IMG/VR virus record: IMGVR_UViG_3300037041_001242
Span: 1-38,773 of that record
Length of the DNA: 38,773 nucleotides
Origin: a virus
Direction: 5' to 3' (one strand)
Below are positions 1 to 38,773 of the stretch, piece by piece. Both the position numbers and the translations under genes were made by a program. The notes under the pieces were generated by a model. The model was not told the origin of the DNA. It worked only from the letters and a program-made list of their open reading frames with translations, and searched no databases. The stretch's first letter is position 1. Each line of letters starts with the position of its first letter.

Positions 1-138
1 GTGGACCGCATGGTCAAGGCCAAGCTGGAAGCCCTGCCGCACGACCAGATCGCGCACTATCTCGGCATGGTGCCGACCATCGAGTCCTTCATCAAGGACT
101 TGCAGCAGTTGGCGCACGGGCTGCTGGAAGAAGGCCAG
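1..138. repeat. Left copy of 138-bp terminal overlap
   Basis: Bases 1-138 match 38636-38773 except at position 127 (G here, A at 38762), so 137 of 138 agree. The simplest reading is that an assembler wrote the ends of a circular or circularly permuted genome twice. The mismatch would change Glu to Lys in the nuclease. A short true terminal repeat inside a gene is possible but less likely. Confidence 0.9.
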
Positions 139-426
139 CAGGTGCCCGGCTACAAGCTGGTGCCCAAGCGCGCGACGCGCCAGTGGGTTGACGAAGACAA
201 GGCCGTCGCCTTCCTGTCCAGCGCAGGCGTTGAGGCGTGGGGCGAGCCAAAGGCGCTGTCGCCCGCGCAAGCGGAAAAGGCGCTCAAGAAGGCCAAGATA
301 GAATTGCCGGCGGACCTCGTGGTCGCCGTCTCCACAGGTAACACGTTGGCCCCGGAGAGCGATCCCCGGCCCGCGGTGTTGCAGATCGGTCAGATGCTTT
401 CGAAAGCTATGGCCAAAATCCAGTAA
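1..426 (+). CDS. PD-(D/E)XK nuclease, DUF2800-like, C-terminal part (continues from the right end)
   Basis: This is the last 141 codons of the gene that starts at 37940. The frame is continuous because base 1 matches base 38636, which is codon 233 of that gene. Joined, the protein is 373 aa. This part carries no catalytic residue; it follows the Cys cluster and is mostly helical, with a Lys/Ala-rich stretch near the end. The first codon here is GTG read as Val, so this is not an independent start. The gene ends 18 nt before the next one, and both lie in one rightward replication operon. Confidence 0.85.
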   Translation: MDRMVKAKLEALPHDQIAHYLGMVPTIESFIKDLQQLAHGLLEEGQQVPGYKLVPKRATRQWVDEDKAVAFLSSAGVEAWGEPKALSPAQAEKALKKAKIELPADLVVAVSTGNTLAPESDPRPAVLQIGQMLSKAMAKIQ

Positions 427-444
427 ACAGAAAGGTACAGTACA

Positions 445-1104
445 ATGAGTGATCTCGTGAAATTTGGCGGGTCGAACCTGCCGTCAGTCCAGTCGCTGTC
501 GTCGGCGCTTCGTTCGGTTGCGGCCGACGTGGGCGCAGGCGCAGGCGGTATGGTTATCCTGAAGATGGACAAGACCGGCCACTGGGTGTTCGGCGCAGAC
601 CAGACCGAAGTCGAAGACGATAGCGTGTGGGCGGTGAACCCGTTCTCGTTCGTCCACGGCTACATCTGCTGGGGCGAAGGCGAAGTGCTGGGCGAAAAGA
701 TGGTCGGCGTTGCCGAGCCTCTGCCTGAACTGGAACCGGCACCAGCCGCCTCAAAGCGGGGCTGGGAGATGCAGGTCGGCATGACGCTGGCGTGCACCAA
801 TGGCGAAGACGAAGGGATGCAGGCGCGTTATTCGGCCACATCCGTCGGCGGTAAGAAGGCCGTGCAGGCTCTTGCCGTCGCCATTGCCGAGCAGGTGGAC
901 AAGGATCAGGCACATCCGGTGCCGTTGGTGCGTCTCAAGAAAGAGCACTACCAGCACAAGTCCTACGGCCGCATCTTTACGCCCGTCTTCGACGTTCTGA
1001 AGTGGGTGGGTCTTGACGCTGAAGCCGCGGCAGCGGATGAAGACGTTGAAGACGAAGTGGCTGCTGACGAAGCGCCGCGCCGTCGTCGTCGCGCAACAGC
1101 GTAA
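445..1104 (+). CDS. Conserved phage replication-module protein, possibly ssDNA-binding
   Basis: A 219-aa protein between a nuclease and a DNA polymerase gene. The body looks like a mixed alpha/beta fold rich in Trp, Phe and Gly (for example HWVFGADQTEVEDDS near residue 48). The C-terminus has an acidic run (AAADEDVEDEVAADE) and then a short basic end (RRRRRATA). An acidic tail is typical of phage single-strand-binding proteins, and this is the slot such a gene usually takes, so that role is inferred. No OB-fold motif can be named from the sequence. The ATG at 445 follows AAAGG at a usable distance. Confidence 0.7.
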   Translation: MSDLVKFGGSNLPSVQSLSSALRSVAADVGAGAGGMVILKMDKTGHWVFGADQTEVEDDSVWAVNPFSFVHGYICWGEGEVLGEKMVGVAEPLPELEPAPAASKRGWEMQVGMTLACTNGEDEGMQARYSATSVGGKKAVQALAVAIAEQVDKDQAHPVPLVRLKKEHYQHKSYGRIFTPVFDVLKWVGLDAEAAAADEDVEDEVAADEAPRRRRRATA

Positions 1105-1169
1105 ACAGGGCGTGAAAGCCGGGGCGGGCGTTGGGCCGCCCCGGCGAGTAGCGGGTGAGTGAGGCATCC

Positions 1170-3137
1170 GTGAGTATTCTTTGGGTTGATTTCGAGACGC
1201 GCAGCCGCTGCGATTTGCGCAGTCACGGCGTCTACAACTACGCGCAGGACGCCAGCACAGACGTGCTGTGTATGTCCTACGCCTTCGACCGTGGTTCCGT
1301 GCGGACGTGGCGGCATGGCCAGCCTTTCCCGCAGGACGTGGCCAAGCACACCGGCCAGATACGCGCGCACAACGCTGCGTTCGAGCGCCTGATTTTCTGG
1401 TATGTGCTCCAATGCGAGTTCAAGCTGGAACAGTTCTACTGCACCGCAACGCAGGCCCGCGCCAACTGCGCGCCCGGCGGTCTGGAAGACGTGGGCCGCT
1501 TCGCTGGCGCAGGGATGCGCAAGGACCACCGCGGCGCTCAACTCATTCGCCTGCTGTCGATCCCGCAGGCCGATGGCTCGTTCCGTGAGGACGAAGGCCT
1601 GATGGCCGAGATGGTCCAGTATTGCGAGCAGGATGTGCGTGCGATGCGCGCGATCAGTCAGGCGCAGCGGGAGTTGTCAGCGGATGAACTGCACGACTAT
1701 CATGTTAATGAGCGTATCAACGACCGCGGTGTCTTGCTTGATAAACCTCTGGCTCTGGCGGCGGTGCGTTACGCTGAACAAGAGGCTGTCGAGATACAAG
1801 ACCTCGTTTGTGAGATTACTGAAGGCGAAATCACGTCCGTCCGCAGCCCGAAGATGCGTTCGTGGGTCTTGGACCGCGTCGGACCGCAAGCCATAAAGCT
1901 GGCCACGGTTCACAAGGACGGCGAAGCCAAGCTATCCATCGACAAGAACGTGCGCGCCAACCTGCTGGCGCTGGCGGAGGAAAACCCTGATGAAGTCCCG
2001 GCGCAAGTGGCAGACGTTATCCAGTGCGCAGACGATCTGTGGGCGTCGTCGGTCGCAAAGTTTGCGCGTGCGGCGGCGCTGGCTGATGAGGAAGATAGCC
2101 GAGTTAGAGGCGCGTTCGTATTTGCAGGAGGCAGTGCTACTGGCCGTGCTTCGTCATACGGACTTCAAGTCCACAACTTTCCCCGAAAGTGCGCCGCCGA
2201 CCCTGCATTAGTGCGCGACGCTATGGTGCGCGGCCACAAGGTCGTGCCCAAGCACGGCCGCCGCGTGACGGACGTTCTGAAGGGTATGCTGCGCCCCGCG
2301 CTGATGGCCGCGCCCGGCAAGGCGCTGGTGGTGGCCGACTGGGCCGCCATCGAAGCGCGGGTGACGCCGTGGGCGTCGGGCAGCAAGAGCGGCCGCGCCA
2401 AGCTGGACATCTTCGCCAAGGGCGAGGACGTGTACAAGCACAACGCGGCGGCGACCTTCCGCGTCGGTTACGACGAGGTTGACAAGGATCAGCGCCAGAT
2501 CGGCAAGGTTCAAGAGTTGGCGTGCGGCTTCGCCGGCGGTGTGGGCGCGTTCGCGTCGATGGGCCGCATCTACAACATCATCCTGTCCGAGAACGAAAGC
2601 CGCAAGATGGTGGACGCATGGCGCAGGGCGAATAGCTGGTCGGTGCCCTACTGGTCGAAGCTGGAAAGCGCCTACATGGCGGCCATGCGCAATCCGGGCC
2701 GCAAGTTCGACGCGGGCCGGGTCGCATATTTATTCGACAAACAGCATCTGTGGTATGCCCTGCCGAGCGGTCGTGTGCTATGCTATCCTTTCGCCCGCTT
2801 CGATGACGCAGGCGATCTGACCTATGCGAAGGCGTCGTGGAAGCCGTCAGCCGACGCAAAGGAATGGCCGCGCGCCCGTCTCTGGCGCGGTCTGGCCTGC
2901 GAGAACATAACGCAAGCGGTGGCCAACGATCTGTTGCGTCATGCGCTGCGGCGGTTGGATGGGGAGGGGCTGGACGTGGTGCTTCATGTGCATGACGAAG
3001 TGGTGCTGGAAGTGCCGGAAGCGGACGCGGATGACGCGGCCGCCCGGCTAGTCGAGGTTATGTGTCAACCGCCAGAATGGGCCAAGGGACTGCCGCTGAA
3101 CGCGGAAGTCGCCACGATGTTCCAATATGGCAAGTAA
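1170..3137 (+). CDS. DNA polymerase, family A, with 3'-5' exonuclease domain
   Basis: Replicative polymerase of about 655 aa. The N-terminal DnaQ-like exonuclease shows Exo I (WVDFET, near residue 5), Exo II (RAHNAAFE) and Exo III (YCEQDVRAM). The polymerase part shows motif A as ADWAAIEARV near residue 387, a motif B-like stretch (QRQIGKVQELACGFAGG) and motif C as HVHDEVVLEVP near residue 606. Motif A with Trp-Ala-Ala in place of Tyr-Ser-Gln is common among phage enzymes of this type. The GTG at 1170 is preferred over the GTG at 1155 because GTGAGG lies 5-6 nt upstream of it. The primase-helicase follows closely; the end of this gene overlaps that gene's ribosome-binding site. Confidence 0.95.
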   Translation: MSILWVDFETRSRCDLRSHGVYNYAQDASTDVLCMSYAFDRGSVRTWRHGQPFPQDVAKHTGQIRAHNAAFERLIFWYVLQCEFKLEQFYCTATQARANCAPGGLEDVGRFAGAGMRKDHRGAQLIRLLSIPQADGSFREDEGLMAEMVQYCEQDVRAMRAISQAQRELSADELHDYHVNERINDRGVLLDKPLALAAVRYAEQEAVEIQDLVCEITEGEITSVRSPKMRSWVLDRVGPQAIKLATVHKDGEAKLSIDKNVRANLLALAEENPDEVPAQVADVIQCADDLWASSVAKFARAAALADEEDSRVRGAFVFAGGSATGRASSYGLQVHNFPRKCAADPALVRDAMVRGHKVVPKHGRRVTDVLKGMLRPALMAAPGKALVVADWAAIEARVTPWASGSKSGRAKLDIFAKGEDVYKHNAAATFRVGYDEVDKDQRQIGKVQELACGFAGGVGAFASMGRIYNIILSENESRKMVDAWRRANSWSVPYWSKLESAYMAAMRNPGRKFDAGRVAYLFDKQHLWYALPSGRVLCYPFARFDDAGDLTYAKASWKPSADAKEWPRARLWRGLACENITQAVANDLLRHALRRLDGEGLDVVLHVHDEVVLEVPEADADDAAARLVEVMCQPPEWAKGLPLNAEVATMFQYGK

Positions 3138-3147
3138 GGAGCAAGCG

Positions 3148-5490
3148 ATGAGTGAGGATCGCACGACGTTTATTGATTACATCACGCAGCTTGGCGACGT
3201 GGACGGCGAGACTGTCCTGTTGCTCAAGCAGAAGCCGAAGAAGGACGCGGCTGGCGACATCATCTATCACGGTGACGGCGTGCCGAAGGCAACCTTCCCT
3301 GCGTTCATGCCCGACAAGGCGCGCATCCGTGAAGGTGAAGCGTGGTATGTGAACACCGGATCGTTCATCATCGACCGCTTCGAGGACGGCAAGCCAAGCG
3401 CGCGCGGCGAGAATTGCGAATACGTCCTGTTCATGATGCTGGACGACATCGGCACCAAGTCCAAAGAGCCGGCCCTGCCGCCGACATGGATCATGGAGAC
3501 GAGCGAAGGGTCGTTCCAGTGGGGCTACGCCTTCAGCCAGCAGCCGACCAAGCATGAGTTTACGGCGGCCATCAAGGCCATAGCCGACGCAGGCTACACC
3601 GATCCGGGCGCGACCAACGCCGTGCGCAACTGCCGCATCCCCGGCAGCGTCAACCTGAAGCAAGGCCGCGGGCTGTTCGCCGCACGGCTGACCGCGTTCC
3701 ACCCTGACCGCGAATACACCCTGTCGCAGATTTGCGAAGCGTTGGGCGTCGAGCCTGCCGAGCCGGACACTGCCGAGTTCCGCCGGATCGCCATTCGCGA
3801 CACGGGCGGCGACACTGTGCTGCAATGGCTGTCCGACAACAATCTGGTGCTGTCCAAGGTCAACAACGAAGGCTGGTGCGGCGTGGTCTGCCCCAACCAT
3901 GAGGAACACACCGACGGCGCTATCGAAGCGCGCTACAAGCCGTTGGATCGTTCGTTCTGCTGCTACCACGGCCATTGTCAGGACATCGACAGCCGCGCCT
4001 TCCTGAATTGGGTCGCTGAGAACAACGGCCCCAAGGTAATGCCCGGCTTGCGCGATGAGTTGATTGCCGAGCGCATGAAGCAGATGGCCGAAAAGATCGC
4101 GCCGACCGACGCCTATCCGGATGAGGCGGCGGCTATCGTGCGGGACGTGGAGCGCAAGGAAGCCGGTCGGCTGGAAAAGGCCGAGTGGTTCGAACGCTTC
4201 GCCTACATCCAGTCGGACGATGCCTACTTCGACATGGTGACGCGCACCGAAGTGCCGCGGGGCGTGTTCAACGCGCTTTACCGTCACGTCGATTGCCGTT
4301 CGGTGCATAACCGCAAGCGGCAAATCCAAGCGTCGATCTACTTCGACGAGCGCCGCCAAGAGTATGGCGCGAAGGCGCTGACGGGTGTGACGTTCGCGCC
4401 GGGCGAGAACGTGATGGTCGCCCGTGACGGGCTGGTCTACGGCAATCGGTGGGTCAACCATCGCCCCGACATGAGCGGTTCCGATCTGATGACGGATGCT
4501 GACGTGGAGCGGTGGCTGGATCACTGCCGCGTGCTGGTGCCGAATGAGGTCGAGTTGGCGCACGTGCTCAACGTCATGGCATACAAGGTGCAGCACCCCA
4601 ACGTGAAGATCAATCACGCGGTGCTGCACGGCGGCGACGAAGGCAGCGGCAAGGACACCATGTGGGCACCGTTCCTGTGGGCGATTGGCGGCGAGCATCA
4701 GCACAACCGGTCGATCATCGAGACGGGCGGTCTGGACAGCCAGTGGGGCTATGGTCTGGAAGCCGAAGTTGTCATCCTGAACGAGTTGAAGGAACCGGAG
4801 GCGCGGGAGCGCCGCGCGCTGGCCAACAAGCTGAAGCCGGTCATCGCCGCGCCGCCTGAGACGATCCTGATTAACCGCAAGGGGCTGCATCCGTATGAGA
4901 TGCTCAACCGCTTGCAGGTGATCGCCTTCACGAACGATCCTCTGCCTATCACGATCCCTACGCAGGATCGCCGTTGGTTCTGTCTGTGGTCGCACGCGCC
5001 GCGCATGGAGCCAGAGGCAGGCCCGGCCCTGTGGGCATGGTATAAGACCGGCGGCTTCGAAAAGGTCGCTGCATGGCTCTGGCAGCGCGATGTGACGGCG
5101 TTCAACCCCGCCGCCGCGCCGCCGGTCACTGAGTGGAAGCTGAACATGGTCGAGCACGGCCTGTCGGTTGCCGAGTCCTTCCTTGTCGATCTGATGGTGC
5201 AGCGGGTCGGGCCGTTCGCGCAGGGTGTGGTCGCAGGGCCGTTCCATAAGCTGTGCGATACGATCACGGCAGGCTACGTTCCGGCTGGCACGAAGGTTCC
5301 GCAGGCGGCACTGCTGCACGCCTTCAAGGAAGCCGGATGGAAGGATTGCGGACGGGTGGCCAGTGCCACGCTCCAGACGAAGCGGCATATCTTTGCCAAT
5401 CCGGACGTGGCGCAGAAATACAGCAAGAGCGAATTGCGCCGCATGGTCGAAGAGGTTGCAACCGCAGGCGGGGGTGTGGTAAAGCCATAG
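3148..5490 (+). CDS. Primase-helicase (AEP-like primase, zinc motif, SF3/DUF5906-like helicase)
   Basis: A 780-aa protein likely to prime and unwind DNA at the fork. The N-terminal third resembles archaeo-eukaryotic primases: an acidic pair in FMMLDDIG (about residue 97) and the signature RNCRIPGSVNLKQG (about 162). A Cys/His cluster follows near residues 246-273 (CPNHEEH, then FCCYHGHC), probably binding zinc. The C-terminal half has a Walker A (GGDEGSGKDT, about 495), a Walker B-like VVILNELKE, and a sensor-like IAFTNDPLPITIPTQDRRW, as in D5/DUF5906 helicases. AAGGAG sits 6 nt before ATG 3148, so this start beats the upstream one at 3127. It is the last gene of the operon. Confidence 0.9.
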   Translation: MSEDRTTFIDYITQLGDVDGETVLLLKQKPKKDAAGDIIYHGDGVPKATFPAFMPDKARIREGEAWYVNTGSFIIDRFEDGKPSARGENCEYVLFMMLDDIGTKSKEPALPPTWIMETSEGSFQWGYAFSQQPTKHEFTAAIKAIADAGYTDPGATNAVRNCRIPGSVNLKQGRGLFAARLTAFHPDREYTLSQICEALGVEPAEPDTAEFRRIAIRDTGGDTVLQWLSDNNLVLSKVNNEGWCGVVCPNHEEHTDGAIEARYKPLDRSFCCYHGHCQDIDSRAFLNWVAENNGPKVMPGLRDELIAERMKQMAEKIAPTDAYPDEAAAIVRDVERKEAGRLEKAEWFERFAYIQSDDAYFDMVTRTEVPRGVFNALYRHVDCRSVHNRKRQIQASIYFDERRQEYGAKALTGVTFAPGENVMVARDGLVYGNRWVNHRPDMSGSDLMTDADVERWLDHCRVLVPNEVELAHVLNVMAYKVQHPNVKINHAVLHGGDEGSGKDTMWAPFLWAIGGEHQHNRSIIETGGLDSQWGYGLEAEVVILNELKEPEARERRALANKLKPVIAAPPETILINRKGLHPYEMLNRLQVIAFTNDPLPITIPTQDRRWFCLWSHAPRMEPEAGPALWAWYKTGGFEKVAAWLWQRDVTAFNPAAAPPVTEWKLNMVEHGLSVAESFLVDLMVQRVGPFAQGVVAGPFHKLCDTITAGYVPAGTKVPQAALLHAFKEAGWKDCGRVASATLQTKRHIFANPDVAQKYSKSELRRMVEEVATAGGGVVKP

Positions 5491-5509
5491 CGTCAGTTTG
5501 CTCCTGACG
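5491..5509 (+). terminator. Small hairpin after primase-helicase
   Basis: CGTCAG and CTGACG form a 6-bp stem with a 7-nt loop immediately after the stop codon. It stands directly upstream of the stronger terminator at 5517-5562 and may protect or help terminate the message. Confidence 0.45.
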
Positions 5510-5516
5510 TCTGCAT

Positions 5517-5566
5517 AAAGCCCCCGGTCTTGCGGCCTCACTCCGCTAGACCGGGGGCTTTTCTTT
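5517..5566. terminator. Bidirectional rho-independent terminator
   Basis: A 14-bp perfect stem, AAAGCCCCCGGTCT (5517-5530) with AGACCGGGGGCTTT (5548-5561), has a 17-nt loop and is followed by TTCTTTT. On the minus strand the stem ends in an A/T-rich flank as well. It lies between convergent operons, so it probably stops transcription from both sides. Confidence 0.9.
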
Positions 5567-5757
5567 TAGTGTATGCGCGTGACGGTCGTTACGCCGTCCG
5601 TTGTGCGGCACTGGTAGTAGCGTTGGTGCCTTAGCCCGTATTGGCTGACGTTGCGGCAGATGCGCTTGCTGTCGGCGGGTGTGGGTGCTGGTAGGGTGAT
5701 GCTATCGCCTAGGGCCATGTCGCGCAGCGGATAGGTCGGCGGTCGTCCTAACGCCAT
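5566..5757 (-). CDS. Conserved small phage protein, YPLRDMALGDS type
   Basis: A 63-aa basic protein, last gene of the minus-strand block. It has the layout of a widespread small phage family: a Tyr-Pro-x-x-Asp-Met-x-x-Gly-Asp-Ser motif near the start (YPLRDMALGDS), then an Arg-rich helix, then a YGLRHQRYYQCR stretch and a short beta-strand end. No function is known to me. It overlaps the previous gene by 10 nt, with AGGTGA upstream of ATG. Its stop lies against the bidirectional terminator. Confidence 0.8.
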   Translation of the reverse strand: MALGRPPTYPLRDMALGDSITLPAPTPADSKRICRNVSQYGLRHQRYYQCRTTDGVTTVTRIH

Positions 5758-5939
5758 GCGCGGATCACCTGACAGTCGTCGATGCGGGCCACACGGCGGC
5801 GCTTGTCGCCGCGTAGCAGCCGCTCTGCGATGCGTTCGGCCTCGTCGGGTGTGTGCGCCAGCGTTGGCAGGCTAGCTGTGCGGCGGTGGCCGTAGGGCGT
5901 GACGTATGTCATGCGGCAGTTGTAACGTATGGCGCGCAT
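5748..5939 (-). CDS. Small basic hypothetical protein
   Basis: A 63-aa Arg-rich protein with a short beta-like start (MTYVTPYGHRR) and a helix (PDEAERIAERLL). It is of the type phages use in large numbers without known function. The ATG at 5939 has a good AAGGGAG site upstream, but it puts 31 nt inside the preceding gene. The ATG at 5912 gives a neat ATGA overlap, yet has no visible binding site. I prefer 5939; both could be used. Confidence 0.7.
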   Translation of the reverse strand: MRAIRYNCRMTYVTPYGHRRTASLPTLAHTPDEAERIAERLLRGDKRRRVARIDDCQVIRAWR

Positions 5940-6073
5940 TGCTCACGCTCCCTTAGCTTGTGTTTCGATTGGCAGTCTGTGCGCAGGCAGCCGCGCACAC
6001 CCGCAGGGGCGATGTCCGCGCGGCAGTGGTCGCACCATATGGCTTGCGGGTGTGGGTTAAGCTGACGGGTCAC
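5909..6073 (-). CDS. 54-aa putative zinc-ribbon protein
   Basis: A 54-aa protein starting at GTG 6073, which overlaps the previous stop as GTGA. GGAGGG lies 7 nt upstream. Cysteines occur as CDHC (residues 14-17) and later as CLRTDC (29-34), with several His residues nearby, as expected for a small zinc ribbon; one more Cys lies near residue 46. A DNA- or protein-binding role is possible but not shown. It is too short for standard ORF cut-offs. Confidence 0.72.
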   Translation of the reverse strand: MTRQLNPHPQAIWCDHCRADIAPAGVRGCLRTDCQSKHKLREREQCAPYVTTAA

Positions 6074-6228
6074 GCGGCAACCCTCCGCAACAGCACTTCC
6101 ATGCGCGGCAGCATCAGCAGCCCTTGCGAGCGTGCCTCAGCGGCAGCGTCTTGCTTGATCTCGCGCTCTAGGGCGGCGAGGTCGCGTTTCATGCGCGCAT
6201 AGCGGCGCAGTTTGGCGTCTAGTTTCAT
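6070..6228 (-). CDS. 52-aa basic coiled-coil protein
   Basis: A 52-aa protein, strongly charged and probably one long helix: MKLDAKLRRYARMKRDLAAL and then EREIKQDAAAEA. The ATG at 6228 overlaps the preceding stop as ATGA, the joining pattern of this whole block. AGGGAG lies upstream within the neighbour. I do not recognise it. Confidence 0.72.
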   Translation of the reverse strand: MKLDAKLRRYARMKRDLAALEREIKQDAAAEARSQGLLMLPRMEVLLRRVAA

Positions 6229-6455
6229 TTCAGGTGTTCTCCCTTCTCAAGCATCATGGCCGTCTGCCGCATCCCGTGCTTGCGCAGCCACTCTGCGATC
6301 AGCGCCTCTCGCGCCTTCACGGCGTTGTCGATTTCGATCCGGCGGGAAGCGGCCTGCGCGTCTAGGACACTGTCGAACGTCAGCACCTCGTCAAAGGCAC
6401 CGCGCAGCCAGTAGAATTGATCTTTCTCCGACCAGTTGACTTTCGGTGCTGTCAT
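6225..6455 (-). CDS. Hypothetical protein, 76 aa
   Basis: A 76-aa protein. It opens with an aromatic stretch (VNWSEKDQFYWLRGAFDEVL) and then looks helical with mixed charge. The ATG at 6455 overlaps the preceding stop as ATGA, with GGGAGAG upstream. No family recognised. Confidence 0.75.
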   Translation of the reverse strand: MTAPKVNWSEKDQFYWLRGAFDEVLTFDSVLDAQAASRRIEIDNAVKAREALIAEWLRKHGMRQTAMMLEKGEHLK

Positions 6456-6832
6456 TCCATCTCTCCCAGTGCGGCGCGGGCTTCGGCTTCGGTGGCATGA
6501 ACCGTGTAAGAATATGGCTCATCGTCATCGCGCTCGTTCATTTCGGCTTCGGTGAAATAGTGCAGAGCAACCCACATATCTGGCACCGGCCTTGCACCGC
6601 TGATCTGCAATACATGATCCCCCTTCGCAGGGTTATCCCATTCAAAATCTTCGGAGATGCATTCGTCGATACCAAAGCGGCACTGGTCGCTACTGCAATC
6701 GTCGCCAAGGTAAAACCAGTGCGCCTCCTTCAACGCCGCCCGCAGCCGCTCGTTCTCGGCAGTCAGGGCTTCGATGCGGTCGGCTTGCTCCTTGCAGGTG
6801 GCGCAAAAATTAGTGCGAATGTTGTCGGTCAT
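6452..6832 (-). CDS. Hypothetical protein with EALTAENERLR coiled coil, 126 aa
   Basis: A 126-aa protein in three parts: a short Cys pair (CATC, residues 10-13), a leucine-zipper-like segment RIEALTAENERLRAAL (about 19-34), and an acidic aromatic C-terminal part ending with the phage-type helix TEAEARAALGE. The zipper is encoded by DNA almost identical to that in the next upstream gene, so modules have been swapped or copied. The ATG at 6832 overlaps the previous stop as ATGA, with AAGGGAG upstream. Function unknown. Confidence 0.78.
   Translation of the reverse strand: MTDNIRTNFCATCKEQADRIEALTAENERLRAALKEAHWFYLGDDCSSDQCRFGIDECISEDFEWDNPAKGDHVLQISGARPVPDMWVALHYFTEAEMNERDDDEPYSYTVHATEAEARAALGEME
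6741..6778. repeat. 38-bp zipper-coding repeat, copy A
   Basis: Matches 7010-7047 at 37 of 38 positions. It encodes the IEALTAENERLR segment on the minus strand. A third, diverged copy lies around 7527-7562. Confidence 0.8.
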
Positions 6833-7122
6833 TTCCCGTCTCCCTTCATTGCGCGGATGGTGGTGGCGATGCGGGAGCTATCCGTTTCGGTTAGATGCTC
6901 TGTCAGGCCACGTACCGACTTGGCCCATTCTAGTGCGCGTTCATGGAAACAATCCGCCACCTTCGCCGCTTCCTCCAACACCTCATCCCTCACCGCTGCG
7001 AGGTGGGTGCGCAGCCGCTCGTTCTCGGCAGTCAGTGCTTCGATGCGTCCGCACAGTTCTATAACTTGTGTGTGCCTTGCGGCCTTCTTGCTGAGAACCC
7101 GCTTCACCAGATCGTCGGTCAT
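6829..7122 (-). CDS. Hypothetical protein with EALTAENERLR coiled coil, 97 aa
   Basis: A 97-aa protein beginning MTDDLVKRVLSKKAARH. The segment RIEALTAENERLRTHL (about residues 26-41) is the same zipper module as in its downstream neighbour; a long helical charged region follows. The ATG at 7122 is chosen over the longer frame because it gives ATGA coupling and has GAGGAG upstream. Such zipper mosaics are common in phage accessory regions. Function unknown. Confidence 0.78.
   Translation of the reverse strand: MTDDLVKRVLSKKAARHTQVIELCGRIEALTAENERLRTHLAAVRDEVLEEAAKVADCFHERALEWAKSVRGLTEHLTETDSSRIATTIRAMKGDGK
7010..7047. repeat. 38-bp zipper-coding repeat, copy B
   Basis: Partner of 6741-6778 with one difference (T against G). 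It encodes the same coiled-coil segment in the neighbouring gene, pointing to recent duplication or recombination between adjacent genes. Confidence 0.8.
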
Positions 7123-7397
7123 TTCCCAAACTCCTCTTCCCAAAGTTCGATGGCGCGGCGGCAAGCGTCCACCGCCTCGTCCCACTCATCGTATCCATGT
7201 TCACTAGCCGCCTTACGCGCGCACAGCAGCTTGCGATCCACGGGCGGCTGCTCGTGGCGTTCGATCATGTCGCAGAGGGCGCGAAAGGTGCCATGGTTTT
7301 CATAGTAACTGCGCAGATTGCCAACGGTGTCGTCCCATTCGCTCCGCTTCCCAGCTTCGATAAGCACCCAGTCGGGCGGTGTTTGCTTGTCGGTCAT
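7119..7397 (-). CDS. Hypothetical protein, 92 aa
   Basis: A 92-aa protein, acidic and Trp-rich (PPDWVLIEAGKRSEW near the start, RAIELWEEEFGK at the end), likely all helical. Its N-terminal PPDWVLIEAGKR resembles the opening of many small phage proteins of unknown role. It overlaps its upstream neighbour as ATGA, with GAGAGAC before ATG 7397. Confidence 0.77.
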   Translation of the reverse strand: MTDKQTPPDWVLIEAGKRSEWDDTVGNLRSYYENHGTFRALCDMIERHEQPPVDRKLLCARKAASEHGYDEWDEAVDACRRAIELWEEEFGK

Positions 7398-7639
7398 TTC
7401 GTCTCTCTCAGTGCGGCGCGGGCGCTCTTCTTTACGTCTAGCACAAGATCATCAATTGCGACTTGCGCCCTATGGTAGTGCGATCCGACAATGTCGATCG
7501 TGTTGGCGAGGTGAGCCAACGCCTCCCGCAGCCGCTTGATCTCAGCCGCTTGGGCTTCGATGGTGTCGGTAATGGTATCGTCATGCCCGCAGGTGCAGGT
7601 GTATTCTCGGCCAGAACAGCCACGTTCGTGGTCACTCAC
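7394..7639 (-). CDS. Hypothetical protein with Cys motif and coiled coil, 81 aa
   Basis: An 81-aa protein read from GTG 7639, which overlaps the previous stop as GTGA, with GAGGGAG 7 nt upstream. The N-terminus has three Cys (CSGREYTCTCGHD), perhaps binding metal. A helical segment IEAQAAEIKRLREALAHL then follows; it is a diverged version of the zipper found in the next two zipper-bearing genes, and its DNA (about 7527-7562) still resembles theirs. Confidence 0.75.
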   Translation of the reverse strand: MSDHERGCSGREYTCTCGHDDTITDTIEAQAAEIKRLREALAHLANTIDIVGSHYHRAQVAIDDLVLDVKKSARAALRETK

Positions 7640-7761
7640 CAATCGTCTCCCTCATCAATCAGTTCTGGCATATGCTCACGCATCCATGCGCGGCGGCGTA
7701 TCTCGGCCATGTAGTCGGCCTGCCTCTCGACCCAGCGGTCGAGGTGCGCGGCGGGGATCAT
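7636..7761 (-). CDS. 41-aa hypothetical protein
   Basis: A 41-aa protein, Trp- and Arg-rich and probably one helix (MIPAAHLDRWVERQADYMAE, then a basic stretch and an acidic end PELIDEGDDW). It starts 4 nt after the preceding stop with GGGGA about 10 nt upstream, and its stop overlaps the GTG of the next gene. Coupling on both sides is the main reason to call it. No family recognised. Confidence 0.65.
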   Translation of the reverse strand: MIPAAHLDRWVERQADYMAEIRRRAWMREHMPELIDEGDDW

Positions 7762-7765
7762 GGCG

Positions 7766-7966
7766 TCACTTCCCCAAGGGCAGCAGGCGGCCCGTGCGCC
7801 GGTCGCGGCGGTGACTGATGGCGCGCAGCCGTGCGTATTGCCGACTAAGCGTGCCCAAACGCTCGCGCAGGGCGCGCGTCTCCATGCGCCACAGCCAGAA
7901 CGTGATGGTTTGCAGGATGCCTGCGGCGGTTACGATCAGGATTACGGTTTCGAATGGGACAGTCAT
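7766..7966 (-). CDS. Small membrane protein with basic coiled coil, 66 aa
   Basis: A 66-aa protein with one N-terminal membrane segment (about residues 5-26, TVILIVTAAGILQTITFWLW) followed by a very basic helix (RALRERLGTLSRQYARLRAI) that would face the cytoplasm. The shape resembles small phage inner-membrane proteins, including holin-associated and superinfection-exclusion proteins, but no family is recognised. GAGGAG for its ATG lies inside the 22-aa micro-gene that overlaps it as ATGA. Confidence 0.75.
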   Translation of the reverse strand: MTVPFETVILIVTAAGILQTITFWLWRMETRALRERLGTLSRQYARLRAISHRRDRRTGRLLPLGK

Positions 7967-8031
7967 GGGTCTAACTCCTCACAGATGATGGCCAGCGCCA
8001 GCAGCGCCAGCCCTAGGGCGGCAGCGATCAT
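7963..8031 (-). CDS. 22-aa membrane micro-protein
   Basis: A 22-codon reading frame, nearly all hydrophobic (MIAAALGLALLALAIICEEL and two more residues). It overlaps the stop of the gene before it and the start of the gene after it, each as ATGA, so it fits the operon's spacing rule exactly. It could be a real single-span micro-protein or a leader that couples translation to the 66-aa membrane protein. The Cys is not in a convincing lipobox. Confidence 0.55.
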   Translation of the reverse strand: MIAAALGLALLALAIICEELDP

Positions 8032-8282
8032 GCGTCTGATTGCGCGTCATGCATGGCGTTTTCGATGGCTTGCAGTTCGTCCACCAGCGCGTCGATGCGC
8101 CGCCCTAGCTCGTCGTTGTCCGTTTGCAGGTCGGCGATGATGCCTTCGTCGCGCTCCAGTTCTTCCAGCCGTTCGCCTAGGGCGATGGCCAATTCGTTGG
8201 GGCAATCGCGCGCGGCTTCGATCAGAGTCTTGGTCGAGAGCGCGCGCCAGTCGGTGCGGTCATGGGTTGGGTTGTAGGTCAT
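8028..8282 (-). CDS. Acidic coiled-coil protein, 84 aa
   Basis: An 84-aa protein. After a short start (MTYNPTHDRTDWRALSTKTL) it is a long heptad-like acidic helix (LGERLEELERDEGIIADLQ and DELGRRIDALVDELQAIENA). It overlaps its upstream neighbour by 4 nt. A GAGG site is in the end of that neighbour. Probably oligomeric; function unknown. Confidence 0.77.
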   Translation of the reverse strand: MTYNPTHDRTDWRALSTKTLIEAARDCPNELAIALGERLEELERDEGIIADLQTDNDELGRRIDALVDELQAIENAMHDAQSDA

Positions 8283-8497
8283 GCGTCGGTTTCCTCTTCA
8301 TAATGGCTTTTGACCATGTCGAGCACGAGCGAAACGCTCGCCTGTCCCTCGTAGGTGTCGAGCAGGTGCAACAGGTCGGTGATCAGGTCGGTGATGTCCT
8401 CATCAGGCGCGTTGAGCGTTCCACGGGCGTTGCAGTAGGCGTTGAGCGCCTCGCCCGCGAGGTAGACGCGTTGGGCGTGTGCGTCAGTGTCAGTCAT
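8279..8497 (-). CDS. Hypothetical protein, 72 aa
   Basis: A 72-aa acidic protein. Its core is DEDITDLITDLLHLLDTYE followed by a helix and an acidic end (SHYEEETDA). Start ATG 8497 is taken because AAGGA precedes it; a longer frame upstream lacks a site. It overlaps the previous gene by 8 nt. The DLITDLLHLLD pattern recurs in many small phage proteins without known role. Confidence 0.77.
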   Translation of the reverse strand: MTDTDAHAQRVYLAGEALNAYCNARGTLNAPDEDITDLITDLLHLLDTYEGQASVSLVLDMVKSHYEEETDA

Positions 8498-8708
8498 TGG
8501 GAATTCCTTGTGCTTTGTTAAGCGCGGCGTCCGCTTGCGCGTGCAGTTTGTCCAACAAGCGCCAAGCGCTCGGCGGTGCGTAGCCATGCACGGCGAGCGC
8601 GTGCGTCCATGTGGCGAGGTCATCCAGCGCGGTGAACAGGTCGGTCAATGCGTCCGCCTGCAAGCGCGCCACTTCGACGTATAGCTTTAGCTGTTTATTG
8701 TCCGTCAT
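8490..8708 (-). CDS. Hypothetical helical protein, 72 aa
   Basis: A 72-aa protein starting MTDNKQLKLYVEVARLQADA, entirely helical in appearance, with aromatic residues around YAPPSAWRLLDKL. It overlaps the preceding gene as ATGA with GAGGATG upstream. Not recognised. Confidence 0.77.
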   Translation of the reverse strand: MTDNKQLKLYVEVARLQADALTDLFTALDDLATWTHALAVHGYAPPSAWRLLDKLHAQADAALNKAQGIPND

Positions 8709-8890
8709 AGTTCATCCTCTTCTATTGCGTAGGCCCAGCCATCGCGGACGATACGTTCCGCAGCGGCTTCGGCGTGATTGATGTCGGTGTAGCGCGCGGC
8801 GCAGGCCTCGCAGGCTGTGGTCGTGCCGTCAGCGGCAAGGTAAGCCTCACCATCCTCAGGGTTCCATAGGGCAACGATGTAGGTGTGCAT
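8705..8890 (-). CDS. Hypothetical protein, 61 aa
   Basis: A 61-aa acidic protein with a beta-like start (MHTYIVALWNPEDGEAYLAA), a Cys pair (CEACAARYTD) and a helix (HAEAAAERIVRDGW). The C-terminal part has the look of small phage proteins that carry a T-x-x-E-A-E-x-x-A-x-x-I helix. AAGGAG lies 8 nt before ATG 8890, inside the end of the preceding small gene. Confidence 0.78.
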   Translation of the reverse strand: MHTYIVALWNPEDGEAYLAADGTTTACEACAARYTDINHAEAAAERIVRDGWAYAIEEDEL

Positions 8891-8893
8891 GGC

Positions 8894-9031
8894 TTAGGCT
8901 CCTTGGTTTAGAAACGCTTCCCACAGTTCGCGGTCAACGCGCAGGGTCACGCTATCGTCGAATTCGTGCAGCACTTCGGCGCTGTCCAACAGGTCGAAGG
9001 CGGCTTCGGAAGCGGCTAAGAAAACGTTCAT
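8894..9031 (-). CDS. 45-aa acidic protein
   Basis: A 45-aa protein not found with a 60-codon cut-off: MNVFLAASEAAFDLLDSAEV, then acidic residues, then VTLRVDRELWEAF. It begins 4 nt downstream of the preceding stop, with GGGAG in that gene's end, and its own tail holds the AAGGAG of the next gene. This interlocking supports a real gene. No family recognised. Confidence 0.7.
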   Translation of the reverse strand: MNVFLAASEAAFDLLDSAEVLHEFDDSVTLRVDRELWEAFLNQGA

Positions 9032-9034
9032 GGC

Positions 9035-9277
9035 TCAATACTCCCAGCCGCGCATCGCCGCGCGGATTGACGTTTTGGTGAAGGGCGCGCCGTCTGGCGT
9101 ATGCGTTGCGCCTATACTGCGCAGGCTCTCGGCCATCATGCGCGCTGCATCGCTCTTGCGCTTGGCGTAGCCAATGAAGTGGATCATCTCGCGGTAAAGG
9201 CGCTCATCATTGTTGAGCCAAAGGCTCACGTTCCAATGGTTCCAGTTGCGATGTCCGCTGTAAGTGTTGTTTGGCAT
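9035..9277 (-). CDS. Conserved phage protein with WNHWNVSLWLNND motif, 80 aa
   Basis: An 80-aa protein opening with YSGHRNWNHWNVSLWLNND, a highly aromatic signature I recognise from a family of small proteins in unrelated phages (probably DUF7249, not certain). A helical basic region follows (YAKRKSDAARMMAESL). ATG 9277 follows GAGGATGAG; the longer frame from 9307 lacks a better site. Function unknown. Conservation across phages suggests a useful host-directed role, but that is inference. Confidence 0.82.
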   Translation of the reverse strand: MPNNTYSGHRNWNHWNVSLWLNNDERLYREMIHFIGYAKRKSDAARMMAESLRSIGATHTPDGAPFTKTSIRAAMRGWEY

Positions 9278-9333
9278 TGTCTCATCCTCATTTTGGCCTG
9301 CCATCATCAGCGCACCTAGGCCATGTGGTGCGG

Positions 9334-9357
9334 ACAGGCGGCATTCACGCCGCCTGT
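9334..9357 (-). other. Intercistronic hairpin in the small-gene operon
   Basis: ACAGGCGGC (9334-9342) and GCCGCCTGT (9349-9357) form a perfect 9-bp stem with a 6-nt loop. It sits in one of the few gaps of the block, between the 181-aa gene and the 80-aa gene. In the direction of transcription no T-run follows, so it is more likely a processing or pausing site than a terminator. Confidence 0.5.
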
Positions 9358-9363
9358 TTCGGC

Positions 9364-9909
9364 TTATGCGTGTCCAGCGAAAGCTCCGTCTTCGTCAAAG
9401 AGTAATTCGTTTATCTCGGCCAATTCCCCGCAATATTCGTCTGAATAGGCGTGTTCGCAATCGTCCGCAGCGGCGTTCACCCATTCTTGCGCGCATTCGT
9501 AAAACACTTGGCCAAGGTCAGGAATGCGCCGCCAATCGTTCGCAAGATATTTGACGATAACGTCAAACAATGGGCAGTCCCCGCAATATCCAGTCAACGT
9601 GCACCCGCCTTGCGCGTTCTTGTGCGCCAATTCTTCCCAGCCATTATTGATTAGCCATTTCGCGGCGCGAATGCCGGAAAGAGCTTCGACGCTATCATCG
9701 CCAGTCCATTCGGCGCTAACGATCCGCCTTCCGTAGTCGGCTTCGGCTATGTCGATAGGTGCAATGCGTGCGAACGCTTGCGCACTATCCCACCATTCAC
9801 ACTGCCACACCCAAGGTCCGCCCTCTCGAACCCAATCTAGTGCGCGTTCTTTGGCGCGCCCTTCCAAACTGTCGATTGTGAAAAGGGTGCGGGTTTGCTC
9901 GATAATCAT
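9364..9909 (-). CDS. Conserved phage protein of the antitoxin-annotated 'AKERALDW..WWDS' type, 181 aa
   Basis: The largest gene of the block. Residues 1-60 contain FTIDSLEGRAKERALDWVRE and then WQCEWWDSAQAFARI. This follows the pattern of a phage family often labelled 'antitoxin of toxin-antitoxin stability system' (helix 'L-x-x-x-A-K-E-x-A', then W-W-D-S, then a G-I/I-D segment). That label is historical and no toxin is visible nearby. The middle has CTLTGYCGDCPLFD and the C-terminus is acidic. ATG 9909 follows GAGGAAC at 9 nt; the longer frame to 10002 covers the 23-aa micro-gene. Confidence 0.78.
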   Translation of the reverse strand: MIIEQTRTLFTIDSLEGRAKERALDWVREGGPWVWQCEWWDSAQAFARIAPIDIAEADYGRRIVSAEWTGDDSVEALSGIRAAKWLINNGWEELAHKNAQGGCTLTGYCGDCPLFDVIVKYLANDWRRIPDLGQVFYECAQEWVNAAADDCEHAYSDEYCGELAEINELLFDEDGAFAGHA

Positions 9910-9937
9910 GTCGTTTGTTCCTCTGTTGGTGTTGGGG

Positions 9938-10009
9938 TTAGTCGGCGCGATACGCGGCGACGAAACACATCGCCGCGACCACAAGGATGATGAAGGCTTC
10001 AAAGGGCAT
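9938..10009 (-). CDS. 23-aa membrane micro-protein
   Basis: A 23-codon frame, MPFEAFIILVVAAMCFVAAY plus three residues (Arg-Ala-Asp). It is a near-perfect single membrane span with an acidic start. Its ATG shares one base with the preceding stop (TGATG), which favours re-initiation. The next gene starts 28 nt later. A second membrane micro-gene of similar size occurs at 7963-8031. No sequence family known to me. Confidence 0.55.
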   Translation of the reverse strand: MPFEAFIILVVAAMCFVAAYRAD

Positions 10010-10233
10010 CAGGCGGTCGCCTTTGCCATTTGGTTGCGCCAGAAATCGCGCTCGCCGCGCATGAAGTCGCGCATGGTTCCGCTAAAGCCGCGCATGGTGC
10101 GTTCGATCGCGGCAATATGATCGGCAATAAATGCGCGATCGATTGTGTCGCCTGATGCGATGCAATGGCGCTTGAAGTCGCGCCCCTCAAGGATGCCGTC
10201 AAGGTAGGCTTGCGAGACTGTTTGCGTGGTCAT
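10009..10233 (-). CDS. Hypothetical protein, 74 aa
   Basis: A 74-aa protein, MTTQTVSQAYLDGILEGRDF at the start, then a basic helical body with many Met, Arg and Phe residues (MRGFSGTMRDFMRGERDFW). AGGGAG precedes ATG 10233 at good distance. Not recognised. Second gene of the operon. Confidence 0.78.
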   Translation of the reverse strand: MTTQTVSQAYLDGILEGRDFKRHCIASGDTIDRAFIADHIAAIERTMRGFSGTMRDFMRGERDFWRNQMAKATA

Positions 10234-10249
10234 GGTCGTTTGCTCCCTG

Positions 10250-10402
10250 TTAGATTGCGTAGGAATGAGTGGCAGGCTTGTCGCTGGCGGTGATCGCCAC
10301 GATCACGCCGCGCTTGGCGAAGATGTCATTAGCGGCAGCGCGCGCTTCGGTTTCGGTGGCGAAGCGCCAAGGCTTGCGGTTGGCGTGGACTTCGTATGTC
10401 AT
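10250..10402 (-). CDS. 50-aa hypothetical protein, first gene of the small-gene operon
   Basis: A 50-aa protein, MTYEVHANRKPWRFATETEA followed by helix and strand (ARAAANDIFAKRGVIVAITA). This resembles the many tiny phage proteins with a strand, then T-x-x-E-A-x-A-A helix, then strand. ATG 10402 is chosen over the frame start at 10438 because AGGAG lies 9 nt upstream of it. It would be the first gene read from the promoter region to its right. Confidence 0.72.
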   Translation of the reverse strand: MTYEVHANRKPWRFATETEARAAANDIFAKRGVIVAITASDKPATHSYAI

Positions 10403-10452
10403 GTCATTTTGCTCCTGTTGGGCGTTTCTATGGGTCATTTGCTAAACCCTCA

Positions 10453-10482
10453 AATACACCTCGTCAAGCGGTTTTGTATCAA
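10453..10482 (-). promoter_or_regulatory. Possible sigma70-type promoter of the small-gene operon
   Basis: Read leftward, TTGATA (10482-10477) and TGTATT (10458-10453) are separated by 18 nt, and the first ATG of the operon lies about 50 nt downstream. The match to consensus is fair, not strong. A second TTGACG (10467-10462) lies between them and might serve a different -10. Confidence 0.35.
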
Positions 10483-10512
10483 AAAGTGTGTTGGGCAGCG
10501 AGAAAAGCCAAA

Positions 10513-10520
10513 ACGCCCAT
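10513..10520 (+). repeat. CGCCCAT repeat 1
   Basis: Core ACGCCCAT, preceded by AAGCCAAA, which resembles the left part of copies 4 and 6. First of seven copies in the gene-free region. Confidence 0.6.
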
Positions 10521-10562
10521 GTTGAAACGGATTGTGTTGCCTTACTGACATTGGTGTAAGTA

Positions 10563-10571
10563 ATGGGCGGT
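10563..10571 (-). repeat. CGCCCAT repeat 2 (inverted)
   Basis: ATGGGCGGT on the plus strand, reading ACCGCCCAT on the minus strand. Only the core is shared with the other copies. Confidence 0.5.
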
Positions 10572-10653
10572 CATTTGGGCCGTCAAATAGGTCACGATTT
10601 CCGGCGGGATGACCCAGCGAAAAAGCGCGGCAATCCAAGGGGCTGAGTAGCTT

Positions 10654-10673
10654 ATGGGCGTTATAGGTTATGG
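10654..10673 (-). repeat. CGCCCAT repeat 3 (inverted, long form)
   Basis: On the minus strand this reads CCATAACCTATAACGCCCAT, identical at 18 of 20 positions to copy 4. TATAAC within it could also act as a -10 element. Confidence 0.7.
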
Positions 10674-10747
10674 AGATGGTAATAAGTTAAAAAAAGTTTA
10701 GTTGTTAAGAATGGTTATCAGGTACGGAATTGGCGGCGACTTTACAC

Positions 10748-10767
10748 CCATAACCCAGAACGCCCAT
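10748..10767 (+). repeat. CGCCCAT repeat 4 (long form)
   Basis: Reads CCATAACCCAGAACGCCCAT. With copy 3 it defines the 20-nt form of the repeat. Confidence 0.7.
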
Positions 10768-10833
10768 TTGACCGATGCCAAAATGTCACACTTCTAGATT
10801 TTGTCGCCCCCGCGCACCCTCCCCCCGCAAAAC

Positions 10834-10842
10834 ATGGGCGGT
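10834..10842 (-). repeat. CGCCCAT repeat 5 (inverted)
   Basis: ATGGGCGGT on the plus strand; the next bases on the motif side (TTTAGG) give CCTAAACCGCCCAT on the minus strand, a partial match to copy 3. Confidence 0.5.
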
Positions 10843-10882
10843 TTAGGTGGCCAAAACGTAAATCGGTTTGCGACTTGTAATG

Positions 10883-10902
10883 CGACAACCCATAACGCCC
10901 AT
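10883..10902 (+). repeat. CGCCCAT repeat 6 (long form)
   Basis: Reads CGACAACCCATAACGCCCAT. Its CATAAC lies 17 nt after TTGCGA (10868-10873), so this copy may cover the -10 of a rightward promoter. Confidence 0.65.
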
Positions 10903-10992
10903 CCGCTCTAGCTATGTTCCTTATTGTAATAATGTTGCGTGACCGCTGGCCGATAGGTCGATGTGTCCGCGCGTCACGCGCCAGCTAAATGT

Positions 10993-11012
10993 GTCCAACC
11001 CAGATCGCCCAT
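10993..11012 (+). repeat. CGCCCAT repeat 7 (long form)
   Basis: Reads GTCCAACCCAGATCGCCCAT; the last 16 bases differ from copy 4 at one position. It is followed at once by a degenerate AGCGCCCAG. Confidence 0.65.
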
Positions 11013-11091
11013 AGCGCCCAGCTAAAAGGTCAATGCTGGCTGCTGCTAGCCGTCTGGTTTCTGCTGCGTTGCAGCTTGCTAGGTACCCCCC

Positions 11092-11169
11092 GGGGGCCGA
11101 CGGAGGTGTGACTGTCACGGGCACCACCCGTGAACAAAAAATATTTTTTAATTTTTGTTGTCGGCCCCC
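11092..11169. other. Nested inverted repeats with three-way-junction potential
   Basis: Outer arms GGGGGCCGAC (11092-11101) and GTCGGCCCCC (11160-11169) are perfect complements. Between them lie two further stems: TCACGGG (11115-11121) with CCCGTGA (11127-11133), and AACAAAAA (11133-11140) with TTTTTGTT (11152-11159). The stems abut, giving a compact junction in RNA or a cruciform in DNA. The last stem is very AT-rich. The HNH gene starts 24 nt after the element. Confidence 0.6.
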
Positions 11170-11192
11170 ACCCATTGTGGTATTGGTCGCGC

Positions 11193-11645
11193 ATGGAACT
11201 TCTCACGCAAACCGAGCTTAAAAAATTATTTTTTATTGATCCTGAAACGGGAGAGTGCGTTCGGCGTAACGGGCGCCCTACAGGCAGCTTGTCGCAAAAA
11301 GGGTACCTGCGCACGACCGTGAACGGCCGCGAGTATAGGCTTCACCGGCTAGTGTGGTTGTGGGTGCACGGTGAACACCCGGCGGAAGGCATGACGATAG
11401 ACCACATCAACGGCGTCAAAACCGACAACCGCATAAGCAACCTTCGGCTAGCGACCATATGCCAAAACACTGCGTATGCGCTCGACGATTGCGCCCGGCG
11501 TAACATCGTAAGAGACACGAAAGGTTTTCGCGTCGAGATGATAGTTCACGGGGTGCGCCACCGTCGCCGCGCGGCTACTTTCGAAAAGGCGCTGGCTATC
11601 CGAGAAGAAATGTACGCGCAGTTTCCTGCGTTAGCGTTGCGTTGA
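11193..11645 (+). CDS. HNH homing endonuclease
   Basis: A 150-aa free-standing HNH endonuclease. The N-terminus holds a short NUMOD4-like region, and the core has the HNH signature IDHINGVKTDNRISNLRLAT (about residues 70-89). The C-terminus (DTKGFRVEMIVHGVRHRRRA) looks like a short AP2-type DNA-binding part. Such genes cut intron- or gene-less alleles and spread themselves. It lies just upstream of the terminase genes and is AT-richer at its start than its neighbours. ATG 11193 is preferred; a GTG at 11130 would add a stretch encoded by the nested repeat. No good ribosome-binding site is visible. Confidence 0.85.
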   Translation: MELLTQTELKKLFFIDPETGECVRRNGRPTGSLSQKGYLRTTVNGREYRLHRLVWLWVHGEHPAEGMTIDHINGVKTDNRISNLRLATICQNTAYALDDCARRNIVRDTKGFRVEMIVHGVRHRRRAATFEKALAIREEMYAQFPALALR

Positions 11646-11656
11646 GCCGCGAAACA

Positions 11657-11672
11657 TATTATCGTGCGCCCA
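11657..11672 (+). promoter_or_regulatory. Possible -10 element giving leaderless terminase mRNA
   Basis: TATTAT at 11657-11662 is close to a -10 consensus. The small-terminase ATG lies at 11672, about where transcription would begin, and no ribosome-binding site is seen before it. No convincing -35 is visible at the normal distance. Confidence 0.3.
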
Positions 11673-12172
11673 TGACCTTCTACTCACTGCCATTCACGCC
11701 CGAGCGCGTCGAAGCCACTGAGGCGCGTCTCGAAGCGATCTATGAGGCTGCCAAGTACGGACTCAAGGGCGACAGCCTTGCTATGCGCGCTGGCCTCACC
11801 CCGGTGCAGTATCGCCGGCTGCAAGAGTTTGACCCGCTGGTTGAGATGGCGGAACTTAAGGGCCGCGCCGACGGCGAGTGGATGGCGGCCAAGACGCTGC
11901 ATGAGGCGGCGGCTGAGGGCGACGCCAAAGCCGCGCTGGACATTCTCAAGCATCAGCATGGGTGGGTGGCCAAGCAGCAGGTCGATATTAATGTCGATCA
12001 GCAGATCAGCGTCATCGGCGCGCTGGAGCGGGCGCAGACCCGCGTCATAGAGGGGCTGTACACGGAACTGCCCCAGTTAGAGGACGACCGTACCAATGCA
12101 GCAGCCGATATACTCAGCCCAAGACGAGATGGAGTTAATGTCGAGGCTGTGGTCCCCGACGATCAAGGATGA
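11672..12172 (+). CDS. terS: Terminase small subunit
   Basis: A 166-aa protein (P22 gp3 is 162 aa) that would recognise phage DNA for packaging. The N-terminal half is helical with an HTH-like stretch (AAKYGLKGDSLAMRAGLTPV, then YRRLQEFDPLV). The middle (WMAAKTLHEAAAEGDAKAAL, DILKHQHGWV) is typical of small terminases, followed by a beta-like VDINVDQQISVIGALE. Its C-terminus overlaps the large subunit by about 77 nt in another frame. The call rests on fold-like pattern and position. The start is uncertain: ATG 11672 has no Shine-Dalgarno, and a TTG at 11642 is the alternative. Confidence 0.82.
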   Translation: MTFYSLPFTPERVEATEARLEAIYEAAKYGLKGDSLAMRAGLTPVQYRRLQEFDPLVEMAELKGRADGEWMAAKTLHEAAAEGDAKAALDILKHQHGWVAKQQVDINVDQQISVIGALERAQTRVIEGLYTELPQLEDDRTNAAADILSPRRDGVNVEAVVPDDQG

Positions 12173-13631
12173 TCCGCTCGCGTTCGTGCTGCTGACGTTC
12201 CCGTGGGGCGAACCGGGCACACCGCTGGAGCATTTCGAAGGGCCGCGCAAATGGCAGCGGCGCATCCTTGCGGACATCCGCGACCACATCCGGGAGAATA
12301 ACGGCCGGGTGGACTTCGACGTGTTCCGCGAAGCGGTCGCGTCGGGCCGCGGGATCGGCAAGTCGGCGCTGGTCAGTTGGCTGGTGATCTGGATGCTCTC
12401 CACGCGCATTGGCAGTACAACCATCGTGTCGGCCAACTCCGAGGCGCAGTTGCGGTCGGTCACATGGGCCGAGATTACCAAGTGGCTGGCGATGTCGCTC
12501 AACAGCCACTGGTTCGAGATCGCCGCGACGCGCATCATGCCGGCCAAGTGGCTGACCGAGATCGTCGAGAAAGACCTCAAGAAAGGCACGCGCTACTGGT
12601 CGGTCGAAGGCCGGCTATGGTCCGAAGAGAACCCCGACGCCTACGCGGGGGTGCACAACTTCGACGGTGTGATGCTGGTGTTCGACGAAGCCAGCGGTAT
12701 CCCGGACAGCATCTGGTCAGTGGCGGACGGCTTCTTCACCGAGAACACGCCGCACCGCTTCCATCTGGCGTTCTCCAACCCGCGGCGTAGCACCGGGTAC
12801 TTCTACGAGACGTTCAACTCCAAGCGGGCGTTCTGGCGCACGCGCAACATCGACGCGCGCGAAGTGGAGGGAACGGACAAGAACCTCTACCAGCGCATCA
12901 TCGACGAGTACGGCTCAGACAGCTATCAGGCCAACGTCGAGGTCTACGGTCAGTTTCCCAGCGAAGGCGACGACCAGTTCATTGCGGTCAACGTGGTGGA
13001 CGACGCCATGCGCCGGCCCAAGTACAAGGACGCTAGCGCGCCCATCACCATCGGCGTCGACCCGGCGCGGTTCGGCTCGGACGCGACCGTCATCGCCATA
13101 CGGCAGGGCCGCGACATCATCGCGCTGAAGCGGCACCGGGGCGCAGACACGATGGAGGTCGTCGGGCACGTCATCGACGCCATCGAAGAGTACAAGCCGG
13201 CGCTGGTGTGCGTCGATGAAGGCGGTCTGGGGGCCGGCGTCGTAGACCGTCTCAAGGAGCAGCGGTACAAGATCAGAGGGGTCAACTTCGGCAACAAGGC
13301 GCAGAAGCAACTCATGTACGGCAACAAGCGCGCCGAGATGTGGGGCGCCATGCGCGACTGGCTCAAAGAGGCGGCCATACCAGAGGATCGCTTCCTGAAA
13401 ACCGACCTGATTGGCCCGCGCATCAAGCCCGACAGCAAGGGTACGCTGTTCCTCGAAAGCAAGAAGGACATGAAGTCGCGCGGGCTGGCGTCGCCTGACG
13501 CCGCCGACGCCATCGCGCTCACATTTGCCTTCCCAGTGGCCTCACGCGAGTATCGCGGCGACCGCGTTGACAGAAAGCCCCTGCGAGGGTATTCTTCGGC
13601 CGGTGTATCTACATCTTGGATGGGGTCTTAA
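12096..13631 (+). CDS. terL: Terminase large subunit
   Basis: Packaging motor and nuclease, 511 aa (P22 gp2 is 499). The ATPase part has Walker A GRGIGKSA (about residues 83-90), Walker B VMLVFDEAS and coupling motif SNPRRSTGYFYE. The RNase H-like nuclease has its three acidic positions in IGVDPARFGSD, LVCVDEGGLG and SPDAADAIAL. ATG 12096 overlaps terS; ATG 12129 is an alternative with a slightly better upstream site (AGACGAG). Confidence 0.95.
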   Translation: MQQPIYSAQDEMELMSRLWSPTIKDDPLAFVLLTFPWGEPGTPLEHFEGPRKWQRRILADIRDHIRENNGRVDFDVFREAVASGRGIGKSALVSWLVIWMLSTRIGSTTIVSANSEAQLRSVTWAEITKWLAMSLNSHWFEIAATRIMPAKWLTEIVEKDLKKGTRYWSVEGRLWSEENPDAYAGVHNFDGVMLVFDEASGIPDSIWSVADGFFTENTPHRFHLAFSNPRRSTGYFYETFNSKRAFWRTRNIDAREVEGTDKNLYQRIIDEYGSDSYQANVEVYGQFPSEGDDQFIAVNVVDDAMRRPKYKDASAPITIGVDPARFGSDATVIAIRQGRDIIALKRHRGADTMEVVGHVIDAIEEYKPALVCVDEGGLGAGVVDRLKEQRYKIRGVNFGNKAQKQLMYGNKRAEMWGAMRDWLKEAAIPEDRFLKTDLIGPRIKPDSKGTLFLESKKDMKSRGLASPDAADAIALTFAFPVASREYRGDRVDRKPLRGYSSAGVSTSWMGS

Positions 13632-13633
13632 GC

Positions 13634-13900
13634 GTGGCCGACAAGCGCAAGTCAGTGTCATTGGCTGTCGGCCGCGGGGAAAAGCTGCCCGCGTCCAAAG
13701 GCGCAGGACTGACGGCCAAGGGTCGGGCCAAGTATAACGCCGCCACAGGCAGCAAACTGAAGGCTCCGGCGCCCAACCCCAAGACGAAGGCCGACGAAGG
13801 CCGTAAGAAGTCGTTCTGCGCCCGGATGGGCGCTGTTGCAGCCAAGGCTAAGGACGGCGAACGCGCCCGTGCCAGCCTCAAGCGGTGGAAATGCTCATGA
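13634..13900 (+). CDS. Small basic phage protein, DUF6321-like
   Basis: An 88-aa protein with the conserved pair GLTAKGRAKYNAATGSKLKA and KKSFCARMGAVAAKAKDGER ending in SLKRWKC. I recognise this pattern from many marine and freshwater phages (DUF6321). The protein is Lys/Arg-rich and the two Cys are conserved. Start GTG 13634 lies 2 nt after the terL stop. Function unknown; a virion or DNA-binding role is only a guess. Confidence 0.85.
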   Translation: MADKRKSVSLAVGRGEKLPASKGAGLTAKGRAKYNAATGSKLKAPAPNPKTKADEGRKKSFCARMGAVAAKAKDGERARASLKRWKCS

Positions 13901-14058
13901 AGCCCGGACTCTACGCCAACATCAACGCCAAACGCGAGCGCATCAAAGCCGGATCGGGCGAGAAAATGCGCAAAGTTGGCGCTAAGGGCGCCCCCACAGC
14001 CAAGGCGTTCAAAGAGAGCGCCAAGACCGCTAAAAAACCCGCCAAGAAAGGTAAGTAA
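13897..14058 (+). CDS. 53-aa basic phage protein (GLYANINAKRERI type)
   Basis: A 53-aa protein below usual size cut-offs. It contains GLYANINAKRERIKAGSGEK followed by GAKGAPTAKAFKESAKTAKK, a pattern found in many phages. It is extremely Lys-rich. The ATG overlaps the stop of the preceding gene as ATGA, and the next gene begins at the very next base after its stop. Confidence 0.85.
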   Translation: MKPGLYANINAKRERIKAGSGEKMRKVGAKGAPTAKAFKESAKTAKKPAKKGK

Positions 14059-14406
14059 ATGGCCAAGCCGCCCCGCATGATGCCCAAAATGCCGAAACCA
14101 GCCCCCAAGGGCGCTGCAAAGCCCGCGCCGCGGATCATGCCGCTGGTTAAGCCCCGCGCCAAGGCTGCGGCCCCTGCTGCGTCGGCTATCGACCGCGCCA
14201 ACCGCGCACAGGCGATGGAAGCGCGTGAAATGCGGATGATGGGCGCTGGCGCCAAGAAGGTTACGTCGGCTGCCGAAGCGGCCATCGACCGCGCCAACCG
14301 TGCGCAGGCAATGGAAGCCAAAGAGGCCCGCATGATGCGCAAAAAGGCGCCGCAGGTCATCAGCACCACCGTGCGCGAGCGCACCACGCCGCCGAAGAAG
14401 AAATAA
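14059..14406 (+). CDS. Basic Pro/Lys/Met-rich protein with internal duplication, 115 aa
   Basis: A 115-aa low-complexity basic protein. It starts with Lys-Pro-Met repeats (MPKMPKPAPKGAAKPAPRIM) and then carries two copies of AIDRANRAQAMEA-(K/R)-E, separated by about 30 residues; the DNA of the copies is also similar. It follows the preceding gene with no gap. It is probably disordered. No function recognised. Confidence 0.7.
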   Translation: MAKPPRMMPKMPKPAPKGAAKPAPRIMPLVKPRAKAAAPAASAIDRANRAQAMEAREMRMMGAGAKKVTSAAEAAIDRANRAQAMEAKEARMMRKKAPQVISTTVRERTTPPKKK

Positions 14407-14407
14407 C

Positions 14408-14548
14408 GTGCCGCTGGTCAAATCACCCAGCAAAACGGCGTTTCGCAAGAACATCAAGGCCGAAATCAAGGCTGGAAAGCCGCAAAAACAGGCTGTCGCT
14501 ATCGCCTATTCGGTGAAGCGGCAGGCGGCCAAAAAGGGCAAAAAGTAG
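14408..14548 (+). CDS. 46-aa basic phage protein (PQKQAVAIAYSVKR type)
   Basis: A 46-aa protein starting at GTG 14408. It has SKTAFRKNIKAEIKAGKPQK then QAVAIAYSVKR, a conserved pattern of tiny phage proteins encoded near portal genes, often labelled with a DUF name. It is too short for common ORF cut-offs. It ends 4 nt before the portal start, so it is part of the packaging operon. Confidence 0.83.
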   Translation: MPLVKSPSKTAFRKNIKAEIKAGKPQKQAVAIAYSVKRQAAKKGKK

Positions 14549-14552
14549 CGTT

Positions 14553-16817
14553 ATGGCCGATCCGACAGGCATCAATACGGCGGGAAAAGTCGCCAACGTA
14601 GGGTCCAACCCGGCGAAGTCGTCTGAGGACAACGACGACAAGATGGCGACCATGCGCAGCCGTCTCCAGATGGCGATGGCTGCGTACTCTGACAGCCGCG
14701 AGGACGAGTTGGACGATCTGCGCTTCATGGCCGGCTCGCCCGACAACCAGTGGCAGTGGCCGGCCGACGTGCTCGCCACCCGCGGGTCCGTGCAGGGCCA
14801 AACCATCAACGCGCGTCCGTGCCTCACGATCAACAAGCTGCCCCAGCACGTCCGCATGGTGACGAACGAGCAGCGCCAGAACCGCCCGTCGGGCAAGGTC
14901 ATTCCCGCCGACGACAACGCTGACGTTCAGGTCGCTGAGATTTTCAACGGTGTGGTGCGCCACATCGAGTATATGTCGGACGCCGACGTGGCCTACGACA
15001 CGGCCTGCGACAATCAGGTCACGTATGGCGAAGGCTACATCCGCCTGCTGACCGAGTACTGCAACGACGAGACGTTCGATCAGGACATCAAGATCGGCCG
15101 CGTGCGCAACGCCTTCAGCGTCTACATGGACCCCACGATCCAAGACCCGTGCGGCGCGGACGCCAAGTGGTGCTTCATTACGCAGGACATCCTGACGACC
15201 GAATACGAAGAGATGTTCCCGGACGCGTCGCCTGTCAGCACGCTGATGGCGCAGGGCGTCGGCAACGAGAGCATGGCGCAGTGGCTGGCCGAGAACACCA
15301 TCCGGATCGCCGAGTATTTCTACTACGAAAACGAGCGCGCCACGCTGCACCTGTACCCCGACAACCAGACCGCTTTCCGCGGGTCGCAGCGGGACAAGCA
15401 GTTGTCGAGTATGTTCGGCAAGCCCATCCGCAGCCGTGAGGTAGACCGCAAAAAGGTCATGTGGATGAAGACCAACGGCTTTGACGTGCTCGAAGAGCGC
15501 GAATGGCCGGGCAAGTGGATACCTGTCGTTCGCGTCATCGGGAACGAGTGGGAAGTCGAAGGCCGGATGTACATCTCGGGCCTCGTGCGCAACGCGAAAG
15601 ATGCGCAGCGTATGTACAACTATTGGACCAGCCAAGAGGCAGAAATGCTCGCGCTGGCGCCCAAAGCACCCTTCATTGGCTATGGCGGCCAGTTCGAAGG
15701 GTACGAGATGCAGTGGAAGACCGCCAATACGACCAACTGGCCGTATCTGGAAGTCAATCCCGACGTGACGGACGGTGCCGGGTCAGTCCTCCCCTTACCG
15801 CAGCGTGCGCCTCCTCCGTTGCCCCAGACTGGCCTGATCCAAGCCAAGATGGGGGCTGCCGAAGACATCAAGGGCACCACAGGCCAGTACGACGCCTCGC
15901 TGGGCATGGGCGGCAACGAGCGGTCCGCCAAGGCCATCGTGGCGCGCGAAAAGCAGGGTGACACCGGCACGTATCACTACGTAGACAATCTGGCCCGTGC
16001 GATCCGTCACCTGACCCGTCAGATCGTGGACATTATCCCGAAGATTTACGACACCCAGCGCATCGCCCGGATCATCGGCGTCGATGGCGAAGTCGATATG
16101 GTCAAGTTCAACCCCATGCAGCCGGAACCCGTCAAGGAAATCCGCGACATGGACACGGGCGCTCTGATCGAGAAAATCTACAACCCCAGCGTCGGCGTTT
16201 ACGACGTGATGGTCACGACCGGCCCGGGCTACATGACGAAGCGTCAGGAAGCCCTCGACGCGATGAGCCAGATTTTGCAGTCCAACCCGCAGCTTTGGGC
16301 TGTGGCGGGCGATCTGTTCATCAAGAACATGGACTGGCCCGGCGCGCAGGAGATGGCGCAGCGGTTCAAGAAGATTTTGGACCCCAAGGTGCTGTCGGAA
16401 GGCGATCAGTCGCCCGAAATGATGGCCGCGCAGCAGCAGATCGAAGCCATGACGCAGGAGTTGAACCGCGTCACGGACATCCTGCAAAACGTGCAGGACA
16501 GCACGGAACAGCAGAAGGTGGAGATCGACCGCTACAAGTCCGAGATCGACGCCTACAACGCCGAAACCAAGCGTATCGGTGTGGTATCTGGCGGCATGAC
16601 GCCCGAGCAAATTCAAGAGATCGTGATGAACACCATCGCGGCCGCTATGGACACCGGCGATCTGATCGACGGGGCGCTTGAGATGCGCGAGATGCCCGAC
16701 ATGGCCGACGTGGTCGGTATGCAGGGCGGCGGTATGCCCCCCGAGATGCCCCCGCGGATGCCGATGGGCGGCGAAATGCCGATGGAAGGCGAAATGCCAC
16801 CTGAAGGACTGATGTGA
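14553..16817 (+). CDS. Portal protein, P22 type
   Basis: Dodecameric DNA entry and exit channel, 754 aa (P22 gp1 is 725). The N-terminal half has the family's pattern DDLRFMAGSPDNQW, RPCLTINKLPQHVRMVTNEQ and the following RQNRPSGKVIP, then YDTACDNQVTYGEGYIRLL. The C-terminal part is a long helix (MTQELNRVTDILQNVQDSTE) suited to the barrel or tail of the portal. The last 35 residues are a Met-Pro-Glu repeat. Position between terL and the head genes agrees with P22. Confidence 0.93.
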   Translation: MADPTGINTAGKVANVGSNPAKSSEDNDDKMATMRSRLQMAMAAYSDSREDELDDLRFMAGSPDNQWQWPADVLATRGSVQGQTINARPCLTINKLPQHVRMVTNEQRQNRPSGKVIPADDNADVQVAEIFNGVVRHIEYMSDADVAYDTACDNQVTYGEGYIRLLTEYCNDETFDQDIKIGRVRNAFSVYMDPTIQDPCGADAKWCFITQDILTTEYEEMFPDASPVSTLMAQGVGNESMAQWLAENTIRIAEYFYYENERATLHLYPDNQTAFRGSQRDKQLSSMFGKPIRSREVDRKKVMWMKTNGFDVLEEREWPGKWIPVVRVIGNEWEVEGRMYISGLVRNAKDAQRMYNYWTSQEAEMLALAPKAPFIGYGGQFEGYEMQWKTANTTNWPYLEVNPDVTDGAGSVLPLPQRAPPPLPQTGLIQAKMGAAEDIKGTTGQYDASLGMGGNERSAKAIVAREKQGDTGTYHYVDNLARAIRHLTRQIVDIIPKIYDTQRIARIIGVDGEVDMVKFNPMQPEPVKEIRDMDTGALIEKIYNPSVGVYDVMVTTGPGYMTKRQEALDAMSQILQSNPQLWAVAGDLFIKNMDWPGAQEMAQRFKKILDPKVLSEGDQSPEMMAAQQQIEAMTQELNRVTDILQNVQDSTEQQKVEIDRYKSEIDAYNAETKRIGVVSGGMTPEQIQEIVMNTIAAAMDTGDLIDGALEMREMPDMADVVGMQGGGMPPEMPPRMPMGGEMPMEGEMPPEGLM

Positions 16818-17179
16818 TGAAGTGCGCTGATTTTGTTGGTATGCTGTTTCTGGCCCGCGATGTGACGCACAGCGCGCACCTGAACACGCGCAGCTTTGCC
16901 AAGCACAAGGCGCTGGGCAAGTTCTACGAAGGCATCATCGACCACGCGGACAAGTTTGCCGAAGCCTATCAGGGCAAATACGGCCTGATTGGCCCGATCA
17001 CGCTCATGTCGGCCAAGAAGACCAACAACGTGGTCGAGTTCCTTGAAGCCCAAGTGGACGAACTCATGGAAATGCGGTATAAAGTCGTCGATAAGGATTG
17101 CACACCGATCCAGAACATCATCGACGAGATTTTCGGGCTGTATTACACCACCCTGTACAAACTCAAATTTTTGGCGTGA
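16817..17179 (+). CDS. DUF5856 family protein
   Basis: A 120-aa helical protein. It has the family's FLARDVTHSAHLNTRSFAKH followed by KALGKFYEGIIDHADKFAEA and YQGKYGLIGPI. The His and Glu/Asp spacing gives it a four-helix, ferritin-like appearance, but metal binding is unproven. ATG 16817 shares a base with the portal stop (TGATG). It is found next to portal or structural genes in other phages; its role is unknown. Confidence 0.83.
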   Translation: MKCADFVGMLFLARDVTHSAHLNTRSFAKHKALGKFYEGIIDHADKFAEAYQGKYGLIGPITLMSAKKTNNVVEFLEAQVDELMEMRYKVVDKDCTPIQNIIDEIFGLYYTTLYKLKFLA

Positions 17180-17188
17180 GGCTGACCT

Positions 17189-17494
17189 ATGGAACTGCTT
17201 AATCCCTGCGATCAAACCGCATATCCGTCCTATAGCGTCGCCTTCACGGCAGCCGCCGGCAACACGACTGCATGGGCGCCCGGCCCGCAGGGCGTGTTGG
17301 TCTGGTCGGATCAGGCTTGCTACGTCGAAGTCGGCGTCGGCGCGGTGGCAACCACCGCCAGCACCCCGATCCCGGCCTTCACGCCGATCCCGTTCGTGCT
17401 GGATGTGAGTTCGTCGGGCGCCCCGTGGCGCGTGAGCGCGATCCGCGTCGCGAACGACGGCACCATCTACTGCAAGCCGATCAACCGGAACTGA
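17189..17494 (+). CDS. Putative virion protein, 101 aa
   Basis: A 101-aa beta-rich protein, Ala/Gly/Thr/Pro-rich and without charged helices (YPSYSVAFTAAAGNTTAW; ends in YCKPINRN). The composition and its place at the head of the fibre module suggest a small capsid- or fibre-associated protein. No family recognised. GTGAGG precedes the ATG. Confidence 0.68.
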   Translation: MELLNPCDQTAYPSYSVAFTAAAGNTTAWAPGPQGVLVWSDQACYVEVGVGAVATTASTPIPAFTPIPFVLDVSSSGAPWRVSAIRVANDGTIYCKPINRN

Positions 17495-17497
17495 TCT

Positions 17498-17659
17498 GTG
17501 AGTTTCGGCGTCGCCCTGCGGAACAGCGTTGCCCTCGGCCTCGGGGGCATTGTTGCGTTGTTTTCGGGCTACGGTCCGGATCAGGCGCAGGGCAATCTCG
17601 AAGCCGAAAACGGCGACAATCTCGTCCAAGAGGACGGCGGACTTTTACTGTTGGAGTAG
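17498..17659 (+). CDS. 53-aa small structural-type protein
   Basis: A 53-aa protein from GTG 17498, 3 nt after the preceding stop. The N-terminal half is hydrophobic (VALGLGGIVALFSGY) and the acidic C-terminal half ends NLVQEDGGLLLLE, an ending similar to short repeats found in phage virion proteins. A membrane role cannot be excluded. The next gene starts 3 nt later. Confidence 0.62.
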   Translation: MSFGVALRNSVALGLGGIVALFSGYGPDQAQGNLEAENGDNLVQEDGGLLLLE

Positions 17660-17662
17660 CCA

Positions 17663-18076
17663 ATGGCTGACCTTAAGATTTCTCAGCTTCCGGCGGTCAC
17701 AACGCCGCTCGCGCTAACCGAAGAACTGCCGACCGTTCAGTCGTCCACGACCCGAAAGGTCACGGCTTCGCAGTTGCTGACGGGCGTGATCGTGACGGAA
17801 GCGACGACCAGCCGCACGCTGGGCGCCGGCGACAACGGCAAGATCATCTACTGCACCAGCGGGTCGGCTACGACGATCACTTGCGCAGCCGGTCTGGGCG
17901 CGGGCTTTAACGTGACGATCATTCAGGGTGGGGCCGGCAAGGTCACTGTGGCGGCCGGCGGTCAGACGCTGGTGTCCTACTCGTCGCTGTTCAGCACGAT
18001 GGGTCAGTACGCCGTCATTTCGCTCATCTGCCCGGTCGCCAACACGTTCGTGGCGGCAGGAAACCTTGGGGTCTAA
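17663..18076 (+). CDS. Fibre-associated beta-rich protein, 137 aa
   Basis: A 137-aa protein starting MADLKISQLPAVTTPLALTE, the opening seen in many phage fibre and head-fibre proteins (D-x-K-I-S-x-L-P). The rest is strand-rich with repeated Gly and Thr (GAGDNGKIIYCTSGSATTIT). Probably a short trimeric virion appendage or adaptor. It is GC-rich, unlike the next three genes. Confidence 0.7.
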   Translation: MADLKISQLPAVTTPLALTEELPTVQSSTTRKVTASQLLTGVIVTEATTSRTLGAGDNGKIIYCTSGSATTITCAAGLGAGFNVTIIQGGAGKVTVAAGGQTLVSYSSLFSTMGQYAVISLICPVANTFVAAGNLGV

Positions 18077-18079
18077 TAG

Positions 18080-18580
18080 ATGACTGTCTACCTATCTAGT
18101 TTTGGCGGCGTCGGGTGGCAATTCTTTGACGCAAACGGCGTCCCGTTGAGCGGCGGAAAGATTTACACATACGCGGCCGGCACGACCACGCCGGCACCAA
18201 CGTACACGGATAGCAATGGTAGCACCGCACACACCAACCCCATAGTTCTCAACAGTTCGGGTCGTGTTGCTACGGGCGAAATTTGGCAACCCGCAGGAAA
18301 TCAATACAAATACGTTCTTGAAACAAGCACTGGCGTATTGATTGGTACGTTTGATAACGTCGGCACAATCGTGTCGGGTGAAGCAACCATAGCTAATTTT
18401 ACGGGCAACGGATCGCAAACAGTGTTTAATTTGGCTTTTGCGCCACCTTCCGAAAATTCCACAAACATATACGTGTCCGGGGTGTACCAACAAAAAAACA
18501 CATATTCTGTGGCGGGGGCGGCCATTACATTTTCTAGCGCACCTCCTTTTAACGCCTCCATTGAAGTGACATACTTCTAA
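18080..18580 (+). CDS. Tail-fibre / tailspike head-binding-type protein, 166 aa
   Basis: A 166-aa protein whose first 80 residues match the adaptor pattern of many short-tail phage spikes: FFDANGVPLSGGKIYTYAAG, then TPAPTYTDSNGST and NPIVLNSSGRV. The second half is a small beta domain with FTGNGSQTVFNLAF and IYVSGVYQQKNTYSV, also typical of fibre proteins. It probably anchors the spike to the tail. It is AT-richer than the genes before it, and ends in a TAATG overlap with the next gene. Confidence 0.82.
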   Translation: MTVYLSSFGGVGWQFFDANGVPLSGGKIYTYAAGTTTPAPTYTDSNGSTAHTNPIVLNSSGRVATGEIWQPAGNQYKYVLETSTGVLIGTFDNVGTIVSGEATIANFTGNGSQTVFNLAFAPPSENSTNIYVSGVYQQKNTYSVAGAAITFSSAPPFNASIEVTYF

Positions 18581-19806
18581 TGATTACGCCTTCATATTCC
18601 GCCACCGCCACTGAGCGAGTGCTGCCTCGCCTTGCGCTGGACTTCACCACGAGCGCGCTCGACCCCCGCGTCGCAGTCACACGCGCTTTGAACACGGCTA
18701 CCCGCGTCAACAGCAGTGGCTTAATTGAAACGGTCAACGCCGATCTTCCGCGTTTTGACTACGACCCCGTGACGCTTCAGCCAAAAGGTCTGCTTATTGA
18801 AGATCAACGCACAAATGCGCTCGCGTATTCAGAAGAGCTTGGGAACGCTGTGTGGACGAAATCGAACTCGTCTATAGTCGATAATAGCACTACTTCGCCG
18901 AGCGGATTGACCAACGCAGATACGTTGGTGGAAAACACGGCGACTTCCACGCACTTCATACAAAGCACAGCTAGTGTCGTGGGGACGCCCGTTGTTTGTT
19001 CTTTTTACGCTAAGAAAAAAGAAAGAAGCAAAGTCGGGTTTGGTGGGGCAGGGTTCAACGCTCAAGGCTTTCAAGCGGTTTGGGATTTAGATAGCGGAAC
19101 CGTTTTTACTAACATTGGCGGAAGAGCGTCTATACAGGCTCTAGCAAACGGATGGTATAGGTGTTCGGTGGCTTTTACGCCATCAAACACATCCGGCAGT
19201 ATTATTTTGCTTTGTGACGATACAGGGAGCAACAGCTACACGGGCGATGGCACGAGCGGCCTTTTTCTCTGGGGCGTGCAGACCGAAGCAGGCGCATTCG
19301 CCACCAGCTACATCCCCACGACCACGACCAGCCTGACGCGCAACGCTGACGTTGTGTCGATGACGGGGGCGAACTTCAGCAGTTGGTATAACTCCAGCGA
19401 GGGCACCTTTGCTGCGGATGCTACTACGTTAAGCCCTCTGGGGTCTACGCAACGCATTTTTTCCGCAAGCACCGGATCGTTCGCGGACTCAATCAACGCC
19501 TCAGCTTCCGGCACTGATCTGTTTTGCCAATGTTTTACGGCTGGCGGTTTAGAGGCCAATATGTTTTTTGCGGGGGGCGCGTCTAATACGACGTTCAGCC
19601 TGTCCTACGCCTACAAGGCCAACAACGCTGCTGCCGCGCTGAAAGCTGGTTCCGTCACGACCGACACCAGTATCATCCTGCCTACGCCAAACCAGTTTGG
19701 CATAGGCAACGAAGGCGGCTTCGCGCTATTCAACGGGTGGGTCAACAATATACGCTATTGGCCGCAGCGTTTGACCGACGCTGAAGTCCAAGCATTTTCT
19801 AAATGA
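18580..19806 (+). CDS. Fibre protein with lectin-like domain, 408 aa
   Basis: A 408-aa protein. The N-terminus has the segment LDPRVAVTRALNTATRVNSS followed by DYDPVTLQPKGLLIEDQRTN, common to phage head-fibre proteins. The middle (AKKKERSKVGFGG; NGWYRCSVAFTPSNTSG) is like a concanavalin A-type carbohydrate-binding domain, and the end (FNGWVNNIRYWPQRLTDAEV) is a typical laminin-G/LamG-like finish. Probable role: binding host surface sugars. It lies directly before the beta-helix spike. Confidence 0.8.
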   Translation: MITPSYSATATERVLPRLALDFTTSALDPRVAVTRALNTATRVNSSGLIETVNADLPRFDYDPVTLQPKGLLIEDQRTNALAYSEELGNAVWTKSNSSIVDNSTTSPSGLTNADTLVENTATSTHFIQSTASVVGTPVVCSFYAKKKERSKVGFGGAGFNAQGFQAVWDLDSGTVFTNIGGRASIQALANGWYRCSVAFTPSNTSGSIILLCDDTGSNSYTGDGTSGLFLWGVQTEAGAFATSYIPTTTTSLTRNADVVSMTGANFSSWYNSSEGTFAADATTLSPLGSTQRIFSASTGSFADSINASASGTDLFCQCFTAGGLEANMFFAGGASNTTFSLSYAYKANNAAAALKAGSVTTDTSIILPTPNQFGIGNEGGFALFNGWVNNIRYWPQRLTDAEVQAFSK

Positions 19807-19814
19807 GGTAAGCC

Positions 19815-21251
19815 ATGTCGCTCACTAAAGCCACCTACTCGATGATTTCTGGCAGCCCCGCCAACCTTATGGATTTTGGGGCCGTTGGCGATGGGGTTGC
19901 AAATGACGCGGCGGCGCTTCAAGCGGCGCTAGACTACTGCAAACTTAACAACAAAGAACTTTTTTGCCCTGCGGGCGATTATCTGATTAACACTCAGGTT
20001 ACAGTCACCAGTTTCGCAGGCGTTACTATCCGAGGCGAAGGCATAGCCAACACGGTTTTTAAGAAAACTACTGCGGGTAATATGCTTGTACTAGACAGTT
20101 GCCAGCGGGGTGGGATTTACAACTGCGCCTTTGATGGCACTGGTATGACCACCGGCGACGGCGTTGTTGTTTTCAGTTCGCTCGGTACGACCGTCGGCGT
20201 CATGGAGTTTGTAGGAAACCAATTTGCAAGTTTTCCGGGGCGCGGACTTTTGATCCTAGGCACTGTAGGCAACCAGTTTAGTTCTAACCTAGTGCAAGAC
20301 AATTTGTTTTTGTCAAACGGCGTCCTTGACAATGTGGCGCAACATGAAGCCCGTTACGTCAACGATACCAAATGGATCGGTAACCAGTTTGGCGCGCTTG
20401 CTTTTGGTGGGCCATATCCGCCCTATGGCTGCTTGCTGTTTTCGTGCAGTGCCGGCGATTACACCCTAAACTACCACTGGGAAAATGAAATCGGCGGGTA
20501 TTATGACGGCTGCAACTACGTGCGCTACAGCGATAACCGGTGGGAAACAAACCAGAACCAAGGCGCTCAATTTTTTAACGCTGGGTTTTGCTCTATAGTG
20601 GGTAACCACATCCATACTAACTCTATGTCTGGTACAGGTGTTTACCCCGGTATGAATATGGCGGCTTGCTATAAAACTACGGTAGTCGGCAATATGTACT
20701 ATTCATTCGAAGCACTGATTGATATGCAATATTGTTTGATATTAGATAGTGCTTGCAACACCATTACGTTAGATAGCAACCAATTTTGGGATTACGTCAC
20801 CGGCCCTGTTTCATGGGATGTTAATGGGTTTGAAATCCGGTTTAATAACAACATACCGCGACAATTTGGTCTAGATGAGGCGTCTACTACTTGGGTGATG
20901 TTCAACTCTAAGGGGAATGTTTCCGCAGGGTCTACGGTTTACGTTGGTCCAAATGGTAGCGACGCAAGCGAAGCCTTTGTCACCGTAGCCGTACCCCGCG
21001 CCTGCGTAGCCCGTGTTATCCGTGTTAACAGCGTCGCCGCCCCCGGCGCGGGTAAAACCTACACTTACACGCTGTATAAAAACGGTTCGCCAACAGCGTT
21101 TACGTTTTCATCTACGGGCGCCACAACTTTTACAAATTCAGCAACAGGGTCTATTTCATATGATCCCGGTGATTGGCTGTCGCTTAAAATTGTCACTGAA
21201 GCCGGTTCCGGCGTCGGCGCTTTTTATGGCTCGATTGCTTTGGACAACTAA
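19815..21251 (+). CDS. Tailspike with pectate-lyase-like beta-helix, 478 aa
   Basis: A 478-aa protein, likely the depolymerase or receptor-binding spike. The opening has the pectate lyase 3-type signature DFGAVGDGVANDAAALQAAL followed by FCPAGDYLINTQVTVTSFAG and IRGEGIANTVF. The central part is a run of short strands rich in Asn and Gly (parallel beta-helix), and the end is a compact beta domain (KTYTYTLYKNGSPTAFTF). Catalytic residues cannot be assigned by eye. It is visibly AT-richer than the capsid genes, suggesting recent exchange. Confidence 0.82.
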   Translation: MSLTKATYSMISGSPANLMDFGAVGDGVANDAAALQAALDYCKLNNKELFCPAGDYLINTQVTVTSFAGVTIRGEGIANTVFKKTTAGNMLVLDSCQRGGIYNCAFDGTGMTTGDGVVVFSSLGTTVGVMEFVGNQFASFPGRGLLILGTVGNQFSSNLVQDNLFLSNGVLDNVAQHEARYVNDTKWIGNQFGALAFGGPYPPYGCLLFSCSAGDYTLNYHWENEIGGYYDGCNYVRYSDNRWETNQNQGAQFFNAGFCSIVGNHIHTNSMSGTGVYPGMNMAACYKTTVVGNMYYSFEALIDMQYCLILDSACNTITLDSNQFWDYVTGPVSWDVNGFEIRFNNNIPRQFGLDEASTTWVMFNSKGNVSAGSTVYVGPNGSDASEAFVTVAVPRACVARVIRVNSVAAPGAGKTYTYTLYKNGSPTAFTFSSTGATTFTNSATGSISYDPGDWLSLKIVTEAGSGVGAFYGSIALDN

Positions 21252-21270
21252 GATTGGGCGTAGCAAGATT

Positions 21271-21300
21271 GCCAGCCTGCAACAAATGTTGTAGGCTGGC
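21271..21300 (+). terminator. Strong hairpin after tailspike gene
   Basis: GCCAGCCT (21271-21278) pairs with AGGCTGGC (21293-21300), and CAACA with TGTTG inside, giving a stem of about 14 pairs with one wobble. No T-run follows, so it may attenuate transcription or protect the mRNA rather than stop it. It stands before the scaffold and coat genes. Confidence 0.5.
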
Positions 21301-21351
21301 CTGTAACCGTACTGATGCGGAACATCAGGTGACTGGAAAGGTCAAAACCAA

Positions 21352-22137
21352 ATGAGCGATGATGCTCCTGAACTAGCGGATGTGCCCGCGCCAGAACTGG
21401 AAACCACGGCGGCTCCAGAACCTGTAGAAACCGAAACGCCGGAAGAGCAGCCTGTCGAACAGGAAGCGTCCAAGACCTTCACACAGGAAGAACTTGACGC
21501 GATTGTCGGCAAGCGTCTTGCAAGAGAGCAGCGCAAGTGGGAACGCGAGCAGGCTCAACGGATTACGGAACAGCAGACGCGGCGTCAGCCGACCGACATT
21601 GCTCCGGAACAGTTTGAGACTTACGAGGATTACGCAGAGGCTCTGGCCGAAAGTAAAGCCTTAGAACTGCTGTCACGCCGCGAAGCGGAACAACAGCAGC
21701 GCGCGTATCTCGAAGCCTATCACGACCGTGAAGAGGCGGTGCGGGACAAGTACGACGACTTCGAACAGGTCGCCTACAACCCGAACCTCCCCGTGACGGA
21801 AGCGATGGCTCGGGCTATCCAAGCGTCTGAGATCGGCCCCGACGTGCTATACCACCTCGGAAACAGCCCGAACGAAGCCGCACGGATTTCGCGTCTTGAC
21901 CCTATCTTGCAGGCTCGGGAAATTGGAAAGATCGAAGCTAGGCTCGGCGCCGAACCTCCGGTCAAAAGAACCTCCAACGCCCCGGCACCGATTGCTCCTG
22001 TCACGGCTCGTTCGCAAGGAACGCCGCGGTATGACACCACCGACCCTCGCTCGACCAAGTCGATGAGCACGTCGGAATGGATCGAAGCGGAACGGCTGCG
22101 GCAGATCAAGAAGTACGAGGCACAACGCAACCGCTAA
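21352..22137 (+). CDS. Scaffolding protein
   Basis: A 261-aa internal assembly protein (P22 gp8 is 303 aa). It has an acidic, Pro/Glu-rich disordered N-terminus (about 40 residues), a long charged coiled coil (KRLAREQRKWEREQAQRITE), and a basic C-terminal helix (EWIEAERLRQIKKYEAQRNR) of the type that binds coat in P22. Position directly before the coat gene supports the call. Confidence 0.87.
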   Translation: MSDDAPELADVPAPELETTAAPEPVETETPEEQPVEQEASKTFTQEELDAIVGKRLAREQRKWEREQAQRITEQQTRRQPTDIAPEQFETYEDYAEALAESKALELLSRREAEQQQRAYLEAYHDREEAVRDKYDDFEQVAYNPNLPVTEAMARAIQASEIGPDVLYHLGNSPNEAARISRLDPILQAREIGKIEARLGAEPPVKRTSNAPAPIAPVTARSQGTPRYDTTDPRSTKSMSTSEWIEAERLRQIKKYEAQRNR

Positions 22138-22152
22138 TTTGGGAATACCACC

Positions 22153-23361
22153 ATGTCCAACAGCATTCTTACTATCGACATGATCACGCGGAAGGCTCTC
22201 GAAATCCTCGAGAACAACCTCGTGCTCACCCGCAACGTCAACCGTCAGTACGACGACAGCTTCGCAGTGGAAGGCGCCAAGATCGGCTCGACCCTGCGCA
22301 TCCGTCTGCCTGACCGTGCCCTCGTCACCGACGGCGCTGCCCTTCAGGTGCAGGACGACAACGAACAGTTCACCACCCTGACCGTTGCTTCGCAGAAGCA
22401 CATCGGCGTGAACTTCACCACCGCCGAACTGACCATGCAGTTGGACGACTTCGCCGAGCGTGTTCTCAAGCCGCGTATTTCGCAGCTTGCGTCCAGCATC
22501 GACGCGGACGTTGCCAACTCGTTCGCCACCATCGGCAACTCGGTCGGCACCCCGGGCATCACCCCGGCCACTTCGGCTGTGCTGCTGGCTGCCCAGCAGA
22601 AGCTGAACGAAAACGCCGCCGTGATGTCGCCGCGCTACGCGACCGTCAACCCGGCTGCCAACGCTGGTCTGGTCGAGGGCATGAAGGGTCTCTTCAACCC
22701 CACCGACACCATCAGCAAGCAGTTCAAGAACGGCATGATGGGCACCGGCGTGCTCGGCTTCGACGAAATCAATATGTCGCAGTCGATCAAGCAGTTCACC
22801 ACCGGCACCCGCGACGCCATCGGCGGCTCGCTGTCGGCGGCTGTCACTGCCGAAGGCGCGATTACCATCGCCATCACCGGCGCTGGTAACGGCGACACCG
22901 TGAAGGCTGGCGACGTGTTCACCGTCAACGGCTGCTTCGCTGTGAACCCGCAGACCCGTGAAAGCACCGGCTCGCTGTTCCAGTTCGTCTCGCTGACGAA
23001 CGTGACGCTGGACGGCGCTGGCGCTGGCAACATCACCGTGGCTCCGATCTACTCGGCCAACCACGCGCTTGCCACTGTCTCGTCGCTGCCGGGCAACGGT
23101 CAGGCCGTCGTGTTCGTGGGCGCCTCGGGCGGCCAGTACGCCCAGAACCTCGTGTACCACAAGGACGCGATCACCTTCGCCACCGCCGACCTTCTGCTTC
23201 CGCAGGGCGTCGATATGGCGTCGCGTCAGGTTCACAACGGCATCAGCCTGCGCGTTGTTCGTCAGTACGACATCAACAACGACCGTATGCCCTGCCGTAT
23301 TGACGTTCTGTATGGCTACAGCACGATCCGTCCGCAGATGGCTTGCCGCATCTGGGGCTAA
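22153..23361 (+). CDS. Major capsid protein, P22 coat type
   Basis: A 402-aa HK97-fold coat (P22 gp5 is 430 aa). Family features are an early VNRQYDDSFAVEGAKIGSTL, then TVASQKHIGVNFTTAELTM and RVLKPRISQLASSIDADVAN, and a segment AGDVFTVNGCFAVNPQTRES in the inserted-domain region. Codon use is strongly biased to C-ending codons, as expected of a highly expressed gene. The C-terminus is PCRIDVLYGYSTIRPQMACR. GGGAAT precedes the ATG. Confidence 0.93.
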   Translation: MSNSILTIDMITRKALEILENNLVLTRNVNRQYDDSFAVEGAKIGSTLRIRLPDRALVTDGAALQVQDDNEQFTTLTVASQKHIGVNFTTAELTMQLDDFAERVLKPRISQLASSIDADVANSFATIGNSVGTPGITPATSAVLLAAQQKLNENAAVMSPRYATVNPAANAGLVEGMKGLFNPTDTISKQFKNGMMGTGVLGFDEINMSQSIKQFTTGTRDAIGGSLSAAVTAEGAITIAITGAGNGDTVKAGDVFTVNGCFAVNPQTRESTGSLFQFVSLTNVTLDGAGAGNITVAPIYSANHALATVSSLPGNGQAVVFVGASGGQYAQNLVYHKDAITFATADLLLPQGVDMASRQVHNGISLRVVRQYDINNDRMPCRIDVLYGYSTIRPQMACRIWG

Positions 23362-23370
23362 CCTGAACCC

Positions 23371-23392
23371 GCCCCCGGCTCCGGCCGGGGGC
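23371..23392 (+). terminator. GC-rich hairpin after coat gene
   Basis: GCCCCCGGC (23371-23379) and GCCGGGGGC (23384-23392) make a 9-bp stem with loop TCCG. No T-run follows, so read-through is likely; it may set the amount of downstream message or protect coat mRNA. Confidence 0.6.
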
Positions 23393-23415
23393 ACACCACT
23401 TGAAAGGATTTTATC

Positions 23416-23820
23416 ATGACTCTTCCTAACGGTGCCGGCGGTTATCAGGTCGGCGATGGCAACCTCAATCAGGCGCTGCTCGGCGTGCAGGCAATTCCGG
23501 TTGCCTACACCGCGGGGGCAACTCTGACCCCGCTCGATCTTGAGCAGGGACTGATTGTCTACACGGCTGGCGGCGGCGGCAACCTTGCCCTTCCGGCGGT
23601 CACTGGCGTCGGCGGCGTTGACGCCCGCGTCAGCAGCGCCAAGGTCGGATCGTGCTTCGACTTCGCGGTCCTGAGCACCGGCGCCGGCGCGGCCACTCTG
23701 ACGGCTGGCACGGGCTGGACGCTGGTCGGTTCGGGCGTGTGCGAAGCCGCTAAGGCTGTTGGGTTCCGCGCCGTCAAGACCGGCACGGGCACCTACACCC
23801 TGTACCGCATCGCAAACTAA
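23416..23820 (+). CDS. Putative capsid decoration protein, 134 aa
   Basis: A 134-aa beta-rich protein. It starts NGAGGYQVGDGNLNQALLGV and contains VSSAKVGSCFDFAVLS and TGTGTYTLYRI, a pattern I recognise from proteins found beside coat genes in many phages. Low charge and high Gly/Ala/Thr content fit an outer capsid protein. It lies between two hairpins and has AAAGGA before ATG, consistent with strong separate expression. Confidence 0.75.
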   Translation: MTLPNGAGGYQVGDGNLNQALLGVQAIPVAYTAGATLTPLDLEQGLIVYTAGGGGNLALPAVTGVGGVDARVSSAKVGSCFDFAVLSTGAGAATLTAGTGWTLVGSGVCEAAKAVGFRAVKTGTGTYTLYRIAN

Positions 23821-23826
23821 TCGGTT

Positions 23827-23848
23827 CGCCCCGGCTTCGGCCGGGGCG
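23827..23848 (+). terminator. Hairpin with TTCG loop, then T-run
   Basis: CGCCCCGGC, loop TTCG, GCCGGGGCG (23827-23848), followed by ACCTTTT. The UUCG tetraloop on a GC stem is very stable. With the short T-run this may act as a partial terminator. Confidence 0.65.
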
Positions 23849-23868
23849 ACCTTTTCAGGAGAAACGAA

Positions 23869-24279
23869 ATGGCGAACTCCCAAGCAATTGGCGTTGCCTT
23901 CCTCGACCAAGACATCCGCGGCGCAGATTTTGTCTACGTTGACGGCGAACTCGGCTACACCGCCGCAGCGCAAGGTCAGGTGACGCAGCAGACCAACAAG
24001 TCTACTGCTGTGACGCTGAACAAGTCGGCCGGTCAGATCACGATGAACGGCGCGCAGTTGAACGCAACGACTAGCGTGACGTTCACGCTGAACAACAGCA
24101 CGATCAGCGCGAACGATGTGATCGTTCTGAGCGTTGCTTCGGGCGCTACGGCTGGTGCTTACAACTGCTGGGTTTCCAGCAAGGCCACCGGATCGTGCAC
24201 CATTACTGTCCGTAACATCACGGCCGGTAACTTGAGCGAAGCAATCGTGATTAACTTCGCGGTTATTCACTGCCTTTAA
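23869..24279 (+). CDS. Putative capsid stabilising / decoration protein, 136 aa
   Basis: A 136-aa strand-rich protein containing GQVTQQTNKSTAVTLNKSAG, QITMNGAQLNATTSVTFTLN and SCTITVRNITAGNLSEAIVI, features of a common phage family encoded next to coat proteins and thought to be structural. It has the best ribosome-binding site of the region (AGGAGAAACGAA before ATG). It lies between two UUCG hairpins. Confidence 0.77.
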   Translation: MANSQAIGVAFLDQDIRGADFVYVDGELGYTAAAQGQVTQQTNKSTAVTLNKSAGQITMNGAQLNATTSVTFTLNNSTISANDVIVLSVASGATAGAYNCWVSSKATGSCTITVRNITAGNLSEAIVINFAVIHCL

Positions 24280-24286
24280 TTAGGTT

Positions 24287-24306
24287 GGACGGCCTTCGGG
24301 CCGTCC
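24287..24306 (+). terminator. Hairpin with TTCG loop, then T-run
   Basis: GGACGGCC, loop TTCG, GGCCGTCC (24287-24306), followed by ATTTTA. Second UUCG hairpin within 500 bases, after the second decoration-like gene. Confidence 0.65.
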
Positions 24307-24322
24307 ATTTTACGAGGTTCCT

Positions 24323-24538
24323 ATGTCTGTAATCTACATGGTTCACCCTGTGCACGGCGCTAAGGTCGCTATCAGCGAGTACGAAGCGATTTCAGATGAA
24401 ATGCACGGCTGGGAACGCTATGATATAAGCACGCCGGCTGCGGCGGACGTTGACGAGGACGACGCAGAAGTCGAAGCCGTGAACGAAATGGCGGAACCCA
24501 AGCGCCGTGGACGCCGACGCGCAGCGCAGGAAGACTAA
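24323..24538 (+). CDS. Hypothetical protein, 71 aa
   Basis: A 71-aa protein with a short folded start (MSVIYMVHPVHGAKVAISEY), an acidic middle (DVDEDDAEVEA) and a basic tail (KRRGRRRAAQED). Small proteins of this layout often follow coat genes in phages. No function known. The next gene begins 3 nt after the stop. Confidence 0.7.
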   Translation: MSVIYMVHPVHGAKVAISEYEAISDEMHGWERYDISTPAAADVDEDDAEVEAVNEMAEPKRRGRRRAAQED

Positions 24539-24541
24539 GCG

Positions 24542-25252
24542 ATGACCACGGCCGGCGACATCATCAACGGTTCGCTCAGGCTCCTAGGTGTTCTGGCCGA
24601 AGGCGAAGTGCCTTCGGCTGAAACGTCTCAGGACGCCCTGAACGCGATGAACCAAATGATCGACAGTTGGAATACGGAACGTCTGTCCGTGTTCGCAACG
24701 CAGGATCAGGTGTTCACATGGCCGTCCGGTCAGCTTTCGCGCACGCTCGGCCCTAGCGGCGATTTTGTCGGCAACCGCCCCGTGCTGCTCGACGACAGCA
24801 CCTATTTCCGCGATCCCGGCACCGGCATCAGCTACGGCATCAAATTCATCAACCAGCAGCAGTACAACGGCATCGCGGTCAAGACCGTGACTTCGACGTT
24901 CCCGCAGGTGATCTTCGTCAACAACACCTTCCCCGACGTGGAGATGTACATCTACCCGCGCCCGACGCGCGCGCTGGAGTGGCACTTCATCTCCGTCGAG
25001 GAACTGACCAAGCCCGCCACGCTGGCCACGCAACTGCACTTCCCGCCGGGCTACCTGCGCGCTTTCCGCTACAATCTGGCGACCGAGATGGCGCCGGAGT
25101 TTGGCATGGAGCCGACGCCGCAGGTGCAGCGCATCGCCATGACCAGCAAGCGCAACCTCAAGCGGATTAACAACCCTGACGACATCATGTCGATGCCCTA
25201 CAGCATCGTGGCGACCCGTCAGCGGTTCAACATCTTCGCTGGGAACTATTGA
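24542..25252 (+). CDS. Tail accessory factor, P22 gp4-like
   Basis: A 236-aa head-completion protein that would bind the portal. It opens with TAGDIINGSLRLLGVLAEGE followed by DALNAMNQMIDSWNTERLSV, the helical pattern shared by gp4-like adaptors; the C-terminal half has YLRAFRYNLATEMAPEFG. P22 gp4 is 166 aa, so this is longer. Synteny (coat, small genes, gp4, gp10) supports the call. Confidence 0.85.
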   Translation: MTTAGDIINGSLRLLGVLAEGEVPSAETSQDALNAMNQMIDSWNTERLSVFATQDQVFTWPSGQLSRTLGPSGDFVGNRPVLLDDSTYFRDPGTGISYGIKFINQQQYNGIAVKTVTSTFPQVIFVNNTFPDVEMYIYPRPTRALEWHFISVEELTKPATLATQLHFPPGYLRAFRYNLATEMAPEFGMEPTPQVQRIAMTSKRNLKRINNPDDIMSMPYSIVATRQRFNIFAGNY

Positions 25253-26682
25253 TGAAGACGCCGATCTTGGGATCGGCGTATGTCGCTCGCAGCGTCAACG
25301 CCGCCGACAACCGCATGGTCAACCTGTTCCCGGAAATTGTTCCAGAGGGCGGCAAGGAGCCTGCCTTCCTTCAGCGTGCGCCCGGCCTGACACGGCTGGC
25401 GACTATCGGCGTCGGCCCGATCCGTGGGATGTGGCAGTTCGGCGATTACGGCTACGTCGTGTCCGGCCCGACGCTGTTTCAGGTGGACAGCAACTGGAAC
25501 GCCGTCTCCAAGGGCACCATCGCCGGCACCGGCCCGGTCAGTATGTCCGACAACGGCATCCAGCTATTCGTGGCGGCCAACCCGCAGGGCTACATCTACA
25601 ACTCCCAGACCGACGTGTTCCAGCAGATCACCGATCCGGACTTCCCCGGCGCGGTGACGGTCGGCTATCTCGACGGCTACTTCGTGTTCAACGAACCGAA
25701 CAGCCAGAAGATTTGGGTGACGCAGTTGCTGGACGGCGCCAGCGTCGATCCGCTGGACTTTGCCAGCGCCGAAGGCAACCCTGACGATGTCGTGGCGATC
25801 TTTGTCGATCACCGCGAAGTCTGGGTGTTCGGCACGAACTCGACCGAGGTCTGGTACAACGCCGGCCTGCTCGACTTCCCGCTGTCCCGTATTCAGGGCG
25901 CCTACAACGAACTCGGCTGCGCGGCGCCGTACTCCATCGCCAAGATGGATAACCAGATTTACTGGCTGGGCAAGGACGCCCGCGGTCAGGGCATGGTCTT
26001 CCGCGCGGCTGGCTACATGGGCCAGCGCATCTCGACGCACGCAATCGAGTGGCAGCTACAGGAGTACCCCGACCTGTCGGACGCGGTCGGCTACACCTAC
26101 CAGCAGGACGGCCACAGCTTCTACGTGCTGAACTTCCCGACCGCCAACACGACGTGGGTGTTCGACGTGGCGACCGGCGCATGGCATGAGCGCGCCTCGT
26201 TCCAGAACGGCGACTTCAACCGTCACCGCGGCAACAGCCAGATGTTCTACAACGCCACCAACGTGGTCGGCGACTACCAGACCGGCAAAATCTACAAGCT
26301 GGACCTTGAGGTCTATTCCGACGACGGCCAGCCGCAGAAGTGGCTGCGCTCGTGGCGGGCGCTACCCACCGGCGCGAACAACCTGACGCGCACGATCCAG
26401 CACGGGATGCAACTCGACTGCGAGACAGGCGTCGGCCTTAACATCGGACAGGGCAGCGACCCGCGGGTCATGCTGCGCTTCTCGGATGACGGCGGCCATA
26501 CGTGGTCGAACGAGCACTGGAAGTCGATGGGCCGCATCGGCCGGTACGGCTTCCGCACGATCTGGCGCCGGCTGGGCGCGACGATGAAGATACGCGACCG
26601 CGTCTACGAATTGTCCGGCACTGACCCGGTCCGCATCTACATCATGGGTGCGGAACTGATCCTGAGCGGGACGCGGGCCTGA
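25252..26682 (+). CDS. Packaged DNA stabilisation protein, P22 gp10-like
   Basis: A 476-aa tail hub protein (P22 gp10 is 472 aa). It begins KTPILGSAYVARSVNAADNR followed by MVNLFPEIVPEGGKEPAFL, a strong family signature, and continues as repeated beta blades (YVVSGPTLFQVDSNWNAV, YIYNSQTDVFQQITDPDFPG). It plugs the portal after packaging. ATG 25252 shares a base with the previous stop (TGATG), as does the next gene's. Confidence 0.92.
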   Translation: MKTPILGSAYVARSVNAADNRMVNLFPEIVPEGGKEPAFLQRAPGLTRLATIGVGPIRGMWQFGDYGYVVSGPTLFQVDSNWNAVSKGTIAGTGPVSMSDNGIQLFVAANPQGYIYNSQTDVFQQITDPDFPGAVTVGYLDGYFVFNEPNSQKIWVTQLLDGASVDPLDFASAEGNPDDVVAIFVDHREVWVFGTNSTEVWYNAGLLDFPLSRIQGAYNELGCAAPYSIAKMDNQIYWLGKDARGQGMVFRAAGYMGQRISTHAIEWQLQEYPDLSDAVGYTYQQDGHSFYVLNFPTANTTWVFDVATGAWHERASFQNGDFNRHRGNSQMFYNATNVVGDYQTGKIYKLDLEVYSDDGQPQKWLRSWRALPTGANNLTRTIQHGMQLDCETGVGLNIGQGSDPRVMLRFSDDGGHTWSNEHWKSMGRIGRYGFRTIWRRLGATMKIRDRVYELSGTDPVRIYIMGAELILSGTRA

Positions 26683-27329
26683 TGGTCGCACCGATTAACC
26701 CCACACAGCTTACGCCGCCGCGGGTTGACTTTATCGACCCGCGGTCCGGCGCGATCAGCCGTGAGTGGTATCGGTTCTTTTTGTCGCTGCTGACAGCGAC
26801 GCAGACCAACCAGCAAGAGACGGAACTGGCGCCCGACACGTCGTCGCTGCTGGCGGCTTATGATACGATTTTTGGGAGCGCTATCGAAGGGCTGGAAAGC
26901 GCGCCCGACGCTGCATCGGCGTCTGACTTGGCGGTGGTGCAGAGCGAAATACAGGCGCTATCCGTAGCCCCCGCGCCGCTTGACGCGCTGTCCGTGCTCG
27001 CCATCATAGACGACCCTTCAGCACCGATCACTGAAACGGCTGACTTTACCGTGGCGGCGCGCGCGGTTTGGGTCATCAACAACAAATCAGGGTCAACCTG
27101 CACAGTTACGATGCCATCCGCGTCGGCATACCCGGGGCGCTACATAACGTTTCAAAACTACCAAAATCAGTTTCTGGTATCGGCGTCATCAAACGTCGTA
27201 CCGCGGGCCGGCGGCGCGGCGGGCACCGCTATTCTGGATGATGTTGCTGGTAATTGGGCGACGCTAGTGTCAGACGGCACAAATTGGGTTATTATGCAAG
27301 CCTCGCCGTTCAACGTGATGCTAATCTAA
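26682..27329 (+). CDS. Candidate tail needle or fibre protein, 215 aa
   Basis: A 215-aa protein occupying the place of P22 gene 26 (tail needle). The N-terminus PPRVDFIDPRSGAISREWYR (about 13-32) is a motif of many phage virion proteins. A helical region (residues about 45-95) follows, then a beta-rich end (TCTVTMPSASAYPGRYITFQ) resembling a small knob. There is no clear similarity to gp26 itself, so the needle role is inferred from position and layout. Confidence 0.65.
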   Translation: MVAPINPTQLTPPRVDFIDPRSGAISREWYRFFLSLLTATQTNQQETELAPDTSSLLAAYDTIFGSAIEGLESAPDAASASDLAVVQSEIQALSVAPAPLDALSVLAIIDDPSAPITETADFTVAARAVWVINNKSGSTCTVTMPSASAYPGRYITFQNYQNQFLVSASSNVVPRAGGAAGTAILDDVAGNWATLVSDGTNWVIMQASPFNVMLI

Positions 27330-27339
27330 GGATTGAGTT

Positions 27340-27675
27340 ATGGCAGTTACCATCAGCAACATCATCCCGGCCAAGACCGCGGAGAACGCGCAGACGACGC
27401 AATACACGTCGAACGGCGTCCAGACGATCATCGACAAGTTCACGGCCACCAATTACAGCGCCGCGGCTGCGACGATCAGCGTCAACCTCGTGACCGCTGC
27501 GGGCAGCGCAGGCAACGACAACCTGATCGTCAAGACCAAGACGCTCCAGCCGTCCGAGACGTATACCTTCCCGGAACTGGTCGGCCACGTCCTGCCGCTG
27601 AACGGCTTCATCTCGACCATCGCCGGCACTGCGTCGGCCATCAACATCCGCGCGTCGGGCCGGCTCGTCAGCTAA
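27340..27675 (+). CDS. Conserved virion-type protein, 111 aa
   Basis: A 111-aa beta-rich protein: FTATNYSAAAATISVNLVTA, then LVGHVLPLNGFISTIAG. The layout of strands ending in a hydrophobic edge resembles small head-associated proteins encoded near gp10 homologues in other phages. Role not known. AAGGA lies before the ATG. Confidence 0.65.
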   Translation: MAVTISNIIPAKTAENAQTTQYTSNGVQTIIDKFTATNYSAAAATISVNLVTAAGSAGNDNLIVKTKTLQPSETYTFPELVGHVLPLNGFISTIAGTASAINIRASGRLVS

Positions 27676-28136
27676 TGGATGTCGTCGTTCGCCCCCTGAC
27701 CGAAGCGGACTTGCCGGCGTACATTCAGATGGCCGCGGCGTTCCACGAGGACTGCCCGGTGAGCGACCTTATGCCCTTCGATCCGGAAGGCACCGCAGAG
27801 TTCCTGACCAACCTTATCGGCAACGAGAACTTCCGTGCCATCCTCGCCGAAGTGGACGGCGTGCCGGTCGGGATTACGGGGGCAGCCTTGTATCCCATGT
27901 TCTTTAGCCCAGAGAATTTTGTCGTGCAGGAGATGTGGTGGTGGCTGTCGCCGGACCATCGCGGCAGCGGCGTCGCCCAGCGTATGTACAAAGACATCGA
28001 AAACTGGGCGCTAGACAGTGGCGCGGTCGCATTGTTTATGATAGCCTTGCACAACGACAACGTCGAACGCATGGCAAAGTTGTACAAACGTTCTGGGTTT
28101 AGGCCTATGGAACGTACCTTTGTGAAAGGCTTATAG
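27675..28136 (+). CDS. GNAT-family N-acetyltransferase, 153 aa
   Basis: A 153-aa enzyme with the GNAT fold. It starts DVVVRPLTEADLPAYIQMAA, and motif A, which binds acetyl-CoA, is WWWLSPDHRGSGVAQRMYKD with the R-x-x-G-x-A/G loop. The end LYKRSGFRPMERTFVKG is the usual final strand-helix. It would acetylate an unknown amine (protein, nucleotide or small molecule). It overlaps the preceding virion gene as TAATG, so it is made late with structural proteins. Confidence 0.87.
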   Translation: MDVVVRPLTEADLPAYIQMAAAFHEDCPVSDLMPFDPEGTAEFLTNLIGNENFRAILAEVDGVPVGITGAALYPMFFSPENFVVQEMWWWLSPDHRGSGVAQRMYKDIENWALDSGAVALFMIALHNDNVERMAKLYKRSGFRPMERTFVKGL

Positions 28137-28138
28137 TA

Positions 28139-28948
28139 ATGGCTGTTGCATCTGCTCTTATCGGTGGCGCGGCCGCTCTCGGCGGCGGCCTGATTGCGTC
28201 TAGGGGCGCCAAGAGGGCCGCCCGCGCGCAGGAGCGTGCAGCGCAGAGCGCCGAGAACACTCAGCGCGAGATGTTCGAGCGGCAGCTTCAGCTTCAGGAG
28301 CCGTTCCGTCAGGCGGGCATGACCGCGCAAGACCAGATCATGCAGTTGCTCGGCATCGGCGGCGACGCCAGTATGCCGGGCTTCGGCAGCATGGCGCGGC
28401 CGTTCGGCCAGCAGGATTTTGAGCAGGACCCCGGCTACGCCTTCCGGCAGGCCGAAGGGATGCGCGCGCTGGAGCGTTCGGCAGCGGCCCGCGGCAATCT
28501 GCTGTCGGGCAACACCATGAAGGGCATCCAGCGGTTCGGTCAGGACTTGGCCAGCCAAGAGTACGGCAACGCCTTCAACCGCTTCCAGATTGAGCGCGCC
28601 GCGCGCCTCAACCCGCTCCAGTCGCTGATGGGCGCAGGCCAGTCGGCGGCCAACGTCATGACCGGCGCGACCGGTCAGGCCGGTCAGAACATCGGCCAGA
28701 TGCAGCTTGGGGCCGGGCAGGCCCGCGCGTCAGGCTACGTCGGGAGCGCCAACGCGCTGGCCGGTGCATTGCAGGGTATCGGTTCGGCGGCGGCGTCGTT
28801 CCCGCTGTATCAGGCGCAGATCGGCGCGCTTAACCGCATGGGTACTGATTTTCCGGGCGGCGGCTTCGGTGGTGGTCAAAACGCTTCGATGCCGGCTAAC
28901 ACGATGATGTTCCCTACCCGCGGTGGTCAGTTTGGCAGCCTTATTTAA
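28139..28948 (+). CDS. DNA ejection protein, gp7-like
   Basis: A 269-aa protein (P22 gp7 is 229 aa). It starts with a hydrophobic, Gly-rich segment (SALIGGAAALGGGLIASRGA) and then long helices with DPGYAFRQAEGMRALERSAA and NLLSGNTMKGIQRFGQDLAS. This is the pattern of phage proteins named DNA transfer protein. It is expelled with the genome to form a channel. First of three ejection genes. Confidence 0.83.
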   Translation: MAVASALIGGAAALGGGLIASRGAKRAARAQERAAQSAENTQREMFERQLQLQEPFRQAGMTAQDQIMQLLGIGGDASMPGFGSMARPFGQQDFEQDPGYAFRQAEGMRALERSAAARGNLLSGNTMKGIQRFGQDLASQEYGNAFNRFQIERAARLNPLQSLMGAGQSAANVMTGATGQAGQNIGQMQLGAGQARASGYVGSANALAGALQGIGSAAASFPLYQAQIGALNRMGTDFPGGGFGGGQNASMPANTMMFPTRGGQFGSLI

Positions 28949-28959
28949 GGAAATAGATC

Positions 28960-30729
28960 GTGGCTAACCAAGCAATCGCACTTCAGTCTCGTGCCCCGCA
29001 GTCGAACCTCCTCGGCGGCGCGATCCAGCAGGGCGCGCAGATGATGAACATGATGTCGCAGCAGCGCGCCGCGCAGCGTCAGGCCGCGCAGGCAACGCAG
29101 GCGATGGAGATTGCGCGCGCTGGCGAAGAGCGCGCGGCCTCGGCTGCTGAAATTGACATGGCAGGTAAGAAGATCGACTTCTACACCAAGCGCGCTGGTC
29201 AGACCATGACGCCGGAAGGCTATTCGCTGCTGCTGAAAGACTTGGACAAGGACGCACCGGAGATCGCGGCGGCGTTCCGCGCCAACTTGCCGGAAGCAAA
29301 CTTTAACCGTGACGCGCTGCTCCGCATGGTCGGCAGCATCGGCGACAACTTCAAGGCGACCTACGGCCCGCTGGAAACCGAAGTTGTGCAGATGGAAGAC
29401 GGCACCTATTCCGTCGCGCGCACCGGCGGCTTCGGCAAGCCCGGCGTCTTTGAACTGGAAGAGTTCCAGCTTGCGCCCGGTGGCGCTGCCCCCGCGCAGA
29501 CGCCTACCGCGCCGGCCGCAGTCAAGAACGCTTTCCCTACGACGGCTGCTCCAGCGACGGCCGCGCAGATCGACGACGCGGCCCGAAAGATAATTCGCGG
29601 CGCGGGCGTCGGTGAGTTGGGTATCAGCGCGGACGATTTTGACCGCGCGTCTGAACGCGCCAACCAGATGAAAGCTGGCGGCGGCGCAAGTATGCAGCCG
29701 GTTTCCATGACGACCGGCCCGCAGACGGGCGCCCAGCCGGACCTCGCGTCGGTCGTGCAAGATATGATGGCGTCCGGTCAGGTATCGCAGGCCAACCTGC
29801 AACTGATGCGTGACACCGCTGGCCCGGCGAACGACGCCCAGCTTGCGGAAATCCTGCGCGCCAACAACATCCGGATCGTGCCGGACGGCGAGCCGTCCAT
29901 GCGCAGCGCCGTGTTCCGCCCGGGCGAAGACGCCGCGCCGCAGATGCAACAGGTGCAGGACATGGGTGATTACCGCGCCACTGGGCGCCCGGCCCGCGGC
30001 AAGTCGCCGATGCAGTCGCCGATGCCGGGTTCGGTGTTGGTGCCGACGCCCGTCATCAGGGAGCAAAAAGGGGCGGAAACGCAAGGCAGCGAGGGCGTCA
30101 AAATCGTAACGCAGCCCCAAATCGTCGCCGGCGAAGAGCGCGCTAGGCGCGTAGAGAAACTGCGCGGCGAACTGCCGGTCGCCAAAAACGCCACGGCATC
30201 TTTGATCGCAGACATCGACGACCGCATTAACGCCATCGATAGGCTTTTGTCGAACCGTTACCGCGGGTCCATTATCGGCCCGATTGAAGGGCGCATACCC
30301 GGCTTCTTGCAGACGCCCACACGTGCAGATGTGCAGGCGGATTTTGACAAGATTAAAAACACCGCCACGCTGACCGAGTTGACAAAACTCAAAACGTCCA
30401 CGGAGACTGGCGGCTCGCCGCTCGGTTCCAACCCGACCGACCGCGACGCGAAGATCGTCGAGACAGCCGCCAGCGCGCTCATTCAAACCGGAAGTCTACC
30501 AAAGTTCGACGAAGAGTTGAAGGCTCTGCGCCGCAAACTTTACCGTATGCGGACAACGGCGGCGACCACATATAACGACACGTTCCGCGAAGTCTTACCT
30601 GAGGAGCCGCGGATGAAACTGCAAGTGCCGACGATCTCGCCGGTGTATAAGGGCGCGCCTAAAACGCGGACGCCGGCGCAGGGTAAGAGCCAACTATCGC
30701 CAGAAGTGGCGAAGAAGTACGGATTGTAA
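28960..30729 (+). CDS. Putative DNA ejection protein, gp20-like, 589 aa
   Basis: A 589-aa protein in the position of P22 gene 20 (471 aa). GTG 28960 follows AAGGAA. The N-terminal 60 residues are Gln/Ala-rich helix (QQGAQMMNMMSQQRAAQRQA), the middle is Pro/Ala-rich and the last third is charged helical with FREVLPEEPRMKLQVP near the end. Gln/Ala-rich helices are usual in ejection proteins. The call rests on synteny and composition. Confidence 0.7.
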   Translation: MANQAIALQSRAPQSNLLGGAIQQGAQMMNMMSQQRAAQRQAAQATQAMEIARAGEERAASAAEIDMAGKKIDFYTKRAGQTMTPEGYSLLLKDLDKDAPEIAAAFRANLPEANFNRDALLRMVGSIGDNFKATYGPLETEVVQMEDGTYSVARTGGFGKPGVFELEEFQLAPGGAAPAQTPTAPAAVKNAFPTTAAPATAAQIDDAARKIIRGAGVGELGISADDFDRASERANQMKAGGGASMQPVSMTTGPQTGAQPDLASVVQDMMASGQVSQANLQLMRDTAGPANDAQLAEILRANNIRIVPDGEPSMRSAVFRPGEDAAPQMQQVQDMGDYRATGRPARGKSPMQSPMPGSVLVPTPVIREQKGAETQGSEGVKIVTQPQIVAGEERARRVEKLRGELPVAKNATASLIADIDDRINAIDRLLSNRYRGSIIGPIEGRIPGFLQTPTRADVQADFDKIKNTATLTELTKLKTSTETGGSPLGSNPTDRDAKIVETAASALIQTGSLPKFDEELKALRRKLYRMRTTAATTYNDTFREVLPEEPRMKLQVPTISPVYKGAPKTRTPAQGKSQLSPEVAKKYGL

Positions 30730-30732
30730 TCT

Positions 30733-33066
30733 ATGCCCACGCTAAGGCAGCTTGAACAGGCTCTCGTCAAAGCAGACGCAGCCGGCGACGACCGCGCTGC
30801 TCGTCAGATCGCCGCCGAGATCAAGCGCGTCCGCGCGCAGGGCGCAAAGCCGGCGCCTGTGTCCCGGACCGAAGCCTTTGTGCGCGGCGTCGAACGCGGT
30901 ATGCGGCCTGTCGGGGACGTAATGCAGGCGCTCGACCCTGTCTCTAACATCGTCAATTATTTCTTCCCCAGCGTCGAAAAAAAGCGGGCCGCCCGCCAAG
31001 CGCGTTTGGCGAAAGAAGCCCCGCGAGCGGCGGCGGATCGCCCCGGCTTCTTCACCGGCGGCAAGATCGCCGGCGAGATCGCCGCCACCGCACCGCTTAT
31101 CGCTACTGGCGGCGGCGCGGTCGCCGCAACTGGCAGCAGACTGGCCCGCGTTGGCGGCCAGATGACCGCGCGCGGCACGACGGGCGGACGCGCGGTACAG
31201 ACGGTGGGCCGCGCTACGCAGGCTACGGGCCGTGCGGTGCAGACCGGCGGTATGGGCGTCCGCGCGCCGTCGCGGACCGCCGTGGCGGGCAAGGCGCCTA
31301 TCGCAACAACGCGCAAGGGCCGTATAGGTTTGCGCGTTGGCGGCGGTGCGGGGGCTGGAACGGCGGCTGCTATTCTGACGGATCAGGAACTGACCGACGC
31401 AGCATTGGGCGGCGCGATCATTCCGGTCGTCGGCACCATCGCCCGCCGCGGTGCGGGCTTTGTTTACGATACGCTGCGCGGGCGGCTTGGCGAAGTGCGC
31501 GCGGCCGAAGTGATGCGCAACCTGATCGCGTCTAACGCGTCGGCGATCACGAACGCCCTGCGCGACGCGCCGGCTGACGCCCGCGCTAACACCGCAGAGT
31601 TCTTGGCGTCGCAGGGGTTGCTGACGCCGGAACTGGCGGCGGCCACCCGCATCGCCAGCGCCAGCAGCCAAGGCGCACCGCTGGAACAAGTCGCCCGCGC
31701 GCGTGCAGCCGGGCAAGAGGAACTGCGGACCGCGCTGCGCGGCGGCGAAACCGGCACGGAAGCCATGCAGAACATCGGCGCTATGCGCCAGCAGGTCGCG
31801 GAAGCGACTGACCCCATGCGCGAAGAAGCGTTGCGGCTGTCTGATGTGGGCCGCACGCAAATCCTTCCCGCTGAACAGCAAGCTGCTGCGCTGCGCGCCA
31901 GTGTGCAGCGCGAATTGGACGCCGCCACACAGTTTGTTCAAGACCCCAACTGGTCGCCCAGCGTGGCTGCGCGGCTAGATGTCGCGCGGTCCGCAGAAGA
32001 AGTGGCGGCCAACTTGCGCGCGCAGGGGCTTCAGCCGCTCGACATTTCGGGCGTCGTCGGCAACCTGCGCCAGCGCGCGGCCGACGCTGAGTTCGTCAAC
32101 CCGCCGCGCTTCCGCCTGCTGAACGAGTTTGCCAACAATCTCGAACGCCGCGCCGCGACGCAGGGCGGCGTCATTGACGCCACGGGCCTGTACGAACTGC
32201 GCAAGAGCATGGCCGACACCGTCGCCGACCTGCTGGGGCCGATGGACCCCGGCGCGCTCCAGCGGCGCACAGCAGAACTGGTCGGCGAAACCAAGCCGCT
32301 GATCGACGACGCCATCGAAGCGGCGGGCGGCGCCAACTGGCGCCAGTACCTCAACACCTTCGCGGCCGGTATGCAGAACGTCGAGCGCCAGCAGTTTGCG
32401 CGGGCGCTGGAAAAACTGCCGGAAGCACGCTTTGAAAAGGTAATGTCGGGGCAAGACCCCGACTTCGTTTCGAAGTTCTTCGGCCCCGGTCGCTTCGACA
32501 TCAACGTCGAACTGTTCGGCAGCCAGCTTCCTACAGCGCAGCGTCTGGCCGGCGAACTGCGCGCGCAGCGGTCGGTTGCAGCGACGGGCCAAGAAGCATT
32601 GTCGCCGTCACAGAAGCTGGGCTTCCGCGCAGGTGCGCAGTCGCGCGTCGAAGAAGCGTTGACGCCGGGGCTGACGGGCTTTGCCCGCGGCGTCTTGAAT
32701 GTGACGGGGCGTCTGCCGGGGGTATCCGGCGGTGGTGTCGCCGCAGAGCAGACGGCCAGAGAGATTTCGCAGCAGGTGGCGCAGAACGCCATGCGCCGGC
32801 TTGTGCCGGGGCTGGCCAGCCCGCAAGCAGCATCGAATTTGCTGGCTGTCCGCAGCGCCAACAACAGAATGGCTGAGTTTGTCAACAGTCTTGCGCCCAG
32901 CGTGCGGGCGGCGCTGGGGCAGGCTCTTGTGCAAGGTCAAATGGGTGCGGTTCAGCCGGTTCCGGCGGCGCCTGCGCTCCCTGAAGTCGATCTGCCGGGC
33001 GGGGATATGCCGTTCGGCAACATCAACTATGATGAATTTGGTAACTACATCGGACCTCGGCGCTAA
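30733..33066 (+). CDS. Putative DNA ejection protein, gp16-like, 777 aa
   Basis: A 777-aa protein in the position of P22 gene 16 (609 aa). It begins TLRQLEQALVKADAAGDDRA, a short helix motif shared by many phage internal proteins. Weakly hydrophobic Ala/Gly-rich stretches follow (IAGEIAATAPLIATGGGAVA; LTDAALGGAIIPVVG) that could insert into membrane, then a long Ala/Arg/Glu-rich helical body. No lysozyme motif is seen. Last of the three ejection genes. Confidence 0.72.
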   Translation: MPTLRQLEQALVKADAAGDDRAARQIAAEIKRVRAQGAKPAPVSRTEAFVRGVERGMRPVGDVMQALDPVSNIVNYFFPSVEKKRAARQARLAKEAPRAAADRPGFFTGGKIAGEIAATAPLIATGGGAVAATGSRLARVGGQMTARGTTGGRAVQTVGRATQATGRAVQTGGMGVRAPSRTAVAGKAPIATTRKGRIGLRVGGGAGAGTAAAILTDQELTDAALGGAIIPVVGTIARRGAGFVYDTLRGRLGEVRAAEVMRNLIASNASAITNALRDAPADARANTAEFLASQGLLTPELAAATRIASASSQGAPLEQVARARAAGQEELRTALRGGETGTEAMQNIGAMRQQVAEATDPMREEALRLSDVGRTQILPAEQQAAALRASVQRELDAATQFVQDPNWSPSVAARLDVARSAEEVAANLRAQGLQPLDISGVVGNLRQRAADAEFVNPPRFRLLNEFANNLERRAATQGGVIDATGLYELRKSMADTVADLLGPMDPGALQRRTAELVGETKPLIDDAIEAAGGANWRQYLNTFAAGMQNVERQQFARALEKLPEARFEKVMSGQDPDFVSKFFGPGRFDINVELFGSQLPTAQRLAGELRAQRSVAATGQEALSPSQKLGFRAGAQSRVEEALTPGLTGFARGVLNVTGRLPGVSGGGVAAEQTAREISQQVAQNAMRRLVPGLASPQAASNLLAVRSANNRMAEFVNSLAPSVRAALGQALVQGQMGAVQPVPAAPALPEVDLPGGDMPFGNINYDEFGNYIGPRR

Positions 33067-33067
33067 C

Positions 33068-33244
33068 ATGAATACGATTGACCAGACTGAAGCACGACTG
33101 AACACGCACGAGGAGGTTTGCGCCCTGCGGTATGACAGCATTTGCGCGCGCCTCAAGCGGCTGGAAAGCATGGGCGTGACGGTGGCGGGCACCATCATCC
33201 TGCTGTTGATCGGCATTCTGTTAGCTTTGTTGGGCCTGAAATGA
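33068..33244 (+). CDS. 58-aa membrane protein, XhlA-like
   Basis: A 58-aa protein with a charged N-terminal helix (DQTEARLNTHEEVCALRYDS, then a basic stretch) and one C-terminal membrane span (TVAGTIILLLIGILLALLGL). This is the layout of XhlA/hemolysin-type proteins that help holins. It is encoded directly before the endolysin and overlaps it as ATGA. Confidence 0.77.
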   Translation: MNTIDQTEARLNTHEEVCALRYDSICARLKRLESMGVTVAGTIILLLIGILLALLGLK

Positions 33245-33726
33245 GTACGGCCCCGCGCTGGCTTCGGACCGCATACGCTTACGAAGGTCTTCGGGAGACG
33301 CCCGGCCCGCGCCACAACGCCACCATCATCGGATGGCTGACCAAACTGCGCGCTTGGTGGCGCGACGACGAGACGCCGTGGTGCGGCGTGTTCGTGGCGC
33401 ACTGTATGCAGGAGGCTGGCCTACCCTACCCGCGGCTGTATATGCGCGCGAAGGCGTGGTCGGATTACGGCGCGCTGCTGCGCCCGGATCGGCTGGCGCC
33501 CGGCGCGATCCTCGTCTTCAACCGCGCTGGCGGTGGCCACGTCGGCTTCTACGTCGGCGAGGACACTGGGCACTATTATGTGTTGGGCGGCAACCAGTCC
33601 AACGCTGTGAATGTGATGAAGCTGGGCAAGTCCCGCCTCGTCGCATCGCGCTGGCCCCGCGGCGAACCCGTCATCGGCAAGCCAGTGCACATGAAGGGTG
33701 GCATGGTGTCCACCAACGAAGCATAG
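33241..33726 (+). CDS. Endolysin, NlpC/P60-CHAP-like (TIGR02594 type)
   Basis: A 161-aa peptidoglycan hydrolase. It opens WLRTAYAYEGLRETPGPRHN, and the probable catalytic Cys is residue 48 in TPWCGVFVAHC, with His 100 in GGGHVGFYVGED, followed by GGNQSNAVNV. This is the pattern of the TIGR02594 family, a papain-like fold that cuts peptide bonds in the cell wall. No signal peptide is seen, so a holin is needed for release. Confidence 0.88.
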   Translation: MSTAPRWLRTAYAYEGLRETPGPRHNATIIGWLTKLRAWWRDDETPWCGVFVAHCMQEAGLPYPRLYMRAKAWSDYGALLRPDRLAPGAILVFNRAGGGHVGFYVGEDTGHYYVLGGNQSNAVNVMKLGKSRLVASRWPRGEPVIGKPVHMKGGMVSTNEA

Positions 33727-33735
33727 GAGATAACG

Positions 33736-33912
33736 ATGGCACTACTTTTGTGGCTTCTGGCTCGTCTGAAAGAGCCTAGCACTTACGCAGGTTTCGCCGG
33801 CCTCGCGCTGGCGTTCGGCCTGTCGGACGCGCAGTGGGCGGCCGTCTCCACGGCGGTCGCTGGTCTGGCAGGCGTTGTCGCTGTGTTCTTGTCGGACACG
33901 CCAAAGGCGTGA
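33736..33912 (+). CDS. Holin, 58 aa
   Basis: A 58-aa protein with two membrane spans, roughly residues 2-10/18-28 (YAGFAGLALAFGL) and 37-52 (VSTAVAGLAGVVAVFL), and a short polar end. LKEPSTYAGFAGLALAFGLS is a recognisable opening of small phage holins. AGGAGA lies upstream of ATG 33736. The stop overlaps the GTG of the next gene as GTGA. Confidence 0.8.
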   Translation: MALLLWLLARLKEPSTYAGFAGLALAFGLSDAQWAAVSTAVAGLAGVVAVFLSDTPKA

Positions 33913-34127
33913 TTAAGTTTCTGTCGTCCCTGCTGTCGCTGCTTGACCGCCTCTGGGCGGCGTGGAACGACAACAAGCTGCGGCAGCAGGGGCGACAAGA
34001 AGCGCAGAAGGAAGCAGCCGATGAAGTCCAACGGCAACTTGATCTGGCGGAGTACGCTGCTCGGCTTGACGATCTTGAGCGTAACAAGCGGCTGCGCGCA
34101 CGTTTCGACGACGCCGCGGGCGACTAA
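33909..34127 (+). CDS. Inner-membrane spanin (Rz-like)
   Basis: A 72-aa protein from GTG 33909. It has an N-terminal hydrophobic anchor (FLSSLLSLLDRLWAAW) followed by a long charged coiled coil (QEAQKEAADEVQRQLDLAEY, then ARLDDLERNKRLRARF). This is the form of an i-spanin, which crosses the periplasm and joins the o-spanin to fuse membranes at lysis. The partner gene lies nested within and beyond its end in another frame. Confidence 0.82.
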   Translation: MIKFLSSLLSLLDRLWAAWNDNKLRQQGRQEAQKEAADEVQRQLDLAEYAARLDDLERNKRLRARFDDAAGD

Positions 34128-34257
34128 TTCGTACTGCACCATCGCCGAACCCATCCGCTACGATAGCCGCGTAGACCGTCCGGCGACCGTTGCGCAGATC
34201 GAAAAGCACAACAGCGTGTGGGCGTGCCTGTGCGAGCAAGACTGCCCCGCAACATAA
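34021..34257 (+). CDS. Outer-membrane spanin lipoprotein (Rz1-like)
   Basis: A 78-aa lipoprotein. MKSNGNLIWRSTLLGLTILS and then VTSGC give a signal peptide with lipobox, making Cys25 the lipidated residue; the mature part is short, with four more Cys. It overlaps the i-spanin gene for 107 nt in a +1 frame, the classic nested Rz/Rz1 arrangement, which is strong evidence for both. It implies a host with an outer membrane. Confidence 0.87.
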   Translation: MKSNGNLIWRSTLLGLTILSVTSGCAHVSTTPRATNSYCTIAEPIRYDSRVDRPATVAQIEKHNSVWACLCEQDCPAT

Positions 34258-34270
34258 CGCAGGAGCTACT

Positions 34271-35299
34271 ATGACCGAAATGACCGAGACGCAGCGCGCG
34301 GCACTCGCGGCGGTGGAGAAGCACAAATCGCAAGCGAAAGCCGCTGCGTCTCTGGGCATAAGTCGGGGCGCGCTGCGCTCTAGGCTTGAGGGCGCAAGCT
34401 ACAACTCAAACCGACCGCAAGTCCCGACCGCGGAGCCTCTTCCCGACCCAGACCTACCCATTGAGCAGATCGTCGAATACCGCAAGAACGCCTTCCAACG
34501 CAAACACGCCAACGTCCTAGCTAAACGCTGGCGGCGGTTCGAGGTTCCGACATCCGGCCCGTACGCGCTGATGTTCGTGGGCGACCCGCACCTCGACGAC
34601 GACGGGTGCAATTGGCCGCTGTGGGAAGATCACTGCGATCTAATGGCGCGCACGGAACATCTCTACGCGGTCAATATCGGCGACACGACGAACAACTGGG
34701 TCGGCAGGCTGTCTCGCCTGTGGGCCGATCAAGACACAAGCGCGGCAACCGCTAAAAAGCTTGTCAAGCATTATCTGGGTGAGCGTGATATTCCGTGGTT
34801 CCTGTGGTTATCGGGCAACCATGACCTTTGGGACGGCCCCGTCGGGCGCGACGTGTTCGAGCGCCACGCGCCGCACTACGTCACCCTTGAGGACTGGCAG
34901 GCCAAGGTTACGCTCGCAAGCCCGAACGGGCGTGAGATACGCCTGTGGGCTGCGCACAACTTCAAGGGCAACTCAATCTGGAACAACCTCCACGGCCTTG
35001 AGCGCGCCGCGCAGATGCAAGACTGGGCGCACCTCTATGTCGCAGGCCACCATCACGACACCGGCTACCGGCAGGGCGAGAACCCGCACAGAGGCTTCGT
35101 CTATAACCTGCTGCGCGTGCGCGGCTACAAGTTCATCGACGATTACGCAGACCACCACGGCTTTGGAAACCACGAATACGGCGCCAGCGCCGTGGCGGTT
35201 ATCGACCCAGACGGCGACAAACTGAACGCGGTGACGTGCTTCCTCGACCCGCATGAGGCGGTAGAGTTTCTTGGGTGGAAGCGCGCGCGTAACGTTTAG
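34271..35299 (+). CDS. Metallophosphoesterase with N-terminal HTH, 342 aa
   Basis: A 342-aa protein with two parts. Residues 1-45 form a helix-turn-helix (AVEKHKSQAKAAASLGISRG). From about 95 on it is a calcineurin-like phosphoesterase: GDPHLDDDG (about 103), GDTTNNW (about 137), LSGNHDLW (about 180) and VAGHHHD (about 258) supply the metal ligands. Target unknown; phage relatives are usually annotated as DNA-directed or unknown. AGGAG is upstream of ATG 34271. It is the last gene of the late arm and meets the DUF3310 gene tail to tail with a 4-nt overlap. Confidence 0.9.
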   Translation: MTEMTETQRAALAAVEKHKSQAKAAASLGISRGALRSRLEGASYNSNRPQVPTAEPLPDPDLPIEQIVEYRKNAFQRKHANVLAKRWRRFEVPTSGPYALMFVGDPHLDDDGCNWPLWEDHCDLMARTEHLYAVNIGDTTNNWVGRLSRLWADQDTSAATAKKLVKHYLGERDIPWFLWLSGNHDLWDGPVGRDVFERHAPHYVTLEDWQAKVTLASPNGREIRLWAAHNFKGNSIWNNLHGLERAAQMQDWAHLYVAGHHHDTGYRQGENPHRGFVYNLLRVRGYKFIDDYADHHGFGNHEYGASAVAVIDPDGDKLNAVTCFLDPHEAVEFLGWKRARNV

Positions 35300-35553
35300 C
35301 GGTCGAGCGCCGCCCGCCACCGCTCCAGATACCAAATAGCCTTACCGACTTCCTGCGCCGTGGCGTCCTTGTGCCCGGCGCGGCTGATGTACTTCAGCGC
35401 GTTCCCGCGGCAGTAGCCAGCAAACTCTTCCGGCGACAGCTTGGCCTGAATGTAGTCGATGGCCTCAATCCCGCCGACCTTATAATGGTCTGGATGGTTG
35501 ACCATGTCGAGCGCCGCCTTCCACGACCCCGGGTCTGATTGATCGTCGATCAC
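35296..35553 (-). CDS. DUF3310 family protein
   Basis: An 85-aa protein with the full family signature: VNHPDHYKVGGIEAIDYIQA, then EFAGYCRGNALKYISRAGHK and EVGKAIWYLERW. These small proteins are common in phages beside replication genes; a nucleotide-related role has been suggested but is unproven. GTG 35553 is chosen because it overlaps the previous stop as GTGA and has GAGG upstream; the frame extends further to 35607. Confidence 0.87.
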   Translation of the reverse strand: MIDDQSDPGSWKAALDMVNHPDHYKVGGIEAIDYIQAKLSPEEFAGYCRGNALKYISRAGHKDATAQEVGKAIWYLERWRAALDR

Positions 35554-35741
35554 GCGCTCATCCTCTTCATAATCTCCCTGCGTTCGCGCATCGACCGCAG
35601 CTTGCACAGCCGCTGGTGCAGCCGCTTGGCAATCGCCGCCCGCTTGTGCGTGTGGATTTCGTCGTTGAGCATCCGCTCCAACGTCGGTTCGTCATACTCA
35701 GATAGCTTGACGGCAATCGTCTGCCATGAAATCTTAGCCAC
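35550..35741 (-). CDS. Basic helical protein, 63 aa
   Basis: A 63-aa protein, MAKISWQTIAVKLSEYDEPT then a long basic helix (HTHKRAAIAKRLHQRLCKLR). It starts at GTG 35741 inside the end of the helicase gene (8-nt overlap), with GAGGAA upstream, and couples to DUF3310. It probably travels with the helicase; function unknown. Confidence 0.78.
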   Translation of the reverse strand: MAKISWQTIAVKLSEYDEPTLERMLNDEIHTHKRAAIAKRLHQRLCKLRSMRERREIMKRMSA

Positions 35742-37041
35742 TTTTTAATTCCTCTAATGCTACGTCTGACACGGCGCGCTTGTCATGCAGCGCCGCCCAA
35801 ATCCGTTCGTCGATGGTGTTGTCCGTCAGCATGACGTAGACCCAAACGGCGCGCCTCTGCCCACTGCGGTGCAGGCGCCCGACGGTTTGTTCGTATAATT
35901 CTAGCGACCACGGCAGCGACAGGAACACCATGTGGCAGCCGCCGTGCTGTAGGTTCAGGCCGTGCCCGGCCGACTTGGGGTGGACCAGCAGCAGTTCGAC
36001 CTCGCCGCGGTTCCAGCGTTCGATGACGTTGTCGTCATCCATCGTCTGCGCGTGCGGGAAGCGGCGCTTGAGTTCCGCCAGTTCCTCAAGGTAGCTGTAC
36101 GCGACGATGGTGTTCGCGCGCTGGTTCTCGGCCAGCAGTTCTTCCAGCCGGTCAAATTTGTGCGGGCTGAACCAGATCGACTCCTGCGCTCCGCCGCGGT
36201 TGTACGCGAAGCCGCTGGCCATCTGTTGCAGCTTGCTCGTCACGGCCCCGGCGTTCTGCGCGATGATGCGTTCCTCGCCGAAGCGCGTCACGTATTCCTT
36301 CTTCATGATATCGTATGGTGCGCGGTCGGCCAGCGCCACCCGCGCCTCGTTGACATGGCACGGCGGCAGCTTGTCCTTGTACTCGCCCGGCTCCAGCACA
36401 TAGGTCGCCGGGCGGATGCGCTCCATCACCTGCTCTAGCCCGCCGTGGGCAGGCACCCACTGGCCGAAGTCGCGGTTGATGCAGATGAAGTACTGCTGCA
36501 TGAAGGCGCCCTTGGCGCGGCCCAGCAGCGTCTGGTCCACGATCTTGCATTGGCCGAAGACATCCTCAAGGCCGTTCGACGTGAACGAACCGGTCAGCCC
36601 CCAGCGCACGCGCACCGGTGCGATTAGCTTCTCCAACGCCTTGAAGCGTTTGCCGCCGGGGTTCTTCAGGCGCGTGAGTTCGTCAAAGACGATCCCGTCA
36701 AAAGCGGACAGGTCGGACAGGGTCTGAAGGTTATCGTAGTTCGTGACGATAACCTGAGCGTTGCTGTCCCAAGCCGCGGCACGCTCGGCGGGGGTTCCGA
36801 CTGCAACGCGCAGAGTAATTCCCTCCGCCCACTTGGGCTGCTCGACAGGCCACACGTCGGTGCACACACGCTTCGGTGCAAGCACGAGCCAGCGTTTGAC
36901 ATGGCCGTCATCAAGCATCGCCTTCATAGCTGTCAGGGTAATGGCCGTCTTGCCCGCACCCACAGGCGCAAGGATCATCGCGCGGTCCCGTTCGTACAGG
37001 AAGTCGGCGGCATCACTTTGGTACGGGCGCAACTCAAGCAT
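35734..37041 (-). CDS. SNF2-type superfamily 2 helicase
   Basis: A 435-aa helicase/translocase. Motifs in order are Q-like LRPYQ, I APVGAGKT, II GIVFDELTRLKN, III LTGSFTSNG, V HPKSAGHGLNLQ and VI QTVGRLHRSGQRRAVWV. SNF2-like phage helicases of this size accompany VRR-NUC nucleases and are thought to help recombination or replication restart. ATG 37041 is preferred; TTG 37050 is an alternative. The start overlaps the end of the HNH gene. Confidence 0.92.
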   Translation of the reverse strand: MLELRPYQSDAADFLYERDRAMILAPVGAGKTAITLTAMKAMLDDGHVKRWLVLAPKRVCTDVWPVEQPKWAEGITLRVAVGTPAERAAAWDSNAQVIVTNYDNLQTLSDLSAFDGIVFDELTRLKNPGGKRFKALEKLIAPVRVRWGLTGSFTSNGLEDVFGQCKIVDQTLLGRAKGAFMQQYFICINRDFGQWVPAHGGLEQVMERIRPATYVLEPGEYKDKLPPCHVNEARVALADRAPYDIMKKEYVTRFGEERIIAQNAGAVTSKLQQMASGFAYNRGGAQESIWFSPHKFDRLEELLAENQRANTIVAYSYLEELAELKRRFPHAQTMDDDNVIERWNRGEVELLLVHPKSAGHGLNLQHGGCHMVFLSLPWSLELYEQTVGRLHRSGQRRAVWVYVMLTDNTIDERIWAALHDKRAVSDVALEELKSG

Positions 37042-37558
37042 GACGGGCAAAATCTCCGAACAGACGCTGTTTGGCGACGCGCGCGACTTCGACTGCCTGC
37101 TCTAAGGACTTGTACAACCCAAAACTGCGTGTACGCCCGTCTAACGTGACGCGTACCCACCATTTTTTAGACGGCGTGTGCCACGTCACCCCACGTACGC
37201 CGCTGCTATTTGCCGCCGTGTGCGCCCGGTTCCGCGAATTTTGCGCTGGCGTTGCTAAACGTAAATTTTCAATTTTATCGTTTCCGGGATTGCCGTCTAT
37301 GTGGTCAACAATACCGAACTTGCTGACGCCATAGTAGACGGCCCATATAACCCGAGCGGCCTTATATGTACGGCCGTCCAGCGTAATCTCTACGCGCCCG
37401 TTCGACCTACGCGCGCCAGCAATTTTACCCGCGCACTGGTTGTTAAAGTTATGCCAGCCCGCACCGTTTTTGAAATGCGCTCGGGGGCGCTGACGCCATA
37501 CCAAATGGCCGGCGCCCGCGTCGTAATCAAAACACTCGCGTAAATAGTCCACGTTCAT
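37034..37558 (-). CDS. HNH homing endonuclease with AP2-like domain
   Basis: A 174-aa free-standing endonuclease. It has an N-terminal module (DYLRECFDYDAGAGHLVWRQ), the HNH core VDHIDGNPGNDKIENLRLAT (about residues 84-103) and a C-terminal AP2-type part (GVRGVTWHTPSKKWWVRVTL). It sits between VRR-NUC and helicase yet keeps coupling on both sides: its ATG overlaps the upstream stop as ATGA, with AAGGAG before it, and its end overlaps the helicase start. It is AT-richer than its neighbours in places. Confidence 0.88.
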   Translation of the reverse strand: MNVDYLRECFDYDAGAGHLVWRQRPRAHFKNGAGWHNFNNQCAGKIAGARRSNGRVEITLDGRTYKAARVIWAVYYGVSKFGIVDHIDGNPGNDKIENLRLATPAQNSRNRAHTAANSSGVRGVTWHTPSKKWWVRVTLDGRTRSFGLYKSLEQAVEVARVAKQRLFGDFARHA

Positions 37559-37842
37559 ACGCCAGTCTCCTTGAAGCGGCTGCACCACTGATCCACACCT
37601 TCCTTCGACCACAGCACGGCGTAGTGCTGATCAGTTGCCGCCATCTGCTCGGCGAATATCTCCTGCAACGCAGACAGCCGGCCGCCGGGCCTCTTCAACT
37701 CCACGAACCACGTCTCGCCGTTCGGCATACAGGCGATGCGGTCAGCGACGCCGCGCTGGCTCACGCTGCGGAACTTGTACGCAAAACCGCCCAGCGCCTT
37801 CACGCTCTTGACGAAGTGCAATTCGATCTCTTTTTCGCTCAT
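37555..37842 (-). CDS. VRR-NUC domain nuclease
   Basis: A 95-aa stand-alone nuclease of the PD-(D/E)XK group. GVADRIACMPNGETWFVELK holds the catalytic D and E-x-K, followed by RPGGRLSALQEIFAEQM. VRR-NUC proteins of this size in phages act as structure-specific, Holliday-junction-like nucleases. First gene of the leftward replication operon, beginning about 100 nt from the start of the divergent Fe-S nuclease gene. Confidence 0.9.
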   Translation of the reverse strand: MSEKEIELHFVKSVKALGGFAYKFRSVSQRGVADRIACMPNGETWFVELKRPGGRLSALQEIFAEQMAATDQHYAVLWSKEGVDQWCSRFKETGV

Positions 37843-37939
37843 GCAGAACCGCTACTCCAAAATTTTTTGTGTTTCAAGAGTTGACTCACTTTTTGTGTCG
37901 TGTAGGGTGGGCGGCCTAGACAGTAAAGTGAGGTACAGT
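37843..37939. promoter_or_regulatory. Divergent promoter region
   Basis: A 97-bp gap between two divergent replication operons. Rightward, TTGACT (37881-37886) is followed after 16-17 nt by a weak TAGGGT. Leftward, TTGAAA (37880-37875) and an A-rich tract suggest a second promoter, without a clear -10. The sequence GAGTTGACTC is nearly symmetric and may be a regulator site. Confidence 0.45.
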
Positions 37940-38773
37940 ATGCAGCACAGTAGGATCGTCGGCGGTTCGACCGCCAAGCGCGTCATCAACTGCCCCGGCA
38001 GTGTGGCGCTGGTGGACAAGATGCCGCCGCAGCCCAGCAGCAGCTACGCCGATGAAGGCACGCTCCTGCACGACACCATCGCAGACATTCTGGACGGCAA
38101 GGGCACGGTCGAAAGCTATCTCGGCCGCAAGCACAACGACGCCGTGCTGACGCAAGACCTGATCGACGACAAGCTGACGGTCGCGCTGGCCGCGCTCGAC
38201 GCCGTCGATCCGCAAGGGGAGATGGAGTATGCGGTCGAAAGTCGGGTGGGCTTTGGCGATCTGTTGCCTGACGTGTTCGGCTCTACTGATATGCTTGGCC
38301 GGATTGGTAGCCGCGCTGTGGTGCTTGACTGGAAGTTTGGCGACGGCGTGGCAGTCAGCGCGGAAGAGAACCCGCAACTGCTGTTCTACGCCGCGGCTGC
38401 CATGCGGACGCCCAAGGTAAAGTGGGTGTTCGACGGCGCTGACGAGATTGAGATGATCATCGTTCAGCCGCCGAGCGTCAAGCGTTGGTTGACATCGCCC
38501 GCTCGCGTGGCGGCGTTCGAGGCAGAATTGGTCGCGGCTGTCAAGACCGCACTGAAGCCTGACGCGCCGATGGCCGTGGGCGACTGGTGCCGCTGGTGCG
38601 CAGCCAAGCCGGTGTGCCCGCTGATGACGGGCGCGGTGGACCGCATGGTCAAGGCCAAGCTGGAAGCCCTGCCGCACGACCAGATCGCGCACTATCTCGG
38701 CATGGTGCCGACCATCGAGTCCTTCATCAAGGACTTGCAGCAGTTGGCGCACGGGCTGCTGAAAGAAGGCCAG
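37940..38773 (+). CDS. PD-(D/E)XK nuclease with Fe-S cysteines, DUF2800-like (cut by the right end)
   Basis: N-terminal part of a 373-aa nuclease that resumes at base 1. It is RecB/Cas4/AddB-like: catalytic acids D117 (FGSTDMLG) and D130-x-K132 (VVLDWKFGDG). Four Cys form the Fe-S pattern: C18 (VINCPGS) and C217, C220, C226 (WCRWCAAKPVC). Such proteins resect DNA ends in recombination. GAGG lies 7 nt before ATG 37940. The last 138 bases repeat the first 138 of the window. Confidence 0.88.
   Translation, partial: MQHSRIVGGSTAKRVINCPGSVALVDKMPPQPSSSYADEGTLLHDTIADILDGKGTVESYLGRKHNDAVLTQDLIDDKLTVALAALDAVDPQGEMEYAVESRVGFGDLLPDVFGSTDMLGRIGSRAVVLDWKFGDGVAVSAEENPQLLFYAAAAMRTPKVKWVFDGADEIEMIIVQPPSVKRWLTSPARVAAFEAELVAAVKTALKPDAPMAVGDWCRWCAAKPVCPLMTGAVDRMVKAKLEALPHDQIAHYLGMVPTIESFIKDLQQLAHGLLKEGQ
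38636..38773. repeat. Right copy of 138-bp terminal overlap
   Basis: Identical to 1-138 except A at 38762 against G at 127. Both copies are in the same frame of the same gene, which fits circular overlap rather than gene duplication. Confidence 0.9.

Follow-up and report, generated by a model that had tools for sequence, protein, structure and literature searches.

The 38,773-base virus record analysed here (the window, by which we mean that whole stretch) holds a leftward set of small genes that ends near 10.4 kb and a rightward terminase operon that begins with TerS at 11672, and between the two stands an array of short repeats. What purpose do these repeats serve, and which protein binds them? 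A sequence-only reading of this DNA had offered operators, phage-specific promoter elements or the iterons of an origin, with one of the unknown small proteins or a host factor as the binder. We propose, at close to nine chances in ten, that the array is the phage's replication origin, and that its iterons are recognised by a predicted winged helix at the C-terminus of the primase-helicase that the phage itself encodes. The sequence of the repeat changes in step with three residues of that protein, and the pairing of origin and initiator is therefore readable from genomes alone.

The repeat array and its counterparts in related phages

The seven CGCCCAT copies listed in the sequence-only reading were all confirmed, in the orientation + - - + - + + (10514+, 10563-, 10654-, 10761+, 10834-, 10896+ and 11006+). 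The bare heptamer is mildly enriched, with 17 occurrences in the whole window vs 9.0 expected (3 of 100 shuffles reach 17), and the 16-mer AACCYATAACGCCCAT, searched with a tolerance of three mismatches, has seven matches in the window, six of them in the array (0.36 expected, 0 of 100 shuffles). A similar density in coding DNA, which had been named as evidence against the motif, was not found, good 16-mer copies being confined to the array region. From the comparison across relatives, the repeat unit is an iteron of only 9 bp, A-T/A-N-R-C-CCA-K, with successive copies following one another in 9-bp steps. The long copies of about 20 nt described earlier are present at their sites, but the unit is smaller: they are tandem pairs of 9-mers, since neighbouring copies often follow head to tail with a spacing of exactly 9 bp. 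The strict consensus NHNRCCCAK has 13 copies in the array, in both orientations (Table 1), a density 15 times that of the rest of the window, and any other 620-bp stretch holds at most five; the left start of the array lies further out than described earlier, at the minus-strand copy ATGACCCAT.

Table 1. Positions of the genes, domains and repeats in the window.
Feature	Position	Strand	Basis or remark
Family A DNA polymerase	1155-3137		
787-aa primase-helicase, proposed initiator	3127..5490	+	RepB-primase-like N-terminus, DUF5906 / SF3-type helicase
C-terminal winged-helix domain, residues 674-787, proposed iteron-binding	5146..5487	+	predicted fold, pLDDT 82.5, pTM 0.73
Codons of wing residues 745-751 (A-S-A-T-L-Q-T in the window)	5359..5379	+	specificity positions 745, 747, 751
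Weaker copy AACGCCCAA	10418-10426	-	adjoins iteron ATGACCCAT
Iteron array, proposed replication origin	10430..11012	both	13 strict 9-mers NHNRCCCAK, density 15-fold
Iteron ATGACCCAT	10430..10438	-	9-mer scan
Iteron AACGCCCAT	10512..10520	+	9-mer scan
Iteron ACCGCCCAT	10563..10571	-	9-mer scan
Iteron ATGACCCAG	10609..10617	+	9-mer scan; consensus form of relatives
Tandem iterons ATAACCTAT + AACGCCCAT	10654..10671	-	left flank of AT-rich core
AT-rich core, proposed DNA unwinding element	10672..10742		30-bp minimum G+C 17%, between diverging iterons
Iterons TACACCCAT (overlapping), ATAACCCAG, AACGCCCAT	10743..10767	+	right flank of AT-rich core
Tandem pair ATAACCCAG + AACGCCCAT	10750-10767	+	
Iteron ACCGCCCAT, second site	10834..10842	-	9-mer scan
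Tandem iterons ACAACCCAT + AACGCCCAT	10885..10902	+	
Tandem iterons CCAACCCAG + ATCGCCCAT	10995..11012	+	
AGCGCCCAG	11013-11021		directly after the CCAACCCAG + ATCGCCCAT pair
SNF2-type helicase	35734-37050		
PD-(D/E)XK nuclease	37736 onward		

For the comparison, TerL relatives and primase relatives were taken as phage contigs, and about 126 primase loci or extended contigs cover the primase C-terminus together with the pre-terminase gap. The two data sets, of 52 and 88 loci with some overlap or near-copies, were dereplicated to 38 and 74 phages. In well-covered relatives, the gap before the small terminase gene is filled by a repeat whose sequence differs between phages: the 5' part (A-T/A-N-R-C) is common to most iteron types and the core triplet varies (CCA, CTA, GTC, AAC and others), as in the consensus iterons ATGAC-CCA-G, ATAGC-CTA-G, ATGAC-GTC-C and ATGAC-AAC-T. 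The array is kept in relatives, though its letters are altered; the earlier proposal to abandon the motif if its copies were not conserved would have misled, as it is the array that is conserved and not its letters. MW202483, the sole close GenBank relative, whose annotation describes a complete podovirus genome, encodes an initiator 55% identical to that of the window (annotated 'virulence associated protein E') and has the wing CFAPELS and iterons ACTACCAAC inverted around an AT-rich core, a layout as in the window with a different wing and iteron. Relatives were found in only two metagenome-assembled bins, of an actinobacterium and of Rhodoferax, which is too little for naming a host.

The iterons of the window diverge around the AT-rich core. 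Among the 38 phages, same-strand iteron spacing peaks at 9 bp (82 pairs, against at most 16 for any other spacing up to 40 bp), and the most AT-rich inter-iteron gap is flanked by a minus-strand iteron to the left and a plus-strand iteron to the right in 27 of 37 phages, an arrangement seen in only 10% of the other gaps, the nominal p of 2e-19 being too small because the phages are not fully independent. This test on inter-iteron gaps replaced a first AT-window heuristic, which often chose AT-rich DNA outside the array.

Covariation of the primase-helicase wing with the iterons

The primase-helicase matches Pfam RepB_primase and DUF5906 and PHROG 'DNA primase', and its modelled domain order is primase, helicase and a predicted winged helix. 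Since the full-length AlphaFold model was poor (pLDDT 55.8), only the C-terminal model was used. These 114 residues are predicted to form helices followed by a strand (66-72), a loop and a further strand (79-84), which would place residues 745, 747 and 751 (model residues 72, 74 and 78) in the wing loop. Foldseek and VIA-align searches with the C-terminal model gave no significant match (best E 0.02, Z 7.7); its non-significant PDB matches are mostly winged-helix proteins (the Bacillus subtilis replication terminator protein and MarR, PadR and ArgR types), and the absence of P4 alpha and SaPI Rep from these structure matches excludes nothing.

The alignment suggested that a C-terminal segment of the primase-helicase, GR-x-x-S-x, changes with the repeat. 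Covariation was computed for the 38 dereplicated phages as the mutual information between each alignment column and the array class (CCCA, CCTA or other; these classes were initially recognised by eye in a portion of the first data set), and gave z of about 15-16 for residue 745, 9-11 for residue 747 and 8-10 for residue 751, with z at most 4.8 in the other 519 of the 522 variable columns. Almost no signal comes from residues 753-787, which are encoded closer to the array. In the same 38 phages, none of the 92 variable columns of TerS, beside the array, tracks the repeat class (maximum z 4.1), and the maxima for TerL and for a conserved 63-aa gene (5566-5757) are 4.7 and 4.3; these three were rejected as binders for want of covariation. 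A 253-aa ORF (6446-7207) was likewise set aside as a candidate, having no homologue in 18 relatives. The 63-aa gene, on the minus strand and convergent with the primase-helicase gene, is present in 38/38 dereplicated relatives despite highly variable neighbours.

A tree built from primase-helicase residues 1-690, with the C-terminus left out, shows the classes scattered, with about 15 changes of array class, about 17 changes of residue 745 and 18 steps for the two together. Independent pairs differing in array agree in the residue by 6-7 to 0 (G with CCTA) and by 6 to 0 (N with other arrays); the sign test on these pairs gives a median p of 0.03 on well-supported branches only, which is modest by itself. 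Two phages, L160 (wing GST, GCCTA iterons) and L164 (wing NSK, GACGTC iterons), are identical at 683/690 positions in residues 1-690 and at 21/22 in residues 766-787, and at only 14/26 in residues 740-765; this is the clearest case of wing and array switching together. On the best reading, initiator-origin specificity has switched repeatedly.

From the first clade we drew the rule that A or H at residue 745 goes with CCCA, G with CCTA, and any other residue with neither. The rule was correct in 66 of the 74 dereplicated phages of the distant clade (2,000 shuffles: mean 32, maximum 45), a result for which the count threshold was fixed at the time of the 74-phage test and to which many closely related A-type phages contribute (9 distinct wings). 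More residues must matter, because the rule is broken in 8/74 phages (e.g., wing ASFEHSS with CCTA) and because two phages, L180 and L181, have a wing common to both and arrays that differ. The distant clade also holds new pairings (KSR-TGTCCAC, DSG-CTGCCGA and EST-CTGCGGA), the first of which recurs in the relative from the Rhodoferax bin. In the contig L359, in which no terminase was recognised, the wing is ASR, yet no CCCA array stood out.

The array as a proposed replication origin and the competing explanations

Covariation and the predicted winged helix support the C-terminal domain as the part that would bind the iterons, and the 9-bp tandem array, the AT-rich core and the wing covariation favour, of the functions proposed earlier, that of origin iterons. 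We infer a sequence of iteron binding, ring loading, melting and bidirectional start: the winged helix would bind the 9-bp iterons, with wing residues 745, 747 and 751 reading the variable mid-iteron triplet (CCA in the window phage); tandem iterons that flank the AT-rich core and face outwards would load two helicase rings in opposite orientation; the core would melt, the helicase would unwind in both directions, and the fused primase would prime the phage's family A DNA polymerase. Several observations count against this explanation: the GC skew of the window shows no clear turn at the array; the C-terminal model lacks a significant structural match and the full-length model is poor; some phages break the wing rule; and the initiator gene lies 5 kb away, while SaPI origins adjoin the initiator gene.

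The place of the array between diverging genes, its two orientations and its first copies, which adjoin the leftward operon at its 5' end, would also suit operators of a transcription regulator for two diverging arms, the leftward small genes and the rightward terminase operon. We nevertheless consider this improbable, since a scan of 10200-11700 for sigma-70-type promoters found no site against 1.2 expected, a result that also disfavours the promoter elements suggested earlier; moreover, only the wing columns of the initiator track the repeat type and the small gene kept in 38/38 phages does not, and tandem repeats in 9-bp steps on either side of an AT-rich core better suit an origin. The operator idea is, besides, left without a binder, as TerS, TerL and the 63-aa gene show no covariation comparable to that of the primase-helicase, which, rather than an unknown small protein or a host factor, is most likely the binder. 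The initiator could also repress nearby genes as a side effect.

Covariation of wing and iteron could arise from linkage only, if a recombining cassette carried the 3' end of the initiator gene together with the array and another protein of the cassette bound the repeats, and the segment that separates the array from the primase gene is indeed highly variable and exchanged. The signal is, however, confined to residues 745, 747 and 751, the tails after the wing are nearly identical in L160 and L164, and hitch-hiking on a cassette is no explanation because the residues past the wing, nearer to the array, carry almost none of it; such linkage is thus very unlikely. Packaging signals of the cos/pac type often precede TerS by a few hundred bases, as in lambdoid phages, and the array has just such a position, but recognition of the repeats by the TerS encoded just downstream is the most improbable of these explanations: TerS is well conserved across phages with completely different repeats, and 0/92 of its variable columns follow them.

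Returning to the origin and its initiator, we lean towards a natural code within one phage family, in which three wing residues would determine the middle triplet of the iterons (A or H with CCA; G with CTA; N with GTC or AAC; K with the TCCAC type; D with CGA; E with GGA). Close relatives would re-pair wing and origin again and again, giving origins that exclude one another, perhaps in response to competitors or origin-targeting nucleases.

Comparison with known initiator-origin systems

The array is best read as an origin of the SaPI/P4 working type, with iterons flanking an AT-rich melting site (for the definition of the SaPI/PICI-type replicon origin, see PMC6092414). In the Pri-Rep-ori of SaPI/PICI, the initiator is a helicase, to which the primase is sometimes fused, and its C-terminal domain recognises short iterons (PMC7581432). 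The likeness lies in an element-encoded initiator with helicase and primase domains (by Pfam/PHROG in our case). However, the SaPI/PICI origin is directly downstream of the initiator gene, whereas in the window the primase gene ends at 5490 and the array starts at 10430, beside the terminase genes, with an opposing small-gene operon in between; SaPI/PICI are satellites that rely on a helper phage, whereas the window has its own terminase, DNA polymerase, packaging and structural genes; and iterons in 9-bp head-to-tail units, with a specificity switched many times among close relatives, are unlike those of SaPI/PICI. The window is therefore not a PICI member, its origin not being beside the initiator gene and the element not being a satellite.

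In the alpha protein of P4, a winged-helix domain at the C-terminus binds the origin. This protein unites primase, helicase and origin-recognition functions in a single polypeptide (PMC7145576), as the window protein with its predicted winged helix would. In contrast to P4, the window primase part is RepB/AEP-like with DUF5906, the iteron sequence is different, and the window record, which may be incomplete, shows only one dense array, P4 having a second cis site, crr, besides ori. The NrS-1 primase-polymerase (PDB 6k9c, 6k9e and 6lrb) provides the only solved structures matched by sequence; the match covers the helicase core (residues 494-620, E 4.6e-7) and does not extend to the C-terminal wing domain.

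Geminivirus Rep proteins are a known case of covariation between initiator and origin. Such covariation has also been described, with repeated swaps between close relatives, for RepA and ori of the Vibrio cholerae satellites PLE and the nuclease Odn (PMC8263062), but the PLE initiator is of the RepA_N type, without helicase or primase (PMC7145576), and has few known types and a binding domain different from that of the window phage. In the open-access papers searched, we found no wing-loop code in a phage primase-helicase with so many natural switches. It has long been asked how a replication initiator can move to a new origin and survive, given that the protein and its DNA site have to change at once. 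The natural wing-origin pairs described here number in the dozens, some of them on almost identical backgrounds, and they make frequent switches and the residues involved visible. With a domain of roughly 115 residues and a short DNA, predictions and swaps are testable, and such a code would assign an origin to phage genomes of unknown hosts.

Several further elements were observed near the array and its counterparts. An HNH endonuclease gene (PHROG 99; 11130-11645, +) lies between the array and TerS, with a 79% identical one in the relative G003 and a 'homing endonuclease' at the matching place in MW202483; placed next to the proposed origin, such a nuclease might attack the origins of rivals, or the gene may be no more than a homing gene. 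Another gene for an HNH endonuclease (37034-37612, -) lies between the SNF2-type helicase and PD-(D/E)XK nuclease genes. At 11100-11165, GTGACTGTCACGGGC is followed by T-rich DNA, and slightly altered forms of this stretch precede TerS in L007, L012 and L021; it is a candidate cos/pac site or terminator. MW202483 (L358) encodes a protein annotated 'dnaa protein helix-turn-helix' and has, at about 28.1-28.6 kb of its record, upstream of TerS and nearer to it than the iterons, a second array, of GTTTACATAAAC-like palindromes, to which a ATGTAAGC array in L359 is similar. In a few distant relatives, the pre-TerL gap holds other dense short repeats, unlike the 9-bp iteron form (GGCAGGCA 16 times in L276, and AGGGCAGG 11-14 times in L304 and L327).
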